Origin: Chlorobaculum sp.
GTDB lineage: Bacteria; Bacteroidota; Chlorobiia; Chlorobiales; Chlorobiaceae
Direction: 5' to 3'
NCBI GenBank assembly: GCA_013334855.1
Contig: JAAXWU010000001.1
Span: 1 to 64,000 of the forward strand
Length of the DNA: 64,000 bases
Under the pieces are notes generated by a model. The model saw only the letters and a program-made list of their open reading frames with translations, had not been told where the DNA came from and searched no databases. The position numbers and the translations under genes were made by a program. How positions within the stretch are numbered: the first letter of the stretch is position 1; each line of letters begins with the position of its first letter. Shown here piece by piece: positions 1 through 64,000 of this stretch.

Positions 1-316
1 AAGCCCCAGTTTCGACGCTCCATGTGTATCGCCCGACAAATCTGAAGCATGACACCTTTTGTTCCTCTTACGCTAAAAACTCTTTTCAGTTGCCCCGGAC
101 TTCAGTCCGGGGTTAACAGACAAAAAATCAGGGCTTTAGCCCAATCTCTTTTTAAGGTAACAATTGTGGCTCGTCGTTACCCTTTCACTGAAATTCAGGA
201 TTCTTCCGTCCAACCGCAAAAAATGGCACTCCCCTCTGCGGAATTTTACCTTGATGACGGAGATTGTTTTCTTTCAGAAACGTCCGCTTTCTTTCAATCG
301 CCGAAACGATACGATC
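1..316. other. Intergenic leader of tkt with one REP-like repeat
   Basis: No convincing gene lies here. Open frames that cross it run through a palindromic repeat (see 91-150) and give protein unlike any family. The rest is moderately AT-rich and should hold the promoter of the transketolase gene, but I see no clear -35/-10 pair. Confidence 0.6.
91..150 (+). repeat. REP-like palindrome pair, copy 1
   Basis: A perfect 20-nt palindrome of the form CCCCGGACT-TC-AGTCCGGGG (93-112) is followed about 18 nt later by a second small palindrome GGGCTTTAGCCC (131-142) and the tail CAAT. The same two-palindrome unit recurs at 4309-4370, 5031-5095 and, inverted, at 4870-4930, around a Y1 transposase gene. 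The organisation resembles REP/BIME elements that are mobilised by RAYT transposases. Confidence 0.8.
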
Positions 317-2344
317 ATGACCCTCACCCGCTCTATCGATGAAGAGGCCGTCGCCACCATCAGGCTTCTGGCGGTCGATATGGTTGAAAAAGCCCGCTCC
401 GGCCATCCGGGACTGCCGCTTGGCGCGGCTCCGATGGCCTACGCGCTGTTCACGAAAATCATGCGTTTCAACCCCGCCAATCCCGAGTGGCCGAACCGCG
501 ACCGCTTCGTGCTCTCGGCGGGCCACGGCTCGGCGCTGCTCTACGCCATGCTGCACCTCTGCGGCTACGGCCTCGGCATGGAGGAGCTGAAGCAGTTCCG
601 CCAGTTCGGCAGCCGCACGCCGGGCCACCCCGAGTACGGCCACGCGCCCGGCGTCGAGACCACCACCGGCCCGCTCGGCCAGGGCCTCGCCACCGCCGTT
701 GGCATGGCCGCCGCCGAGAGGTTCCTCGCGGCGAAGCTCAACACCCCGGAGCGCACGCTCATCGACCACTTCACCTACGTGATATGCAGCGACGGCGACC
801 TCATGGAGGGCGTCAGCTCCGAAGCCTCGTCGCTCGCCGGGCACCTGAAGCTTGGACGGCTGATCTGTCTCTACGACAGCAACCACATCTCCATCGAAGG
901 CTCGACCGACCTCGCCTTCACGGAAGATGTCGCCCGCCGCTACGAGGCGTACGGGTGGCACGTCATCTCGCACATCGACGGCAACGACCTCGCCGCCATC
1001 GAAGAGGCCGTGCGCGACGCGCAGGAGGTGACGGACAATCCGTCGCTCATCATCGTCAAGACGACCATCGGCTACGGCAGCCCGCACAAACAGGGCACGG
1101 CATCAGCGCATGGCGAACCGCTCGGCCCGGAGGAGGTGAAGCTGGTCAAGCGGGCGTTCGGGTTTGACGAGGATGCGTCGTTCGTCGTGCCGGATCGGGT
1201 GTACGCGCACTTCCGCGAGGTGGCCGGACGCGGCGCAAAGCTCGAAGCGGAGTGGCAGGCGCAGTGGCAGACGTTCGAGCGGGACGAACCCGCGCTTGCG
1301 GCGGCAATCACCGAGCTGCTCGCGGGCCGTTTCCCCGAAGCGTGGCTGCCCGATCTGCCGGAGTTTCCGGTGGGCGAAAAGCTCGCCACGCGGCAGGCAT
1401 CGAAAAGCGTGCTCACGAGCATCGCCAAAAAGGTGCCTCTCCTTGCCGGAGGTTCGGCTGACCTTGCCCCATCGACCGGAACGCTCTACGCCGGAAGCCG
1501 CGACTTCGAGGCGGAAAGCTATGACGGCTCGACCTTCCACTTCGGCGTCCGGGAGCACGCGATGGGCGCAATCGTCAACGGTATGGCGCTGTCGAAACTC
1601 GTCATCCCCTACGGCGCGACTTTCCTCATCTTCGCCGACTACATGAAACCGGCTCTGCGCATCGCCGCCCTGATGCAGTCGCCCTCGATCTTCATCTTCA
1701 CCCACGACAGCATCGGCCTCGGCGAGGACGGCCCGACCCACCAGCCCATCGAGCAGCTCGCCATGCTCCGCGCCATGCCGGGCTTCGACGTGTACCGTCC
1801 GGCGGACGCGAACGAAGCGGCGGCGGCGTGGCTGATCGCGCTGAAACGCCGCAAACCGGCGGCGCTCGTGCTGACGCGACAGGGTTTGCCGGTGCTCGAT
1901 GACGCTGACGGACGCCTCCGCAGCGGCGTGGCAAAAGGCGGCTATGTGCTGGCGGATTGGGCGGATAGCGACGATGCGGACGACCGGCGGATCATCATCG
2001 TGGCGACCGGCTCCGAGGTGCATCCCGCGCTCGAAGCGAAAGCGCTGATCGAAGCGCAGGGATACGCCACGCGGGTGGTCTCGATGCCGTCGCGGGAGCT
2101 GTTCGCCGAGCAACCGGCGGAGTATCGCGCCGCCGTGCTGCCTCCAGTGGTTCGGGCGCGAGTCGTCGTCGAAGCCGCCGCAACCTTCGGCTGGCACGAC
2201 ATTGCGGGCGACGGCGGCGCGGTCATCGGCCTCGACCGCTTCGGCATGTCAGCCCCCGGCTCGCAGGCGCTGGAGCACTTCGGCTTCACCGCCGCCAACA
2301 TCGCCGCAAAAGCGCTGGAGCTGCTCGACAACTTAACATCATGA
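317..2344 (+). CDS. tkt: Transketolase
   Basis: Thiamine-diphosphate enzyme that moves two-carbon ketol units between sugar phosphates in the non-oxidative pentose phosphate pathway. The 675-residue protein has the usual family length and order: an N-terminal TPP domain with GHPGLPLGAAPMAYALF near residue 35 and the GDGDLMEGVSSEA diphosphate-binding stretch near residue 155, then the pyrimidine domain with the second signature HDSIGLGEDGPTHQP, then the C-terminal domain. I start at 317 (MTLTRSIDEEAVATIRLLA); the frame is open further upstream but that extension reads through the REP repeat region. The stop overlaps the start of the phosphogluconolactonase gene by four bases (ATGA), so the two are probably co-translated. 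Confidence 0.95.
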   Translation: MTLTRSIDEEAVATIRLLAVDMVEKARSGHPGLPLGAAPMAYALFTKIMRFNPANPEWPNRDRFVLSAGHGSALLYAMLHLCGYGLGMEELKQFRQFGSRTPGHPEYGHAPGVETTTGPLGQGLATAVGMAAAERFLAAKLNTPERTLIDHFTYVICSDGDLMEGVSSEASSLAGHLKLGRLICLYDSNHISIEGSTDLAFTEDVARRYEAYGWHVISHIDGNDLAAIEEAVRDAQEVTDNPSLIIVKTTIGYGSPHKQGTASAHGEPLGPEEVKLVKRAFGFDEDASFVVPDRVYAHFREVAGRGAKLEAEWQAQWQTFERDEPALAAAITELLAGRFPEAWLPDLPEFPVGEKLATRQASKSVLTSIAKKVPLLAGGSADLAPSTGTLYAGSRDFEAESYDGSTFHFGVREHAMGAIVNGMALSKLVIPYGATFLIFADYMKPALRIAALMQSPSIFIFTHDSIGLGEDGPTHQPIEQLAMLRAMPGFDVYRPADANEAAAAWLIALKRRKPAALVLTRQGLPVLDDADGRLRSGVAKGGYVLADWADSDDADDRRIIIVATGSEVHPALEAKALIEAQGYATRVVSMPSRELFAEQPAEYRAAVLPPVVRARVVVEAAATFGWHDIAGDGGAVIGLDRFGMSAPGSQALEHFGFTAANIAAKALELLDNLTS

Positions 2345-3171
2345 ACGACAACAAGATGACACACTGGATCTGTGCGCCGCACGACGCGCTTCTCGAACGT
2401 GCCGCCGCCTTCATCACCGACGCGGCGTACCGGGCGGTGGCCGAGCGGGGCCGTTTCACGCTGGTGCTGTCGGGCGGCAACACCCCGCGAGCGCTGCACC
2501 AGAAGCTCGTCGAAGGGATCAGCGAAGAACGCTACCTCGAACTCGGCTACACCCTGCCCGGCGAGGTGCGCCGAAACGCCAGCAACCCCGAAGCAATCGA
2601 GCTGCCCTGGGCGCACACTCTGCTCTTTCTGGGCGACGAGCGCTACCTGCCGCCGAGCCACCCCGACAGCAACTACGGCATGGCCCGCGAAACGCTATTA
2701 CGCCACGTCTGCGTAAAACCGGAGAACATCCACATGATGCCAACCGAATCGGACGATCCGGCAGAGGATGCCGAACAGTACGAAACACTGCTCCGGGGCC
2801 TGTTCCGCAAACGCGGCGCAGATGCGGACGACGCCCCACCCTCGTTCGACCTCATCCTCCTCGGCCTCGGCGACGACGGCCACACCGCCTCCCTCTTCCC
2901 CGGCGACGAAAAGTCGCTCGACGAAAAAGAGCGCTGGGTGATCGCCGTCAACGCCCCCAACGGCAAACCACCGGGAATGAGGCTGACGTTGACGCTGCCC
3001 GTCATCAACGAAGCCGCCAACGTACTCTTCCTCATCCCGCCGACACGCTACGAGCTTGCCCGAAGCATCACCAACGGCGAGAAGCCGGAGCTACCGGCAG
3101 GGATGGTGAAGCCGAGGAGTGGGAATGTTTGGTGGTTTGTGGAGGGGATGTATTTTAAGAACAGCCTTTGA
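2341..3171 (+). CDS. pgl: 6-phosphogluconolactonase
   Basis: Hydrolyses 6-phosphogluconolactone to 6-phosphogluconate, the second step of the oxidative pentose phosphate pathway. The 276-residue protein belongs to the SOL/DevB (NagB-like) family: LVLSGGNTPRALHQ near residue 40, the FLGDERYLPPSHPDSNYGMA block near residue 100, and LGLGDDGHTASLFPG near residue 180 are the conserved ligand-binding motifs. It overlaps tkt by four bases and lies opposite zwf-gnd, so all three oxidative-branch enzymes are in this 8-kb block. An ATG five codons in (2356) is an alternative start. The 3' end overlaps the convergent unknown gene at 3155 by 17 bases. Confidence 0.93.
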   Translation: MNDNKMTHWICAPHDALLERAAAFITDAAYRAVAERGRFTLVLSGGNTPRALHQKLVEGISEERYLELGYTLPGEVRRNASNPEAIELPWAHTLLFLGDERYLPPSHPDSNYGMARETLLRHVCVKPENIHMMPTESDDPAEDAEQYETLLRGLFRKRGADADDAPPSFDLILLGLGDDGHTASLFPGDEKSLDEKERWVIAVNAPNGKPPGMRLTLTLPVINEAANVLFLIPPTRYELARSITNGEKPELPAGMVKPRSGNVWWFVEGMYFKNSL

Positions 3172-3610
3172 TAAAAAAGATAAACGCAATAATTCCAACA
3201 CCAATCCATAACGGATTAAAATCACCATCGCTACCACCACTACTAACAGAAGTAGAACCAGAAGAACTCCTGTTTGGATATCTTAGGCGATTTGCTATTT
3301 GATTAACCTCTTTTTTTGCCTGCTGATCCTTATCGTCACCCTCACTAAAATCCCGTGTAAGAAAGTATTGACATTTACGTTCGTCAAAAACCTTCATATG
3401 TTTACTATTTATATCCTTATCGCTATACCCCATCTCTTTATACAAAAGGCATGTATCATTACCTGAGGCATCGGCGCCAAAATTAAACATACAATCCCTA
3501 CATTCAACAACAGAATTGGGGTATTCATAACCTTCAGGATCTATATATTTCGATCCAACAAATGCGCTACGGCCCTTATATCTATTATATATATCAACAC
3601 AGCTTCCCAT
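3155..3610 (-). CDS. Unknown protein with Cys-rich N-terminal half and C-terminal membrane anchor
   Basis: I do not recognise this 151-residue protein. Its first 85 residues contain five cysteines in spaced pairs (CVDIYN, CRDCMF, CLLYKE, KCQYF), then comes a charged linker, a Ser/Gly-rich stretch, and one C-terminal hydrophobic segment (PLWIGVGIIAFIFFIKG), suggesting a tail-anchored membrane protein. Codon use is AT-rich, unlike tkt, pgl and zwf on either side, which suggests horizontal acquisition together with the small gene at 3666. Its end overlaps the convergent pgl gene by 17 bases. Confidence 0.6.
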   Translation of the reverse strand: MGSCVDIYNRYKGRSAFVGSKYIDPEGYEYPNSVVECRDCMFNFGADASGNDTCLLYKEMGYSDKDINSKHMKVFDERKCQYFLTRDFSEGDDKDQQAKKEVNQIANRLRYPNRSSSGSTSVSSGGSDGDFNPLWIGVGIIAFIFFIKGCS

Positions 3611-3665
3611 AGTAAATCAAGTAAATTTTAGAAGTTTAGTCTTTTTCGCATCATTTTCAGAACAC

Positions 3666-3902
3666 TCAGAATGCTTTCCCTACACGCGTAAAACTCGAAG
3701 GACTATCTAGTTTTGAAACATAACCGCTAAACGCTTTAAAGCCATTCACATAAAGCGTGTCCTCAGAACCCTCAAAAATAACTGTTGCTAAACCGTTTTC
3801 GTCTGTTTTATGCACAGTATCCGTATTGTAAGTACTTACCGTTTGCATAGAAACGCCGTTCCCCGCATCATCAACAACATAGACTTTAACTACTTTTGAC
3901 AT
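3666..3902 (-). CDS. Small beta-sandwich-like protein of unknown function
   Basis: A 78-residue protein starting MSKVVKVYVVDDAGNGVSMQ. The pattern VYVVDDAGNGV...TDENGLATVIFEGSEDTLYVNG resembles the short beta-sandwich repeats found in carboxypeptidase-regulatory-like or Ig-like domains, which carry a turn 'D.NG.a'. I start at 3902 because a good Shine-Dalgarno (AAGGAGC) lies seven bases upstream; the longer open frame to 4070 has no support. No signal peptide. It is AT-rich and lies just upstream of the unknown membrane-anchored gene on the same strand, 55 bases away, so the two may form an operon. Function is not known. Confidence 0.6.
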   Translation of the reverse strand: MSKVVKVYVVDDAGNGVSMQTVSTYNTDTVHKTDENGLATVIFEGSEDTLYVNGFKAFSGYVSKLDSPSSFTRVGKAF

Positions 3903-4130
3903 TGCCTTGCTCCTTTTTTCTTTTAAAAAAAACACAAAAAAATTAACAAAAAAAAACGAATTGACAAAGCAATTCATACGAAAAAACCGCGAATCTTTCA
4001 ATAAAGAGCCCGGCCGCAAGCGGCGGGGAATCTGACCCATCGAGATTGAAATGATGTCTTTGAGGCGCACAGAAAAATCTCATACTGCCGACTTCATCAA
4101 AGAAATAAATCATCGCCTTCCCCACCATCC

Positions 4131-4243
4131 ATCACCCGTAAATCCGCGATGATTCCGGCCCCCAGCTATGGACGGGATACAGCTCCGGGGCTTGGCCGTT
4201 GATTGAATCCTTCAGGCTGTCGATGATGGCCCAGGAGTGTTCG
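4131..4243 (-). pseudogene. Second, detached copy of the zwf 3' end
   Basis: About 107 bases (4137-4243) match the last 36 codons of zwf plus the stop codon at 5205-5313, in the same orientation, with five differences that I can count. Four of the five are at third codon positions and silent; the fifth changes Asp to Asn. There is no upstream coding part, so it is a fragment. The pattern of silent changes means that this copy diverged while still under selection as protein, i.e. it is probably the tail of another zwf allele rather than a recent tandem duplication. Confidence 0.85.
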
Positions 4244-4262
4244 ACTTCGATTCCCATATTCA

Positions 4263-4280
4263 GGCGGGATTCATCCCGCC
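4263..4280. repeat. Short palindrome of the REP cluster
   Basis: GGCGGGATTCATCCCGCC: six-base arms around a six-base centre, directly upstream of REP-like copy 2. Part of the palindrome-rich cluster that surrounds the transposase gene. Confidence 0.6.
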
Positions 4281-4308
4281 GGACATTTCGGCTTTGGTAT
4301 TCATGTTG

Positions 4309-4370
4309 CCCCGGACTTCAGTCCGGGGAAGAAAAAACCTCCCTCCTCATGGGCTTCAGCCCAATTTCTT
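4309..4370 (+). repeat. REP-like palindrome pair, copy 2
   Basis: The 20-nt palindrome CCCCGGACTTCAGTCCGGGG at 4309-4328 is identical to copy 1, followed by GGGCTTCAGCCC at 4351-4362 and the tail CAATTTCTTA. It lies 47 bases before the transposase start. Confidence 0.8.
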
Positions 4371-4416
4371 ATATTTCAGCTTGACCGGAAGACTTCAACC
4401 CCAATCTCTTCCCAAA

Positions 4417-4848
4417 ATGCCATATATCAAAATCTGGATTCATTGCGTCTGGGCAACGAAAAACCGCTCGGCAATTATGGATCATGACGTTCGCACAAAC
4501 CTCTTCAGCCACATCGCGAAATATGCCGGTAATCAGGGCATTTTTATCGATCGGATTAACGGAAGCAATGACCATGTCCATCTCCTGATCTCTCTTGGTT
4601 CCAATCAGACTATTGCCAGCGTCATTCAGACCATCAAGGGAGAATCATCGTGCTGGATGAACAAAAGTGGTATGATCCCTTTCCGGTTCGCCTGGCAGAA
4701 TGATTATTTCGCCGTTTCCGTCAGTGAATCACAACTCGACACGGTTCGTGCTTATATCGATGCTCAGGTTGAACATCACAGAGTGAAAACCTTTGCCGAC
4801 GAGTATCAGGAGTTCATTGGGAAGTTTGGATTTGCTGACAGGCTCTGA
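4417..4848 (+). CDS. Y1 (IS200/RAYT-type) tyrosine transposase
   Basis: HUH single-strand transposase of the Y1 family (Transposase_17). The 143-residue protein, starting MPYIKIWIHCVWATKNR, carries the HUH motif DHVHLLISLG near residue 55 and the YIDAQVEHH segment near residue 110, whose tyrosine is the expected nucleophile. IWIHCVWATKNR is typical of this family's first strand. I start at 4417 because the frame upstream runs through REP repeats. No TnpB gene accompanies it, and it is closely flanked by REP-like palindromes, so I favour a RAYT domesticated to the REP repeats over a free IS200 copy. Both motifs are intact, so it may be active. Confidence 0.85.
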   Translation: MPYIKIWIHCVWATKNRSAIMDHDVRTNLFSHIAKYAGNQGIFIDRINGSNDHVHLLISLGSNQTIASVIQTIKGESSCWMNKSGMIPFRFAWQNDYFAVSVSESQLDTVRAYIDAQVEHHRVKTFADEYQEFIGKFGFADRL

Positions 4849-4869
4849 TGATTCCGGGGTATGAAGAAA

Positions 4870-4930
4870 TTGGGCTGAAGCCCGGTATTTTTTTTGTCAT
4901 GTAGTCCCCGGCTTGAAAGCCGGGGCAACT
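4870..4930 (-). repeat. REP-like palindrome pair, copy 3 (inverted)
   Basis: On the + strand the order is GGGCTGAAGCCC (4872-4883), then CCCCGGCTTGAAAGCCGGGG (4906-4925); read on the - strand this is the same order as the other copies. It sits 22 bases after the transposase stop. Confidence 0.75.
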
Positions 4931-5030
4931 AAACAGCAATGTAAGAGCTTAATGTCCGTCGGGTTGAAACCCTCCTGAGTATAAGAAGCTGGGGCAATAA
5001 TTGCTCCAGCCATTAAACCTCTCAAACAAT

Positions 5031-5095
5031 TGCCCCGGACTTTAGTCCGTGGTTTATGGATAAAACAAAATAAATCAGGGCTTTAGCCCAATTTC
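5031..5095 (+). repeat. REP-like palindrome pair, copy 4
   Basis: CCCCGGACTTTAGTCCGTGG (5033-5052, one imperfect base in the arm) followed by GGGCTTTAGCCC (5078-5089). Same orientation as copies 1 and 2. Confidence 0.75.
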
Positions 5096-5198
5096 TTACA
5101 ACGGCGGCGATTGCGATTTTTTATTGCCTGGACAATTGAAATGACAATAAAAGTTTGAGTGTCCATGCCAGAATACTCAAAATCCACCCCCACCAATC

Positions 5199-6635
5199 TC
5201 ACCCGTAAATCCGCGATGATTCCGGCCCCCAGCTATGCACCGGATACAGCTCCGGGGCTTGGCCGTCAATTGAATCTTTCAGGCTGTCGATGATGGCCCA
5301 GGAGTGTTCGACGCTGTCTTTGCGGATGAAGTTCATCTGGTTGCCTTCGATGGCGTCGAGCAGCAGGCGGTGGTAGGGCGTGAGGCCCTCGCCCTGGAAG
5401 GTTTCGCGGTAGTCGAACTTCATGAAGACCGGATCGGTGATCATCTGCTCGCCGGGTCGTTTCGCGCCGAAGCGGATGGCGACCGTCTCGTCGGGCTGGA
5501 TGCCGAGCACCACCTGGTTCGGCGTGCTGCACGCTGCGCCGCCGTACGGCCCGTAGTAGTTCTGCGGCGGGCAGCGGAAGGTGATCACGATTTCGGTCAC
5601 GCTTTTGGCGAGATTCTTGCCCGCCTTCATGTAGAACGGCACGCCCGACCAGCGCCAGTTATCGATGTGGAACTTCACGGCGGCGAAGGTCTCGACCTTC
5701 GATTCCGGCGCGACCCCTTTTTCGGCGACGTACCCCTCGTACTGGCCGAGCACCACCGAATCGAGCACCGAGTCGAGGTTGAAGCGGCGCACCGAGCGCA
5801 GGATTTTGGACTTCTCGTCGCGGATCGAGTCGGCTTCGAGATCGACCGGCGGCTCCATCGCGATGGCCGCGAGCAACTGCAAGCCGTGGTTCTGGATGAT
5901 GTCGCGCAGCAACCCGGCCTCCTCGTAATAGCCGCCGCGCCCCCGAATGCCGAAATCCTCGGCGATGGTAATCATGACCTGCGCGATGTACTGCCGGTTC
6001 CAGAGCGGCTCGAAGATGCCGTTGGAGAAGCGGAACACCATGATGTTCTGCACCGGCTCCTTGCCGAGATAATGGTCGATGCGGTACACCTGCCGCTCCT
6101 CGAACACCTCGTCGATGACGCGGTTCAGCTCGTGGGCGCTTTCGAGGTCGTGGCCGTAGGGCTTTTCGGCGACGAGCTTCCGCCACCCGGCGCAGGAACG
6201 CTCGCGTCCGCCCAGTCCGGCAGCACCGAGATTCCTCACAACGGTTGGCGCGAGACTTGGCGGTATCGACAGATAGAACATCAGGTTGCGGCAGGTGCGC
6301 CCGTTTCCCTCGTCGCTCATGATCTCGTCGCGCAGCCTCGCGTAGCCCGCCGGATCGTCGAGATCGACGCGGGCATAAAAGAGGCGGCGGCAGAAGGCGT
6401 CGAGCCTCGCCGCATCGGTGGCGGCTTCGGGCGAGTGCTCCATCAGCCGCTCGCGAACGCTCTGGCGGAACTCGTCGTGGCTCATCTCCTGCCGCCCGAC
6501 GCCGATCAAGCGGAAGCTCTCCGGCATGTGGCCCCAGCGGGCGAGCTGGAAGATCGACGGGAAGAGCTTGCGCGACGCCAAGTCGCTGCTTGCGCCGAAG
6601 ATGACGATGGTGAAGTTGTCGAGAGTGCCGCTCAT
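5199..6635 (-). CDS. zwf: Glucose-6-phosphate 1-dehydrogenase
   Basis: Oxidises glucose 6-phosphate to 6-phosphogluconolactone with NAD(P)+, the entry step of the oxidative pentose phosphate pathway. The 478-residue protein has the N-terminal dinucleotide fold with the [14 protein letters not shown] motif (residues 14-27) and the substrate/active-site signature [13 protein letters not shown] near residue 185, followed by the C-terminal domain with the [22 protein letters not shown] block. Its start overlaps the end of gnd by four bases (ATGA), so gnd-zwf form a translationally coupled pair on the - strand. The last 36 codons are duplicated, with synonymous divergence, about 1.07 kb downstream (4131-4243). 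Confidence 0.95.
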
Positions 6636-7549
6636 GGTTTCGCCTCCCCGGCTTCCGGCGACTGGAAGGCGTGGCCGCCGAATTCGTGGCGCAGCGCCGC
6701 GACCACCTTGTCCGAAAAGCTTTCGCTGCTTTGCGACCTGAAGCGCTCGAAAAGCGCACCGGTGATGATCGGAGCGGAGACGCCGAGTTGCACGGCGGCC
6801 TCGACCGTCCAGCGCCCCTCGCCCGAATCGGCCACCGCGCCGCCGAGCCAGCCGAGATCACCATCCCTGGTGAAAGCCTTTTCGGCCAGCTCCATGAGCC
6901 ATCCGCGAATCACCGAGCCGTTCGACCAGACCCGCGCCACCGTTTCGTTGTCGAGGTCGTAGCCGCTGGCGCGAAGCAGGTCGAACCCTTCGCCAATCGC
7001 CTGCATCATGCCATACTCGATGCCGTTGTGCACCATCTTCACGAAGTGGCCCGCGCCGGAAGCGCCCATGTAGCCGCAGCCATTCTCGACGCAGAGGCCG
7101 CGCAAGAGCGGCTCGACCGCCTCGTACGCCTCGCGCTCGCCCCCAACCATCATGCACGCCCCGTGGCGAGCGCCATCGAGGCCGCCGCTGGTGCCGACGT
7201 CGAGCATATGGATGCCCTCTTCGCGAAGCTTTGCAGCGCGGGCCACGGTGTCCGTATAGCGCGAATTGCCGCCATCGATGACAATGTCGCCCGCCTTCAG
7301 AAACGGCGCGAGTCCGTCAATCACCGCATCGACCGGCGGCCCGGCAGGCACCATCATCCAGACGATTCGCGGCGCGGCGAGTTCACTGGCGAGCTGCTGC
7401 AAAGAACCGGCAGGCGTCGCGCCCTTGTCAGCAATCGCCGCAACCGCCTCCGCCGAAACATCATACGCCACCACCTCGTGCCCGAGTTCAAGCAAATGCT
7501 CGACCATGTTGAACCCCATCTTGCCGAGGCCGATGAATCCTGTCTTCAT
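6632..7549 (-). CDS. gnd: 6-phosphogluconate dehydrogenase (decarboxylating), short type
   Basis: Oxidatively decarboxylates 6-phosphogluconate to ribulose 5-phosphate. The protein starts [19 protein letters not shown], with a typical NAD(P)-binding GxGxMG, then [19 protein letters not shown] near residue 120 and the catalytic lysine/asparagine stretch [22 protein letters not shown] near residue 165. At 305 residues it belongs to the short class (about 300 aa) rather than the long E. coli-type (about 468 aa). I start at 7549, which has an AAGGAG Shine-Dalgarno seven bases upstream; the open frame extends to 7663 without support. It precedes zwf with a four-base overlap. Confidence 0.93.
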
Positions 7550-7707
7550 ATCTATGCTCCTTTTTGGCAGATAGTACCCCCGCAGGTGGTTATTGGTTCC
7601 GATCCTCCGGCGGCGATTCAGGAACTCATCCTGAACCGGCGCTGTCCAGGCGGCATCTTCCATGTCGCAAGCGAGTCCAGCGGGAGGGAGAGGAAACGGC
7701 GGATCGG

Positions 7708-8178
7708 TTACAGAATGAATTCGAGGTCGCAGCCCTTTTCGGCGGCGCGGGCGGCGAAGTCGCGAAGCTGGCGGAGGAAGTCGAGCGTCTTTGCCGGGTC
7801 GATTTCGCGCCAGTAAGCGATGCGTTCAGGGTCGTCCTGCCAGCCGAGCATGATGCGTTCGGGGCTTTTCCCGCCGATGGTTTCGATGCAGTTGTCGATG
7901 ATCCCGCGCATCGCGCCGATGTTCGCCGATGCGAGAAACACTTCGTCCCAACTGTCAAGTCCGTTGTTCGATTCGGAGATGAACGGCAGTGCGTTGAGCG
8001 CCTCGATGACACCGTAGTGGAAGAGCGCGGCGTAGCTCTGCGCGTCGATCTCAAGTGAATCGTACACCTTGTACTCGCTGTCCGAAAGCTTCACGGAGCC
8101 AACCGTTCCGGCGCGGTAGATCGGCAATTCGCGGTGCTGGAGGTTCTCTTCGTCGATGAGGATGTGTCGAACAGTCAT
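7708..8178 (-). CDS. Conserved-looking protein of unknown function
   Basis: A soluble 156-residue protein starting MTVRHILIDEENLQHRELPI. It has no membrane segment or signal peptide. The composition is acidic and the central part (SYAALFHYGVIEALNALPFISES) is predicted helical. Codon use matches neighbouring host genes, so it is likely a native gene. I do not recognise a family. It is transcribed away from clpC and is separated from gnd by about 160 bases. Confidence 0.65.
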   Translation of the reverse strand: MTVRHILIDEENLQHRELPIYRAGTVGSVKLSDSEYKVYDSLEIDAQSYAALFHYGVIEALNALPFISESNNGLDSWDEVFLASANIGAMRGIIDNCIETIGGKSPERIMLGWQDDPERIAYWREIDPAKTLDFLRQLRDFAARAAEKGCDLEFIL

Positions 8179-8232
8179 GGGATGGGGTGTGCTGAAACGT
8201 TTAATTTATCGCCACTGTTTTTTTCGAATAAA

Positions 8233-8261
8233 TTGATTTGAAATGGCATCCGTTTTATTAT
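8233..8261 (+). promoter_or_regulatory. Possible sigma70-type promoter of clpC
   Basis: TTGATT (8233-8238) and TATTAT (8256-8261) are separated by 17 bases in an AT-rich patch about 110 bases before the clpC start. No CtsR-like operator was recognised. Confidence 0.4.
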
Positions 8262-8369
8262 AGTTATTTTACATAGAGACGTAAAACAGTCCGGTTCAAA
8301 AACCGGTCATTGAAAAGTATAAAAAGCATCTCAAGAAGCTTACCCTCAATTTTACCTAAACACGAAATA

Positions 8370-10928
<2,559 letters not shown>

Positions 10929-11088
10929 CGCCCCGAAAGATCGTCAGACAGGAAGTAGTACCCTGCCCCATGCTGATCGCGGTAAAAAACCGGAAAGGCA
11001 TGAGGGCAGGTCGTCTTTTCGGCTGAACGGGTTGCAGCCGACGAGACGTACTTCGCATGTCAACCCGTAATGTTACGAAGGGACAACT

Positions 11089-11538
11089 ATGAAAAACAGA
11101 TTGATACTCACTGTACCCCTGCTCTCCGCTACGATGTTACTTCAAGCAGGGTTGACGGCACTCGCCGCCGAGGAAGCGGCATGGTATCAGCCGCCGCCGC
11201 CATCGGCAACCCAGCCGAGCCAAACGCCGAGACCCGTGCCGGTACAACCGGCGCCTCCACCGCCTCAACCCCGGCAGGAGGAGTACCGAGACTGGAGACC
11301 GATGCGGTACGACATGCCGATGCACTACCGGATGATGGAGCCGGAAATGATCTACGGTTATCAGCTCATGTCGTCGAAAGAGTGTCTCGACTACATGAAG
11401 CGGCTGCATTCGGCAAAGAGCTTCGAGGAGCGGGAGCAGCTCCGCCTGGAGCATCACCGCCTCATGCAGGAGCGCGCCCGGAAGCGTCACATGATGCTGC
11501 CAGACATGCCTGGCCCAGGCAGCGCTCCGGGGTGGTAA
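11089..11538 (+). CDS. Small exported Pro/Met-rich protein
   Basis: A 149-residue protein with a clear signal peptide (KNRLILTVPLLSATMLLQAG, cleavage expected after ALAA near residue 27), a Pro/Gln-rich stretch (residues 33-62) and then a Met/Arg/His-rich tail with MRYDMPMHYRMMEPEM and RKRHMMLPDMPG. The Shine-Dalgarno AAGGGA lies just upstream. It is probably periplasmic or envelope-bound. The many Met and His residues could bind metal, but this is inference; I recognise no family. A strong terminator follows at 11568. Confidence 0.7.
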   Translation: MKNRLILTVPLLSATMLLQAGLTALAAEEAAWYQPPPPSATQPSQTPRPVPVQPAPPPPQPRQEEYRDWRPMRYDMPMHYRMMEPEMIYGYQLMSSKECLDYMKRLHSAKSFEEREQLRLEHHRLMQERARKRHMMLPDMPGPGSAPGW

Positions 11539-11567
11539 GCCATTGGCTTGCCGGAGCCTGATGCAAT

Positions 11568-11607
11568 CAGAAGGCCGCCCTCTCCTGGCGGCCTTTCGTT
11601 TTTTTAT
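11568..11607 (+). terminator. Rho-independent terminator
   Basis: GAAGGCCGCC-CTCTCCT-GGCGGCCTTTC followed by GTTTTTTT: a GC-rich stem of eight to nine pairs with a T tract, 30 bases after the exported-protein gene. Confidence 0.85.
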
Positions 11608-11809
11608 GTGAAAGATTGAGAGCCAACTTCTGCCGGTCGAGATCATGACGATGAAGCTTCTGCGAAAGAGCTGAAAATCATGACCGTATGACGCCACGAT
11701 ATTGATTTCATACCACTATATTATCGCTTGCCGCCCGGATCTTGACGAACAGGCGAAGGTTGTTGTAACGCACTGATTTGTAGATATTTACCATTGATTT
11801 TGCACCCAC

Positions 11810-12454
11810 ATGGAGCTTTTTTCCAAACTGGCCGACTTTATCCTGCACATTGACGGGCACCTTCAGGTACTCGCTTCGGAGTATGGCGTCTGGCTGTACG
11901 GCATTCTTTTTCTGATCGTCTTCTGCGAAACAGGATTGGTGGTTTTTCCGCTTCTTCCGGGCGACTCGCTGCTCTTCGCCGCCGGATCGCTTGCCGCGAT
12001 TCCACTGTCGCAGCTCAGCCCGCACTGGCTCTTCGCCATCTTCACCAGCGCGGCGCTGCTTGGCGATACGCTCAACTACTGGATCGGCAGAGGACTCGGG
12101 CCGAAGGTGTTCCATTTCGAGAAATCCGCCTTCTTCAATCCTGAGCATCTGAAGAAGACGCACGGATATTTCGAGAAATATGGCGGCAAGACCATCATCA
12201 TTGCCCGTTTTATCCCGATTGTCCGCACCTTCACCCCATTCGTGGCGGGTATCGGCGCCATGCCCTATCCGAAATTCATTTCGTTCAGCATTGCCGGAGC
12301 GCTGCTCTGGGTCGGATCGTTCTGCTATGGCGGATACTTTTTCGGTCAACTGCCGGTTATCAAAAGCAACCTGAAGCTGATGATTTTGGGGATTATCGCC
12401 GTGTCGGTGATGATTCCGGCTGTCGAGTACTTGAAGCATCGACTCCGGAAGTGA
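11810..12454 (+). CDS. DedA/SNARE-associated family membrane protein
   Basis: A 214-residue polytopic inner-membrane protein of the DedA (VTT/SNARE-associated) family. Diagnostic stretches are the FCETGLVVFPLLPGDSLLF segment near residue 40, the re-entrant-loop-like GDTLNYWIGRGLGP near residue 85, and the basic motif RFIPIVRTFTPFVAGIGAM near residue 135. Family members are thought to be lipid scramblases or flippases for undecaprenyl phosphate or phospholipids; the substrate here cannot be told. It is monocistronic as far as I can see. Confidence 0.9.
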   Translation: MELFSKLADFILHIDGHLQVLASEYGVWLYGILFLIVFCETGLVVFPLLPGDSLLFAAGSLAAIPLSQLSPHWLFAIFTSAALLGDTLNYWIGRGLGPKVFHFEKSAFFNPEHLKKTHGYFEKYGGKTIIIARFIPIVRTFTPFVAGIGAMPYPKFISFSIAGALLWVGSFCYGGYFFGQLPVIKSNLKLMILGIIAVSVMIPAVEYLKHRLRK

Positions 12455-12519
12455 GCATCGCGGCATCGATGTTCCCGAAAACGGGCAAAAAATAATTATG
12501 GTAATTTCCCGAATCTTCT

Positions 12520-12525
12520 TATAAT
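12520..12525 (+). promoter_or_regulatory. -10 element for tRNA-Pro
   Basis: A perfect TATAAT lies 12 bases before the tRNA 5' end, the expected place for a -10 hexamer; the -35 region is poor. Confidence 0.5.
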
Positions 12526-12537
12526 CCACTCCTTCAT

Positions 12538-12611
<74 letters not shown>

Positions 12612-12672
12612 CAAGTTTTTCCCTTCTTTATCCGGATGAGTTCCTTTCTCAACAAAAACCGGAATTTCTATT

Positions 12673-13149
12673 ATGGACTTTGAATGCCAATTCGTGTGCG
12701 AGCTGAAAGAGCTTGCACCGACGTCAGCCCTCTTCATTCGCGCGAGCACCACCATGAGCGAGCTCGGGTCGCTGTTTGAGAGCGGCTATCATGATATTCT
12801 GCAACTGCTTGCAAGCCAGCAGAAAGCGCCGTCCGGGCCGCCCTTCGCCCGCTACTTCGGCATGAGCGCCGGGACGTTCGAGATCGAATTCGGCTTTCCC
12901 GTCGAAAACGGTGTCGAGGGCGATGGAAAGATCGTCACCGGCTCGACCCCGTCGGGCAAAGCCGCGAGCTGCATGTATATCGGACCGTATGGCGAGATCG
13001 AGGCGGCCTACGACGCGCTCATGAAGTGGGTTGACGATAACGGCTTTGCGCTGAACGGCGAGGCGTATGAAATCTATCTCGACAATCCCGCCGAAACGCC
13101 GCCAGACCAGCTCAGAACGCGCATCTACCTGATGCTTGCTGAAGGCTGA
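12673..13149 (+). CDS. GyrI-like small-molecule-binding domain protein
   Basis: A stand-alone 158-residue protein of the GyrI-like/BmrR effector-binding superfamily. The pattern PPFARYFGM...FEIEFGFPVE...GSTPSGKAASCMYIGPYGEIEAAYDALMKWV...YEIYLDNPAETPPDQLRTRIYLML, ending with the final strand, covers the whole domain. No DNA-binding domain is attached. Relatives bind hydrophobic ligands or, in some cases, hydrolyse them; the role here is unknown. It lies 60 bases after tRNA-Pro. Confidence 0.8.
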   Translation: MDFECQFVCELKELAPTSALFIRASTTMSELGSLFESGYHDILQLLASQQKAPSGPPFARYFGMSAGTFEIEFGFPVENGVEGDGKIVTGSTPSGKAASCMYIGPYGEIEAAYDALMKWVDDNGFALNGEAYEIYLDNPAETPPDQLRTRIYLMLAEG

Positions 13150-13222
13150 CGGGAATTGTATCCCTGTCGCGGTGATTCTATAAAGAGAAAGAACTTTATA
13201 ATTATATCACCGATAGCCTCGC

Positions 13223-14701
13223 ATGAATCTGCGCGATCTGCACTGCATCGTTATCGGAGCCGGTATCGGCGGTCTTGCCACCGGTGCGCTGCTCGCCCGC
13301 CGGGGCGTGCAGGTCACGGTGCTCGAAGCGCGTCACTATCCGGGCGGCTGCGCCTCCACCTTTACCTCCGGCGGCTATCGCTTCGACGCGGGCGCGACCG
13401 TGGGTTGCGGCTTCCACTCCGGCGGGCCGCTTGACAATCTCGGCAAGGAGCTTGGCATCATCTGGCCGGTACACGCCGAGCCGATTGCCTGGCAGTACCG
13501 GCACCGTGACCTTCGCCTTGATCTTTCATCCTCTCGTGAGAATATCATCGCCCGCTTTCCCCGGTCGCAAACTTTCTGGGACGAACAGGCCCGCCTTGCC
13601 CGGACGCTCTGGCGCTTGTCCGCCGATGGCCTGCCCTGGCCCGTCGCCGGTGCCCGGGATGTAGCCGGAATTGCCGGACGGGCGCTCGCGTCACTGCCGG
13701 ACTCACTCCGCCTCCTTCCGTTCGTGAGACAATCCGCACACGAGTGGCTCGCTTCGCACGGTCTCGACGCCGATGCCGATTTCATGCGCTTCATCGACGC
13801 GCAGCTCCTGATCTCCGTCCAGACCACCTCGCGCCACGCCAATGCGCTGAACGCCGCCATCGCGCTCGATCTGCCCGTTGCGGGCACCTGGCGCGTCGAG
13901 GGCGGCATCGGCGCGGTGGCCCGGCTTCTTGCAGAATCGATCGAGCGCGACGGCGGCGCGGTATTGTACAACAAAAAGGTAATCCGGCTCGACAGCATCC
14001 GCAGAGAGGTGCTTGGCGTCGAAACTGCCGATGGTGACGCTCTTGCCGCCGATGCACTGATCGCCAACCTCACGCCTGAATCGCTGGAGGTACTCGACGA
14101 CTCTCCTCCGGCGGGCAAGCAGGATGCGTCGGCCTCCTCCGGCTGGAGCGCCTTCATGCTCTATCTCGGCGTCGATGCCACGATATTCGATCACGCCGGA
14201 GCCGACCATCTGCAAATCGTTGCGCCGGATGGCGAGCTTGGCGAAGGAAGGAGCCTCTTCATCTCGGCTTCACCGGAAGGCGAAGCCGGACGAGCGCCCG
14301 AAGGTCAACGCGCCGTCACCATTTCGACGCACACCGACGCAGCTCCCTGGTTCGAGACCCTGCATCAGGGCCGAGAGCGGTATGAAGAGATGAAAAAGCA
14401 ATATACCGACAGGTCGCTTGCACTTCTCTTCGAACAGCTTCCCGAAGCGCGTGACGCTCTCCACTCGATGACGGCGGCTACACCGCTCTCCTGGGAGCTC
14501 TGGACGGGGCGGCGCTGGGGTCACGCCGGCGGATACCCGCAAACCTCGCTCTTCGGCGTTCGTGGCCCCGCCACGAAATACAATAATCTGTTCCTCGCCG
14601 GGGACTCGATCTTCCCCGGCCAGTCGCTGCCGGGCGTGGTCACCGGAGCACGCCGAACGGTCGAGCTGCTTTCGCAGCGGGCGTCGAAGCTGCGGTGGTG
14701 A
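13223..14701 (+). CDS. FAD-dependent oxidoreductase, CrtI/CrtISO-like
   Basis: A 492-residue flavoprotein of the carotenoid desaturase/isomerase superfamily. The N-terminal FAD-binding motif VIGAGIGGLATGALLARRG (residues 10-28) is followed by VLEARHYPGGCASTF, and the C-terminus carries the second FAD motif NNLFLAGDSIFPGQSLPGVVTGARR, both hallmarks of CrtI, CrtH and retinol-saturase-like enzymes. A role in carotenoid desaturation or cis-trans isomerisation fits a phototroph, but sequence inspection alone cannot separate these activities. No other carotenoid gene is adjacent. Confidence 0.75.
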   Translation: MNLRDLHCIVIGAGIGGLATGALLARRGVQVTVLEARHYPGGCASTFTSGGYRFDAGATVGCGFHSGGPLDNLGKELGIIWPVHAEPIAWQYRHRDLRLDLSSSRENIIARFPRSQTFWDEQARLARTLWRLSADGLPWPVAGARDVAGIAGRALASLPDSLRLLPFVRQSAHEWLASHGLDADADFMRFIDAQLLISVQTTSRHANALNAAIALDLPVAGTWRVEGGIGAVARLLAESIERDGGAVLYNKKVIRLDSIRREVLGVETADGDALAADALIANLTPESLEVLDDSPPAGKQDASASSGWSAFMLYLGVDATIFDHAGADHLQIVAPDGELGEGRSLFISASPEGEAGRAPEGQRAVTISTHTDAAPWFETLHQGRERYEEMKKQYTDRSLALLFEQLPEARDALHSMTAATPLSWELWTGRRWGHAGGYPQTSLFGVRGPATKYNNLFLAGDSIFPGQSLPGVVTGARRTVELLSQRASKLRW

Positions 14702-14730
14702 GAAATTGTTGTTTCTCACTGCTTCAGAGA

Positions 14731-14773
14731 TATGGGACTCATGGGACCTTTGGGACTTGTGGGACTTATAGGA
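14731..14773 (+). repeat. Short tandem repeat of TGGGAC(C/T)
   Basis: Four near-copies of an 8-10-base unit built on TGGGACT in a row. The complementary unit (GTCCTAT) is repeated at 16213-16249 and a related GTCCTT array lies at 56617-56655, so this is a dispersed simple repeat family. Confidence 0.75.
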
Positions 14774-14831
14774 GGAAGAGGAAGGCGCCGTCGCTTGCCA
14801 CTAATTGGCCTGCTCCGTGTATATTCTTGCT

Positions 14832-16082
14832 ATGGAGCTTCAGGAAAAAATCACGATTCTTTCGGGGGCGGCGCGGTACGACGCTTCGTGCGCGTCGAGC
14901 GGTTGCAGCAACGACACGCCGCGCCGGGGGATGGGCAACACCTCGCAGGGGGGCATCTGCCACTCGTGGGCGGATGACGGGCGCTGCATCTCGCTCCTGA
15001 AAATCCTGCTCTCCAACGACTGCCGCTACGACTGCGCCTACTGCGTCAACCGCTCCTCGAACCCCGTGCCGCGAGCGTCGTTCACTGCTCGCGAGGTGGT
15101 CGATCTGACGATGGAGTTCTACCGGCGCAACTACATCGAGGGGCTGTTCCTCAGCTCGGCGGTCAACGTGAGTCCCGACCACACGATGGAGGCGATGGTG
15201 CGAGTGGCGGAAATCCTGCGTAACGAGGAGCGCTTTGGCGGATATATTCACCTCAAGATCATTCCCGGCAGCAGCCCGGAGCTGGTACGCCGCGCTGGAC
15301 TCGCCGCCGACCGGATCAGCGTCAACATCGAGCTGCCCTCCAGCGAGTCGCTCAAACGTCTCGCGCCGCAGAAGAGCAAAGAGGCGATTCTCGCCCCGAT
15401 GAAGCTCATCGGCGCGGAGGCTGGCGCGAGCCTCGCCGAGCGGCGCAAGAGCCGCAACGCGCCGCGCTTCGCCCCCGCCGGGCAGAGCACGCAGATGATC
15501 ATCGGCGCGAGTCCCGAAACCGACCTGCAAATCCTCCGCCTCTCGCAGGGACTCTACAGCCGCATGAACCTCAAGCGGGTCTACTACTCCGCCTTCGTGC
15601 CGGTCAACAGCGACAACCGCCTGCCCGTGCTCTCGGCGCCGCCGCTCCTGCGCGAGCATCGCCTCTACCAGGCCGACTGGCTTCTACGCTTCTACGGCTT
15701 TTCGGCGGAGGAGATTCTCTCGGACGATGCGCCTAACCTCGACGAATCGTTCGACCCTAAAACCGCCTGGGCGCTGCGAAATCCGGCCTTCTTCCCGGTC
15801 GAGATCAACCGCGCCGATTATGCGACTTTGCTGCGCGTACCGGGCATCGGCGTCACCTCGGCCCGGCGCATCATCGCCGCCCGCCGCTTTGCGCCCATCT
15901 CGCCGGAGGGAATGAAAAAGATCGGCGTGGTGATGAAACGGGCAAAATATTTCATCACCTGTTCGGGGCGACCTTTTGAAATCATCGATCAGCAACCCGC
16001 CCGCCTCCGCCAGCGCCTCCTGCTCGGCGACGGCAGCGAAGCGAAACTACCGAGGCAGCTCGTGTTGCCGGGGCTGGGGTGA
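14832..16082 (+). CDS. Radical SAM protein of the putative DNA modification/repair type
   Basis: A 416-residue radical SAM enzyme. The cluster-binding motif is CRYDCAYC near residue 62, preceded by another Cys-rich stretch (CASSGCSN near residue 20, and C46 and C55). The C-terminal part includes a helix-hairpin-helix (TLLRVPGIGVTSARRI near residue 335), a DNA-binding motif. This architecture matches the rSAM family that is usually paired with a DUF4130 protein or a uracil-DNA-glycosylase, and the partner gene indeed follows at 16270. A role in DNA repair or base modification is inferred from those features. The start at 14832 avoids a weak nine-residue upstream extension. Confidence 0.85.
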   Translation: MELQEKITILSGAARYDASCASSGCSNDTPRRGMGNTSQGGICHSWADDGRCISLLKILLSNDCRYDCAYCVNRSSNPVPRASFTAREVVDLTMEFYRRNYIEGLFLSSAVNVSPDHTMEAMVRVAEILRNEERFGGYIHLKIIPGSSPELVRRAGLAADRISVNIELPSSESLKRLAPQKSKEAILAPMKLIGAEAGASLAERRKSRNAPRFAPAGQSTQMIIGASPETDLQILRLSQGLYSRMNLKRVYYSAFVPVNSDNRLPVLSAPPLLREHRLYQADWLLRFYGFSAEEILSDDAPNLDESFDPKTAWALRNPAFFPVEINRADYATLLRVPGIGVTSARRIIAARRFAPISPEGMKKIGVVMKRAKYFITCSGRPFEIIDQQPARLRQRLLLGDGSEAKLPRQLVLPGLG

Positions 16083-16087
16083 GGAAA

Positions 16088-16120
16088 AATGGATAATTGA
16101 CAATGGATAATGGATAATTG
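16088..16120 (+). repeat. TGGATAATTGACAA-type intergenic repeat
   Basis: Tandem ATGGATAATTGACA / ATGGATAATGGATAATTG units. A similar string occurs at 57962-57992. Confidence 0.7.
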
Positions 16121-16212
16121 TAAGATGGGAAGAGAACGTAGGGTTGGAAAAAAAGATTCCAGCGTTATTTGTCCAGCGCTACGAAACACGATAATCCTTT
16201 ACTTCTTCCATT

Positions 16213-16249
16213 CGTCCTACAAGACCTATATGTCCTATAAGTCCTATTC
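16213..16249 (+). repeat. Short tandem repeat of GTCCTAT
   Basis: Four units of 8-10 bases (GTCCTACAA, GACCTATAT, GTCCTATAA, GTCCTATTC), the reverse complement of the family at 14731-14773. Both arrays frame the radical SAM gene. Confidence 0.75.
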
Positions 16250-16269
16250 TTTCAAGCGAAACACAACCC

Positions 16270-17007
16270 ATGAACAAATACCTCTACGACGGCACGCCAG
16301 AGGGGCTGGTGTCGGCCATTGCGGCGATTCTCGATAGCGGCGAAAATCCTGAAAAGACCGTGCTCTCCGTCCGGCAGGATACACTGTTCGAGGAGGGATT
16401 GTTCCTGCGCACCGACTCTGCCCTTGCCGAAGCGCTCTTCGAGCGGCTCCGGCAGCGAGCGCCTGATGCCGTGCAGACGCTCTGGTACTTCACGATGGCC
16501 GAAGCCGACGGGCTGGAGACGAGCCTTTTGCGCTACGTCGCCCTCGCTTTCGAGCATGGCGACCGGGTCAACGGCTACCTGACCCACGCAAGCGTCAAGG
16601 CCATCGTCGGCACGGCCCGCAAGGCTGGCCGTGAATTGCACCGAATGAAGGGTCTCTTGCGCTTCGAACAGCTTCGAGACGGAACCTGGCTGGCTCGGAT
16701 GGAGCCGGACTGCAACGTCCTCCATCCCCTCGCCCGCCATTTCAGCCGCCGCCTGCGCGGGCAGCAGTGGTTCATCTATGACGTCCGCCGCCGGAGCGCT
16801 GCACACTGGAACGGCCGCGACCTCAGCTTCGGTACCCTCGAACAGTTCAGTCGCCCCGAACTCTCCGAAGAGGAAAAAGCCGTCCGGCAGATGTGGCAAT
16901 CCTTCTTCAAGACCATCGCCATCCCCGAACGCAAAAACCCCCGCCTCCAGAAATCCAACATGCCCGCCAAATACTGGAAATACCTCACCGAAAAGCAGGG
17001 GGAGTGA
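16270..17007 (+). CDS. DUF4130 (TIGR03915-type) putative DNA metabolism protein
   Basis: A 245-residue protein of the family that is always found next to the radical SAM protein described at 14832. It begins MNKYLYDGTPEGLVSAIAAIL, has the conserved tract VNGYLTHASVKAIVGTARKAGRELHRMKGLLRF in the middle, and ends in KSNMPAKYWKYLTEK. In other bacteria the same domain can be fused to uracil-DNA-glycosylase. The two genes together are likely one functional unit acting on DNA. The 187-base gap between them holds only simple repeats. Confidence 0.8.
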   Translation: MNKYLYDGTPEGLVSAIAAILDSGENPEKTVLSVRQDTLFEEGLFLRTDSALAEALFERLRQRAPDAVQTLWYFTMAEADGLETSLLRYVALAFEHGDRVNGYLTHASVKAIVGTARKAGRELHRMKGLLRFEQLRDGTWLARMEPDCNVLHPLARHFSRRLRGQQWFIYDVRRRSAAHWNGRDLSFGTLEQFSRPELSEEEKAVRQMWQSFFKTIAIPERKNPRLQKSNMPAKYWKYLTEKQGE

Positions 17008-17028
17008 TGCGGAGATGACGCCAACCCG

Positions 17029-18201
17029 CTAATAGAGAAACATCGGCTTGCCCATGACGCTTCGCATCTTCGGGCGGTAGCTGCGCAGGTCGTAGAGTTC
17101 GCTGATATCGACCTGCTTGGTGTTGGCCGACACATCAGCCAGCGGCAGGCAGGTGTAGATACCATTCTGCAGCGCCACCATCACGCCGAAGGTCTTTTTT
17201 TCAACCAGCTCCACGGCAAGCTGGGCGAAGTTGAAGCCCACCATCAGATCGAGCGCATCCGGAATACCCGAACGCATCAGGTAGCCGAGAGGCTGGCAGA
17301 TCACCTCCTGGCCGGTCAGCATCGAGATCGTCTCGCGGGTGAGCTGGCCGATACCGGCATGTTCTTTCCCCTCGTCATCGTACCGGCGACCGCAATATTC
17401 GATCATCTTGCTGCCGATCATCCGCGCCCCTTCGCTGATGGCGATCATGGAGTAGCAGCTCGGGTTGGCCGCCTTGTCCTGAATCACATACTCGGCAAGC
17501 GTTTCGGGATCGAAGGGCACTTCGGGAATAAGGGCGCGGTCAACCCCGGCCAGGTAGGCGCTGATCAGGCAGGTCTCGCCGGTGCTGCGTCCGAACAGCT
17601 CGACGATGGTGATGCGTTCGAGCGAGCCGGAGCTGGTGCGGAGCTGGTGGATGTACTGTACGCTCCTCGTAACGGCCGTGCCAAAGCCGATGCAGTAATC
17701 CGACCCGTAGACGTCGTTATCCATCGTCTTCGGCACCGCGATCACCCGGACGCCCGCTCTGGAGAGATGCTCCGCGTAGCCGAGCGTATCGTCGCCGCCG
17801 ATAACGATGATGACATCGAGACCAAGCGCTTCGATGCCGCGAAGCACATGCACGGTAAGGTCGAAATTACCAGAGTGAAACAGCCCCGCACGCAGCAGAT
17901 GGGACGAACTGCGCAGGAACGCGGGAATCTCTTTCTTCTGGAGGTTGCCGGGATTGACGCGGCTGGTATGAAGCAGGGTGCCACCGGTGCGGTCGATTCG
18001 CCGGACAAGCTCGGAATCGAGTTCGGTGATATGCTCCGCGCGGGAGGCCGGATCATCGGGATCGAAGGCCAGGAGGCCGTTCCAGCCCCGACGGATGCCG
18101 GTCACCCGGTACCCCTTCTCGGCGCTGATGGTCACGATGGTCTTGATGCACGCATTGATGCCGGGTGCGTCGCCGCCTCCGGTCAGGACACCGATATGCA
18201 T
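17029..18201 (-). CDS. pfp: 6-phosphofructokinase, probably PPi-dependent
   Basis: Phosphorylates fructose 6-phosphate to the 1,6-bisphosphate. The 390-residue protein begins MHIGVLTGGGDAPGINACI, a standard PFK start. The phosphoryl-donor site reads GGDDTLG near residue 105, with Asp where ATP enzymes have Gly (GGDG), and the catalytic tract reads PKTMDNDV near residue 130, with Lys where ATP enzymes have Gly (PGTIDND). Both substitutions are the known markers of pyrophosphate-dependent PFK, which works reversibly. The assignment to PPi rests on these two sites. The gene stands alone on the - strand. Confidence 0.85.
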   Translation of the reverse strand: MHIGVLTGGGDAPGINACIKTIVTISAEKGYRVTGIRRGWNGLLAFDPDDPASRAEHITELDSELVRRIDRTGGTLLHTSRVNPGNLQKKEIPAFLRSSSHLLRAGLFHSGNFDLTVHVLRGIEALGLDVIIVIGGDDTLGYAEHLSRAGVRVIAVPKTMDNDVYGSDYCIGFGTAVTRSVQYIHQLRTSSGSLERITIVELFGRSTGETCLISAYLAGVDRALIPEVPFDPETLAEYVIQDKAANPSCYSMIAISEGARMIGSKMIEYCGRRYDDEGKEHAGIGQLTRETISMLTGQEVICQPLGYLMRSGIPDALDLMVGFNFAQLAVELVEKKTFGVMVALQNGIYTCLPLADVSANTKQVDISELYDLRSYRPKMRSVMGKPMFLY

Positions 18202-18250
18202 TGGCTGTCATCCCGTCGAAAAGTTGCGGAACAAACGGCGGATTCAGAAA

Positions 18251-18751
18251 TTACTTCCTCGAACGCCTCGTCTTTTTGACATCGTCGCCAGAAGTGTGCT
18301 CCCGGCGGGAGTCGGTCGCGATTTCGCTCGCCGTGCGGGTATCGATTGAATCCGCCGGAGGAATCTGGCCAGGGGCGTTCATCGAATAAAATTCGATCAG
18401 GTTGCCATCCGGATCCATCACGAAGAATGCGCGACCTTCACGGCGATGCGCAGGCTGGGTGACCAGATGCACGCCGCGATCGTCGAGATAGATGGCGGCC
18501 TGATCGACCTCGGTATCCGTGGCCAGCCTGAAGCCGAAATGATCCACCCGTATATCCCGTGCGTCCGCCGTACCGGGCGTCTCGGCCTTGACCAGGACGA
18601 GCATATCGGTATTGAGGCGCAGGTATGAGATATTGGCTCCGGCGCGGTGATCCACCCTGAAGCCGAGAATACCTGCATAGAACTCTTCGGACAACCGTAC
18701 GTCGTTGACCCGAAGCGTAATCTGGTTAATCCCCGTCAGATTCATCTTCAT
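18251..18751 (-). CDS. VOC (glyoxalase/bleomycin-resistance fold) protein
   Basis: A 166-residue single-domain VOC protein: KMNLTGINQITLRVNDVRLSEE at the N-terminus, HFGFR in the middle and FFVMDPDGNLIEFYSMN at the end of the domain, followed by a basic, charged tail of about 45 residues. VOC proteins bind a metal and act as glyoxalases, dioxygenases or binding proteins; the substrate here is unknown. The start at 18751 lies inside the end of the rpoZ gene (26-base overlap) and has GGAGG six bases upstream; ATG at 18745 is also possible. Confidence 0.8.
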   Translation of the reverse strand: MKMNLTGINQITLRVNDVRLSEEFYAGILGFRVDHRAGANISYLRLNTDMLVLVKAETPGTADARDIRVDHFGFRLATDTEVDQAAIYLDDRGVHLVTQPAHRREGRAFFVMDPDGNLIEFYSMNAPGQIPPADSIDTRTASEIATDSRREHTSGDDVKKTRRSRK

Positions 18752-19079
18752 CCTCGGCCTCCGGCGCTCTGGTTTCAGGAGTTTTTTCGAGAACATAGTC
18801 GTACTGGTGATCGAAATACTGCGCGACCGCCTGCTGCGACGGTTTTTCACGGCACTCGAACTCGACGCTGATGGCGATCTGCTCGGGAAATACCTTTTCC
18901 GACTCGGACTCCGAAGCGGGATTGCGGATCATCTCCTTGTACGGCAGCAAACGCTCTTCGAGTTCGGAGCGCTCCTCTTCGTGAATCTCCTTCGCTTTCT
19001 TCGAAATGGCGACAACGGTTTCATAGAGGTTTTCATGCGTACTTCTGAGCTTGTTCAAATCTACTGGTTTGACCGACAT
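18726..19079 (-). CDS. rpoZ: RNA polymerase omega subunit (Chlorobi/Bacteroidetes type)
   Basis: A 117-residue protein with the short conserved helix region STHENLYETVVAISKKAKEIHEE near residues 13-35 that is the core of omega in this phylum, followed by a long acidic, less conserved tail (EAEDEDESDGD). Its position directly downstream of gmk is also the common one for rpoZ. I infer function from these two points; similarity to proteobacterial omega is weak. Confidence 0.75.
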   Translation of the reverse strand: MSVKPVDLNKLRSTHENLYETVVAISKKAKEIHEEERSELEERLLPYKEMIRNPASESESEKVFPEQIAISVEFECREKPSQQAVAQYFDHQYDYVLEKTPETRAPEAEDEDESDGD

Positions 19080-19091
19080 GGCAATAGTGCG

Positions 19092-19679
19092 TTATGATTG
19101 TGGAAGAAAATCGGCGATCCGGGAGGCAACCGCATCGACGGTAGTCCCGAGATCGTCATTGACCACTACAAAATCGAATGCATCGGCATGGGAAAGCTCC
19201 ATCTCTGCCCGTTCGAGGCGCGTTTTCAGCGCTTCGGCGCTCTCGCTCTCGCGGGATTGCAATCGCCGGGCAAGCTCCTCCATGCTCGGAGGCTTGAGAA
19301 AAACGAGCAGCGCCCGCTCTCCGAAAATTCTTTTGAGATTCAGGGCGCCCTTCACATCGAGATCGAACAGCAGGTTGCGACCCGCTTCGATAGCCTCGCT
19401 GGTCTTGTCGAGCAACGTTCCATAGAAATTACCGAAAAAGAACTCATGTTCGATGAAGCCGTTCTCGGCAATCTTTTGTTCGAACGCTTCGCGGCTCAGG
19501 AAGTGGTAATCGACGCCGTCGCGCTCCCCTGCCCGCATCTGGCGCGTGGTGGCTGAAACCGAAAATTCGAGCGAGCCGAGGCGCTCCATCACGAGTTTGG
19601 CCACCGTCGATTTTCCGGTGCCGGAGGGGGCTGAAAAAACGATCAACCGGCCCTGACCCGAAACCTGTTCCGTGCTCAT
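19092..19679 (-). CDS. gmk: Guanylate kinase
   Basis: Converts GMP to GDP with ATP. The 195-residue protein (MSTEQVSGQGRLIVFSAPSGTGKSTVAK) has the P-loop SAPSGTGKST, the GMP-binding tract TTRQMRAGERDGVDYHFLSREAFE and the lid region, at the normal family length. I start at 19679; the open frame further upstream overlaps the end of yicC. It lies four bases after yicC. Confidence 0.95.
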   Translation of the reverse strand: MSTEQVSGQGRLIVFSAPSGTGKSTVAKLVMERLGSLEFSVSATTRQMRAGERDGVDYHFLSREAFEQKIAENGFIEHEFFFGNFYGTLLDKTSEAIEAGRNLLFDLDVKGALNLKRIFGERALLVFLKPPSMEELARRLQSRESESAEALKTRLERAEMELSHADAFDFVVVNDDLGTTVDAVASRIADFLPQS

Positions 19680-19683
19680 AGGC

Positions 19684-20571
19684 TCATTCGATGTTTTGAA
19701 GCTGCTCCCTGACCTTTTCGAGTTCCTCCTTGATATGCACGACTTTCTGGGAGATGTCGGCATTCTGCGACTTCGAGGCGATGGTGTTGGCCTCGCGAAG
19801 CTGCTCCTGCAAGAGGAAATTGAGCTTGCGGCCAGAACCGCTTGAACTGTTGTTCAGCTCTTCGATGAAAAACTTGTTGTGGCTGTTGAAGCGGATGCAC
19901 TCCTCGGTGATGTCGAGCCGCTCGGCGGCCATGACGATCTCCATTTCGAGGCGATCCTTGCTGTATTCGATGTCGCGTCCGGCGATAGCGCTGATTTTGG
20001 CGGAAAGCCGCTTGCGGATCGTTTCGAGATTACCCGCGGCAATCTCCTTGATCACGGCGATCGTGCGTTCAATCTCGTCGATCCTCGCCTTGAAATCATT
20101 GGCAAGCTCCTCGCCCTCTTTCTGGCGCATCTCCTTGAGATGACCGATAGCCTCGACAAGGGCCGATTTGGCGATGGGCCAGATTTCGTCGGGGTGTTCG
20201 AGAATGGTGTGATCCGACTCGAAAATCTCCGAAAAACGAAGCACGTGATCGAGTGTCACCGGAGCTTCAATGTTCGCCTCATGGCGCACGGTTTCGAGAA
20301 GAGCCTTGTAGGCCCTCACTTTCGACGGATTGACAGTCACAGGCAACTGCTCGGCTTCTTCGAGCTGAAGCTGGACGAACGCTGAAATCTTGCCACGCTG
20401 GAAACCGGCCCGGATCATCTCCCTGACCTCGAGTTCCCAGGACAAGAGCTGCCGTGGCAGCTTGACTCCGATTTCGGCGAAACGGTTGTTGACCGAACGA
20501 AGTTCGACCAGCACCTTCATACCCTTGTCCGAGCGTTCGGCGCTGCCGTATCCGGTCATGCTTTCCAACAT
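19684..20571 (-). CDS. yicC: YicC-family endoribonuclease-type protein
   Basis: A 295-residue protein of the YicC/YloC family: the N-terminus MLESMTGYGSAERSDKG is diagnostic, and the C-terminus (RKLNFLLQEQLREANTIASKSQNADISQKVVHIKEELEKVREQLQNIE) is the conserved DUF1732 end. Members have been reported as ring-shaped RNases (YicC in E. coli). The gene is followed by gmk, a very common pairing. I start at 20571, which has a GGTAAAGG ribosome site upstream. Confidence 0.93.
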   Translation of the reverse strand: MLESMTGYGSAERSDKGMKVLVELRSVNNRFAEIGVKLPRQLLSWELEVREMIRAGFQRGKISAFVQLQLEEAEQLPVTVNPSKVRAYKALLETVRHEANIEAPVTLDHVLRFSEIFESDHTILEHPDEIWPIAKSALVEAIGHLKEMRQKEGEELANDFKARIDEIERTIAVIKEIAAGNLETIRKRLSAKISAIAGRDIEYSKDRLEMEIVMAAERLDITEECIRFNSHNKFFIEELNNSSSGSGRKLNFLLQEQLREANTIASKSQNADISQKVVHIKEELEKVREQLQNIE

Positions 20572-20648
20572 ACCTTTACCATCTAAACATTCATGAAGAT
20601 GCCTGCGGAGAGGATTCTCCGCAGACTCCGGCAAACAGTATCAACCAA

Positions 20649-20918
20649 TCACTTGCGCAGATCGAGATCGGCGAGCACCTTGCGGTAGCGCTCGATATCG
20701 ACCTTCTTCAGGTAGTTCAGCACGCTCTTGCGCTTGCCGACCAGCATCATCAGGCCGCGGCGTGAATGCTTGTCTTTGGGATGCTGCTGAAGATGACCGG
20801 TCAGATCGGTGATCCGGCGGCTGAACAGGGCAACCTGAACCTCCGCTTTTCCGGTATCCGTCGCAGAATCACCAAACTTCGTAATGATCTCGGTTTTGTG
20901 TTCTTTTGTCAGACCCAT
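20649..20918 (-). CDS. rpsO: Ribosomal protein S15
   Basis: Binds 16S rRNA in the central domain of the 30S subunit. The 89-residue protein (MGLTKEHKTEIITKFG) is full length and carries the RRGLMMLVGKRKSVLNYLKK signature. It follows ribF on the same strand, in the usual truB-ribF-rpsO order; pnp, which often follows, is absent here. Confidence 0.97.
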   Translation of the reverse strand: MGLTKEHKTEIITKFGDSATDTGKAEVQVALFSRRITDLTGHLQQHPKDKHSRRGLMMLVGKRKSVLNYLKKVDIERYRKVLADLDLRK

Positions 20919-20978
20919 GATTGTTCTTGTATGTAGTGTTAATTATAACGAAATAAAAAAACAGTGTTCAATATAGCA

Positions 20979-21944
20979 TTATTTCTTGTAGAATCCCGCC
21001 ACATTTTTATCGAGTTCCAACTGCGCCCTGAGTTCGTCGATGGAGGCGAAACGCTGCTCGGCCCGGATGAAGTCGTGCATCCGTAAAATCAGAAATTTTC
21101 CGTATAAATCTCCTGAAAAACCGATGATGTGCGCCTCGACCCGCACCTCGCCATCCTCGGCGACGGTCGGGCGGCGTCCGATGTTCATCATGGCCGGATA
21201 CTCCTCTCCGTCGATCTGGACGCTCGCCACGTAGACTCCGCAGGCGGGAAGCATCTTGCACCGCTGGGGAAGGGCGAGGTTGACCGTCGGGAAGCCGATG
21301 GCGCGACCAAGCTTGTCGCCCTCGACCACCGTGCCGCTGATCGAGTATGGCGCGCCGAGGCACTCGTTGGCCTGGCGAATCTGACTCGCATCGAGCAGGC
21401 GGCGGATTCGCGTGCTCGATACCGGCGAACCCGAGACGATCACCTCACCCACCACATCGACGCTGAAACCGCACTCCGCGCCGAGCGCGAGCAGCGTCTC
21501 TTCGCTGCCGCTGCGCTTGCGGCCGAAGCCGTGGTCGTAGCCGACGGTAATGTGGCGTGCGCCAAGCATCCCCACCAGCACCTCGCGGATGAACGTTTCG
21601 GAGCTTTTCGAGGCGAACTCGCGGTCGAATCGCACCACAAACAGAAGGTCGATGGACATCGTTCCGAACAGCGCGATCTTCTCTTCGTAAGTGGTCAGGA
21701 GTCGCACGGGACATTCGGAGCTGCTGTCGAGCACGAGGCGCGGATGGGGTTCGAAGGTCACGACGACGCTTCTGAGGCCAAGCTCCCGGGCGTGGCCGGT
21801 CATCGAGCCGATGATATGGCGGTGGCCGACATGCAGTCCGTCGAACGAACCGATGGTCACGGCTGACGGTTCAGCCATCAGCTCGACCGGCGCTCCGGTG
21901 GCGGAATCGAGAACCGTATCGCCCTGAAATACTACGACGCGCAT
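20979..21944 (-). CDS. ribF: Bifunctional riboflavin kinase/FAD synthetase
   Basis: Makes FMN from riboflavin and then FAD. The 321-residue protein has the N-terminal adenylyltransferase domain with SVTIGSFDGLHVGHRHII near residue 30 (GxFDGxHxGH) and RVVTFEPHPRLVL, and ISxTR-type SSTRIRRLL, then the C-terminal kinase domain with GDKLGRAIGFPTVNLALP near residue 210. Length and motif order are standard. It lies 12 bases after truB. Confidence 0.95.
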   Translation of the reverse strand: MRVVVFQGDTVLDSATGAPVELMAEPSAVTIGSFDGLHVGHRHIIGSMTGHARELGLRSVVVTFEPHPRLVLDSSSECPVRLLTTYEEKIALFGTMSIDLLFVVRFDREFASKSSETFIREVLVGMLGARHITVGYDHGFGRKRSGSEETLLALGAECGFSVDVVGEVIVSGSPVSSTRIRRLLDASQIRQANECLGAPYSISGTVVEGDKLGRAIGFPTVNLALPQRCKMLPACGVYVASVQIDGEEYPAMMNIGRRPTVAEDGEVRVEAHIIGFSGDLYGKFLILRMHDFIRAEQRFASIDELRAQLELDKNVAGFYKK

Positions 21945-21956
21945 ACCTCTGCTGTT

Positions 21957-22682
21957 TTACTCTTCGATGGCCAAAGCGGCGGCCCGGCCTATTTCGTCAA
22001 CGATCTCGCTGACGCTCACCGCGTCCGAAAGCCTGAACTCTCCGATAGCGACCCGTTTCAGCTCGGAGAGATAGCCGCCGACGCCGAGCTGTTCGCCCAG
22101 CTCGTGCGCGATCACCCGGATGTAAGCACCCTTGGAGACCCTGATGAAAAAGCGGACACAGGGCAGCGACACTTCGGTGATCTCGAACCGGTGAATCTCG
22201 ATCTGCCGGGCCTTGCGCTCCTTGACCTCGTGGCCCTGCCGAGCCAGTTCGTACAGGCGCTTGCCATTGTGCCAGACCGCGGAGTGCATCGGCGGCTGTT
22301 GCATCCGCTCGCCGACCATCGATGCGGCGGCAGCGCGGATGGCTCGCTCGTCGAGATGCGACACGTCGCGGATGTCGTACTCCCCGGATTCTGTGTCGTG
22401 ACTCGCCGTTTTGGCTCCAAGCCTGATGACCCCTTCGTAGGTCTTGTCGAGAATTTCAAGCGAGGAGATTGTCTTGGTCTTGCGGCCCGTGGCGAGAATC
22501 AACAGACCCGTGGCCTTCGGATCGAGCGTGCCGCAGTGACCGACCTTGCGCTTCGCGCCGCACCGTTTGTACGCACCGCGAATTTTGGCCACCACGTCGA
22601 ACGATGTCCAGTCGAGCGGTTTGTCAACCAGAAGATAGTCGCCCTCCTCGCTCAGGACGGGCCTGCGGAGCTGTTGGCTCAT
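21957..22682 (-). CDS. truB: tRNA pseudouridine-55 synthase
   Basis: Makes pseudouridine 55 in the T loop of tRNAs. The 241-residue protein shows the catalytic block KVGHCGTLDPKATGLLILATG (with the essential Asp), the KTYEGVIRLGAKTASHDTESGE tract, and the PPMHSAVWHNGKRLYELARQG motif. It follows rbfA on the - strand as in most bacteria. The protein is close to the short family length, without the C-terminal PUA domain. Confidence 0.95.
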   Translation of the reverse strand: MSQQLRRPVLSEEGDYLLVDKPLDWTSFDVVAKIRGAYKRCGAKRKVGHCGTLDPKATGLLILATGRKTKTISSLEILDKTYEGVIRLGAKTASHDTESGEYDIRDVSHLDERAIRAAAASMVGERMQQPPMHSAVWHNGKRLYELARQGHEVKERKARQIEIHRFEITEVSLPCVRFFIRVSKGAYIRVIAHELGEQLGVGGYLSELKRVAIGEFRLSDAVSVSEIVDEIGRAAALAIEE

Positions 22683-22709
22683 CGTGAAGCTGATAACTGA
22701 CGCTGCGGG

Positions 22710-23072
22710 TTACTGCTGCTCTTCACTGCGAGCGGGCTTGACCGATTTGAGCAGTTGCTCGATCCGGTTGGCCTGTTCGAAAAGACGATCCTCGTAGAAT
22801 TCGAGCTCCGGAATACGCCGGAACTGGTGGCGTATTTTCGAGGAGAGCGTTTTGCGGATCATCTTGTTTTCGTTGTGCAGATACTCCATCACCTCCGTGC
22901 GCTGCTCTTCGGAGCCGATCACGGAGATATAGACTCTGGCGATACCGAGATCGGCGGTGATTTTCACCTCGGTCACGGTCACCAGGGGGCCGCTTCTGGG
23001 CAGCTCCTTTTCGAAAATAGCGCTCAACTCCCGCTGCAACAGGGAGGAGACTTTATCGGTTCGTATCGACAT
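22710..23072 (-). CDS. rbfA: Ribosome-binding factor A
   Basis: A KH-like factor needed for late 30S maturation. The 120-residue protein begins MSIRTDKVSSLLQRELSAIFEKE and includes VTVTEVKITADLGIARVYISVIG and RKTLSSKIRHQFRRIPELEFYEDRLFEQANRI, the conserved core. I start at 23072; the ORF extends upstream into infB, but that part is the other frame of infB. Confidence 0.95.
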   Translation of the reverse strand: MSIRTDKVSSLLQRELSAIFEKELPRSGPLVTVTEVKITADLGIARVYISVIGSEEQRTEVMEYLHNENKMIRKTLSSKIRHQFRRIPELEFYEDRLFEQANRIEQLLKSVKPARSEEQQ

Positions 23073-23092
23073 GGGGCGGCTCTCCTTCCGGC

Positions 23093-25960
<2,868 letters not shown>

Positions 25961-26045
25961 TGGCCTCTCCTGGATGATTATCCTCTTGCCGGAATTCCGC
26001 CGCAATCCGCCGCCCTGACGCCTGCATGAAATCCCGTGGTAATTC

Positions 26046-27650
26046 TCAGTTTGTTTCTTCTTCGTCGTGACGCTCTTCCGGCTCCGGACTCTCGTCCATG
26101 GCGCGCTCTTCCGTATTCATGAGATCGCCCATGAGCAGCCTTTCGTGGCTGTCGTCGAGCAGCGCCTTGAAATCCTCCTCGTTGAACTGCTCGCGCACCG
26201 TGCGGTAAATCGTCTCGGCAATCTTCTTCCAGTAGCGCTTCTCCTCGTCGGTAATCCTGCGTTCGCGCGGCTTGACGGTTTTGTTGCGTCCTTTGGGAAA
26301 TGCAAACAGCTCTTCGGTTTTCTGCGTGCCGACCAGCGCCTCCTCGATCTTTTCGACCCCCGCCTTCAGAATCTTCTTGGCCGTGTCGAGACCGCCGTCG
26401 AGCAACTGGTAGATCATGTCGTCGCCGAACTCCTCGCGGAACTCGATGATGTCGATGTCGTTCGGATCTTCGAGCGATTTGTCGATCACGTCGCGATAGA
26501 CGTCGATTTCGTAGCCGGTCAGCTTCTCGGCCAGATGGATGTTATTGCCATTCTTGCCGATGGCGTACTTGATCTGGTCGGGCTTGAGCATGACGCGCGC
26601 CTTGCGGCTCTTCATGTCGGCATGCACGGTCATGGGGTCGATCTTGGCGGGCTGAAGCGCGCGGGCGATGAAAACCTGCGGCTCGTCGGTGTAGTAGATG
26701 ACGTCGATATTCTCGTTGTTCAGCTCCTTGACGATGCTCTGGATGCGCTTGCCCCGATAGCCGACCGTCGCGCCGACCGGATCAATCCTCGTGCTGGTCG
26801 ATTCGACGGCCACCTTGGCGCGTTCACCCGGAACGCGGGCGATACCCTTGATGACGATCAGACCGTCGAGAATCTCCGGCACCTCGCTTTCGAAAAGCTT
26901 GTAGAGGAAGCGGTCGTCAACGCGAGAGACGATCACCTTCATGCCGCCATCCGGCTTTTCGCGCTCCTCTACCGTGCCGTCATCGAGGCGCGTCTTGACC
27001 CTCTCTCGCTCGATGCGCTTGACGTAGAGCTTCATGCGCGGCGTGCGGCGCGGATTGTCCTTCTTCATCATCTCCGACTTCGGCAGCACCAGCTCGACGC
27101 GGTGATCCTTGGAGGTGTTATAGGTGAAGATCACCTCGTTCGACCTGACCTGGTACACCTCGCCAGCTACCACCTCGCCAACCTTTTCGAGGCAATCCTC
27201 ATAGACAGCCATGCGCTCCAGGTCGCGCACCTTTTTCTGTACCGACTGTTTGATGATCTGTATCGACTTGCGGGTCAGGTAGTCGTCGAGCTTGATCGGC
27301 CCCTCTTCGTAAAAGTCGCCGAGTTCGAGCGATTCATCGATACCGCGCACCTCGTCGATGCCGATTTCGATGGTCGGAAGATCGACCTCCTTGACGATTT
27401 TCTTAAGTATATACACCTCGAAATCGCCACGCTCCGGATTGATGAAGATATTGGACTCCACCTCTGGATCGTAATCTTTCCTGAGCTGTTTCTGGATGAT
27501 CTCCTTGAGCAGGTCGGCAATGTCCATCTTGACCGCGGCGCTTTCGGAGCGCTTGTCCAGAAAGATCTTCGACTGCTCGATTTCGCCGAAAGCGCTGGCA
27601 ATCTGCGCCTTCTGATCATGAGTTTCACCCTTTAGCTGCTTTCTTGGCAT
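26046..27650 (-). CDS. nusA: Transcription termination/antitermination factor NusA
   Basis: Binds RNA polymerase and nascent RNA to control pausing, termination and antitermination. The 534-residue protein contains, in order, the N-terminal polymerase-binding domain, an S1 domain (VGEVVAGEVYQVRSNEVIFTYN near residue 155), the KH domains (RIDPVGATVGYRGKRIQSIVKEL and LKPDQIKYAIGKNGNNIHLAEKL) and an acidic end (ERAMDESPEPEERHDEEETN). I keep the start at 27650 although no ribosome site is seen; an in-frame Met 42 codons in (MDIADLLKEII) is the start used by many homologues. Confidence 0.93.
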   Translation of the reverse strand: MPRKQLKGETHDQKAQIASAFGEIEQSKIFLDKRSESAAVKMDIADLLKEIIQKQLRKDYDPEVESNIFINPERGDFEVYILKKIVKEVDLPTIEIGIDEVRGIDESLELGDFYEEGPIKLDDYLTRKSIQIIKQSVQKKVRDLERMAVYEDCLEKVGEVVAGEVYQVRSNEVIFTYNTSKDHRVELVLPKSEMMKKDNPRRTPRMKLYVKRIERERVKTRLDDGTVEEREKPDGGMKVIVSRVDDRFLYKLFESEVPEILDGLIVIKGIARVPGERAKVAVESTSTRIDPVGATVGYRGKRIQSIVKELNNENIDVIYYTDEPQVFIARALQPAKIDPMTVHADMKSRKARVMLKPDQIKYAIGKNGNNIHLAEKLTGYEIDVYRDVIDKSLEDPNDIDIIEFREEFGDDMIYQLLDGGLDTAKKILKAGVEKIEEALVGTQKTEELFAFPKGRNKTVKPRERRITDEEKRYWKKIAETIYRTVREQFNEEDFKALLDDSHERLLMGDLMNTEERAMDESPEPEERHDEEETN

Positions 27651-27716
27651 CGCTGTGTGATCTTTTTTTTATAGAATAGTCTGCGATTCGTTCTTGAACT
27701 TCTCGGAACTATGACT

Positions 27717-28247
27717 TTACAAACCGGTCTGCACCACCGCCTTGACGACATCGGCAAGACGAATCCTCACCGGCGGTTCTCCGGCGGTTCTCTTTTTTTT
27801 GCCCGCCATGACGGCCTCGATGGTGATCGACGGCTCCGCGACCTCCGCGCTGACGGCGGCTTCGAGCAGGCGACCCGTAATCTCCTTCGGCTGACGCTCC
27901 TGGTCCAGATAGTTGACGCGAATCAGACGGTTCAGATGCCGCAGGTACTGCCGCCGCACCCTGACCGGCTCGCCGATGCCGGGAGACGAAACGAGGAGAT
28001 CGAAATCTCCCTCCGCCAGCATGAGATGCTCCTGGCACGCTTCGAGACGCGCCCGGATGGCCCGGCTCAGTTTGGCGCACTGGTCGATGCTGACCCCTTT
28101 GTCGGTATCGACGGTCAGCTCGATTTTCCTTCCGCCACCGCGAATGGCCGCTTCGACAACGTACATCTCATCGCCGGTTAAGGCGGAAAGATCGGCAATC
28201 GACTCGCCAATCGCGTTCTGTATCAAATCGTCAATCATCGCGTTCAT
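27717..28247 (-). CDS. rimP: Ribosome maturation factor RimP
   Basis: Acts in early 30S assembly. The 176-residue protein has the conserved tracts ELTVDTDKGVSIDQCAKLSRAI and LLVSSPGIGEPVRVRRQYLRHLNRLIRV. I start at 28247; Met-28238 is an alternative. It is the first gene of the rimP-nusA-infB-rbfA-truB-ribF-rpsO set. An intrinsic terminator lies only 15 bases upstream of the start, see 28262-28293. Confidence 0.92.
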   Translation of the reverse strand: MNAMIDDLIQNAIGESIADLSALTGDEMYVVEAAIRGGGRKIELTVDTDKGVSIDQCAKLSRAIRARLEACQEHLMLAEGDFDLLVSSPGIGEPVRVRRQYLRHLNRLIRVNYLDQERQPKEITGRLLEAAVSAEVAEPSITIEAVMAGKKKRTAGEPPVRIRLADVVKAVVQTGL

Positions 28248-28261
28248 CCACTCACTCGATT

Positions 28262-28293
28262 TTCCAAAAACAAAAAAGTGGGGATACCCCACT
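28262..28293 (-). terminator. Intrinsic terminator or attenuator just before rimP
   Basis: On the - strand: AGTGGGG-TAT-CCCCACT (28277-28293), a perfect 7-bp stem with triloop, followed by TTTTTTGTTTTT. It would stop transcripts coming from hisS and upstream, or regulate the rimP operon by attenuation. Confidence 0.85.
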
Positions 28294-28395
28294 CTTAGAA
28301 AACTTGCATTCCCACAGGCCAGTGCTCCAGTGAGCCTCAATGTACAAAAAAAGGGCGCACAAGTCAACCAGCTTTATACGCTTTCGGCAAACCGC

Positions 28396-28602
28396 TCACT
28401 CTTTTTCTTTGATGTGACTGTCGATCACCTCGAACTCCGCCTCCTCGACCGCCTCCCGTCTGCGTGATGAGGAAAAATTCTGCGGACGGCCCGACGGGCG
28501 CTCGTGCTTGCTGCCGCCAATGAAGCTGGTGATGCGAACCAGCCGTCCCACGAGTCGCACCGCCATCCACAAGGCGAAGAGAAGAAGAATGAATTTCAAC
28601 AT
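28396..28602 (-). CDS. Small single-pass membrane protein of unknown function
   Basis: 68 residues: a strongly hydrophobic N-terminal segment (LKFILLLFALWMAVRLVGRL), a basic middle, and an acidic end EAEFEVIDSHIKEKE. The end motif FEVID resembles that of short membrane proteins seen near rimP/nusA in Bacteroidetes and Chlorobi (DUF4834-like), though I am not certain. Its codon use and position between the glutaredoxin-like gene and rimP support a real gene. Confidence 0.6.
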   Translation of the reverse strand: MLKFILLLFALWMAVRLVGRLVRITSFIGGSKHERPSGRPQNFSSSRRREAVEEAEFEVIDSHIKEKE

Positions 28603-28681
28603 ATGGTCAACCTCAAAACATCGTTCAGTCCGGAATAATATTTGATCAAATCAGGATTCAGAGATTCCCGCCTACAAAAAG

Positions 28682-28924
28682 CTACATCCCCGTGAGCAGG
28701 GCGATCAGGCGATCTTTGTCGATGCGGTGCTTGAAGGCCATCTTGCCGTCGATGAGGATGACGGGGATGCTCAGGCCGTAGCGTTCGACGAGGTCGGCGT
28801 CGCCGGAAATGTCGCGCTTCTCGATCTCGAACGGAACGAGCTTCCGCACTTCTTCGAGCACTTCGAGCGCCTGGTCGCAGAGGCAGCACTCCGGCTTGCC
28901 GTAGATGATCACCTGCGGCTTCAT
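28682..28924 (-). CDS. Glutaredoxin-like protein with CCLC active site
   Basis: 80 residues of thioredoxin fold, start [26 protein letters not shown]. The redox motif is CCLC (CxxC with an additional Cys next to the first), and the cis-proline is in [10 protein letters not shown]. The family (DUF836/glutaredoxin-like) is common but uncharacterised. It overlaps the end of hisS by four bases. Confidence 0.85.
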
Positions 28925-30213
28925 GGCTTCAGCGCCTCCCGCGCCGCCGGTTCGCGCAACACCTCGATGATGGCGTCAAGATCGAGCGAGGTCTGCTCGG
29001 AGGTGACGAGATTCTTGAGCGCATAGATGCCCGACTCGAACTCCGACTGGCCGACGATGAGCGCGTAGGCCGAATTCATGCGGTTGGCTTCGCGCATCTG
29101 CGCTTTCATGCTCCGTGCGGCCAGGTCAATCTCCGTTTTGATGCCCGACTTGCGCAGCCGGAAGGCGACCTGCATGGCGTGGCTGGCAAGCTCCTGCTGC
29201 TGGACGATGACGCAGACGAGCGGCCCGTGCGGGTTGAGCGTCGCGAAGAGGCCCTGCTTCTCCATGACGATCATCAAGCGCTCCATGCCGACGGCGAATC
29301 CAACGGCGGGCAGATCGTTCGATGATCCGAGTTCCCGCGCCAGCCCGTCGTAGCGTCCGCCGCCGCCGATGGCGTCCTGTGCGCCAAGCTCGGAGCTGGT
29401 CACTTCGAAGGCCGTGTGGCAGTAGTAGTCGAGTCCGCGCACCAGCAGGTGGTCGATGTCGTAGGCGATCCCGCGGTCGTCGAGGTAGGCGAGCACCGCT
29501 TCGAACTCTGCCACGGCCTCGGGCTTGAGCGAGGCGTAGAGCCTCGGCGCTCCGGCGATCAATTCCTTCAGGGCGGGATTCTTCGAATCGAGAATCCGCA
29601 TGGGATTCTTTTCGAGCCGCTCTTTCGACGGCTCGTCGAGGTCGGCTTCGTACGGCAGGAAGTAGGCCCGAAGCGCCTCGCGGTAGCGGGCGCGGTCGTC
29701 GAGATCGCCGAGCGAGTTGATGCGCAGCCGCAAGCCGTGCAGCCCGAGCATTTCGAACACCTGCATCATGAAGGTGAGCGCCTCGGCCACCGCCGCGGGC
29801 GACGACACGCCGAGCAGCTCCGCGCCGAACTGCGTGAACTGGCGCTGGCGTCCGGCCTGCGGGCGCTCCTTGCGGAAGAGATCGCTGATGTAGTAGAGCT
29901 TGTGCACCGGAGCCGACGAGAGCAGGTTCTTCTGCAAACAGGCGCGCATCACCCCGGCGGTCATCTCGGGGCGGAGCGTCAGGGAGCGTCCGTTGGGGTC
30001 GGGCAAAAAGGTGAACATCTCCTTGCCGACAATGTCGGTGGTCGCGCCGATGCCGCGCTGGAAGAGTTCGGTGTACTCGAAGACGGGGGTGCGAATCTCG
30101 CTGAATCCGTAGAGCGCGGCAACCGAGCGGATCACCCCCTCGACATAGTGCCACCTCGCCATCTCGTCGGGAAAAATGTCCCGCGTCCCTTTCACTGCCT
30201 GAAACTGCGCCAT
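28921..30213 (-). CDS. hisS: Histidyl-tRNA synthetase
   Basis: Class II aminoacyl-tRNA synthetase for histidine. The 430-residue protein begins [21 protein letters not shown], and has motif 2 ([19 protein letters not shown]), the HisA motif ([15 protein letters not shown]), and motif 3 ([15 protein letters not shown]), followed by the anticodon-binding domain. Length is standard. Confidence 0.97.
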
Positions 30214-30234
30214 ATCTGCTTGCCTGTCAATAAC

Positions 30235-30705
30235 TTAAATCTGAGGTAAATCCTTCTCCTCTTCCCGGAACAGCGCGAGCACCGCGGCGGGCGTCGCCGC
30301 CTCGATGAGCTTCTTGCGGACATCGTCCTTGCCCGCGATTCTCGTGATGCGTCCGAGCAGTTTGAGGTGCTCGGCGAGCATCGTCTCCGGCGTGGCGAGC
30401 AGGAAGACGATCTTGACCGGCTGGTTGTCGATGGAGTCGAAATCGACCTCGCTGCCGAGCGTGACGAGAGCCATCACCGGCGCCGTCACCGCCGTGGTCT
30501 TGGCGTGCGGCAGGCCGATGTTCTTGCCGATGCCCGTGGACATCTCCCGTTCGCGCTTGCGCACATCCTCGGCAAGCTGCTTGATATCCCTGACCTTTTC
30601 ATGACCGGCCACCATCGCGACCAGCCTGTCGATCACTGCATCCTTTGAACCTGAATCGAGATTCAGGTAGATGTGCTTTTCCGAGAGAAGGGCTTCGATT
30701 TTCAT
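30235..30705 (-). CDS. ptsN: PTS EIIA (nitrogen/fructose type) domain protein
   Basis: A stand-alone EIIA of 156 residues, start MKIEALLSEKHIYLNLDSGSK. The active histidine is in GIGKNIGLPHAKT near residue 67. Such proteins usually act in regulation (PtsN) rather than sugar import, and I see no PTS permease in the window. The gene is just upstream of hisS (21 bases). The longer frame to 30738 lacks support. Confidence 0.85.
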   Translation of the reverse strand: MKIEALLSEKHIYLNLDSGSKDAVIDRLVAMVAGHEKVRDIKQLAEDVRKREREMSTGIGKNIGLPHAKTTAVTAPVMALVTLGSEVDFDSIDNQPVKIVFLLATPETMLAEHLKLLGRITRIAGKDDVRKKLIEAATPAAVLALFREEEKDLPQI

Positions 30706-30916
30706 GGTCGATAACAGCATTGCAGAGTGTAAACGCAAGATCGCGAACCCACGCGAACCGGGGAACCATGCCGGTCAGTCGGCCTCGATGGCGCAACCTG
30801 CGGCGAGGCGCGGAGCCGGAGTTCACGATTCCACCAAAAGAGGAGCACCTCTGAAAAAAAGAGCACAGGAATATAAAAAAAACATCGTTTCCCTCCCGGT
30901 TTCAACCGGCGAAAGA

Positions 30917-31732
30917 TCACCAGTGATGCGAAAGAAAATAGAGCAGCGGGGAGACGAACATCACCGTATCGAAGCGGTCGAGCACGCCGCCGTGCCCCGG
31001 GATGATGCCGGAGGAGTCCTTCACCCCGGCATCGCGCTTGAACATCGACTCCAGCAGATCGCCCGCGGGAGCGACCGCGCCAATCAGCAATCCGGCAGCC
31101 ATCGCCCGTCCGTCGGGGCAACCGCCGATGTACGTCGAGCAGAGCCAGGCAGCCAGAGCGCTTCCGGCAATGCCAACCAGGTAGCCCTCCCAGGTCTTTT
31201 TCGGGCTGATGCGCGGGAACAGCTTCTTTTTGATGAACTTACCGCCAAAGCCGCGTCCGCCGAAATAGGCGAAAATATCCGCCGCCCAGACGCACAGAAA
31301 CAGCAGCAGCACCAGCGCTTCGCCGGAACCCGCGCCTTTGGCTTCGGAAAGCCGGAGCCTGAGCAACGCGCCGAAGCTCAGGTTCACATAGAGCAGGCCG
31401 ACCAGGGTCGCGCCGAGGTTCATGAACTGCGATCCCTGATTCCGCCAGAGTTCAAGCACGTACAGAAGCATGACCACGGCGAGAATCGCCTCCCAGTACT
31501 CGATAAAGCCGAAAAAGAAATCGAGCTGGATGAACGCCGTCAGCGGCAGAAGAACGCCAATCGACGGCGGATGCGCCCGGTGAGTAGCCAGCCGCCAGAA
31601 CTCCCAGGTCGCCATGAGCGCGAGCACGAGCACCAGCCCGAGGAAGTACGGGCCGCCTTGCATATTGAGCCAGAGAAAGAGCGGAATGCCCACGACGGCC
31701 ACCGCCACTCTCTGCATGAGATTGCTTTGCAT
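30917..31732 (-). CDS. cdsA: Phosphatidate cytidylyltransferase
   Basis: Makes CDP-diacylglycerol, the precursor of all phospholipid head-group exchange. The 271-residue membrane protein has about seven hydrophobic segments and the family signature GAVAPAGDLLESMFKRDAGVKDSSGIIPGHGGVLDRFD near the C-terminus, together with KKTWEGYLVGIAGSAL. I start at 31732 (MQSNLMQRVAVAV); the frame upstream overlaps the CPBP gene. Confidence 0.93.
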   Translation of the reverse strand: MQSNLMQRVAVAVVGIPLFLWLNMQGGPYFLGLVLVLALMATWEFWRLATHRAHPPSIGVLLPLTAFIQLDFFFGFIEYWEAILAVVMLLYVLELWRNQGSQFMNLGATLVGLLYVNLSFGALLRLRLSEAKGAGSGEALVLLLFLCVWAADIFAYFGGRGFGGKFIKKKLFPRISPKKTWEGYLVGIAGSALAAWLCSTYIGGCPDGRAMAAGLLIGAVAPAGDLLESMFKRDAGVKDSSGIIPGHGGVLDRFDTVMFVSPLLYFLSHHW

Positions 31733-31745
31733 CGGAACAGAAATT

Positions 31746-32702
31746 TCAGCGATGCCCACGTGGCATCGGGTTATCGGCATCCTGCAATGCCGGCCTCTCC
31801 GGAAAAGAGCGGATCAGCAGCGAAAACAGGAACATTGTAACGGCAACGAGCGCCCACCACCACGGCAAGGAAAGCAGCGTTCCCGAGGTCGCATCGCTCG
31901 GGACGCCTGAATCCACGCCGGTTTTCATCAGAATCAGCGCAGCCAGATTGTTCATGCCGTGAGCGACAGCGGGGGCCAGAAGATTGTCAGACCGCTGATA
32001 AATATAGCCAATATACCACCCGAGCAAAGCGAGGGGCGCGAAATTGAACCACTCCAGGTGAAACATGGCGAACACAATCCCGGTAAACAGCACCGCCCTT
32101 CGCGGCGACAGATTCAGCGCGAGGCTTTTCTGAATGTATCCGCGAAAAAACAGCTCTTCGCAGATCGCCGGCGTCACCACGAGCACCAGCGCCGAGAGGA
32201 TGATCCCTTCATTCGAAACGCCTCCGGCAAGCTTTCGGAGCAACTGGTCGAGCCTGGCCTGATCCTGCATGAGTTTTTTCCCAACGCTCCCGAGGTATGG
32301 CAACAACAGAAGCTGCAACTCGACGATGCTGTACAATGCCGGTTGCAGCAGCAGCATCCCGGCCCCGGCCATCAGCGCCGGACGCACGCCGCCACGCCTG
32401 CCGATGCCGAGCCAGCCGAGCGTGGCTCTGCCGAACAATCCGTCGCCACTGAAGCGGCTGACAAGCCAGAGCACTGGCAGCGCGAGCACCAGAATCTGCC
32501 CGATACCTTGAGCCGCCAGCATTTTCGGCACGAGCGGAGCGCTCAGCCAGCGAAATCCCTCATCCAGAGTGACATCGCCGATCACCAGCATGGTGAGCAG
32601 CGAACCGGCAACCGGGTAGACAGCCAGTACGGAGATCACCACCAGAATGGTGCTGAACAGACCAGGCCGTCCGGTATGTTGCTGACCGTCATTGAAGTTC
32701 AT
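31746..32702 (-). CDS. CPBP-family (CAAX/bacteriocin-processing) membrane protease
   Basis: A 318-residue polytopic protein of the CPBP (ABI) intramembrane metalloprotease family, with the glutamate motif EELFFRGYIQKS, the FAMFHLEWFNF histidine motif and HGMNNLAAL. In bacteria these act in processing or self-immunity, and the substrate is unknown. It precedes cdsA by 13 bases and probably shares its operon. Confidence 0.9.
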   Translation of the reverse strand: MNFNDGQQHTGRPGLFSTILVVISVLAVYPVAGSLLTMLVIGDVTLDEGFRWLSAPLVPKMLAAQGIGQILVLALPVLWLVSRFSGDGLFGRATLGWLGIGRRGGVRPALMAGAGMLLLQPALYSIVELQLLLLPYLGSVGKKLMQDQARLDQLLRKLAGGVSNEGIILSALVLVVTPAICEELFFRGYIQKSLALNLSPRRAVLFTGIVFAMFHLEWFNFAPLALLGWYIGYIYQRSDNLLAPAVAHGMNNLAALILMKTGVDSGVPSDATSGTLLSLPWWWALVAVTMFLFSLLIRSFPERPALQDADNPMPRGHR

Positions 32703-32946
32703 GAAGCGCGACGAGCCGGTTATTGATCGATTCTTTGATGAGAGAGCGTAAAGATACCCCTATTTCCCGTATTGCGGGACAATTAACAGAGCGGGGGTCA
32801 TGTTTTCATCCTGAATGAAACGCTTTTTTTGCCAAAAGCTGATTATCTTCAGGGTCACAAATCCATTCCCTGCGTATCTCAGCCTTCGGACTGAATGCGA
32901 GTTCCTGAAAACCGCCCGCTCGACGGGCCTCGATCAAACACTCTGC

Positions 32947-33999
32947 ATGAAAATTCTCGTTACCGGCGCTGCCGGATTCATCGGTTTCCATCTGTGCGAA
33001 CGCCTCGCCTCAAGGGGTGACGAAGTGGTCGGTCTCGATAACATCAATGATTATTACGACCAGCGCGTCAAATACGGACGACTCGCCTTCTCGGGCATCG
33101 ATGAATCCGCCATCGAATACGGCAAGCCTGTGCAGTCGTCGAAACATCCCGGCTACCGCTTCGTCAAGCTCAACCTCGAAGACAAGGAGGGGATCGACAA
33201 CCTGTTCAGGACGGAAAAATTCGATGCCCTCTGCAATCTGGCCGCGCAGGCTGGCGTGCGCTACTCGCTCACCAATCCCGGCGCTTACGTCAGCTCGAAC
33301 ATTGTCGGCTTTGCCAATCTGCTGGAGGCGGCCCGCCACAACAACCTCGGCAACTTCTGCTACGCTTCGAGTTCGTCGGTCTACGGCCTGAACGAAAGCC
33401 AGCCCTTCTCGGTGCACGACAACGTCGATCACCCGCTCAGCCTCTACGCGGCGAGCAAGAAATCGAACGAGCTGATGGCGCACACCTACAGCCACCTGTT
33501 CCGCATCCCGACCACCGGCCTGCGTTTCTTCACGGTCTACGGCCCCTGGGGTCGGCCCGACATGGCGCTCTTCCTCTTCACCAAGGCTGCGCTCGAAGGT
33601 CGCCCGATCGATGTGTTCAACTACGGCAACATGCAGCGTGACTTCACCTACATCGACGACATCGTCGAGGGTGTCGTGCGCGTGCTCGACCATCCGGCCC
33701 AGCCGAATCCCGACTGGAGCGGCGCTGATCCCGATCCGGGAACCTCATCCGCCCCGTACCGGGTCTACAACATCGGCAACAACCAGCCGGTCAGCCTGAT
33801 GGATTACATCGGAGCCGTCGAAAAGGCTCTCGGCAAAACCATCGAAAAGAACCTGCTGCCCATGCAGCCGGGCGACGTGCCATCGACCTACGCCGACGTG
33901 AGCGATCTGGTGAACGACCTCGGTTACAAGCCTGAAACGACGGTGCAGGAAGGGGTGGACAAGTTCATCGCCTGGTACCGTGAATTCTTCAACGTCTGA
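32947..33999 (+). CDS. UDP-glucuronate 4-epimerase-type NAD-dependent epimerase
   Basis: An extended SDR of 350 residues, MKILVTGAAGFIGFHLCERL (GxxGxxG) followed by LDNINDYYDQRVKYGRL, SSSVYG and the catalytic SLYAASKKSNELMA (YxxxK). The N-terminal tract with DYYD and the QRDFTYIDDIVEGVVR motif are typical of UDP-glucuronate/UDP-galacturonate 4-epimerase (LspL, WbpP-like). It would make UDP-GalA from UDP-GlcA for surface polysaccharide. Followed immediately by a UDP-sugar 6-dehydrogenase. Confidence 0.85.
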   Translation: MKILVTGAAGFIGFHLCERLASRGDEVVGLDNINDYYDQRVKYGRLAFSGIDESAIEYGKPVQSSKHPGYRFVKLNLEDKEGIDNLFRTEKFDALCNLAAQAGVRYSLTNPGAYVSSNIVGFANLLEAARHNNLGNFCYASSSSVYGLNESQPFSVHDNVDHPLSLYAASKKSNELMAHTYSHLFRIPTTGLRFFTVYGPWGRPDMALFLFTKAALEGRPIDVFNYGNMQRDFTYIDDIVEGVVRVLDHPAQPNPDWSGADPDPGTSSAPYRVYNIGNNQPVSLMDYIGAVEKALGKTIEKNLLPMQPGDVPSTYADVSDLVNDLGYKPETTVQEGVDKFIAWYREFFNV

Positions 34000-34002
34000 T
34001 CA

Positions 34003-35307
34003 TTGACCGTGAATAACGTAAAAATTGCCGTGATCGGCTTGGGTTACGTCGGTCTGCCGCTTGCCGTGGAGTTCGCAAGGAAATTCCCGGTGGCCGGTTT
34101 CGACATCAAGCAGGAGCGGATCGAAGAGCTGCGCCGGGGATGCGACTCGACGCTCGAAGTCGATGCGGAGACGCTCGCCTCCGTGCTCGCGGCAAGCAAC
34201 CCGCTGAACGTGGCGGATAGCAAAGGCCTCTTCGTCACCTCCGCCATTGCGGAGATTGCGAATGCGAATATCTACATCGTCACCGTGCCGACGCCCACCG
34301 ACCGGCACAACCGCCCGGTGCTGACCCCGCTGGTCAGGGCGAGCGAGACTGTCGGAAGGGTGCTCGAAAAGGGGGACATCGTCATCTACGAATCGACCGT
34401 CTACCCCGGCGCGACCGAGGAGGATTGCGTGCCGGTGCTCGAAGAGGTCTCCGGCATGGTTTTCAACGAGGACTTTTTCGCGGGATACTCTCCCGAGCGG
34501 ATCAACCCCGGCGACAAGGAGCACACGGTCACGAAAATCAAAAAGGTGACCTCCGGTTCGACCCCCGAAGCCGCCCGCAAGGTCGATGATCTCTACCGCT
34601 CGATCATCACGGCGGGCACGCACCTGGCCTCGTCGATCAGGGTGGCCGAGGCGGCCAAGGTGATCGAGAACTCCCAGCGCGACATCAACATCGCCTTCGT
34701 CAACGAGTTGGCGATGATCTTCAACCGCATGGGCATCGACACCCTCGAAGTGCTCGAAGCGGCGGGCAGCAAGTGGAACTTCCTCCCCTTCCGGCCCGGT
34801 CTGGTGGGCGGCCACTGCATCGGCGTCGATCCCTACTACCTGGCGCAGAAGGCGCAGGAGTACGGCTACCATCCCGAGATCATCCTCGCGGGCCGCCGCC
34901 TGAACGACAACATGGGCAAATATGTCGCTTCGGAGGTGGTCAAGCTGATGATTTCGCGTGATCTGAAGGTCAAAGGCGCGAGGGTGCTGATGCTCGGCAT
35001 CACCTTCAAGGAGAACTGCCCCGACATCCGCAACACCCGCGCAGTCGATATTGTGGCCGAGCTGCGCCAGTACGGCGTCGAGGTGCACATTCACGATCCC
35101 TGGGCCAACCCCGAGGAGGTGCGGCACGAGTACAGCCTGGAGTGCATCGAAGAGCCGTGCGGAGACAAATACGACGCCGTCATTCTCGCCGTCGCCCACA
35201 AGGCGTTCGCGGACATGGACATCCGCTCGCTCTGCTCCTGCCGGAACGCCGTGGTCTACGATGTCAAGGGTGTGTTGCCAAACGACGCTATCGACGGCAG
35301 ATTGTAA
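34003..35307 (+). CDS. UDP-N-acetyl-sugar (TviB-type) 6-dehydrogenase
   Basis: A UDP-sugar dehydrogenase of 434 residues: [23 protein letters not shown] at the start, then the catalytic cysteine in [17 protein letters not shown] near residue 268. The subfamily (TviB/WbpA/WecC-like) oxidises UDP-HexNAc to the uronate. The start codon is not ATG: TTG at 34003 or GTG at 34009 ([12 protein letters not shown]), both just after the epimerase stop. Together the two genes would supply uronic acid precursors for polysaccharide. Confidence 0.88.
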
Positions 35308-35310
35308 CGG

Positions 35311-36378
35311 ATGAAGCTTCTGTTCGTCAACTCCGCCAGAGAGTGGGGCGGCACCGAAAAATGGACGCGAATGGCCGCCCGCAAGCTTGCGGAGACGCAT
35401 GAGGTTTCGCTCGTCTACCGCAAGGAGGTCGTCGGCACTAACTTCGACCTGCCGAAATTCCGCCTCCCCTGCCTCAGCCATGTCGATCTCTACACGCTCT
35501 TGCGGATGGTCGCGATCATCCGCAAGCATGGGATAGAAGTGATCATTCCGACCAAGCGCAAAGACTACCTGCTCGGCGGCCTGGCCGGACGGATGACCGG
35601 CGTACCGATGATTTTGCGGCTCGGCGCGGACCGGAAGCTGCGCTGGCCCTGGCAGCGCTTCATGTACCACACCCTCAGCAGCGGCATCATCGTCAACGCG
35701 AGCAAGATCAAAAAGACGCTGCTCGAAACCAGCTACATTCCCGCCGATAAAATCCGGGTCATCTACAACGGCCTCGACACCACCGAACTCGACCGGCGGC
35801 GCTTGGAAGAGCCCGTCGCCAAACCATTTCCGATCACCATCACCGGCCTTGGGCGACTCACCTGGAACAAGGGGTACGACTTCCTCATCCGCAGTTTCGC
35901 CCGTTTCGTCGAAGCGAGCGGCAACCGCGACGCTGGCCTCGTCATCATCGGCGACGGAGCGCAGAGGGAGGAGTTTGCGAAGCTGGCGGCGGAGCTGGGG
36001 CTGCGGGATCGGGTGCTCTTTCCCGGCTTCCAGCAGAATCCCTACCCGTGGCTCGCCGTGAGCGACATTTTCGCCGTCACCTCGACCAACGAGGGGCTGC
36101 CGAACGCCCTGCTCGAAGCGATGTACCTCGGCAACGCCCCCATCAGCACCCGGGCGGGGGGCGTCGATGAGGTGATCGACGACGGCCAGAACGGTCGTCT
36201 ACTTGATTACGGTGACGAGGAGGCGCTGGCGAAAGCATTGCAGTCGCTCGTCGAATCGCCGGAGCGCCGGGCAGAGTTCGCGAAAAATGCGCGGGAACGG
36301 ATCATCGATCAGTTTTCGTTGGATCGGATGTCGAGCGAAATCGCCGGTTTCTGCCGGGAGGTGGCAAGAAAAGCATGA
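35311..36378 (+). CDS. Glycosyltransferase (GT4-like), tandem paralogue 1
   Basis: A GT-B fold enzyme of 355 residues starting MKLLFVNSAREWGGTEKWT. Its C-terminal half has the donor-site motif TSTNEGLPNALLEAMYLGNAP (E-x7-E type) and GDGAQREEF. The N-terminal motif NSAREWGGTEKW is shared with the next two genes. It starts three bases after the dehydrogenase stop, in a + strand operon. Donor and acceptor sugar are not known. Confidence 0.85.
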   Translation: MKLLFVNSAREWGGTEKWTRMAARKLAETHEVSLVYRKEVVGTNFDLPKFRLPCLSHVDLYTLLRMVAIIRKHGIEVIIPTKRKDYLLGGLAGRMTGVPMILRLGADRKLRWPWQRFMYHTLSSGIIVNASKIKKTLLETSYIPADKIRVIYNGLDTTELDRRRLEEPVAKPFPITITGLGRLTWNKGYDFLIRSFARFVEASGNRDAGLVIIGDGAQREEFAKLAAELGLRDRVLFPGFQQNPYPWLAVSDIFAVTSTNEGLPNALLEAMYLGNAPISTRAGGVDEVIDDGQNGRLLDYGDEEALAKALQSLVESPERRAEFAKNARERIIDQFSLDRMSSEIAGFCREVARKA

Positions 36379-36424
36379 AAACGAGACGACACGATTTGGA
36401 CAAATTCGGCAAACCCGTGAGCAG

Positions 36425-37507
36425 ATGAACTTCCTCTTCCTGAACTCCGCAAGCCGCGGATGGGGCGGCAACGAGCAGTCGATCACGCTGACCGCCAGAA
36501 TCCTCTCGGCGCGGCACGAGATCGTCTTCGCCTACCGCGAGGAGGAGATCGGCAGCCATCTGAACTTTAAGAAATACCAGCTCCCCTTTCTCTTCGAAGG
36601 CGACCTCTACACCATCGCCCGTCTCGTGCAGATCGTCAGAAAGCACCGCATCGACGTAATCATCCCCTCCAAGCGCAAGGATTACGCCATCGCGGGCATC
36701 GTCAGCCGCCTGTGCGGCACGCTCAACATCCTCTGGCTCGGAGCGCGGCGCGAGCTGCAAAACAGCATGGTGAACCGGCTCGTCTACGGAACGCTGGCGG
36801 ATGGCATCATCGTCAACGCCCGGCAGATCAAAGAGACGCTCGCCGCGAGCGGCGTCGTTGAAGAGCGTAAAATCAAGGTGCTCTACCGGGGCATCGATTC
36901 AACCGTGCTGGATCGCTATCTCCGCCATCCCGGCAAAGAGGCTGGCGTGCCGATGATGATCACGGCGATGGGGCGGCTCGACAAGAACAAGAGCCACGAC
37001 CTGCTCTTGCGGGGCTTCGCACGATTTCTCAGCCTCCAGCCCGGCATCGAGGCGCGACTGGAGATTCTCGGCGAAGGCAACGAGCGCCCGAATCTTGAAC
37101 GGCTCATCGCCGAACTCGGCCTCGATGGGCGGGCCGTCTTGCGCGGATTTTGCTCCGATCCCTACCCCGATCTCGGCTACAGCGATGTGTTCGCCATGAC
37201 CTCCGAGAGCGAAGGACTCTCCATCGCCCTGCTCGAAGCGATGTACCTCGGCAACGCGCCGGTTTCGACCTACGCCGGAGGCGGCGTCACCGAAATCATC
37301 GACAACGGAAAAAACGGCCTGCTCTTCGAATACGGCGACGAAAAAGCGCTTGCCAGCCATCTCCTGAAATTCTACCTTGAACCGGAGTATCGGCGCAAGA
37401 TCGCCGACGCGGCGCGCAAAAGCGTGGCCGAACGCTACTCGGCAGAGCGCGTCGAGCGTGAGATCGTCGAGTTCTGCAAGGAAGTTCAAGCATCGAAGCA
37501 TCCATGA
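36425..37507 (+). CDS. Glycosyltransferase (GT4-like), tandem paralogue 2
   Basis: A 360-residue protein, MNFLFLNSASRGWGGNEQSIT, clearly related to the previous one along its whole length: both share DLYT...R...IxxKHxIxVIIPxKRKDY, then GIIVNAxxIKxTL, then IEV-type, then LLEAMYLGNAPxST. It starts 46 bases after the previous stop. Its stop overlaps the next gene by four bases. Confidence 0.85.
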   Translation: MNFLFLNSASRGWGGNEQSITLTARILSARHEIVFAYREEEIGSHLNFKKYQLPFLFEGDLYTIARLVQIVRKHRIDVIIPSKRKDYAIAGIVSRLCGTLNILWLGARRELQNSMVNRLVYGTLADGIIVNARQIKETLAASGVVEERKIKVLYRGIDSTVLDRYLRHPGKEAGVPMMITAMGRLDKNKSHDLLLRGFARFLSLQPGIEARLEILGEGNERPNLERLIAELGLDGRAVLRGFCSDPYPDLGYSDVFAMTSESEGLSIALLEAMYLGNAPVSTYAGGGVTEIIDNGKNGLLFEYGDEKALASHLLKFYLEPEYRRKIADAARKSVAERYSAERVEREIVEFCKEVQASKHP

Positions 37508-38616
37508 ACATTCTCTTCATCAACTCCATTGGCCGCAACAAATTCGGCGGCGGCGAAAAATGGATGGTCAACGCCGCCAGGGGGCTGGCCGACCGGGGCC
37601 ACAACGTTGTACTGGCGAGCAAGCGCGACTCCCGGCTGCTGGAGTACGCCTCAGAGCGCGGCGTCCGCACCGAAGTGATGGAGATTCGCGGCGACTTCAG
37701 CCCGCTGGCGACGCTGAAAATCGCCTCGTGGATGAAAAAACACCAGACCGACATCCTCATCTGCAACCTCAACAAGGATGTGCGCGTCGCGGGCCTGGCC
37801 GCCCGGCTTGTCGGCCACCCCGTGGTGCTGGCGCGTCACGGCATGTTGCTGTGCAGCCGCAAATGGAAGCACAAGCTCTCGCTTACCCGCCTCACGGACG
37901 GCATCATCACCAACAGCCGCACCATCCGCACGGCCTACGCGGAGTATGGCTGGTTCGACGCCGATTTCGTCAAGGTGATCTACAACGGCCTCGTCATTCC
38001 CGGCAACGTCACGGCGTACGACTTCGCCTCGCGCTTCCCCGGCAAAAGGATCATCTACAGCGCTGGACGCCTGTCGAAGCAGAAAGGGTTCGAGTACCTG
38101 ATCGACGCCGCCGCCATTCTGAAACGCAAGCGCGACGACCTCATCTTCGCCATCTCGGGCGAAGGCAAGCTCGAAAGTGAACTGAAAAGCCGCGTCAAAG
38201 CGCTCGGCCTCGAAGCGTCGTTCATCTTCCTCGGCTTCACGCCGGACATCTATCCGTGCCTCATGGGGTGCGACCTCTTCGTGCTCGCCTCGCTGTTCGA
38301 GGGGATGCCGAACGTCGTCATGGAGGCGATGGCGATGCAGAAGCCGGTCGTCGCCACCGACGTGAATGGCGCAAGAGAGCTGATGGGGGCGAGCGAAGAG
38401 AGCCTCGCTTGCGACACGGGCCTCATCATCCCGCCGAAAAATCCGCAAGCCATCGCCGAAGCGATCGAGAAGATCATCGACAACCCGGCGCTTCTCGAAG
38501 CGTACGGCAGAGCCGGGCACGAGCGCGTCGAGACGCAATTCACCATCCCGATCATGGTCAACAATCTCGAAAAGCACCTGCAAGCCAAGCTCGCCGAGAA
38601 AGCCGGACGGCACTGA
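37504..38616 (+). CDS. Glycosyltransferase (GT4-like), tandem paralogue 3
   Basis: A 370-residue protein, MNILFINSIGRNKFGGGEKWM, with the same N-terminal pattern (NS...GGGEKW) but more divergent: middle CNLNKDVRVAGLAARLVGHPVVLARHG, NGLVIPG, GRLSKQKGFEYLIDAAAIL and the donor motif SLFEGMPNVVMEAMAMQKPVVATDVNG. Like the other two, it lacks membrane segments. All three likely add sugars to the same glycan. Confidence 0.85.
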   Translation: MNILFINSIGRNKFGGGEKWMVNAARGLADRGHNVVLASKRDSRLLEYASERGVRTEVMEIRGDFSPLATLKIASWMKKHQTDILICNLNKDVRVAGLAARLVGHPVVLARHGMLLCSRKWKHKLSLTRLTDGIITNSRTIRTAYAEYGWFDADFVKVIYNGLVIPGNVTAYDFASRFPGKRIIYSAGRLSKQKGFEYLIDAAAILKRKRDDLIFAISGEGKLESELKSRVKALGLEASFIFLGFTPDIYPCLMGCDLFVLASLFEGMPNVVMEAMAMQKPVVATDVNGARELMGASEESLACDTGLIIPPKNPQAIAEAIEKIIDNPALLEAYGRAGHERVETQFTIPIMVNNLEKHLQAKLAEKAGRH

Positions 38617-38992
38617 GCGGGGGCGACTGACGGATTTTACCGTACCTGCGGTCGTCATTGCGAAGTGCCGGGAATTCGTTGTCCGCAATGGTTGAACTCA
38701 CTCCTCTCCTCTTCCCGTCATCGCGAGGCCCGACAAGTCGGGACGTGGCGATCCATCTTTAGGGCCTTCGCCGTTTCGGCATGGATTGCCGCGTCGCTTC
38801 GCAGCTTTCCATGAACTGACAGAGGAAGAGGACGGGCACAAGACCCGTCCCTACAATCGGAAAAAATTGGTTTTTGTCTGGAAGTTCAAGGTTCACGCGG
38901 GGTATCGTGTCCCGACTTGTCGGGATGGCTCGCGATGACGACAGCAACGTTCGACAAGCTCCCGAGGAGAAAGGAGAAAACGCGGCGGGCGC
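38617..38992. other. Gene-free stretch with a MITE-like repeat
   Basis: Separates the + strand glycosyltransferases from the - strand nonulosonate block. It holds an inverted-repeat element (38716-38940) and a stray GTCATTGCGA string at 38654. No gene seen. Confidence 0.75.
38716..38940. repeat. MITE-like inverted repeat element
   Basis: Two imperfect arms of about 38-40 bases: the left reads CGTCATCGCGAG..CCCGACAAGTCGGGAC.TGGCGATCC (38716-38755), the right (38903-38940) is its reverse complement with a few changes. Each arm contains its own palindrome CCCGACWWGTCGGG. Between them are ATGGATTGCCGCGTCGCTTCG and a small palindrome GACGGGCACAAGACCCGTC (38831-38849). The string CGTCATTGCGAG...GATTGCCGCGTCGCTTCGC is a familiar dispersed repeat in several phyla. 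No coding capacity. Confidence 0.8.
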
Positions 38993-39751
38993 TCAACCTG
39001 GACGGTAACGCGGAACGAGGTGCTCCAGCTCCGGCTCGGTGGCGAAAAGATTATAGCGACGGGCCAGTTCGCGAAGCACCTTGATATCGGCATAGACATG
39101 CCGCAGCAAAGGCTGATTGTGGATGTGCTCTCCACCGAGGTAATCGTTCCTTTTCTGAACTCCGATACCGCAAATGACGTAGTCGGCATCCCGACCATGC
39201 TCGGAGATGGCCAGCACGAGCGCGAGAATGCCGGTTGACGGCCTGAACACCGCCCCGCAATCCTTGCGCCTGTCGACGAGACGCTTCAGAAAAGTGGTCG
39301 TCAGCGAACCAGCATACCGGATTTTTTTGTTCACAGGCAGCCGGAAAAAATCGCTCGTGACAATCGGATCGTAACAGCCGCTGACTCTGCCGACAATTTC
39401 GCGGCGTTCATACGCCGATACAGCCTCGACCGGCGAGCTGAAACCGGCCTCGTCGAGCACCTTTTTCAGCATGTCCAGATTGCCGGTTCTCGTCAGAATC
39501 ACTTTGTCGGGCCGCGAGGCGACAATCATCTCCCACTGCTGTACGCAGCGCTCCCGGTCCGACCTCCCTTCCTGGCGCTCTTTCGGATGAATCAGATCGG
39601 GACTCAGTACGCTCACCACGCTCGGAAACCGGCTGACCGCGTCAGCATAGTATCCGATGGCGGCGTTGGCACAGTAAACAGCATCGCCTGACGGGATTTC
39701 AGCTCCTGGCTTGGAGCCGAGCACCACGACCAGCTTTTTCTTCACGCTCAT
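38993..39751 (-). CDS. Sialyltransferase-like (GT29-type) protein, tentative
   Basis: A 252-residue protein starting MSVKKKLVVVLGSKPGAEIP. I do not recognise it with certainty. Two points suggest a sialyltransferase: FRPSTGILALVLAIS near residue 170, resembling the sialylmotif S (PSTG) of GT29, and a C-terminal HNQPLLRHVYADIKVLREL, where GT29 enzymes have a conserved His before a D-x3-L helix. Its place next to the neuABC genes agrees. It has no signal peptide. A truncated second copy of its first 36 codons lies at 42914-43024, on the other side of neuABC. Confidence 0.5.
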   Translation of the reverse strand: MSVKKKLVVVLGSKPGAEIPSGDAVYCANAAIGYYADAVSRFPSVVSVLSPDLIHPKERQEGRSDRERCVQQWEMIVASRPDKVILTRTGNLDMLKKVLDEAGFSSPVEAVSAYERREIVGRVSGCYDPIVTSDFFRLPVNKKIRYAGSLTTTFLKRLVDRRKDCGAVFRPSTGILALVLAISEHGRDADYVICGIGVQKRNDYLGGEHIHNQPLLRHVYADIKVLRELARRYNLFATEPELEHLVPRYRPG

Positions 39752-40032
39752 GATTGAAACATTGATGACAGCACATGTGAACCTCTGGGGTAGGCGTCGA
39801 TGTGCGCCGTCCGGAAATTCACTCCTGAAGCCGCTTTCTGACAGCCATGCAAGGTATCCAGAGATGCATACCCTGTCCTGAAAATCGGCGTGTATGTATA
39901 AAGATAAAAAAAGCGCACATTAATTCGTTAACGACAGCATCAGCTCGATCGAATCAGCGCTCGAAGCGCCCCGCGAGGGTCACGCCATTATCCCGGTACA
40001 GATGCTGGCGTCGTAACGGACGGTTGCATCGG

Positions 40033-41181
40033 CTACATGATCGCCCAATCGACAAAGGTCTTCTGCGTGGCGATCTTCCAGAAATCAGGCCCTTTCACGA
40101 TGCGGTAAAATTTTTCGTCACTTCCGCCATTGCCGAAAAGGGCGCTGACCTGACGATCCCGGCCCCGAATCTCGATCAGAGCCTGGCGGATGGCGGATGA
40201 CTCGACCGGCGCATTCAGAATGCTGCTGCATTTTGCCCGGTTGTTTTGCCTGGTGCCCAGGTTGATGGTCGGTACGCCAAAATGGGGCGCTTCCCGCACC
40301 CCCGCGCTCGAATTGCCGATGATGAAATCGGCATGTTTCAGCACCGTCAGGAAGCTCTCGAAACGCATCGAGGGATAGAGGCGAATCCGCTCCATGCCTT
40401 CGAGTTTCCGGTATCTGGAGAGGATAATGTCCGTGCCGATGTCGTTGTTGGGATAGATGACGATATAGTTCAGATTCGATTCGAGCACCTGTTCGACCAC
40501 CGTGTCGATCTGGCGCGGCATATCGTCGATCTCGGTCGTGACGGGATGAAAAATCAGTATCCCGTAGTGCTGGAAGTTGAAGGCGTAGTACTTCCTGACC
40601 TCATCTATCGACGGCAGGGTGCTCGAATTCATGACATCCACGTCCGGCGAACCGATGACATGGATGCTCTCGCTTCTTTCGCCAAGCTGTATCAGCCGGT
40701 TTTTGGCCGATTCGTTCGAGACGAAATGGATGTGCGAGAGCTTCGAAACGGCGTGGCGAATCAGCTCGTCCACGGTTCCTGAAACTTCGCCCCCCTCGAT
40801 GTGCCCGACAAGCAGGTTGTTCAGCGCGCCAACCGCCGCTCCCGCCAGAGCCTCCACCCGGTCGCCGTGCACGATCAGCAGCTCGGGCCTGGTCTCCTTG
40901 ACATAGTCCGACAAGCCGCTGATGGTTTTCGACAGGATGTGATCCATGCTGTCGCTGGCGTTCTGGTTGATGAACTTGTGAATGTTCCTGAAGCCCGCTT
41001 TTTCGACCTCGATGCAGGTGTAGCCGTACTTCGAGAGCATATGCATGCCGGTCACGAAGATGTTCAGCTCGAACTCCTCGTCCGCCTGGATTCTCGACAT
41101 CAGGGATTTCAGCTTGCCGAAATCGGCGCGGGTGCCGGTCAGGAAGACAATTCTTCGTTTCTTGCTCGTCGTCATGTGCAT
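40033..41181 (-). CDS. neuC: UDP-N-acetylglucosamine 2-epimerase, hydrolysing (NeuC/LegG type)
   Basis: Makes N-acetylmannosamine (or a 6-deoxy analogue) from the UDP-sugar. The 382-residue protein has IVFLTGTRADFGKLKSLMSRI, the VTGMHM start of the family, HGDRVEALAGAAVG, the IEGGEVSGTVDELIRHAVSKLSHIHFVSNE block and HPVTTE. I start at 41181, overlapping the neuB stop by one base; the longer frame is an alternative-frame shadow of neuB. Substrate (UDP-GlcNAc or a bacillosamine-type sugar) cannot be told by eye. Confidence 0.88.
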   Translation of the reverse strand: MHMTTSKKRRIVFLTGTRADFGKLKSLMSRIQADEEFELNIFVTGMHMLSKYGYTCIEVEKAGFRNIHKFINQNASDSMDHILSKTISGLSDYVKETRPELLIVHGDRVEALAGAAVGALNNLLVGHIEGGEVSGTVDELIRHAVSKLSHIHFVSNESAKNRLIQLGERSESIHVIGSPDVDVMNSSTLPSIDEVRKYYAFNFQHYGILIFHPVTTEIDDMPRQIDTVVEQVLESNLNYIVIYPNNDIGTDIILSRYRKLEGMERIRLYPSMRFESFLTVLKHADFIIGNSSAGVREAPHFGVPTINLGTRQNNRAKCSSILNAPVESSAIRQALIEIRGRDRQVSALFGNGGSDEKFYRIVKGPDFWKIATQKTFVDWAIM

Positions 41182-42221
41182 CAAACGCTTACATCCTTTT
41201 GTTTTAGCTGATACCCTTTTTTGATGGGCGACCTGGCGGTTTTGCCGAACAGGCCTTCGTAGTCGTTGACGCCAAAATCTCCGCCGCCGGGCCGCTTGAC
41301 CCAGATGTTTTCCGGCGAGAGCGCCTCTCCGGGAGCGATGTCCGTGATTGCCACGACGGAGGCGAAGGCGAAGGCGATGGTCGGCGCTTCCGCATCGACC
41401 GGCCCTTTTACGCCTCCCCGCGCTTCGAAGAGAATGTTCGAGCCTGTGATCAGTTCGGCAAGCGCTTTCGGGTCCATCGAACAGATAATATCGGGACCGG
41501 GACGGCTCATGCTGTCGGTGAAGTGACGTTCGAGAATCGACGCCCCGAGCGCGACCGCGCCGAGACAGGGGTAGTTGGTGGTGGTGTGATCCGAAAGGCC
41601 GACCACGGCGTCCGGGAAGGCCTCCTTGAGTTGCCGGATGGCGTCGAGCCGGACGAGGCCTGGCGGCGTCGGGTAGACGTTGGTGCAGTGCAGGAGCGCG
41701 AAGGGAACCCCGGCCTGCCTGAGAATTTCGACCGACGGACGAACCGAGTCGAGCGTGTTCATGCCGGTGCTCAGGATCACCGGCTTGCCGAAACCGGCGA
41801 TATGCTTGATGAGCGGATAGTTGTTGCACTCGCCGGAGCCAATTTTGTAAGCTGGAATGTCGAACTCCGCCAGCCGGTCAGCCGCCGCACGGGAGAAGGG
41901 CGTGCTGATGAAGATCGCGCCGCGTTGCTGGACGTGCCGCATCAGCGCCCGCTCGTCATCTTCCGACAAGGCGCACCGCTGCATGATCTCGTAAATGGAG
42001 ATGTCCGCGTTGCCGGGAATCACCGAGCGGGCCTCTTCGGACATTTCATCCTCGATGATGTGGGTCTGATGCTTGACGATCTCCGCCCCAGCATCGATAG
42101 CCGCGTCCGCCATCGCGATGGCGAGGTCGAGCGATCCTTCATGATTGATGCCGATTTCAGCGATAACGACCGGCGGATGGTCATCGCCGATGAAGCGATG
42201 AGCGATTTTCATTTCAGCCAT
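41181..42221 (-). CDS. neuB: N-acetylneuraminate (or related nonulosonate) synthase
   Basis: Condenses phosphoenolpyruvate with the 2-epimerised hexosamine to a nine-carbon acid. The 346-residue protein has the PEP-binding TIM barrel (AEIGINHEGSLDLAIAMADAAI; KIGSGECNNYPLIKHI; SDHTTTNYPCLGAVALGASILERHFT) and a C-terminal SAF/antifreeze-like domain (DIAPGEALSPENIWVKRPGGG). The start at 42221 overlaps neuA by eight bases. It is the core of the cassette. Confidence 0.92.
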   Translation of the reverse strand: MAEMKIAHRFIGDDHPPVVIAEIGINHEGSLDLAIAMADAAIDAGAEIVKHQTHIIEDEMSEEARSVIPGNADISIYEIMQRCALSEDDERALMRHVQQRGAIFISTPFSRAAADRLAEFDIPAYKIGSGECNNYPLIKHIAGFGKPVILSTGMNTLDSVRPSVEILRQAGVPFALLHCTNVYPTPPGLVRLDAIRQLKEAFPDAVVGLSDHTTTNYPCLGAVALGASILERHFTDSMSRPGPDIICSMDPKALAELITGSNILFEARGGVKGPVDAEAPTIAFAFASVVAITDIAPGEALSPENIWVKRPGGGDFGVNDYEGLFGKTARSPIKKGYQLKQKDVSV

Positions 42222-42903
42222 GCAGTTGTTCCAGAAGTTTTTCAACGAGGACAAGGTCTTCTTCGGTGTCGATATCCGCGCTCTCCTGCTTGCTCATCAC
42301 GAACGGCACGCTGCCGTTGGAGGGAAAGCCGCCGCGTTTGAGGAAGTCGGATACACGGAACACATAGATCGCCCCGTTGGGAATGTAGGTCGCGGGGAGA
42401 TCCTGGCGGCGGCAATTCGAGAGTTTTTCATCAAAGAGCGATTGCAGTCGCCCGTTTTCATCGATTTTGAATGACTTGTATGGCGAGGCCGTCAGCTCGG
42501 TGACGCTGAGCAACGTCGTCCGGTTCAGTTCGGCCATCCGGCAGAGGGCGGCGTCGATGTGCTTTGAGGTTCGCAAGGGCGAGGTCGGCTGCAAATAGAC
42601 GATACAGGGGTTCTGCCGCCGCAGCTCTTCGGGCAGCCACTCGATGAAGTGCATGACCACATCGACAGCGGAAGCTTCGTCCGTAGCGAAATCGGCAGGC
42701 CGCCGAACTTGCTCCGCTCCAAGGCTCGCGGCGAGTTCGAGGATTTCAGCGTCTTCCGATGAGACGAATGTCCTCTCGACAAGCGCCGAGCGGCGGGCGG
42801 CGGAGACGGTATATTCGAGCAGCGGCTTGCCGCCGACCAGACGGAGATTCTTCCGCCGGACGCCCTTCGAACCGCCTCGCGCCGGAATCAGCGCGAGCAC
42901 CAT
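42214..42903 (-). CDS. neuA: CMP-nonulosonate (sialic-type) cytidylyltransferase
   Basis: Activates the nonulosonate with CTP. The 229-residue protein starts MVLALIPARGGSKGVRRKN, the CMP-NeuNAc synthetase signature, with QPTSPLRTSKHIDAAL and IPNGAIYVFRVSDF farther on. I start at 42903; the upstream frame is the truncated gene copy of the next entry. The start lies nine bases after that fragment's stop. Confidence 0.9.
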   Translation of the reverse strand: MVLALIPARGGSKGVRRKNLRLVGGKPLLEYTVSAARRSALVERTFVSSEDAEILELAASLGAEQVRRPADFATDEASAVDVVMHFIEWLPEELRRQNPCIVYLQPTSPLRTSKHIDAALCRMAELNRTTLLSVTELTASPYKSFKIDENGRLQSLFDEKLSNCRRQDLPATYIPNGAIYVFRVSDFLKRGGFPSNGSVPFVMSKQESADIDTEEDLVLVEKLLEQLHG

Positions 42904-42913
42904 GTTGCCGCCA

Positions 42914-43024
42914 TCAGGCATAATATCCGATGGCCGCATTAGCGCAGCAGACCGCATCGCCAGGGGGAATATCGGTGCCCGGCCTGGAGCCGAGCGCTAC
43001 GACCAGCTTATTCTTCACGTTCAT
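42914..43024 (-). pseudogene. Truncated 36-codon copy of the sialyltransferase-like gene start
   Basis: Reads MNVKNKLVVALGSRPGTDIP..GDAVCCANAAIGYYA then TGA. Compared with the first 36 residues of the gene at 39751 (MSVKKKLVVVLGSKPGAEIP..), 28 of 36 positions are identical. It has an ATG start and an intact frame, so it may be translated, ending nine bases before neuA. I read it as the remains of a second copy truncated when neuABC was placed here. It is only 37 codons including the stop. Confidence 0.8.
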
Positions 43025-43288
43025 TGTTCAGATTACGTCAAATCACGAGACATACCGCAATACGCTCTATCGATAGCCGCTATCCGCAGGCTCACGCCGA
43101 AACCCGTCGTCAACCCGATAGACACACGGGTCCGCTCCATCGAATGCCAGGATGAAACCTGATCGAGGGACAGCCGGATCTGCGCGACGCCGACTCGACT
43201 CTTTGTGCAACCGTTCGATAACATACAGGTCAAGAGAAAAGAGCTTTTCATCAGACGTTTGCCTCTTTCATCCCTGTCCCCTCTTTCT

Positions 43289-44032
43289 TCAAAGATACTC
43301 TTCGCCCTGCAGGAGCTGTTCGGCTTCTTTGAGCTGTTCAAGGGTGTTGATGCCGCGGATTTCGTTAGCGTCGGCCACCTTGAAGGCGCACACCTTTTTG
43401 CCTTTGCCGAAGCAGATGCCGAAGACGTCGGTGAGGTAGTACTCCCCCTGGGCGTTCTGGTTGGTGATGCCGTGCAGGGCTGAAAACAGCTCGGCGGAAT
43501 TGAAGACGTAGACGCCGGAGTTGATCTCATTGACCACCCTCTCCTCTTCGGTGGCGTCCTTGTGCTCGACGATCTTCAGCACCTCTTCGCCGCCGCCGTT
43601 CCTGATGATCCGTCCGTACCCCGCTGGATCCTCCATTTCAGCGGTCAGCACTGTCGCGACCGCCTGGCGCGAACGGTGGAAGCCGATCAGCTCCCTGAGG
43701 GTTCGCGCAGTGAAGAGCGGCGCATCCCCGGAAAGAATGATGACCTCGCCTTCGAACTCCTTCAGGAACGGCTCCGACTGCATGACGGCGTGGCCGGTGC
43801 CGAGTTGCGGCTGCTGCAGGGCGTATTCGACCGGAAAGCTCGCGGTTGCCTGGCGAACCAGGTCGGCCTGGTGGCCGACGATGAGCACGATCTTTTCGGG
43901 ATCGAGCGCCTGCGATTTTTCGATCACGTAGGCCACCAGCGGCTTGCCGTTGGCTTCGTGCAGCACCTTCGGAAGATCCGATTGCATCCTCGTGCCTTTA
44001 CCGGCGGCCATGATGACAATTGCAAGACTCAT
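43289..44032 (-). CDS. NTP transferase of GlmU pyrophosphorylase type, without acetyltransferase domain
   Basis: A 247-residue nucleotidyltransferase with the signature MSLAIVIMAAGKGTRMQSDLPKVLHEANGKPL and QLGTGHAV, EYYLTDV, and NEINSGVYVFN, as in GlmU's N-terminal half. GlmU usually has a C-terminal left-handed beta-helix acetyltransferase domain, which is missing here. It would make UDP-GlcNAc or a similar UDP sugar. It lies 30 bases after panD on the - strand. Confidence 0.85.
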   Translation of the reverse strand: MSLAIVIMAAGKGTRMQSDLPKVLHEANGKPLVAYVIEKSQALDPEKIVLIVGHQADLVRQATASFPVEYALQQPQLGTGHAVMQSEPFLKEFEGEVIILSGDAPLFTARTLRELIGFHRSRQAVATVLTAEMEDPAGYGRIIRNGGGEEVLKIVEHKDATEEERVVNEINSGVYVFNSAELFSALHGITNQNAQGEYYLTDVFGICFGKGKKVCAFKVADANEIRGINTLEQLKEAEQLLQGEEYL

Positions 44033-44062
44033 AAAGTCGCTTGTCGAAAGGTTGATGAGTTT

Positions 44063-44449
44063 TCAGCCAAGATATTCGTCTTCGTTGCCGACGCGATGGC
44101 GGCGCTTCGGATTGTTCATCCGGTCAACGATCAGCACCATCGGTTTCCACTGGCGGGCCTCCTCCGGCTCCATCTCGGCGAAGGTCATGATGATGATCTC
44201 GTCGCCGGGCAGCGCGCATCGGGCCGCCGCGCCGTTGAGCTGGATTTCGCGCAGGCCATGGGTTCCTTCGATAATGTAGGTCTCGAATCGCTCGCCATTG
44301 TTGTTGTTGACCACCAGCACTTTTTCATTGGCCATCATATCGACCATATCGAGCAGCTCCTTGTCGATGGTGATGCTTCCTTCATATTCAAGGTCTCCAC
44401 TGGTGACGATGGCGTTGTGGATCTTGGATTTGAGCATGTGTAATTTCAT
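44063..44449 (-). CDS. panD: Aspartate 1-decarboxylase precursor
   Basis: Decarboxylates aspartate to beta-alanine for pantothenate. The 128-residue proenzyme has the self-cleavage site at YEG-SITID (Ser-25 becomes the pyruvoyl group), the [22 protein letters not shown] block and [11 protein letters not shown]. Length is standard. Confidence 0.96.
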
Positions 44450-44470
44450 ACTGGTACAAACAGAGTCGAA

Positions 44471-45016
44471 TTATTTAGATAAAGCTTCACCGCTGGCATG
44501 GAAAATCCGGTAGCGTTTCATCGCCTCGTCGCTTTCGAAGCCATACCCGCGAATGGAGCGCGAGGGGCCGGTGATGGTGACGTATTTGTCTGACCGTATC
44601 ATACGGTCGTTGCTGGTTCTGGAGATATGTTCGGTGCGCAGAACCGTGCCATCCGCCGAACGGATGACGACGTTGTCGAACGCCTCGATATCGCGATTGT
44701 CATGCACGATGCCCCGGCCTGCCGTCAGGAGTGTGGCTGTGCCGTCGCGGTTGAAGAGCTGCACGCTGACTCCGCCGTCGAGACGGATCTCCTGTTTCTC
44801 GCCCTGACGGTATTCAGAGGCATGGCGGGCGCTGACCACCGTTTTGGTTCTGCCGTTGTCCGAAACCACAAGCGTGACATTCCAGCTCTCCTGGGCGGGC
44901 ATATCTTTTCCCGAAACAGCCGCCGTCGACATGCGAGACTCCCCTTTGGGAGCGCTGCAGCCGACGGCGCTGAACACTATTGCCAGAAAAAGACCGGTTG
45001 TCCGGAAAGAATGCAA
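44471..45016 (-). CDS. lptC: LPS export protein LptC, lipoprotein
   Basis: Part of the Lpt machinery that moves LPS across the periplasm. The 181-residue protein has a lipoprotein signal with lipobox AVGC near residue 20 and the LptC/DUF1239 domain (KQEIRLDGGVSVQLFN, followed by RGIVHDNRDIEAFDNVVIRS, LRTEHISRTSNDRMIRSDKYVTITGPSRSIRGYGFES). The final 'GYGFESDEAM' motif is typical. It lies 18 bases after ompH. Confidence 0.85.
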   Translation of the reverse strand: MHSFRTTGLFLAIVFSAVGCSAPKGESRMSTAAVSGKDMPAQESWNVTLVVSDNGRTKTVVSARHASEYRQGEKQEIRLDGGVSVQLFNRDGTATLLTAGRGIVHDNRDIEAFDNVVIRSADGTVLRTEHISRTSNDRMIRSDKYVTITGPSRSIRGYGFESDEAMKRYRIFHASGEALSK

Positions 45017-45034
45017 GGGAGTTCCGAAAGAGGG

Positions 45035-45586
45035 TTACTTGATGTTCAACTGATCGAGCACCTTGTAGGTGATGTCCGACTGCTCATCGCCGTAGACGCG
45101 AGCATTCTTGTCGAAAATCATGCCGTAGCCATCCTTCTGGGCGACCGCGGCGACGGTGGCGTCGATCTTCTGACGGATTGGGGCAACCAGCTCCTGCTCC
45201 TTTTTGGCCAGAAGGCTCTGCTTTTCCAGGGCGCTTTTCTGCAAGGTCTCCTGCTGGTCGCGAAGAGCTTTTTCCTTGACGGCGTTCGCCTTGCCCGTTT
45301 TCTGATATGCCTGGACTGCCTGCTGGAATGCGGTCTGCTGCTTGGCCAGCTCCGCGCCGCTCTGGTTTTTCATCGTCTGGAGGCTCTGCTCGGCAGCCTT
45401 GGTCTCCGGCATCATCTGGAAAATTTTGCCGTAATCGACGACGCCGATTTTCTGGGCTATTTCAGCCGCGAAAGCCTGCTGGGCGGAAAAGGTCATGCCA
45501 AGCGTGAGAGACATGAACAGAAATCCCGAAAGTGCTTTTTTGATTCCTTTTAACTCTGACATGAGCGTTGTGTTTAAGTTATTCAT
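45035..45586 (-). CDS. OmpH/Skp-family periplasmic chaperone
   Basis: A Skp-like chaperone for outer-membrane proteins, 183 residues: signal peptide (SGFLFMSLTLGMTFSAQQAFAAE), then QKIGVVDYGKIFQMMPETKAAEQ, a long coiled coil (about residues 60-140), and a C-terminal ending YGMIFDKNARVYGDEQSDIT. Start uncertain: 45598, 45586 and 45562 are all possible. Its pairing with lptC suggests a shared outer-membrane operon. Confidence 0.85.
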   Translation of the reverse strand: MNNLNTTLMSELKGIKKALSGFLFMSLTLGMTFSAQQAFAAEIAQKIGVVDYGKIFQMMPETKAAEQSLQTMKNQSGAELAKQQTAFQQAVQAYQKTGKANAVKEKALRDQQETLQKSALEKQSLLAKKEQELVAPIRQKIDATVAAVAQKDGYGMIFDKNARVYGDEQSDITYKVLDQLNIK

Positions 45587-45737
45587 AATACGGTACAACG
45601 TGTACGGTTCTTTGTCTTTTCATCGAATCGATACTTCGAAAAGTAATAATTCCGGTTTTAAAATACTATTTCGGCTGAGAAAAACAGGATAAGAATGAGT
45701 GACATTCAGCGTCGCCGCCATGCAGGTTTCGCGGGAC

Positions 45738-46880
45738 TCACGGAGTGCGTTTTCTGAAAATCTGGCCCGGCTCCTGCTCGACGATCCTTTTCATTTCGAG
45801 TTCGAAAAGATGCACGAGCAGCATGTCGATCTTCAAACCGGTTTTTTCGGCGATGAGGTCGATGTGCATCGCGCCCGTCTGGAGCGCTTCGACGATGCAC
45901 GCCTCCTCGATGTTCAGGGCGAGCGGCTCGGCAGCCTCAACCTTCTGCTTCAGCGCGGGATTGCGCGCCGGATCGAGTTCGGTGAGAATATCTTCGGCGG
46001 AGTGCACTGGCTTGGCCTGGTTCTGCTGGATGAGCCGGTTCGCGCCACGCGAGGCGGCCGAAAAGATGCTGCCCGGCACGGCAAAGACCTCGCGGTTCTG
46101 TTCGAGGGCGCAGGAGGCGGTGATCATCGAGCCGCCCTTGATGTCCGATTCGACGATCAGCGTGCCCTGCGTCAGGCCGGAGATGAGGCGGTTCCGGCGC
46201 GGGAAGTTGCCCGGCTCGGGTTTGCTGCCGATCCACTCCTCCGAGACAATCGCGCCGCGTTCGAGAATCCGCGGCCAGAGCCGCCCGGCGGGATCGGTGT
46301 AGATGCGGTCGATGCCGCAGCCGAGCACGGCGACCGTCACCCCGTCGCTCTCGACCGCCGCGCGATGCGCCATCGTGTCGATGCCGTAGGCCAGGCCGCT
46401 GAAAATGGCGTAGCCGCTGCTCGCCATTCCCCGGCAGATGAATTCGGTGGCCTGCTTGCCATATCCGGTGGCTTTGCGGGTGCCGACGACGGCGAGCGAG
46501 GGCAACGAGAGCGCTTCTGAGTTGCCGCGCACGAAGAAGAGCAGCGGCGGATCGTAAATCTCCTTCAGGAGCGACGGGTAGAGCGGATCGAGAATGGTGA
46601 CGACCGAGGCCCGCAGCCGCTCCGCCCGCGCAAGCTGCTTTTCGGCCTCCTCGCGAGCCTTCCCCCGCCACGGCGTGCTTCTGAGCCGTTCGGCGGTTTC
46701 GCGGGCGATGGTCTCGCCGATGCCGGGAATCTGGCGCAGCGCGTCGTAGTCCGCTTCGAGCAGCGAGGGAACAGCGCCGAAACGGTTGATGAGGGCGCGT
46801 GCTCTGGACGGGCCGATGCCGGGAAGCTGGGAGATGATGAGCAGCAACAGCGCAACGCTTTGCTCGGAAGTCGTTGTCAT
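45738..46880 (-). CDS. dprA: DNA processing protein DprA
   Basis: Loads RecA on incoming single-stranded DNA in natural transformation. The 380-residue protein has an N-terminal helix-hairpin-helix (LPGIGPSRARALINRFG), the Rossmann core (AVVGTRKATGYGKQATEF, GLAYGIDTMAHRAAV, FPRRNRLISGLTQGTLIVE) and a C-terminal winged helix. All parts are intact, consistent with natural competence. The gene follows the GGPP-type synthase on the - strand. Confidence 0.95.
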   Translation of the reverse strand: MTTTSEQSVALLLLIISQLPGIGPSRARALINRFGAVPSLLEADYDALRQIPGIGETIARETAERLRSTPWRGKAREEAEKQLARAERLRASVVTILDPLYPSLLKEIYDPPLLFFVRGNSEALSLPSLAVVGTRKATGYGKQATEFICRGMASSGYAIFSGLAYGIDTMAHRAAVESDGVTVAVLGCGIDRIYTDPAGRLWPRILERGAIVSEEWIGSKPEPGNFPRRNRLISGLTQGTLIVESDIKGGSMITASCALEQNREVFAVPGSIFSAASRGANRLIQQNQAKPVHSAEDILTELDPARNPALKQKVEAAEPLALNIEEACIVEALQTGAMHIDLIAEKTGLKIDMLLVHLFELEMKRIVEQEPGQIFRKRTP

Positions 46881-46938
46881 GATCGGGATCAGGGGTAGTG
46901 AAGAGAGCCGGGGGGAGGGGTTTCCCCCCGGAAATGTC

Positions 46939-47937
46939 TCAGAAATCGCGCTTCATGAGGATATTGGCGAACCCTCGCAGATAGCCTCGCCCCTCCTCGA
47001 ACGGCAGGGCTTCAAGCGCCGCAAGCGCCGCTTCGGTATCCTCGTTGATCTTCGCCCTGGTCTCCTCCAGTACGCCACAGCGCTCGAAGATCGCCTTGAC
47101 CGCCGGGACGTTGTCGGGCGTGGTGCCCTTGTTGTCGAAGATCGACTGCAACAGCTCGCGGTCAGCGCCTTCGGCCAGTTCGAGCGAGCGGAGCAGGAGC
47201 CAGGTCTTCTTGCCGTTGATGACGTCGCCGCCCGGCACCTTGCCCGACTTGCCGTCTCCGGCCATGATGTCGAGGTAGTCGTCCTGAATCTGGAAGGCGC
47301 GGCCAATCTTCTCGCCAAAGGTGACCAGTGCCGCAATCTGCTCCGGAGTGCCGTCACCAGCCACGCCGCCCGCTTCGAGCGCCGCTGAAATGAGACGTCC
47401 CGTTTTCTTGGCGATCATGTCGAGATAGTCGGCGATGGAGACATCCGTTCGCTGTTCCAGCTCCATGTCGAGCGCCTGCCCTTCGCAGATGACGATGTTG
47501 GCGTCGTTGAAGATGTGGATCATCTCCGCGTGCCGGGAAGTGAGCTCCTTGAGCGCCAGCTCGTAGGCGTAAGCGATCATCATGTCACCCGACAGGATAG
47601 CCGAGTTGACGTTCCACTGCTTGTGCACGGTCGGGCGGCCATGCCTCAGGTCGGCAGCATCCATGATGTCGTCGTGCATCAGGGTGAAGTTGTGCAGCAC
47701 CTCGATGCCGAGAGCGACGCCAAGCGAGTTTTCGGAAGAGCCGCTGACCGCTTCGGCGGCGAGCAGAGCCAGGAACGGGCGGATTCGCTTGCCCTTGCCT
47801 TCGAGGATGTATCGCGCCGGGCCATAGAGCGTGCTGGGGCTCTCTTGCTGGAAGCACTGGGCGAGCGCTTCGTTGATTCGTGCGTGGTATTGACGGTACT
47901 TGGACTCAACCTGCTCCTGGGTTATCTGTAAAGTCAT
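46939..47937 (-). CDS. Polyprenyl diphosphate synthase, short-chain (GGPP/FPP type)
   Basis: A trans-prenyltransferase of 332 residues, MTLQITQEQVESKYRQYH, with the first Asp-rich motif in HDDIMDAADLRHGRPTVH and the second in FQIQDDYLDIM. Five residues before the first motif is Phe (FTLMHDDIMD), a bulky residue of the kind that limits product length in GGPP-type synthases, so I prefer C20. It would feed bacteriochlorophyll and carotenoid synthesis. It lies 12 bases after fni. Confidence 0.9.
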   Translation of the reverse strand: MTLQITQEQVESKYRQYHARINEALAQCFQQESPSTLYGPARYILEGKGKRIRPFLALLAAEAVSGSSENSLGVALGIEVLHNFTLMHDDIMDAADLRHGRPTVHKQWNVNSAILSGDMMIAYAYELALKELTSRHAEMIHIFNDANIVICEGQALDMELEQRTDVSIADYLDMIAKKTGRLISAALEAGGVAGDGTPEQIAALVTFGEKIGRAFQIQDDYLDIMAGDGKSGKVPGGDVINGKKTWLLLRSLELAEGADRELLQSIFDNKGTTPDNVPAVKAIFERCGVLEETRAKINEDTEAALAALEALPFEEGRGYLRGFANILMKRDF

Positions 47938-47948
47938 GGCTCCGGTGC

Positions 47949-49022
47949 TCAGGGTTTGTGATTGATGGGTGCTCGTTTCAGTTCTTCGATGGTGGCCGAT
48001 CCGGTCAGGAACATCGCCGCCTTGAGGTCGCTGGACCAGACACGGATCATCTCGTCGAGCGTTCCGGCGTGGAGCGCGACGAGCATGTGGCGTGCGGAGG
48101 CTGCAATGTCCGCGCCGAGCGCGATCGATTTGGCGACGTCGAGGCCGTTGCGGATGCCACCCGACGCGATCACGCTTACCGCTCCGTACCCGGGGTTCTG
48201 CTGCTTCAGCGCCGCGATGCCGGTCAGGCACTCGGCGGTCGGGATGCCCCAGTTCAGCAGCTCGTCGAGCGCCGAGGGGCTGAAGCGCTCCTCGTGGCCG
48301 AAGCGGTCGATATAGCGGTGTTCTTCGACCTTCTGCCAGCTTATGCCCCCCGCTCCGGCCACGTCGATGGCCTTGACGCCCGCATCGGCGAGCTTTCGTG
48401 CGGCGGAGGCCGAGATGCCGCAGCCGACCTCCTTGGCGATCACCGGCACGGCGATGGTCGCGGTGATGTCGCTAAGCCTGTCGAGAAAGCCGCTGAAGTT
48501 GGTGCTCCCCTCCGGCTGGAAAAGCTCCTGCGCCGGGTTGAGATGAACGATCAGCGCGTCGGCTTCGATGAGGTCGATCAAGATGGCGAGCTGGTCGCGG
48601 CTCAGTCCGGCGGCCACTTCGGGCGCGCCGATGTTGGCGTAGATCGGGATCGACGGCGCGGATTTGCGGACAATCGAAAAGCTTTCGCGGTGTGACGATC
48701 CTTCGAGCGCTTGCCTCATGCTGCCAACGCCGAGCGGGATGCGGAAGCGTTCAGCGGTTTCGGCCAGCGTGCGGTTCAGGGCGAGCGCGTCGCCATAACC
48801 GCCGGTCATCGAGGAGATCATGAAGGGCAGGCCTATCTTCTTGCCGAGGAACTCCGTCGAAAGGTCGATTGCCGAGGCATCGATCTCCGGCACGGCGTTG
48901 TGCTCGAACCTCCACGCGCCGAGACCGGTATCCTGACGGTCGAAACAGACCTCGCGGTGCAGACAGATATCGACGTGGCTGTGCTTGCGTTCAGCGGTTA
49001 TGGCGGCGCTTGTCTCTTGCAT
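47949..49022 (-). CDS. fni: Isopentenyl-diphosphate isomerase, type 2 (FMN-dependent)
   Basis: Interconverts IPP and DMAPP using FMN and NADPH. The 357-residue protein has ISSMTGG near residue 70, IHLNPAQE-like [53 protein letters not shown], and the flavin-phosphate site [19 protein letters not shown]. Located directly upstream of the prenyl synthase. Confidence 0.95.
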
Positions 49023-49134
49023 TGGCGGTTTGTGATACGCTCCTTGATCCGGGATGATTTTCAGAGGTGCTCTTAAAAGTATAACTTATGGCTGACTTCC
49101 CAAACTTTTTATCAAGCCCCGTCGCTATCCCGGA

Positions 49135-50400
49135 ATGTTCAGAACCCTGTTCGATATAGCCATCAGGCACATTCTCGGGCGCAGACGCCAGACGCTGACC
49201 ACCATGCTCGCCGTTTCGGTCAGCACGATGGTGCTCATCACCACCATTTCGATGACCCGGGGACTGCTCGACTCCTTTACCGACACCATCATCGATGCCG
49301 CGCCGCACATCCGCATCAAGGGCGAGAAGATCTATCCCGTGCCGACCAACCTGTTCGAGGCCGCCGGAGCGGGGATGGCCTTCGTGGCGGATCATATCGG
49401 CAGGGATGAACCCGAACAGGTGCGCAACTACGGACGGATTCTCGAAATTGTCTCCTCTCCGGCTTTTGCGGGAAAGATTACCGCCGCCTCGCCCTTTGTC
49501 GACTCGCAGATCATGGCGGTCAAGGGGAACCGAAACCAGCCGGTGCTGCTCAAGGGGGTGGAGATCGACCGCGAGGAGCGCGTCAGCCACATCGGGCGCA
49601 GCCTCGTGTCGGGCGATCTGGTGCTCTTCCGCAAAACCCCCGACGCCCTGCTCGTCGGGCGCTCCGTGGCCACCGATCTCGGCTTGGAGCTGAACGACCA
49701 GCTCACCATCATCTCGCCCGACGGCAAAAGCCGCCAGGCAAAGGTGGCAGGAATCTTCTTTACCGGCATCAACGCCGCCGATAACAGCATTCTCGCGTCG
49801 CTCAAGTTCGGCCAGATCGTCGAGGGTCTGCCGCCGAACAAGGTCACCGGCATCTCGCTGAAAGTGACCGATCCGATAGATAACGCGCCGCTGGCTCGCG
49901 ATCTCGAACGGATCACCGGCTACCGCTGCCTGACCTGGCAGGAGGAGAACGCCAGCGTGCTGGTGCTCTTCAAGCGGATCGGCTCCATCGTGCTCTCGCT
50001 CGTGGGGTTCGTCGGCGTGGTGTCGGGATTCGGCGTGGCCAACATCCTCGTGACGACGGTCTTCGAGAAGAGCCGCGACATCGCCATCATGAAATCTTTC
50101 GGCTTCTCATCGGCGCAGATGGTCGGGCTGTTCATCTTCGAAGGCTTTCTGGTCGGGCTTGGCGGCGCAATAGCGGGCGGCATTTTGGCGACTGGCACTA
50201 TCGGCCTGATCGCCAGCCTGCACATCGAAAGCTCGCAAGGGCCGCTGACCAAAAGCGGCATCAGCATGTCCTGGAACCCCTGGTACTTTTTCTTCGTCAT
50301 CGTCGTGACGGTGCTCATCAGCACGATAGCAGCGGCAATCCCCTCGATCCGCGCCGCAAGGCTGGAGCCGGTCAAGGTGCTGCGCGAGAGCAACGTGTAG
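49135..50400 (+). CDS. ABC transporter permease, FtsX/LolC-like
   Basis: A 421-residue protein with the four-helix FtsX/MacB topology: one N-terminal membrane segment (TTMLAVSVSTMVLITTISMTRGLLDSF), a large periplasmic domain (about residues 45-270), then three C-terminal segments. Relatives are LolC/E, DevC and MacB permeases. No ATPase of this type is next to it, so the partner is elsewhere. The substrate is not known. Confidence 0.85.
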   Translation: MFRTLFDIAIRHILGRRRQTLTTMLAVSVSTMVLITTISMTRGLLDSFTDTIIDAAPHIRIKGEKIYPVPTNLFEAAGAGMAFVADHIGRDEPEQVRNYGRILEIVSSPAFAGKITAASPFVDSQIMAVKGNRNQPVLLKGVEIDREERVSHIGRSLVSGDLVLFRKTPDALLVGRSVATDLGLELNDQLTIISPDGKSRQAKVAGIFFTGINAADNSILASLKFGQIVEGLPPNKVTGISLKVTDPIDNAPLARDLERITGYRCLTWQEENASVLVLFKRIGSIVLSLVGFVGVVSGFGVANILVTTVFEKSRDIAIMKSFGFSSAQMVGLFIFEGFLVGLGGAIAGGILATGTIGLIASLHIESSQGPLTKSGISMSWNPWYFFFVIVVTVLISTIAAAIPSIRAARLEPVKVLRESNV

Positions 50401-50904
50401 CGGGAGGAAGATACTTGGGGATAATCTCTCGATTTGGGATCAAAAGAAATAGCAGATAATGGCCATTTATTATTACTGCCAGACGTCATGCATTATAATA
50501 TTGAGTACGAATACGATTGCATAACAACAGATATGGTGCGTGACTCAAACAATTAGTTGCCCGAAATTCTTTATGTTGGAGTTATAATAGAATCCCTCCT
50601 AATACCTTTCGGTGCTTTTGGCATGACTCAAAGAACTATTACCAGCAAAATTTTTCTTTGTCATTTCTGTGGCCTGTAAGGACAGAGTGATATAGAATTT
50701 TGCTTCTTCTGAAGCAATCAATCGTTATAGTCTGACTGACATTCAGGTAATAAAAAACGGCTCTTCTATCTTTTGAGCCTCCTCATGCAGACTATAACTT
50801 GACATCGAATATTGAAAAGCAGGATTTCATTTTCATTGAAGGGCTTTTTCGGTATGATTATTTTTTCTATAATTCAAAAGAATGATAATGAAAAGGCATC
50901 GATC
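50401..50904. other. AT-rich gene-free stretch at the left edge of an island
   Basis: About 500 AT-rich bases with no gene I can defend on either strand. The base composition changes abruptly after the permease stop. No tRNA, attachment site or terminal inverted repeat found. Confidence 0.6.
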
Positions 50905-51297
50905 ATGGATGAACTCGAAGGCAAGCTGAGGGAGTTGCTCGAAAAGCATGGGGGCATCAGGCTGGCGTTGCTGTTCGGCTCGGTGGCCAAAGGCACGGCG
51001 GGGTTCGAAAGCGATCTGGATATTGCGGTCGATAAAGGGCGTCCGCTCGAAGTGGAGGAGATCATCGCGCTCATTGAGGAGCTTGCCATGCTGACCGGCA
51101 GGCCAATCGATCTGATCGATCTCGCCACCGTCGGCGAGCCGCTGCTCGGGCAAATTCTCGCCGGGAACAAAAGGATCATCGATAATTCGGCGGAGTATGA
51201 GACGCTGATAAACAGGCACAGCTATAACCTGGAACACGTTGTGCCCCAACAAAGAAAAATCCTTGAAGAGAGAAGAAATGCTTGGCTTGGGCGATGA
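50905..51297 (+). CDS. MNT-type nucleotidyltransferase (MntA-like antitoxin domain), orphan
   Basis: A 130-residue minimal nucleotidyltransferase: LALLFGSVAKGTAGFESDLDIAVD (GSx10DxD) near residues 20-43 and RPIDLIDLATV with the third Asp. In MNT-HEPN modules the protein AMPylates the HEPN toxin. Here the C-terminal tail (YNLEHVVPQQRKILEERRNAWLG) is typical but no HEPN gene follows. I start at 50905 (MDELEGKLRELLEKHGG). Base composition is nearer to the host's than to the AT-rich DNA around it. Confidence 0.82.
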   Translation: MDELEGKLRELLEKHGGIRLALLFGSVAKGTAGFESDLDIAVDKGRPLEVEEIIALIEELAMLTGRPIDLIDLATVGEPLLGQILAGNKRIIDNSAEYETLINRHSYNLEHVVPQQRKILEERRNAWLGR

Positions 51298-51494
51298 TCG
51301 CTTATTTAGCGCCGGAATATTGCGTATTTTCTTGTTTAGTGTTACTGGTTTCAGAAATCCAATATGCCCGGCATGTATTGGACGTACTTCACTGAGCAGC
51401 AGGGGAATTGACGGGAGTGCGTAATGGTTTGTGGTATATTCACAGTCAACTATATTAACGCTATATTGTATTTTGAACGGAGGAAGGAAAAGCA

Positions 51495-52559
51495 GTGATA
51501 AAAAAAGCGACTATCAGAAATCTTACAGTATTTTCGGATACTGAACTTGAATTTGGCAATAACCTCAATGTCATTATAGGTGAGAACGGAACAGGTAAAA
51601 CTCATCTGCTGAAATTGCTCTACTCGATTTTAGCTGTAAGTTTTGATGCTAAGAAAAAGTCCCATGCACTACTTCCTACGAAGTCGATGTATCAGCTCCA
51701 GCTTGCTGAAAAGCTTGTGAATGTATTTAAATCTGAGTCTCTTGGAAGAATCGTCAGGAGAAAGCAAGGGCGTGAACGGTGTGATATACAGCTCGATTTT
51801 CTGAAACCTGCTTTCGATATAGCATTCGATTTTGCTACCCAAAGCAAATCGGAGGTGAATATTGTGAATATGCCTGAGGCGTGGTCTGATATAGCTCCGG
51901 CTTTTTTGCCTACAAGAGAACTTTTGACGATTTATCCTAATTTCGTTGCTGTTTATGAAGGACACTATCTTGAATTTGAAGAAACTTGGAGAGATACATG
52001 CTTGCTGCTTGGTGGATTATTGCAAAAAGGTCCTAAAGAAAAGAAGATTCGCACATTGCTTGCACCTCTTGAAGAGGCGATGAATGGTCAGATCGAGCTG
52101 GATAAAAATGGCCGGTTTTATCTGAAAAACAGCAGTGGCAGAATAGAGATGCCTTTGGTCGCTGAAGGATACAGGAAGCTTGGTATGCTTGCCAGATTGA
52201 TAGCGACTGGAGCGCTTCTTGAAAAAGGGTATCTGTTCTGGGATGAACCTGAAGCGAATCTCAACCCTCGAATCATCAAAGCTGTTGCCAAAAGTATTCT
52301 TGATTTGAGCGGTTCAGGCATTCAGGTTTTTATTGCAACACACAGTTTGTTTCTTCTGCGTGAACTGGAGATTCTTTTGTCAGATCGTCGATATAAGGCA
52401 GTCGACGTTCGCTTCTTCGGTCTCCATGATACTTCTGAAGGAGTGAAGGTTACGCAGGGGCCTTCAGTGGATGAGATCGGTGATATCGCGTCTCTTGATG
52501 AATCACTGGCTCAGTCTGACAGATTTCTTGGGTTCGGAGGTGATGATGAATCAGTGTGA
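51495..52559 (+). CDS. AAA-family ATPase (ABC/OLD-like), first gene of an unknown two-gene system
   Basis: A 354-residue SMC/OLD-type ATPase. Walker A is [11 protein letters not shown] (residues 29-39), the signature-like region [20 protein letters not shown] lies near residue 224, Walker B is [13 protein letters not shown] (residues 246-256) and the H-loop is IATHS near 278. It starts with GTG at 51495, behind a strong GGAGG. Residues 40-220 have no recognised fold. It overlaps the nuclease-like gene by 14 bases. ATP/nuclease pairs of this sort are common in phage defence. Confidence 0.85.
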
Positions 52560-53052
52560 TGTCGATGGATTGAGCTTCAGTTTTCCGGAGAATTGGAAAA
52601 TAGCCAGATATGATGATTGGGCGTTTTACCGCAATCAGTTTTCGAGAATGTGGAATGAGATAAAAGCAGTCGATATGATTGCTCTCGATCTGTCATTGAC
52701 TTTCTGGCTGATAGAGGTCAAGGATTATCGAATAAATCGAAGGACAAAGCCGACCAGTCTGCCAGATGAAGTTGCCAGAAAGGTTTATGATACTCTTGCA
52801 GCAATACTGCCAGCAAAGATCAATGCTGCCAGTGCAGAAGAGAAGCAGATGGCCACAGATATCAGCAGTGCGCAAAAAATTCGGGTCGTTTTGCATCTGG
52901 AGCAACCGCGTCAGGATTCCAAGCTGTTTCGACGTGCTATTGATCCAGCCGACGTTCAGCAAAAAATACGAAAACTGCTTCATCCTGTAGATGCTCATCC
53001 GAAAGTTGTCGAAAAGAGGGATATGAGGGGTTTGGCGTGGAGTGTTGATTGA
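52546..53052 (+). CDS. PD-(D/E)XK-nuclease-like partner of the ATPase
   Basis: A 168-residue protein of a family I recognise only as an uncharacterised partner of AAA ATPases. The stretch [20 protein letters not shown] (residues 43-62) has the layout of a PD-(D/E)XK core: D43 or D48, hydrophobic strand, E57-V-K59. The rest ([27 protein letters not shown]) is consistent with the helix and strand that follow in this fold. The start at 52546 has GGAGG five bases upstream, inside the end of the ATPase gene. The nuclease assignment is inference from this motif. Confidence 0.7.
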
Positions 53053-53109
53053 ATCGATGAACCTTTCAGGTCAACCCGTTGCAGCAGCGTCCCTGGTTCT
53101 ATCCAATTC

Positions 53110-53952
53110 CTACCGCACAATTGTAGGATATAATTTCGACGTCACGAGTATCAGCGCGGTGAGGACTCCGGTGAGGACGGCGAGGTCGGTTCCGATGCCG
53201 AAGGTGCTTGTGCCGCCCTGTACCATCAGGGCGCGGAGGAGGTCAACGAGGTAGGAGAGCGGGTTGAGGTGCGCGACGACTTTGAGCCAGCCGGGCATGA
53301 TCGAGATGGGGTAGATGGCGTTGCTGGCGAAGAAGAGCGGCATCGTCATCACCTGGCCGATGCCCATGAAGCGTTCGCGGGTTTTGACGAGGCAGGCGAA
53401 CATGAGCGAGAAGGTCGAAAAGAGCGCTGCACCGAGCATGACGGCGAGCATCACGCCGCCGAGCGCCAGTGGCGACCAGTTGAGCTGGATGCGCATGGCG
53501 AAGGCCATCACGTAAACGATCACCCCTTGCGCCAGCGCCCGCATTCCCGCCGAGACCGCCTTGCCGAGCACGAGCGCGCCGCGTGGCGCGGGGCTGGCGA
53601 GCAGCTTTTGCAGGATGCCGAGGTCGCGCTCCCAGATCACGCTGATGCCGAAAAAGATCGCGATGAAGAGCACACTTTGCGCCAGAATGCCCGGCGCGAG
53701 GAAGCTGAAGTAGTCGAGTTTGCCGGTCGGAATGGCGTGAAGCTTGCCGAAGACCTGGCCGAAGACCAGCAGCCAGAGCGCGGGCTGGATCGAGCGGGTC
53801 ACGATTTCCGACGGGTCGCGGCGCAGCTTGACCAGCTCCGTCGAGACGATGGCCGCCGTGTCGCGCAGGAAGACGGCGGGGTTGAGCCTCTCAGCCCAGT
53901 CGCCGTGCGGTTTTCCGGGCGCGGGCGACATCCTTGAAGTTGGCTGTGTCAC
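53110..53952 (-). CDS. ABC-2 type exporter permease
   Basis: A 280-residue permease with six hydrophobic segments and the ABC-2 (DrrB-like) pattern, including LVFGQVFGKLHAIPTGKLDYFSFLAPGILAQ near residue 55 and SNAIYPISIMPGWLKVVAHLNPLSYLVDLLRAL near the C-terminus. I start at GTG 53952, which has AGGAG six bases upstream; the first codon is inside the ATPase gene (62-base overlap). The substrate is unknown; drug or lipid export are possible. Confidence 0.88.
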   Translation of the reverse strand: MTQPTSRMSPAPGKPHGDWAERLNPAVFLRDTAAIVSTELVKLRRDPSEIVTRSIQPALWLLVFGQVFGKLHAIPTGKLDYFSFLAPGILAQSVLFIAIFFGISVIWERDLGILQKLLASPAPRGALVLGKAVSAGMRALAQGVIVYVMAFAMRIQLNWSPLALGGVMLAVMLGAALFSTFSLMFACLVKTRERFMGIGQVMTMPLFFASNAIYPISIMPGWLKVVAHLNPLSYLVDLLRALMVQGGTSTFGIGTDLAVLTGVLTALILVTSKLYPTIVR

Positions 53953-54700
53953 TGAACTCTCCTGCAAAGTGAATGAATACCTCGTCCATCGACTCGGTGC
54001 CCGCCTGCCGCTTCAGCTCCTCCGGCGATCCCTCGGCGGCGATGAGGCCTGACTTCATGATGGCGATGCGGTCGCACAGATCCTCGGCCTCATCCATGTC
54101 GTGCGTGGTGACGAGGATCGTGGCGCCGAAGGAGCGGCGCAGCTCCTTGAGCCGGTCGCGCACCTGGTGGCGGGCGGCGGGGTCGAGGCCGATGGTCGGC
54201 TCGTCGAGAAAGAGCACCTGCGGGCGATGCAGCATCGACTGGGCGATTTCGAGCCGCCGGATCATGCCGCCCGAGTAGGTGCGCACCAGCTTGCCGCCCG
54301 CCTCGGTGAGGCCCATGAAGGCGAGGGCGTCGTCGATGCGCTTCTTGCGCTCGGCTTTCGGGACGCCGTAAATGCGGGCGAAGAGCAGCAGGTTCTCGAA
54401 GCCGGTCAGCGCTCCGTCCGCCGAGATCATCTGCGACACGTATCCCATGTGCTTGCGGACGCCGACGGGATTGGCGAGAACGCTGCATCCGGCGACCGTT
54501 GCCGTGCCGCTCGATGGCGGCAGCATGGTGGTGAGCATCTTGATGGTCGTCGTCTTGCCCGCCCCGTTCGGCCCGAGCAGGCCGAAGATTTCGCCCGACG
54601 GCACGACGAGGTTCAGCTCTCTGACCGCCACGAGCGAGCCGAACGAGCGGGTGAGCCGGTTGGTCTGGATGGCGATGCTGTCGGCTGTCGGTTGCGGCAT
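53891..54700 (-). CDS. ABC exporter ATP-binding protein (DrrA-like)
   Basis: A 269-residue ATPase: Walker A GPNGAGKTTTIKML, Q-loop, signature YSGGMIRRLEIAQSML, Walker B VLFLDEPTIGLDP, H-loop VTTHDM. The sequence after Walker A (TMLPPSSGTATVAG) is typical of daunorubicin-type exporters. Together with the permease it makes a complete two-gene exporter. Confidence 0.93.
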   Translation of the reverse strand: MPQPTADSIAIQTNRLTRSFGSLVAVRELNLVVPSGEIFGLLGPNGAGKTTTIKMLTTMLPPSSGTATVAGCSVLANPVGVRKHMGYVSQMISADGALTGFENLLLFARIYGVPKAERKKRIDDALAFMGLTEAGGKLVRTYSGGMIRRLEIAQSMLHRPQVLFLDEPTIGLDPAARHQVRDRLKELRRSFGATILVTTHDMDEAEDLCDRIAIMKSGLIAAEGSPEELKRQAGTESMDEVFIHFAGEFSDTANFKDVARARKTARRLG

Positions 54701-54859
54701 GGTCTCAGTAGTCGAATAACGTTACGGACGTGTCTTGAAAGTAAGGTACGGTTCGGCGACGCTTTCCGCAACATCCGAAACGGCCTGGCGGATCGGAATT
54801 TCAGGGTGAAAGGGTATCTTGCGGTATGGTATCGGGTTAAATCCATCAATCCTTCACAC

Positions 54860-56311
54860 ATGGCCATTCTTTCCATCGATCAGGGCACGACCGGCACCAC
54901 CTGCATGGTGTACGACGAGGCGGGTCAGGTGCTTGCCCGCGCCTACCGGGAGCTGACGCAATACTATCCGCAGGCGGGATGGGTGGAGCACGATCCCGAG
55001 GAGATCTGGCGGACGGTGGTCGAGTGCGTGAGGGAGGTTCGGCGGTCGTGCACCGAACCAATCGAGGCGGTTGGCATCACCAACCAGCGCGAAACCACCG
55101 TGGTGTGGAATCGCCGGAGCGGCGAGCCGCTGCATCGCGCCATCGTGTGGCAGTGCAGGCGTACGGCAGAAATCTGTACCCGTTATCGAGCTGAGGAGGA
55201 GGCGATCCGCTCGAAGACCGGCCTGCCGCTCGACGCCTACTTCAGCGCCACCAAGATTCGCTGGATTCTCGACGCGCATCCCGAACTCGATCCCTCCAAC
55301 CTGCTCTTCGGCACCATCGACACGTGGCTCATCTGGAAACTGACCGACGGTAAGGTTCATGCGACTGACCTCACCAACGCATCGCGCACGCTGCTCTTCG
55401 ACATTCACGAGCGACGCTGGTCGTCCGATCTTTGCGAGCTTTTCGGCGTACCGGAGTCGATGCTACCGGAGGTGCGCGAGTCGATGGACGGCTTCGGCGC
55501 AGTGAGCACGATTGCAGAGCTTGGAGGCGTACCGGTAGCGGCCGTGGCGGGCGACCAGCAGGCGGCGCTCTTCGGACAGTGCTGCTTCGAACCGGGCTCG
55601 GTCAAGAACACCTACGGTACCGGCTGCTTCATGATGATGAACACCGGAGCGGAGTGCGTCCGTTCGGCCCACGGCCTGCTCACGACCCTCGCGCTCGACG
55701 GCGCGGGGCGGGCCTGCTACGCGGTCGAGGGATCGGTGTTCATCGGCGGCGCGGTGATGCAGTGGCTGCGCGACGGCTTGCAGCTCATCCGAAGCGCCGC
55801 CGAGTCCGAAGCGATTGCCCGCTCGGTGGAGTCCAACGGCGGCGTCTGGCTCGTGCCCGCCTTCGTCGGTCTCGGCGCACCGCACTGGAACATGGAGGCG
55901 CGGGGCGCGATTACCGGGCTGACGCGAGGTTCGTCGCGGGCGCACATTGTCCGTGCGGCGCTGGAGTCGATCGCCTACCAGTCGCACGACGTCTTCCGTG
56001 CGATGGTGGCCGACACCGGCTTGCCACCGCAGGTGCTGACCGTCGATGGCGGCGCAGTGAACAACGCTTTTCTGATGCAGTTCCAGGCCGACCTGCTCGA
56101 CGTGCCGGTGCTCAAGCCCCGGAACATCGAATCGACCTCGCTCGGCGCGGCCTGCCTCGCCGGTCTGAAAGCCGGAGTGTGGCGCTCCGCCGACGAACTG
56201 CGAGCGCTCAACGGGGTGGAGCGGGTCTTCAGCCCCGCTATGCCGGAGACCGAACGAGCGGCGCTGCTGTCGGGCTGGCAGAAAGCGCTACGCCAGACGC
56301 TCGCCTCGTAA
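54860..56311 (+). CDS. glpK: Glycerol kinase
   Basis: Phosphorylates glycerol to sn-glycerol 3-phosphate. The 483-residue protein begins MAILSIDQGTTGTTCMVYDE, with the first phosphate motif, then QYYPQAGWVEHDPEEIW, TNQRETTVVW, YGTGCFMMMNTG and TVDGGAVNNAFLMQFQADLLDVPV. No glycerol facilitator or glycerol-phosphate dehydrogenase is nearby. The long frame upstream to 54101 is antisense to the ABC ATPase gene and is rejected. Confidence 0.95.
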   Translation: MAILSIDQGTTGTTCMVYDEAGQVLARAYRELTQYYPQAGWVEHDPEEIWRTVVECVREVRRSCTEPIEAVGITNQRETTVVWNRRSGEPLHRAIVWQCRRTAEICTRYRAEEEAIRSKTGLPLDAYFSATKIRWILDAHPELDPSNLLFGTIDTWLIWKLTDGKVHATDLTNASRTLLFDIHERRWSSDLCELFGVPESMLPEVRESMDGFGAVSTIAELGGVPVAAVAGDQQAALFGQCCFEPGSVKNTYGTGCFMMMNTGAECVRSAHGLLTTLALDGAGRACYAVEGSVFIGGAVMQWLRDGLQLIRSAAESEAIARSVESNGGVWLVPAFVGLGAPHWNMEARGAITGLTRGSSRAHIVRAALESIAYQSHDVFRAMVADTGLPPQVLTVDGGAVNNAFLMQFQADLLDVPVLKPRNIESTSLGAACLAGLKAGVWRSADELRALNGVERVFSPAMPETERAALLSGWQKALRQTLAS

Positions 56312-56330
56312 ACCGTTCAAACCAAAGAAG

Positions 56331-56543
56331 ATGACACACATCGACCATCCCAACGAAGCCGCGCCGAAGTCCGTCGTTTGCCCGATCTGCGGCCAGCAGT
56401 TCACCTGCGGAATGTCCTCCTCCTGCTGGTGCGCCACGCGGGTGGTTCCCGAACCGGTGCGGCGCTCCCTCGCCGAACGCTACGAAACCTGCGTCTGCAG
56501 CGCCTGCCTCGACCGGCTGATCGAAGAGGCGAAAGAGGAGTGA
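56331..56543 (+). CDS. Cysteine-rich CWC-type small protein
   Basis: A 70-residue protein with VVCPICGQQFTCGMSSSCWCATR and ETCVCSACLDRLI. The CWC centre and the six to eight cysteines match the CWC (PF14375-like) family, which may bind metal. It lies 20 bases after glpK. Confidence 0.8.
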   Translation: MTHIDHPNEAAPKSVVCPICGQQFTCGMSSSCWCATRVVPEPVRRSLAERYETCVCSACLDRLIEEAKEE

Positions 56544-56616
56544 GGCGGCGGCGGTGAGCGCTAAAAGGACAGCAAGGACTTAAAGGTTGTGAAGAAATGA
56601 TCTCTCCTTTGTTTTT

Positions 56617-56655
56617 CTGTCCTTGCTGTCCCTGACGTCCTTTGCGTCCTTGATT
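56617..56655 (+). repeat. Short tandem repeat of GTCC(T/C)T
   Basis: Four GTCCTT/GTCCCT/GTCCTT units in tandem, with the opposite-strand form AAGGACAGCAAGGAC 50 bases earlier (56565-56579), so that the pair could fold into a long hairpin. Same repeat family as 14731 and 16213. Confidence 0.65.
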
Positions 56656-56782
56656 GTCTTGCTCTTCCGAAAAATTAGTTTCGAATCGGGCGCACGGTTT
56701 TCATTCCAGCCCTGTTGTTTCATATACTTCAGAAGTTGAAATGTGTTTTCCCGGAAACGATAACCGATATGGAGCGTCTGAA

Positions 56783-57112
56783 ATGATGAAATCACTGAAA
56801 GTTGCGACGCTGATCGCTGTGATGGTCGGCATGGGTGCGGCCGCTTATGCCGCGCAGAATCCGTCAGCGGAGTATGGCAAAAAGCTCTTCAACGATCCGA
56901 CACTTGGCGGTGCTACAGCTTCGAAAAGCTGCAACAACTGTCATCCGTCAGGCAAGGGAGTTGAAAATGCCTGGAAGAATCCGAAGCTTGGTGAGCAGAT
57001 CAATACCTGCATCACCGGTGCGCTGAAGGGAAAAGCTCTGCCGATGGAGTCGGTGCAGATGCGTTCGCTCATCATGTACCTTCAGTCGCTCAAACCGGCT
57101 TCGATAAAGTAA
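56783..57112 (+). CDS. Small periplasmic monohaem cytochrome c
   Basis: A class I cytochrome c of 109 residues: signal peptide (KSLKVATLIAVMVGMGAAAYAA), haem motif CNNCH near residue 53, and an axial methionine candidate in KALPMESVQMRSLIMYLQSL. Starts at ATG 56783 with GGAG upstream. In green sulfur bacteria such cytochromes carry electrons in sulfur oxidation or to the reaction centre, but the specific role is not shown here. Confidence 0.9.
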   Translation: MMKSLKVATLIAVMVGMGAAAYAAQNPSAEYGKKLFNDPTLGGATASKSCNNCHPSGKGVENAWKNPKLGEQINTCITGALKGKALPMESVQMRSLIMYLQSLKPASIK

Positions 57113-57128
57113 AAATCAGTAAACAGTT

Positions 57129-57965
57129 ATGAATGTGAAAAAAATATCGATTCTTGGATGCGGCTGGCTTGGATTACCGCTTGGCCGCTATCTCGCCGGA
57201 GAGGGGTTCACCGTCAAAGGCTCCACGACGAGCGAGCGCAAGATCGCCGCTTTGAAAGAGGCCGGGATCGAGCCTTATAAAATCGTCATCGGCGAAGCGC
57301 TTGAAGGCGACATTGCCTCCTTCCTCGACAGCGACATCCTCGTTCTCGACATTCCGCCGGGGCGCGGCGAGGCGGTGGTCGAGCATCATGTCGGCCAGAT
57401 TTCGCTGCTGATCGACGCGCTCGCCGATTCACCGGTGAGGTACGTGCTCTTCGTCAGCTCGACCTCGGTCTATCCCTCTCCTGGCCGGGAGGTTGTCGAA
57501 ACTGACGCGGAGGATCCCGAGGTCGCCGACTCGCTGGCTGGCCGCGCTTTGCTGTACGTCGAGGAGATGCTGCGCTCGGAGTCCTCGTTCAGCACCACGG
57601 TGTTGCGCTTCGGCGGGCTGATCGGCCCCGGACGCAATCCGGCGGAGTTCATGCAGCGCATGACGGAGATCGCCAATCCCGGCCAGCCGGTGAACTTCAT
57701 CCACCTCGACGATTGCATCGGTATCATCGCTGCGATCATCCGGCAGGGTGAATGGGGCGAAGTGTTCAATGCCTGTGCGCCGCTCCATCCGACGCGGGGC
57801 GAGATTTACAAAGCCGCCGCCGAGAGCCACGGCCTCGCTGCGCTGCCGGAAGAGCCGTCCGGCAGCAAGGACTTCAAGCTCGTCAACAGCGACAAGCTCG
57901 TCACCAAACTTGGCTACACCTTTCTGCGCCCCGATCCGCTCGCGATGGCAAGGGGGAGCAATTGA
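57129..57965 (+). CDS. NAD(P)-binding SDR/epimerase-like protein (YeeZ-type)
   Basis: A 278-residue atypical extended SDR with the motif GCGWLGLPLGRYLAGEG (GxGxxG) and a modified active site (STSVYPSPGREVVET; no clear YxxxK). The family (YeeZ-like) has unknown substrate. It follows the cytochrome gene by 16 bases. Confidence 0.8.
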   Translation: MNVKKISILGCGWLGLPLGRYLAGEGFTVKGSTTSERKIAALKEAGIEPYKIVIGEALEGDIASFLDSDILVLDIPPGRGEAVVEHHVGQISLLIDALADSPVRYVLFVSSTSVYPSPGREVVETDAEDPEVADSLAGRALLYVEEMLRSESSFSTTVLRFGGLIGPGRNPAEFMQRMTEIANPGQPVNFIHLDDCIGIIAAIIRQGEWGEVFNACAPLHPTRGEIYKAAAESHGLAALPEEPSGSKDFKLVNSDKLVTKLGYTFLRPDPLAMARGSN

Positions 57966-57992
57966 TAGTTGACAATTGATAATGGATATTTG
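57962..57992 (+). repeat. TGGATA/TTGACAA-type intergenic repeat
   Basis: TTGATAGTTGACAATTGATAATGGATATTTG, similar to the repeat at 16088-16120. Confidence 0.6.
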
Positions 57993-58261
57993 AATAGTAT
58001 GAGCTGGTCTCAAATGATTGTATCCGAAAAGATTAGCTACACCATCGACCTCGAATTGTGATTGTTTTCAGGCTCAGGCTTCGCTTTTTGGCAACGAAAT
58101 GGCAAGGTCTGAGCCTGGACTTTCCGAAACCCGAATCGTGGTGATCTCTTCACTTTTACCGATCCATCAGGCTACGACAATACGTCGCATCGATGAGTGG
58201 ACAGAACAACGAACAGCGTTATTTTTCATTGTCCGGCATAAATCCAAAACTGGAGATTCCG

Positions 58262-59035
58262 ATGAGCAGAGGAGTGAAAATCGGCATCGCGATTGTCGTC
58301 ATCATTGTGGCGGGAATTGCTTCGGTGTTTTTGCTGACTTCGGGAATGGAAAAGAGAGCGGATGCTTTCTTCAACGCCGTAAAGCGACATGACATCGCCA
58401 AAGCGCATACGTATCTTTCGGAGGATTTCAAAGCCAGCACGGACGAGATCTCGCTGAAGGAGTTTCTGTCAAAAGGCGCAATTCTGAACTTCAAGTCGGC
58501 AAGCTGGAGCAATCGCCAGATCAGCGGCAATCGCGGCCAGCTCGATGGCTCCATCACGACCGAATCCGGCGGCGTGGTGCCGCTGAAGCTGAACTTCGTG
58601 AAGGAGAACGGCGAGTGGAAAATCTACTCGATCCAAAAGCCGGTTGCCGGTCTTCAAGCTACAGAATCGTCACCCTCAGCGCCTTCTCAGAGCGAACAGG
58701 CGACGCTCGTGAAGCAATCGATGCATGATTTTCTCGTTTCGGTCAGGCAAAAAGAGATGAGCCATTTCCACAGCACCCTGTCGCGGATGTGGCAGAAGCA
58801 GGTGTCAACGGAGGAGCTGAACGCGGTATTCATCAACGTTATCGAATCCGGCGCGAACTGGCCAGCGGTGGACACGCTCGATCCTGTGCTATCGCCCGTC
58901 ATGAAGATGGATGAGCATGAGGTGTTGACGCTGAGCGGCCAGTACCCGACTAATCCCGTGCTCAGGTTCGAGATGAAATACGTGTACGAAGGCGTCGCCT
59001 GGAAGCTGATCGGCTTCAGCCTTGAAGCGAAGTAG
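58262..59035 (+). CDS. Membrane-anchored protein of unknown function with two similar halves
   Basis: A 257-residue protein with one N-terminal membrane segment (VKIGIAIVVIIVAGIASVFLL) and an extracytoplasmic part with two similar halves of about 100 residues: ADAFFNAVKRHDIAKAHTYLSEDF...LNFVKENGEWKIYSIQKP and MHDFLVSVRQKEMSHFHSTLSRMW...MKYVYEGVAWKLIGFSLE. This is the pattern of NTF2-like/DUF4864-type repeats. The start at 58262 has GGAG six bases upstream. Confidence 0.75.
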   Translation: MSRGVKIGIAIVVIIVAGIASVFLLTSGMEKRADAFFNAVKRHDIAKAHTYLSEDFKASTDEISLKEFLSKGAILNFKSASWSNRQISGNRGQLDGSITTESGGVVPLKLNFVKENGEWKIYSIQKPVAGLQATESSPSAPSQSEQATLVKQSMHDFLVSVRQKEMSHFHSTLSRMWQKQVSTEELNAVFINVIESGANWPAVDTLDPVLSPVMKMDEHEVLTLSGQYPTNPVLRFEMKYVYEGVAWKLIGFSLEAK

Positions 59036-59287
59036 GGTTTGGGACTGAGGACGGGTGCGTTTGAAAGAAAATGCTGGATGAGGGGGTGAATGGAAATTCA
59101 GTTCTTGAAAATCGGGCGTATGGTTGGTAAATATCAATCTGGTTGATGGGTCTTTTATTATGTTTTTGAAGTTATCGTATACAAAAAAAGGCTTTTTGCG
59201 TTTTCTGAATCAGGCAGATAAGTCTAAACAATGTTCGGCGTCGAGTGGTCAAGTGGCTGAAACTTTAGCTGAGAGTCAGGTAAAACA

Positions 59288-60130
59288 ATGTTCAATTTGT
59301 TGATGTTCAATGTTGATTGGTCGGCTGGTAGAGTCTCCGTACCGTCTGGGCGAATTTTTGAGTACACCGATGACCACATCAGTGCTCAGTTCCGGGATGG
59401 CAGCAATAACCTACTGTTAGATCGCCTAACTTCCTTGCCGTGTCTTTTCTGTGAAGAAGGCACCACAAATGAAGCGGCATATGTAGGTCAAATCAATCGA
59501 GTGCGCATCACTGGCAAGGACATGTCTCTGGAAATTAGATTCGATACGGAGGTGCCTCCTCTACAAAACAGCATAATGTACGCGAACCGCACCCAGTTGG
59601 ATATGCCTCATGAATTCGAATTTTCAAGAAATCATTGGGCTGTGAAGGATGTGGATCTTTACCGCTTCCTGCTTCAGACTGTTCGTCCACGTCGCCAGCG
59701 TCCGAAAGTGTTTGAGATCGCCGAGCACGAAAGCATCGAGCCTGCCCTCGCATCGGCAATGATGCCTTTCGATTCGGCCTTTAACGTTGTCTATGAAAGT
59801 ATTCGCGAGGCCGCTGACAATGCAGGGCTACGGTGCAGGCGAGCCGATGACATTTGGGAGAATGTCGCGATTATCCAAGATGTTGTTTCACTCATTGACC
59901 GCTCTAGAATTGTTATTTGCGACTGCACGGGACGAAACCCAAACGTGTTCTATGAGGCTGGAATCGCCCATACACTTGGGCGTGACGTAATCCTTATTAC
60001 ACAAAGCGACCATGACATTCCTTTCGACCTTCGGCATCTTCGGTATGTCCGTTATCTAAACAACGGAGAGGGGCGCGCAGAGCTAATGCAGTCTTTGCAA
60101 AATAGAATGAATACACTATTGGGGCATTGA
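59288..60130 (+). CDS. Nucleoside deoxyribosyltransferase/TIR-like protein with unknown N-terminal domain
   Basis: A 280-residue protein. Residues 158-240 (MMPFDSAFNVVYESIREAAD, RADDIWE, SRIVICDCTGRNPNVFYEAG, IAHTLGRDVILI) form a domain related to nucleoside 2-deoxyribosyltransferase and TIR folds, with candidate catalytic Glu-223. Proteins with this domain are often effectors in stress or phage response; no such activity can be shown here. The first 140 residues match nothing I know. AT-rich; weak ribosome site; Met-59303 is an alternative start. Confidence 0.65.
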   Translation: MFNLLMFNVDWSAGRVSVPSGRIFEYTDDHISAQFRDGSNNLLLDRLTSLPCLFCEEGTTNEAAYVGQINRVRITGKDMSLEIRFDTEVPPLQNSIMYANRTQLDMPHEFEFSRNHWAVKDVDLYRFLLQTVRPRRQRPKVFEIAEHESIEPALASAMMPFDSAFNVVYESIREAADNAGLRCRRADDIWENVAIIQDVVSLIDRSRIVICDCTGRNPNVFYEAGIAHTLGRDVILITQSDHDIPFDLRHLRYVRYLNNGEGRAELMQSLQNRMNTLLGH

Positions 60131-60234
60131 GGTGTAACGCCCAACCAAACACTTGTGCGGATGTAAAAAGCCGCCCAGACCGTTCACTTCGATGTTCTAC
60201 ACAATAACAAACCAAGCAACAGGAGAAACACGCG

Positions 60235-60606
60235 ATGATCCCGGAGAAACTGAAAGAAATCATGAAACAGGATGGTGTGGTTGCCATCGCTACGCTGGGA
60301 GCTGATGGGCCGCATATGGTCAATACCTGGAATAGCTACCTCAGAATTTCACCAGATGAACGCCTGTTTATCCCGGCTGGTTTCATGCACAAGACGGAGG
60401 CAAACGTTGCCTATAATCCGGATGTTTTGATAACACTCGGAAGTAGCAAGGTTGAGGGGTTGCATGGGGCGGGGGCCGGTTTCCTGATCAAGGGAAAGGC
60501 AACGTTCGTGACATCCGGGCCTGATTTTGATTTCATGAAAGAGACGTTCAGTTGGCTGCGCGCCACTTTGGCCGTTACCATTGAATCAGCTACTCAAACC
60601 TGGTGA
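60235..60606 (+). CDS. Pyridoxamine 5'-phosphate oxidase-fold protein
   Basis: A 123-residue flavin split-barrel protein, MIPEKLKEIMKQDGVVAIATLGADGPHMVNTWNSYL, with GKATFVTSGPDFDFMKETFSW and a family-typical C-terminal ESATQTW. AGGAG upstream. Relatives bind FMN, F420 or haem; here the ligand is not known. The gene lies about 100 bases downstream of the TIR-like gene. Confidence 0.82.
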   Translation: MIPEKLKEIMKQDGVVAIATLGADGPHMVNTWNSYLRISPDERLFIPAGFMHKTEANVAYNPDVLITLGSSKVEGLHGAGAGFLIKGKATFVTSGPDFDFMKETFSWLRATLAVTIESATQTW

Positions 60607-60692
60607 AACTCAAATGCATGATCGCTTGCTCTCACCTTGACCCCGCTGCCTAAGCGGAACCATTGCCAGAATCAGCGGATGTGAGGCCACTG

Positions 60693-60702
60693 CCCCCCCC
60701 CC
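60693..60702 (+). repeat. Run of ten C
   Basis: A single-base tract in the 188-base gap between the PNPOx-fold gene and the GCS2 gene. Confidence 0.9.
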
Positions 60703-60794
60703 GCTCGCCACAAAACATTTGCATCTGACAGCGCTATTCCTGAGATTGTGTTTGAGACTTACACATCCGTCAGGCGTTCAGTAACCAGTTACCG

Positions 60795-62228
60795 ATGGGC
60801 AGTGAAATAGCAAAAACCGAGTTCAGCGCGGAGGAATTCCGGCAGTTTCAGCAGAACCTGAGGAAAGAGACCCGGGTTCTGATGGATTGGTTTTCCTCGG
60901 ACGCTTTTGAGAAGCGCCAGATGATGTGCGGCATCGAACTCGAAGGGTGGCTCGTGGACGGCGATTTCAATCCGGCGGCGCGGAACGACGAGTTCCTCGC
61001 GCGGGTCAACAGCCCGCTGGTCGTTGCGGAACTGTCGAAGTATAACTTTGAACTCAATGTCGCGCCACACCCGCTCAACCGTCAGCTCCCGGAGTTTCTG
61101 AGGAGCGAGCTTCAGTTTCTCTGGAACTCCTGTTCACGCCACGCCCGCGAGATGGGGTGCCAGACCCTTTTTACCGGCATTCTGCCAACCGTGCAGGACA
61201 GAATGCTCACGCTCGAAAACATGTCGTCGATGCAGCGGTTTCACGCCCTGAACCGTGAAATCCTGCGCTCGCGCTCGCTGCATCCACTGAAAATTCACAT
61301 CGAGGGCGCGAACGAGCGGCTGGAGGTGGTGCATCACGACGTCATGGCCGAGGCGGCGACCACCTCGCTGCAAATCCACTTTCAGGTTCCCTTCAGCCGG
61401 GCCGCCGCGTTTTATAACGTCGCGCATGTGCTTTCGGCTCCGATGGCTGCGCTCTCGGCCAACTCACCGTTCCTCTTCGGGCGCGAGTTGTGGGATGAGA
61501 CTCGCATCCCGCTTTTCGAGCAGGCGGTAAACACGCCGTCGTTCGTCGATCCCGCCGGAAGACCGGTGTCGCGAGTCACCTTTGGGCACGATTACGTTCG
61601 CGAGTCGCTCCGGGAGGTGTTCCTCGAAAATCTCGACGGTTTCCCGGTGCTGCTGCCGGTTCTCTTTGACAACGATCCCGGCATGATGCATCACCTGCGG
61701 CTGCACAATGGCACGATCTGGCGCTGGAACCGGCCACTGATCGGCTTTGGCGACGATGGCCGCCCGCACCTGCGCATCGAGCACCGCGTCCCGGCGGCGG
61801 GTCCGTCGATCCCTGACATCGTGGCGAACATCCTCTTTTTCTACGGCGCGATGCTCCACCTGCAACCGGAGGTGCCGCAATCCGCCATATCGTTCGAACA
61901 AGCGCGGACGAACTTTTACGCCGCCGCCCGCTCGGGCCTCGACGCAATGGTCACGTGGAGGTCGGGAAGCGCCATTCCGGTCGAGACGCTCATCATGCAG
62001 CACCTGATCCCCGGCGCGATTCTGGCGCTGGCTGAAATTGGATTCGACAGCAGCGACCTGCGCCACTACCTCGTCGAGGTGCTCGCCGAGCGAGTGGCGA
62101 CGCGGCGCAACGGCGCATGGTGGCAGAAAGCTTTTGTCGCAAGGCACGGCCGCGACTTCAAGGCGTTGACGCAGGCGTGCCTCGAAAACCAGAGCCGTAA
62201 TATTCCCGTCCACGAATGGAGCCTCTGA
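60795..62228 (+). CDS. Glutamate-cysteine ligase family protein (GCS2-like)
   Basis: A 477-residue enzyme of the carboxylate-amine/glutamate-cysteine ligase fold: CGIELEGWLVDGDFNPAARND (E-x-E) near residue 45, NFELNVAPHPLN, EAATTSLQIHFQVPF and RIEHRVPAAGPS. Family members make a gamma-glutamyl bond, often to Cys; the real substrate here is not known, and I see no glutathione synthetase nearby. The stop overlaps the next gene by 13 bases. Confidence 0.8.
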   Translation: MGSEIAKTEFSAEEFRQFQQNLRKETRVLMDWFSSDAFEKRQMMCGIELEGWLVDGDFNPAARNDEFLARVNSPLVVAELSKYNFELNVAPHPLNRQLPEFLRSELQFLWNSCSRHAREMGCQTLFTGILPTVQDRMLTLENMSSMQRFHALNREILRSRSLHPLKIHIEGANERLEVVHHDVMAEAATTSLQIHFQVPFSRAAAFYNVAHVLSAPMAALSANSPFLFGRELWDETRIPLFEQAVNTPSFVDPAGRPVSRVTFGHDYVRESLREVFLENLDGFPVLLPVLFDNDPGMMHHLRLHNGTIWRWNRPLIGFGDDGRPHLRIEHRVPAAGPSIPDIVANILFFYGAMLHLQPEVPQSAISFEQARTNFYAAARSGLDAMVTWRSGSAIPVETLIMQHLIPGAILALAEIGFDSSDLRHYLVEVLAERVATRRNGAWWQKAFVARHGRDFKALTQACLENQSRNIPVHEWSL

Positions 62229-63265
62229 ACGACTATCCCGTCCCGGCGCTGCATCGCTTCGAGCGCCTGCCCGACGGCTTCATCGACACACCGGTCGAGC
62301 GGCTCGGCAAGATACTGCCCGGTCCGTCGCTCATCCGCATCGAGGGCGAACCGGGGCCGCCGCTCTTCGTGTCGATCCTCCTGCACGGCAACGAGACCAC
62401 CGGCTTCGACGCCATGCAGCGGATTCTCGCCGGATACGACGCGCCACGTCGGCTGTTGCCGAGGCCGGTGCTGCTCTTCGTGGGCAACGTTGCCGCCGCC
62501 GTGCGGGGAGTGCGCAAGCTCGACGGGCAGGCCGATTACAACCGCATCTGGCACGACGAGCGCTACCCGGAGCATCGGCTTGCGCGAGAGGTCATGGCGG
62601 AGGTCGCAAAAGCAGCGCCGCTCGCGGCCATCGACCTGCACAACAACACAGGCAAGAACCCGCACTACGGCTGCGTCAACCGGCTCGACGACGCCACGCT
62701 CAGCCTTGCCCGGCGCTTCAGCAGAACCATGGTCTGGTTCACCCAGCCACAGGAAGTGATTTCGATCGCGCTGTCGCGCATCTGCCCCTCGGTGACGCTC
62801 GAATGCGGCGTTTCGGGCAACGCTGCCGGAACGAGCCATGTGGAGAACTACCTCCGCCACTGCCTCGAACTCTCCGCCGAAGCGCTCTTCACGCCGCCGC
62901 CTAATCACCTCAGCGACCTCTTCCACACCACGGCGCGGATTATCGTACCCGAAGGTGTGCGCGTGGAGTTCGGGGCGAGTTCGGACAATGCTGATCTTTG
63001 TCTGCGCGAAGACCTGGAATGCCTCAACTTCGAGCGCGTGCCAGAAGGCGCGGAGCTGGGAAGCTATCGCGGAAGCGTGACGCCGCTCGTGGTGATCGAC
63101 AACGAAGAACGCGACGTCACCAGCCGCTACCTCCGCTTCAGCGAAGAGCGCATCATCACGAAGCTGCCAATCGTGCCCTCGATGTTCACCCGCGACGTGC
63201 GCGTCATCATGCAGGACTGCCTCGGCTACATCATGGAGCCGTACGAAGTGAAGCGGGAAGTTTAA
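62216..63265 (+). CDS. Zinc carboxypeptidase, AstE/aspartoacylase-like (M14)
   Basis: A 349-residue M14-family enzyme with the zinc ligands in LHGNETTGFDAMQ (H and E) and AIDLHNNTGKNPHYG (H), and the catalytic glutamate in SVTLECGVSGN. Related to succinylglutamate desuccinylase/aspartoacylase. Overlaps the GCS2-like gene by 13 bases, so the two are translated together and may make and break the same gamma-glutamyl compound. Confidence 0.85.
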   Translation: MEPLNDYPVPALHRFERLPDGFIDTPVERLGKILPGPSLIRIEGEPGPPLFVSILLHGNETTGFDAMQRILAGYDAPRRLLPRPVLLFVGNVAAAVRGVRKLDGQADYNRIWHDERYPEHRLAREVMAEVAKAAPLAAIDLHNNTGKNPHYGCVNRLDDATLSLARRFSRTMVWFTQPQEVISIALSRICPSVTLECGVSGNAAGTSHVENYLRHCLELSAEALFTPPPNHLSDLFHTTARIIVPEGVRVEFGASSDNADLCLREDLECLNFERVPEGAELGSYRGSVTPLVVIDNEERDVTSRYLRFSEERIITKLPIVPSMFTRDVRVIMQDCLGYIMEPYEVKREV

Positions 63266-63528
63266 AAAGGATCGTCCCGACGGATCGTAATTGAAAGTGG
63301 TTTTCCCGCAAAATATTCACATTACATAAATGCCGCTCTGTATTCGACAACCGGGAGGGCCCGTTATGCTCACTGATTTCCGATCCAGAACCGGTATTTC
63401 TGCCACTCGTGAATTATTCAGCCTATATTTTTGTAAAAGGTTCGAGGAAAGAAGTTCGATCTTCGCTATTGTCAAGAGTTTTTTGACCAGGTTCACCAGT
63501 ATTCAGAAGAACTTATTTTGTGACAATC

Positions 63529-64000
63529 ATGACTGACTATCATTGCCACCTGCTTCCGGGCATAGATGATGGCCCTTCATCCGTAGACGAATCCATCGAG
63601 ATGGCTCGACTGCTCAGTAAAGCCGGATACGACACGGTCTACTGCACGCCTCACCTGATCAAGGGACGGTATGAGGCTGATAACAATAGCGTTAAAAAAA
63701 GTATAAACGACCTTCAGGAAGCGTTGAACCGGAACGGTATTCCCTTGAAGTTGCTTCATGGAAGAGAGTACTATCTCGACAGCAATTTCATGGATTATCT
63801 CGATGACCTCATGCCTCTTGAAAATACATCAAATGTGCTGATTGAAATTCCGCCGCATACCTATCCGGGCATGGTTGAGGATTCGCTTTCCGCAATAATG
63901 CGACAAAATCTCACGCCAATGCTGGCGCACCCCGAACGCTGTGAGCTATTCGTCGAAAAAAAAATCACCGATGTTCCCAGAAAAAAAGCGACGTTAAAAA
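63529..64000 (+). CDS. PHP-type tyrosine-protein phosphatase, CpsB/YwqE-like (partial)
   Basis: The gene starts at ATG 63529 and runs off the window after 157 codons. It begins MTDYHCHLLPGIDDGPSSVD, the metal-binding HxH and GIDDG of CpsB/YwqE, continues YCTPHLIKGRYE and LLHGREYYLD, and ends with MLAHPERCELF. Members dephosphorylate the bacterial tyrosine kinases that control capsule export. A further polysaccharide locus is therefore expected beyond 64000. Confidence 0.9.
   Translation, partial: MTDYHCHLLPGIDDGPSSVDESIEMARLLSKAGYDTVYCTPHLIKGRYEADNNSVKKSINDLQEALNRNGIPLKLLHGREYYLDSNFMDYLDDLMPLENTSNVLIEIPPHTYPGMVEDSLSAIMRQNLTPMLAHPERCELFVEKKITDVPRKKATLK

Follow-up and report, generated by a model that had tools for sequence, protein, structure and literature searches.

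Inverted two-hairpin repeat units around a TnpA-Y1 subclass 1.2 gene point to a REPIN-like system in Chlorobaculum

In the Chlorobaculum sp. draft genome analyzed here, a low-copy TnpA-Y1 transposase of subclass 1.2 and the dispersed hairpin units on which it most likely acts appear to form a RAYT/REPIN-like system that is built on a different enzyme, a reading to which we assign a probability of about 0.7. The system looks like a REPtron carried by another branch of the Y1 family. With less assurance, we also lean towards the broader view that the subclass 1.2 transposases are a separate branch, which gained a REP/REPIN type of life independently of the class 2 RAYTs across Chlorobiota, Bacteroidota, Planctomycetota, Verrucomicrobiota and other groups, and which follows rules of its own, with two unlike hairpins per unit and an outer YWG foot.

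Among domesticated bacterial transposases, the RAYTs are well known; subclass 1.2 lies near the true insertion sequences and has been reported as free of repeats. If subclass 1.2 does carry its own REPIN-like repeats, this type of life would have arisen more than once and could be compared between lineages. A sequence rule (mirrored two-hairpin units with a YWG foot) would then make it possible to link orphan palindromic repeats of several phyla with a candidate transposase, which could be tested in vitro. Within the open-access literature, ISfinder aside, both the tie of the repeats to subclass 1.2 and their spread across phyla appear to be new; a report of repetitive extragenic palindromic sequences in Chlorobium was not found in that literature.

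Results

The tnpA locus and its hairpin units

The window, that is, the whole stretch of DNA analyzed, comprises the first 64 kb of a 67.6-kb contig from a draft genome of 2.55 Mb (233 contigs, 88% complete); the earlier presumption that the host is a green sulfur bacterium is supported. The tnpA cluster sits between pgl (2341-3171) and zwf (5199-6635, minus strand), and tnpA is the only Y1 gene that a Pfam search found in this draft genome. The features are as follows.

93..112, plus strand: hairpin A of the unit upstream of tkt (sequence read directly)
131..142, plus strand: hairpin B of the unit upstream of tkt (sequence read directly)
4132..4245, minus strand: second copy of the zwf 3' end, across the tnpA cluster from the gene itself (96% to 5199-5312)
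4263..4280, plus strand: hairpin C GGCGGGATTCATCCCGCC, outermost in the upstream C-A-B unit (sequence, single-strand folding)
4309..4328, plus strand: hairpin A CCCCGGACTTCAGTCCGGGG, outer foot GTTG (sequence read directly)
4351..4362, plus strand: hairpin B GGGCTTCAGCCC, followed by AATTTCTT (sequence read directly)
4417..4848, plus strand: tnpA, Y1/HUH transposase of 143 aa, assigned by sequence to subclass 1.2 (DHVH, WQ, YIDAQVEHH)
4872..4883, minus strand: hairpin B of the downstream inverted unit (sequence read directly)
4906..4925, minus strand: hairpin A variant CCCCGGCTTTCAAGCCGGGG of the downstream inverted unit (sequence read directly)
4961..4972, minus strand: hairpin C GGGTTTCAACCC of the downstream inverted unit (sequence)
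4998..5138, plus strand: degenerate 141-bp copy of the type I element, with A and B inside weak terminal inverted repeats (putative ends, placed by analogy with the consensus)
5033..5052, plus strand: hairpin A with one mismatch (sequence read directly)
5078..5089, plus strand: hairpin B (sequence read directly)

Direct reading of the sequence confirmed the four two-palindrome units of the original prediction, at 93-142, 4309-4362, 4872-4925 (inverted) and 5033-5089, together with the position of the transposase gene between the inverted units at 4309 and 4872. The inverted unit is present as described except for its A arm, which is the compensated variant CCCCGGCTTTCAAGCCGGGG of CCCCGGACTTCAGTCCGGGG. 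The two-hairpin units that flank tnpA in inverted orientation are each accompanied by a third hairpin, C, further out; single-strand folding of the upstream unit yields hairpins A, B and C.

The duplicated part of zwf is its final 114 bp (96%; window positions 4132-4245 versus 5199-5312). A duplicate of the same kind, 162-164 bp in length, is present in the related genomes G020 and G015, and none was seen in G011. Two small minus-strand open reading frames of unassigned function (3155-3610 and 3666-4070) lie between pgl and the zwf fragment. Because G001, G002, G003 and G009 hold other, unrelated sequence downstream of zwf, the pgl-zwf gap looks like an insertion hotspot.

Classification of the transposase

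TnpA matches Pfam PF01797 (95 bits) and contains the HUH motif and the catalytic tyrosine of the Y1 superfamily; H53, H55, Y113 and Q117 are among the columns that are invariant in 40 homologues. The proposal that the protein is a RAYT did not stand. TnpA carries the motif YIDAQVEHH in place of the class 2 YxxNP, and its score against the NCBIfam RAYT model REP_Tyr_transpos is 23.4 bits, under the cut-off of 80. For the phylogenetic comparison with the RAYT groups, a tree was built from subclass 1.2 proteins together with ISDra2, IS608, the Escherichia coli RAYT and, from the genus itself, class 2 proteins and one IS200-type protein. A branch with support 90 separated the subclass 1.2 proteins from the remainder, and class 2 split off with a support of 98, placing TnpA apart from class 2, with long branches that leave the exact joins unsure. 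Membership of the class 2 RAYTs was thus ruled out by motif, curated cut-off and tree.

Against the NCBIfam IS200/IS605 model NF033573, TnpA scored 72.5 bits, above the cut-off of 55. An AlphaFold2 model (pLDDT 89), which includes a C-terminal helix at residues 126-137, gave a predicted fold closest to ISDra2 (E 4e-9) and IS608 TnpA, the RAYT structure 4er8 being next. The pattern Y---Q--HH is the signature of TnpA-Y1 subclass 1.2, a group listed as having no REPs and, as a rule, no terminal hairpins (Quentin et al. 2018, PMC6006769). TnpA shows this pattern, the short core with a C-terminal extension and the low copy number of the subclass. Judged by its sequence, the enzyme is a TnpA-Y1 of subclass 1.2, not a RAYT (class 2 TnpA_REP). 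What survives of the suggested RAYT-like system is the RAYT/REPIN-like behaviour described below, not the identity of the protein.

Hairpin units across the draft genome

Hairpin A (CCCCGGACTTYAGTCCGGGG and stem variants) gave 61 matches with at most three mismatches in the 2.55-Mb draft genome, compared with 0 in the control, and hairpin B (GGGCTTNAGCCC) was found at 40 places per strand, about 80 in all, compared with 1 in the control; this abundance is not due to chance. A scan for A-B pairs in the stretches around the repeats returned 79 raw matches, some of them overlapping or chance matches, and 68 well-formed units were kept. Far from being few and without association to the transposase elsewhere, the palindromes are numerous and are tied to the transposase.

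The order and polarity of A and B are constant, and the linker usually measures 25 nt. Since 63 of the 68 units have TTG ahead of A and 62 have AAT behind B, the basic unit reads 5'-ATTG-(hairpin A, TTYA loop)-about 25 nt-(hairpin B, TTYA loop)-CAAT-3'. The outer foot of A is ATTG in 55/68 units and GTTG in 8/68, which differs from the GT[AG]G foot of class 2 REPs. As the class 2 sequence and this foot are two of the features that define the RAYT family, tnpA falls outside that family in its present definition.

Evidence for a conserved stem came from the complete genome G020, where 71 of the 74 copies of hairpin A have complementary bases at the two free stem pairs (in shuffles, 32.6 on average and 46 at most); these pairs covary. 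The units are mostly intergenic: in a rough open-frame test, 19% lay within a frame of at least 200 codons, as against 79% of random points. A search of the hairpin units against Rfam yielded no match to a known RNA family above threshold.

Unit insertion and the type I element

A subset of the units belongs to what we call the type I element, which has a modal length of 141 bp and terminal repeats TTATTRCTCCGGC ... GCCGGAGYAATAA (26 copies). None of these 26 copies shows a target duplication, except for a TA that lies inside the terminal repeat. A 138-bp type I copy is missing at the matching site in G020, and longer unit-bearing stretches are missing, with less clean ends, at other compared sites in G020 and G011. 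Because such empty sites exist in a relative, the units insert. The ends of type I lie 35-47 nt outside the hairpins, where it is hard to see how the Y1 enzyme would define them; this counts against the enzyme model.

Distribution within the genus

Every one of the 21 genomes of the genus has hairpin A (4-103 copies); among 52 genomes of the sister genus there is a single copy. A subclass 1.2 match is present in 11 of the 21, the draft genome under study included. Nine of these 11 carriers have one tnpA match (the Pfam search being counted for the rest), G019 alone has a second match, which is only 36% identical to the query, and the genus maximum is two tnpA copies per genome. Several near-identical copies per genome were found in none of the carrier genomes of the genus. 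The other ten genomes, which are without a subclass 1.2 protein match, have kept A hairpins.

The gene adjoins zwf, at the same pgl-zwf site, in G000, G020, G015 and G011; in G014 it is next to pgl at a contig start and zwf starts another contig. In G007, G008, G013, G017, G018 and G019, tnpA and zwf are on separate contigs, and pgl and zwf lie close together without tnpA between them. The pgl-zwf site of G016 lacks tnpA and holds one C-A-B unit that runs into the right-hand portion of the downstream unit, an arrangement expected from a deletion between direct units and such a scar as this event would leave.

The dN/dS ratio of tnpA is 0.12-0.35, and the gene is under purifying selection. Between G000 and G011, the dS of tnpA is 0.19, compared with 0.64 for the neighbouring zwf. 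Because of this lower value, tnpA has probably spread laterally between species or undergone gene conversion, and may not have descended strictly vertically.

These data bear on the alternative that tnpA belongs to an ordinary IS200-type insertion sequence, whose terminal hairpins spawned non-autonomous copies (MITEs) and whose gene is now single by chance. We consider this unlikely. It would fit the score above the IS200/IS605 cut-off, the predicted fold, the resemblance of the type I elements to MITEs without target duplication, and the greater likeness of tnpA than of zwf between species. It is opposed, however, by the limit of two tnpA copies per genome in the genus, by the shared pgl-zwf site in the four genomes named above, by a ratio of units to gene of about 60 to 1, by the same inverted units at both ends in place of distinct left and right ends, and by the position of the Y---Q--HH lineage apart from the IS200 references in the tree.

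Gene presence and A copy number are weakly correlated within the genus, with G009 as a clear exception. This genome (L270) has 103 A copies, weak class 2 matches only and no subclass 1.2 match; no tnpA is seen in the 1.5 kb downstream of its zwf, so that either the gene was lost or the assembly has a gap there. A match in specificity between hairpin variant and TnpA inside the genus would rest on few copies (4 and 6 versus 0-1). In G020, whose tnpA is at 2.25 Mb, 18 of the 74 A hairpins lie at most 55 kb from this gene, where 2.9 are expected and the maximum in 5000 simulations was 11; local movement may be the cause. A bias of the units to one replication strand was considered and rejected as inconsistent, applying to 10/12 single units in G011 and to about 22/38 in G020.

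Homologous loci beyond the genus

From a scan of GTDB species genomes, the 80 best loci were taken, 75 of which were testable; they span Bacteroidota, Ignavibacteria, Planctomycetota, Verrucomicrobiota and others. Hairpins flank the gene on both sides in 56% of the 75 loci (2% of control window pairs), and a mirror test, which demands an exact match of at least 13 bp between one flank of the gene and the opposite flank read as its reverse complement, was positive in 48% (controls 0.3% in-locus and 1.7% between loci; Fisher 3e-30), percentages that describe this set of loci because the loci are not independent species samples. YWG stands at the outer foot of the strongest hairpin in 34/89 cases, at its inner foot in 8/89 and at other hairpins in 14/152. 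The sequence of the flanking hairpins varies among lineages and the arrangement recurs, so that the paired palindrome, predicted to be distinctive, reappears at homologous genes in other phyla.

An independent case of a hairpin-flanked tnpA is G094 (TnpA 54% identical), with inverted B hairpins 79-90 bp before the gene start and 44-55 bp after its end, and with 37 B copies genome-wide. The hairpin unit of the Mucilaginibacter lineage is CCGTCCCATTYATGGGACGG; the flanking hairpin has 6-17 copies in four Mucilaginibacter genomes and 8-23 in six genomes of the CCNNGGGCAACGCCCNNGG type, the copies being largely local to the gene in some of them. In L162 (Verrucomicrobia bacterium ADurb.Bin118), all ten CCNNGGGCAACGCCCNNGG hairpins lie on one contig within 1.8 kb beside the gene, forming an alternating array.

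That the hairpins are unrelated to the transposase, being terminator-like or RNA elements that spread otherwise, with tnpA in a repeat-rich gap by chance, is improbable. This idea draws on the two main facts against the TnpA model, namely that A is present in genomes without a detectable subclass 1.2 gene, most of all in G009, where many units (103 A) stand without an intact gene, and that the type I ends lie outside the hairpins. It is countered by the mirrored flanks, seen across phyla at 48% of the homologous genes versus 0.3% of controls, by an arrangement that stays constant while the sequence differs among lineages, and by the lack of an Rfam match. We give very little credence to the idea that the palindromes are spread by a genuine class 2 RAYT at another locus, with the subclass 1.2 gene as a passenger: class 2 Y1 proteins (YIHLNP, YIHENP) do occur in several genomes of the genus, but neither the draft genome under study nor the complete G011 has a further Y1 gene, and they hold about 70 and 24 A hairpins, respectively.

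Given the mirrored flanks, the conserved foot and the polymorphic insertions, movement of the units by TnpA is the simplest account, and we infer that the units are cleaved or mobilised by this enzyme. In such a mechanism, TnpA would bind the folded single strand of a unit and cut near the hairpin foot; the units would be moved as single-stranded DNA, and the tnpA gene itself would rarely be copied. Homologous recombination between direct units could delete tnpA and leave repeats behind, as the scar in G016 suggests.

Comparison with known systems

RAYT/REP/REPIN systems (REPtrons) were taken from Nunvar 2010 (PMC2817692), Bertels 2011 (PMC3116915), Quentin 2018 (PMC6006769; classes 2.2, 2.4 and 2.5) and Corneloup 2021 (PMC8266576). 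Like them, the present system has a low-copy HUH-Y1 gene under purifying selection that is flanked by inverted hairpin repeats, one gene copy to many dispersed repeats, and repeats that are mostly intergenic, often form inverted pairs, have a short conserved foot at the hairpin base and may outlive the gene. It differs in the protein, which is assigned to class 1.2 (Y---Q--HH) and not class 2 (YxxNP), in the foot, which is ATTG here and YWG more widely in place of the GT[AG]G of RAYT-linked REPs, in the use of the unlike palindromes A and B as unit arms, and in the existence of a 141-bp version with terminal inverted repeats. With REPINs the units share an inverted hairpin pair with feet outward that is dispersed as a unit (ATTG ... 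CAAT in most of the 68 units); a REPIN, however, repeats one REP in both arms, whereas A and B are unlike in sequence and in stem length, and ATTG replaces GTAG.

TnpA agrees with published subclass 1.2 in its Y---Q--HH pattern, its length of 143 aa (median 148), its low copy number and its occurrence largely in Bacteroidetes and relatives, whereas the subclass was published without REPs and mirrored hairpin flanks are found here and at about half of the 75 homologues. Close prior art is provided by the TIRtrons/TIRYTs of Di Nocera et al. (2013, PMC3733652), in which Y1 genes lie between inverted, sometimes double-palindromic repeats that form moderately abundant genomic families. The TIRYT proteins are described as having the motifs by which RAYTs differ from IS200 transposases, and GGGGWSAS is a motif of their repeats; in the text of that paper, Chlorobi are mentioned only for CGTC repeats, which flank no transposase.

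The IS200/IS605 elements IS608 and ISDra2 resemble the present system in fold, catalytic residues, hairpin ends and the lack of target duplication. Unlike these elements, tnpA has few copies, sits at a shared pgl-zwf site in four species or more and has identical inverted ends, and the non-autonomous units far outnumber the genes.

A separate observation concerns G012, which gave 29 Y1 matches. Many of these lie at contig ends, and the one read as a protein (L235) has YVKEQ. On these grounds G012 likely holds a multicopy IS200-type element.
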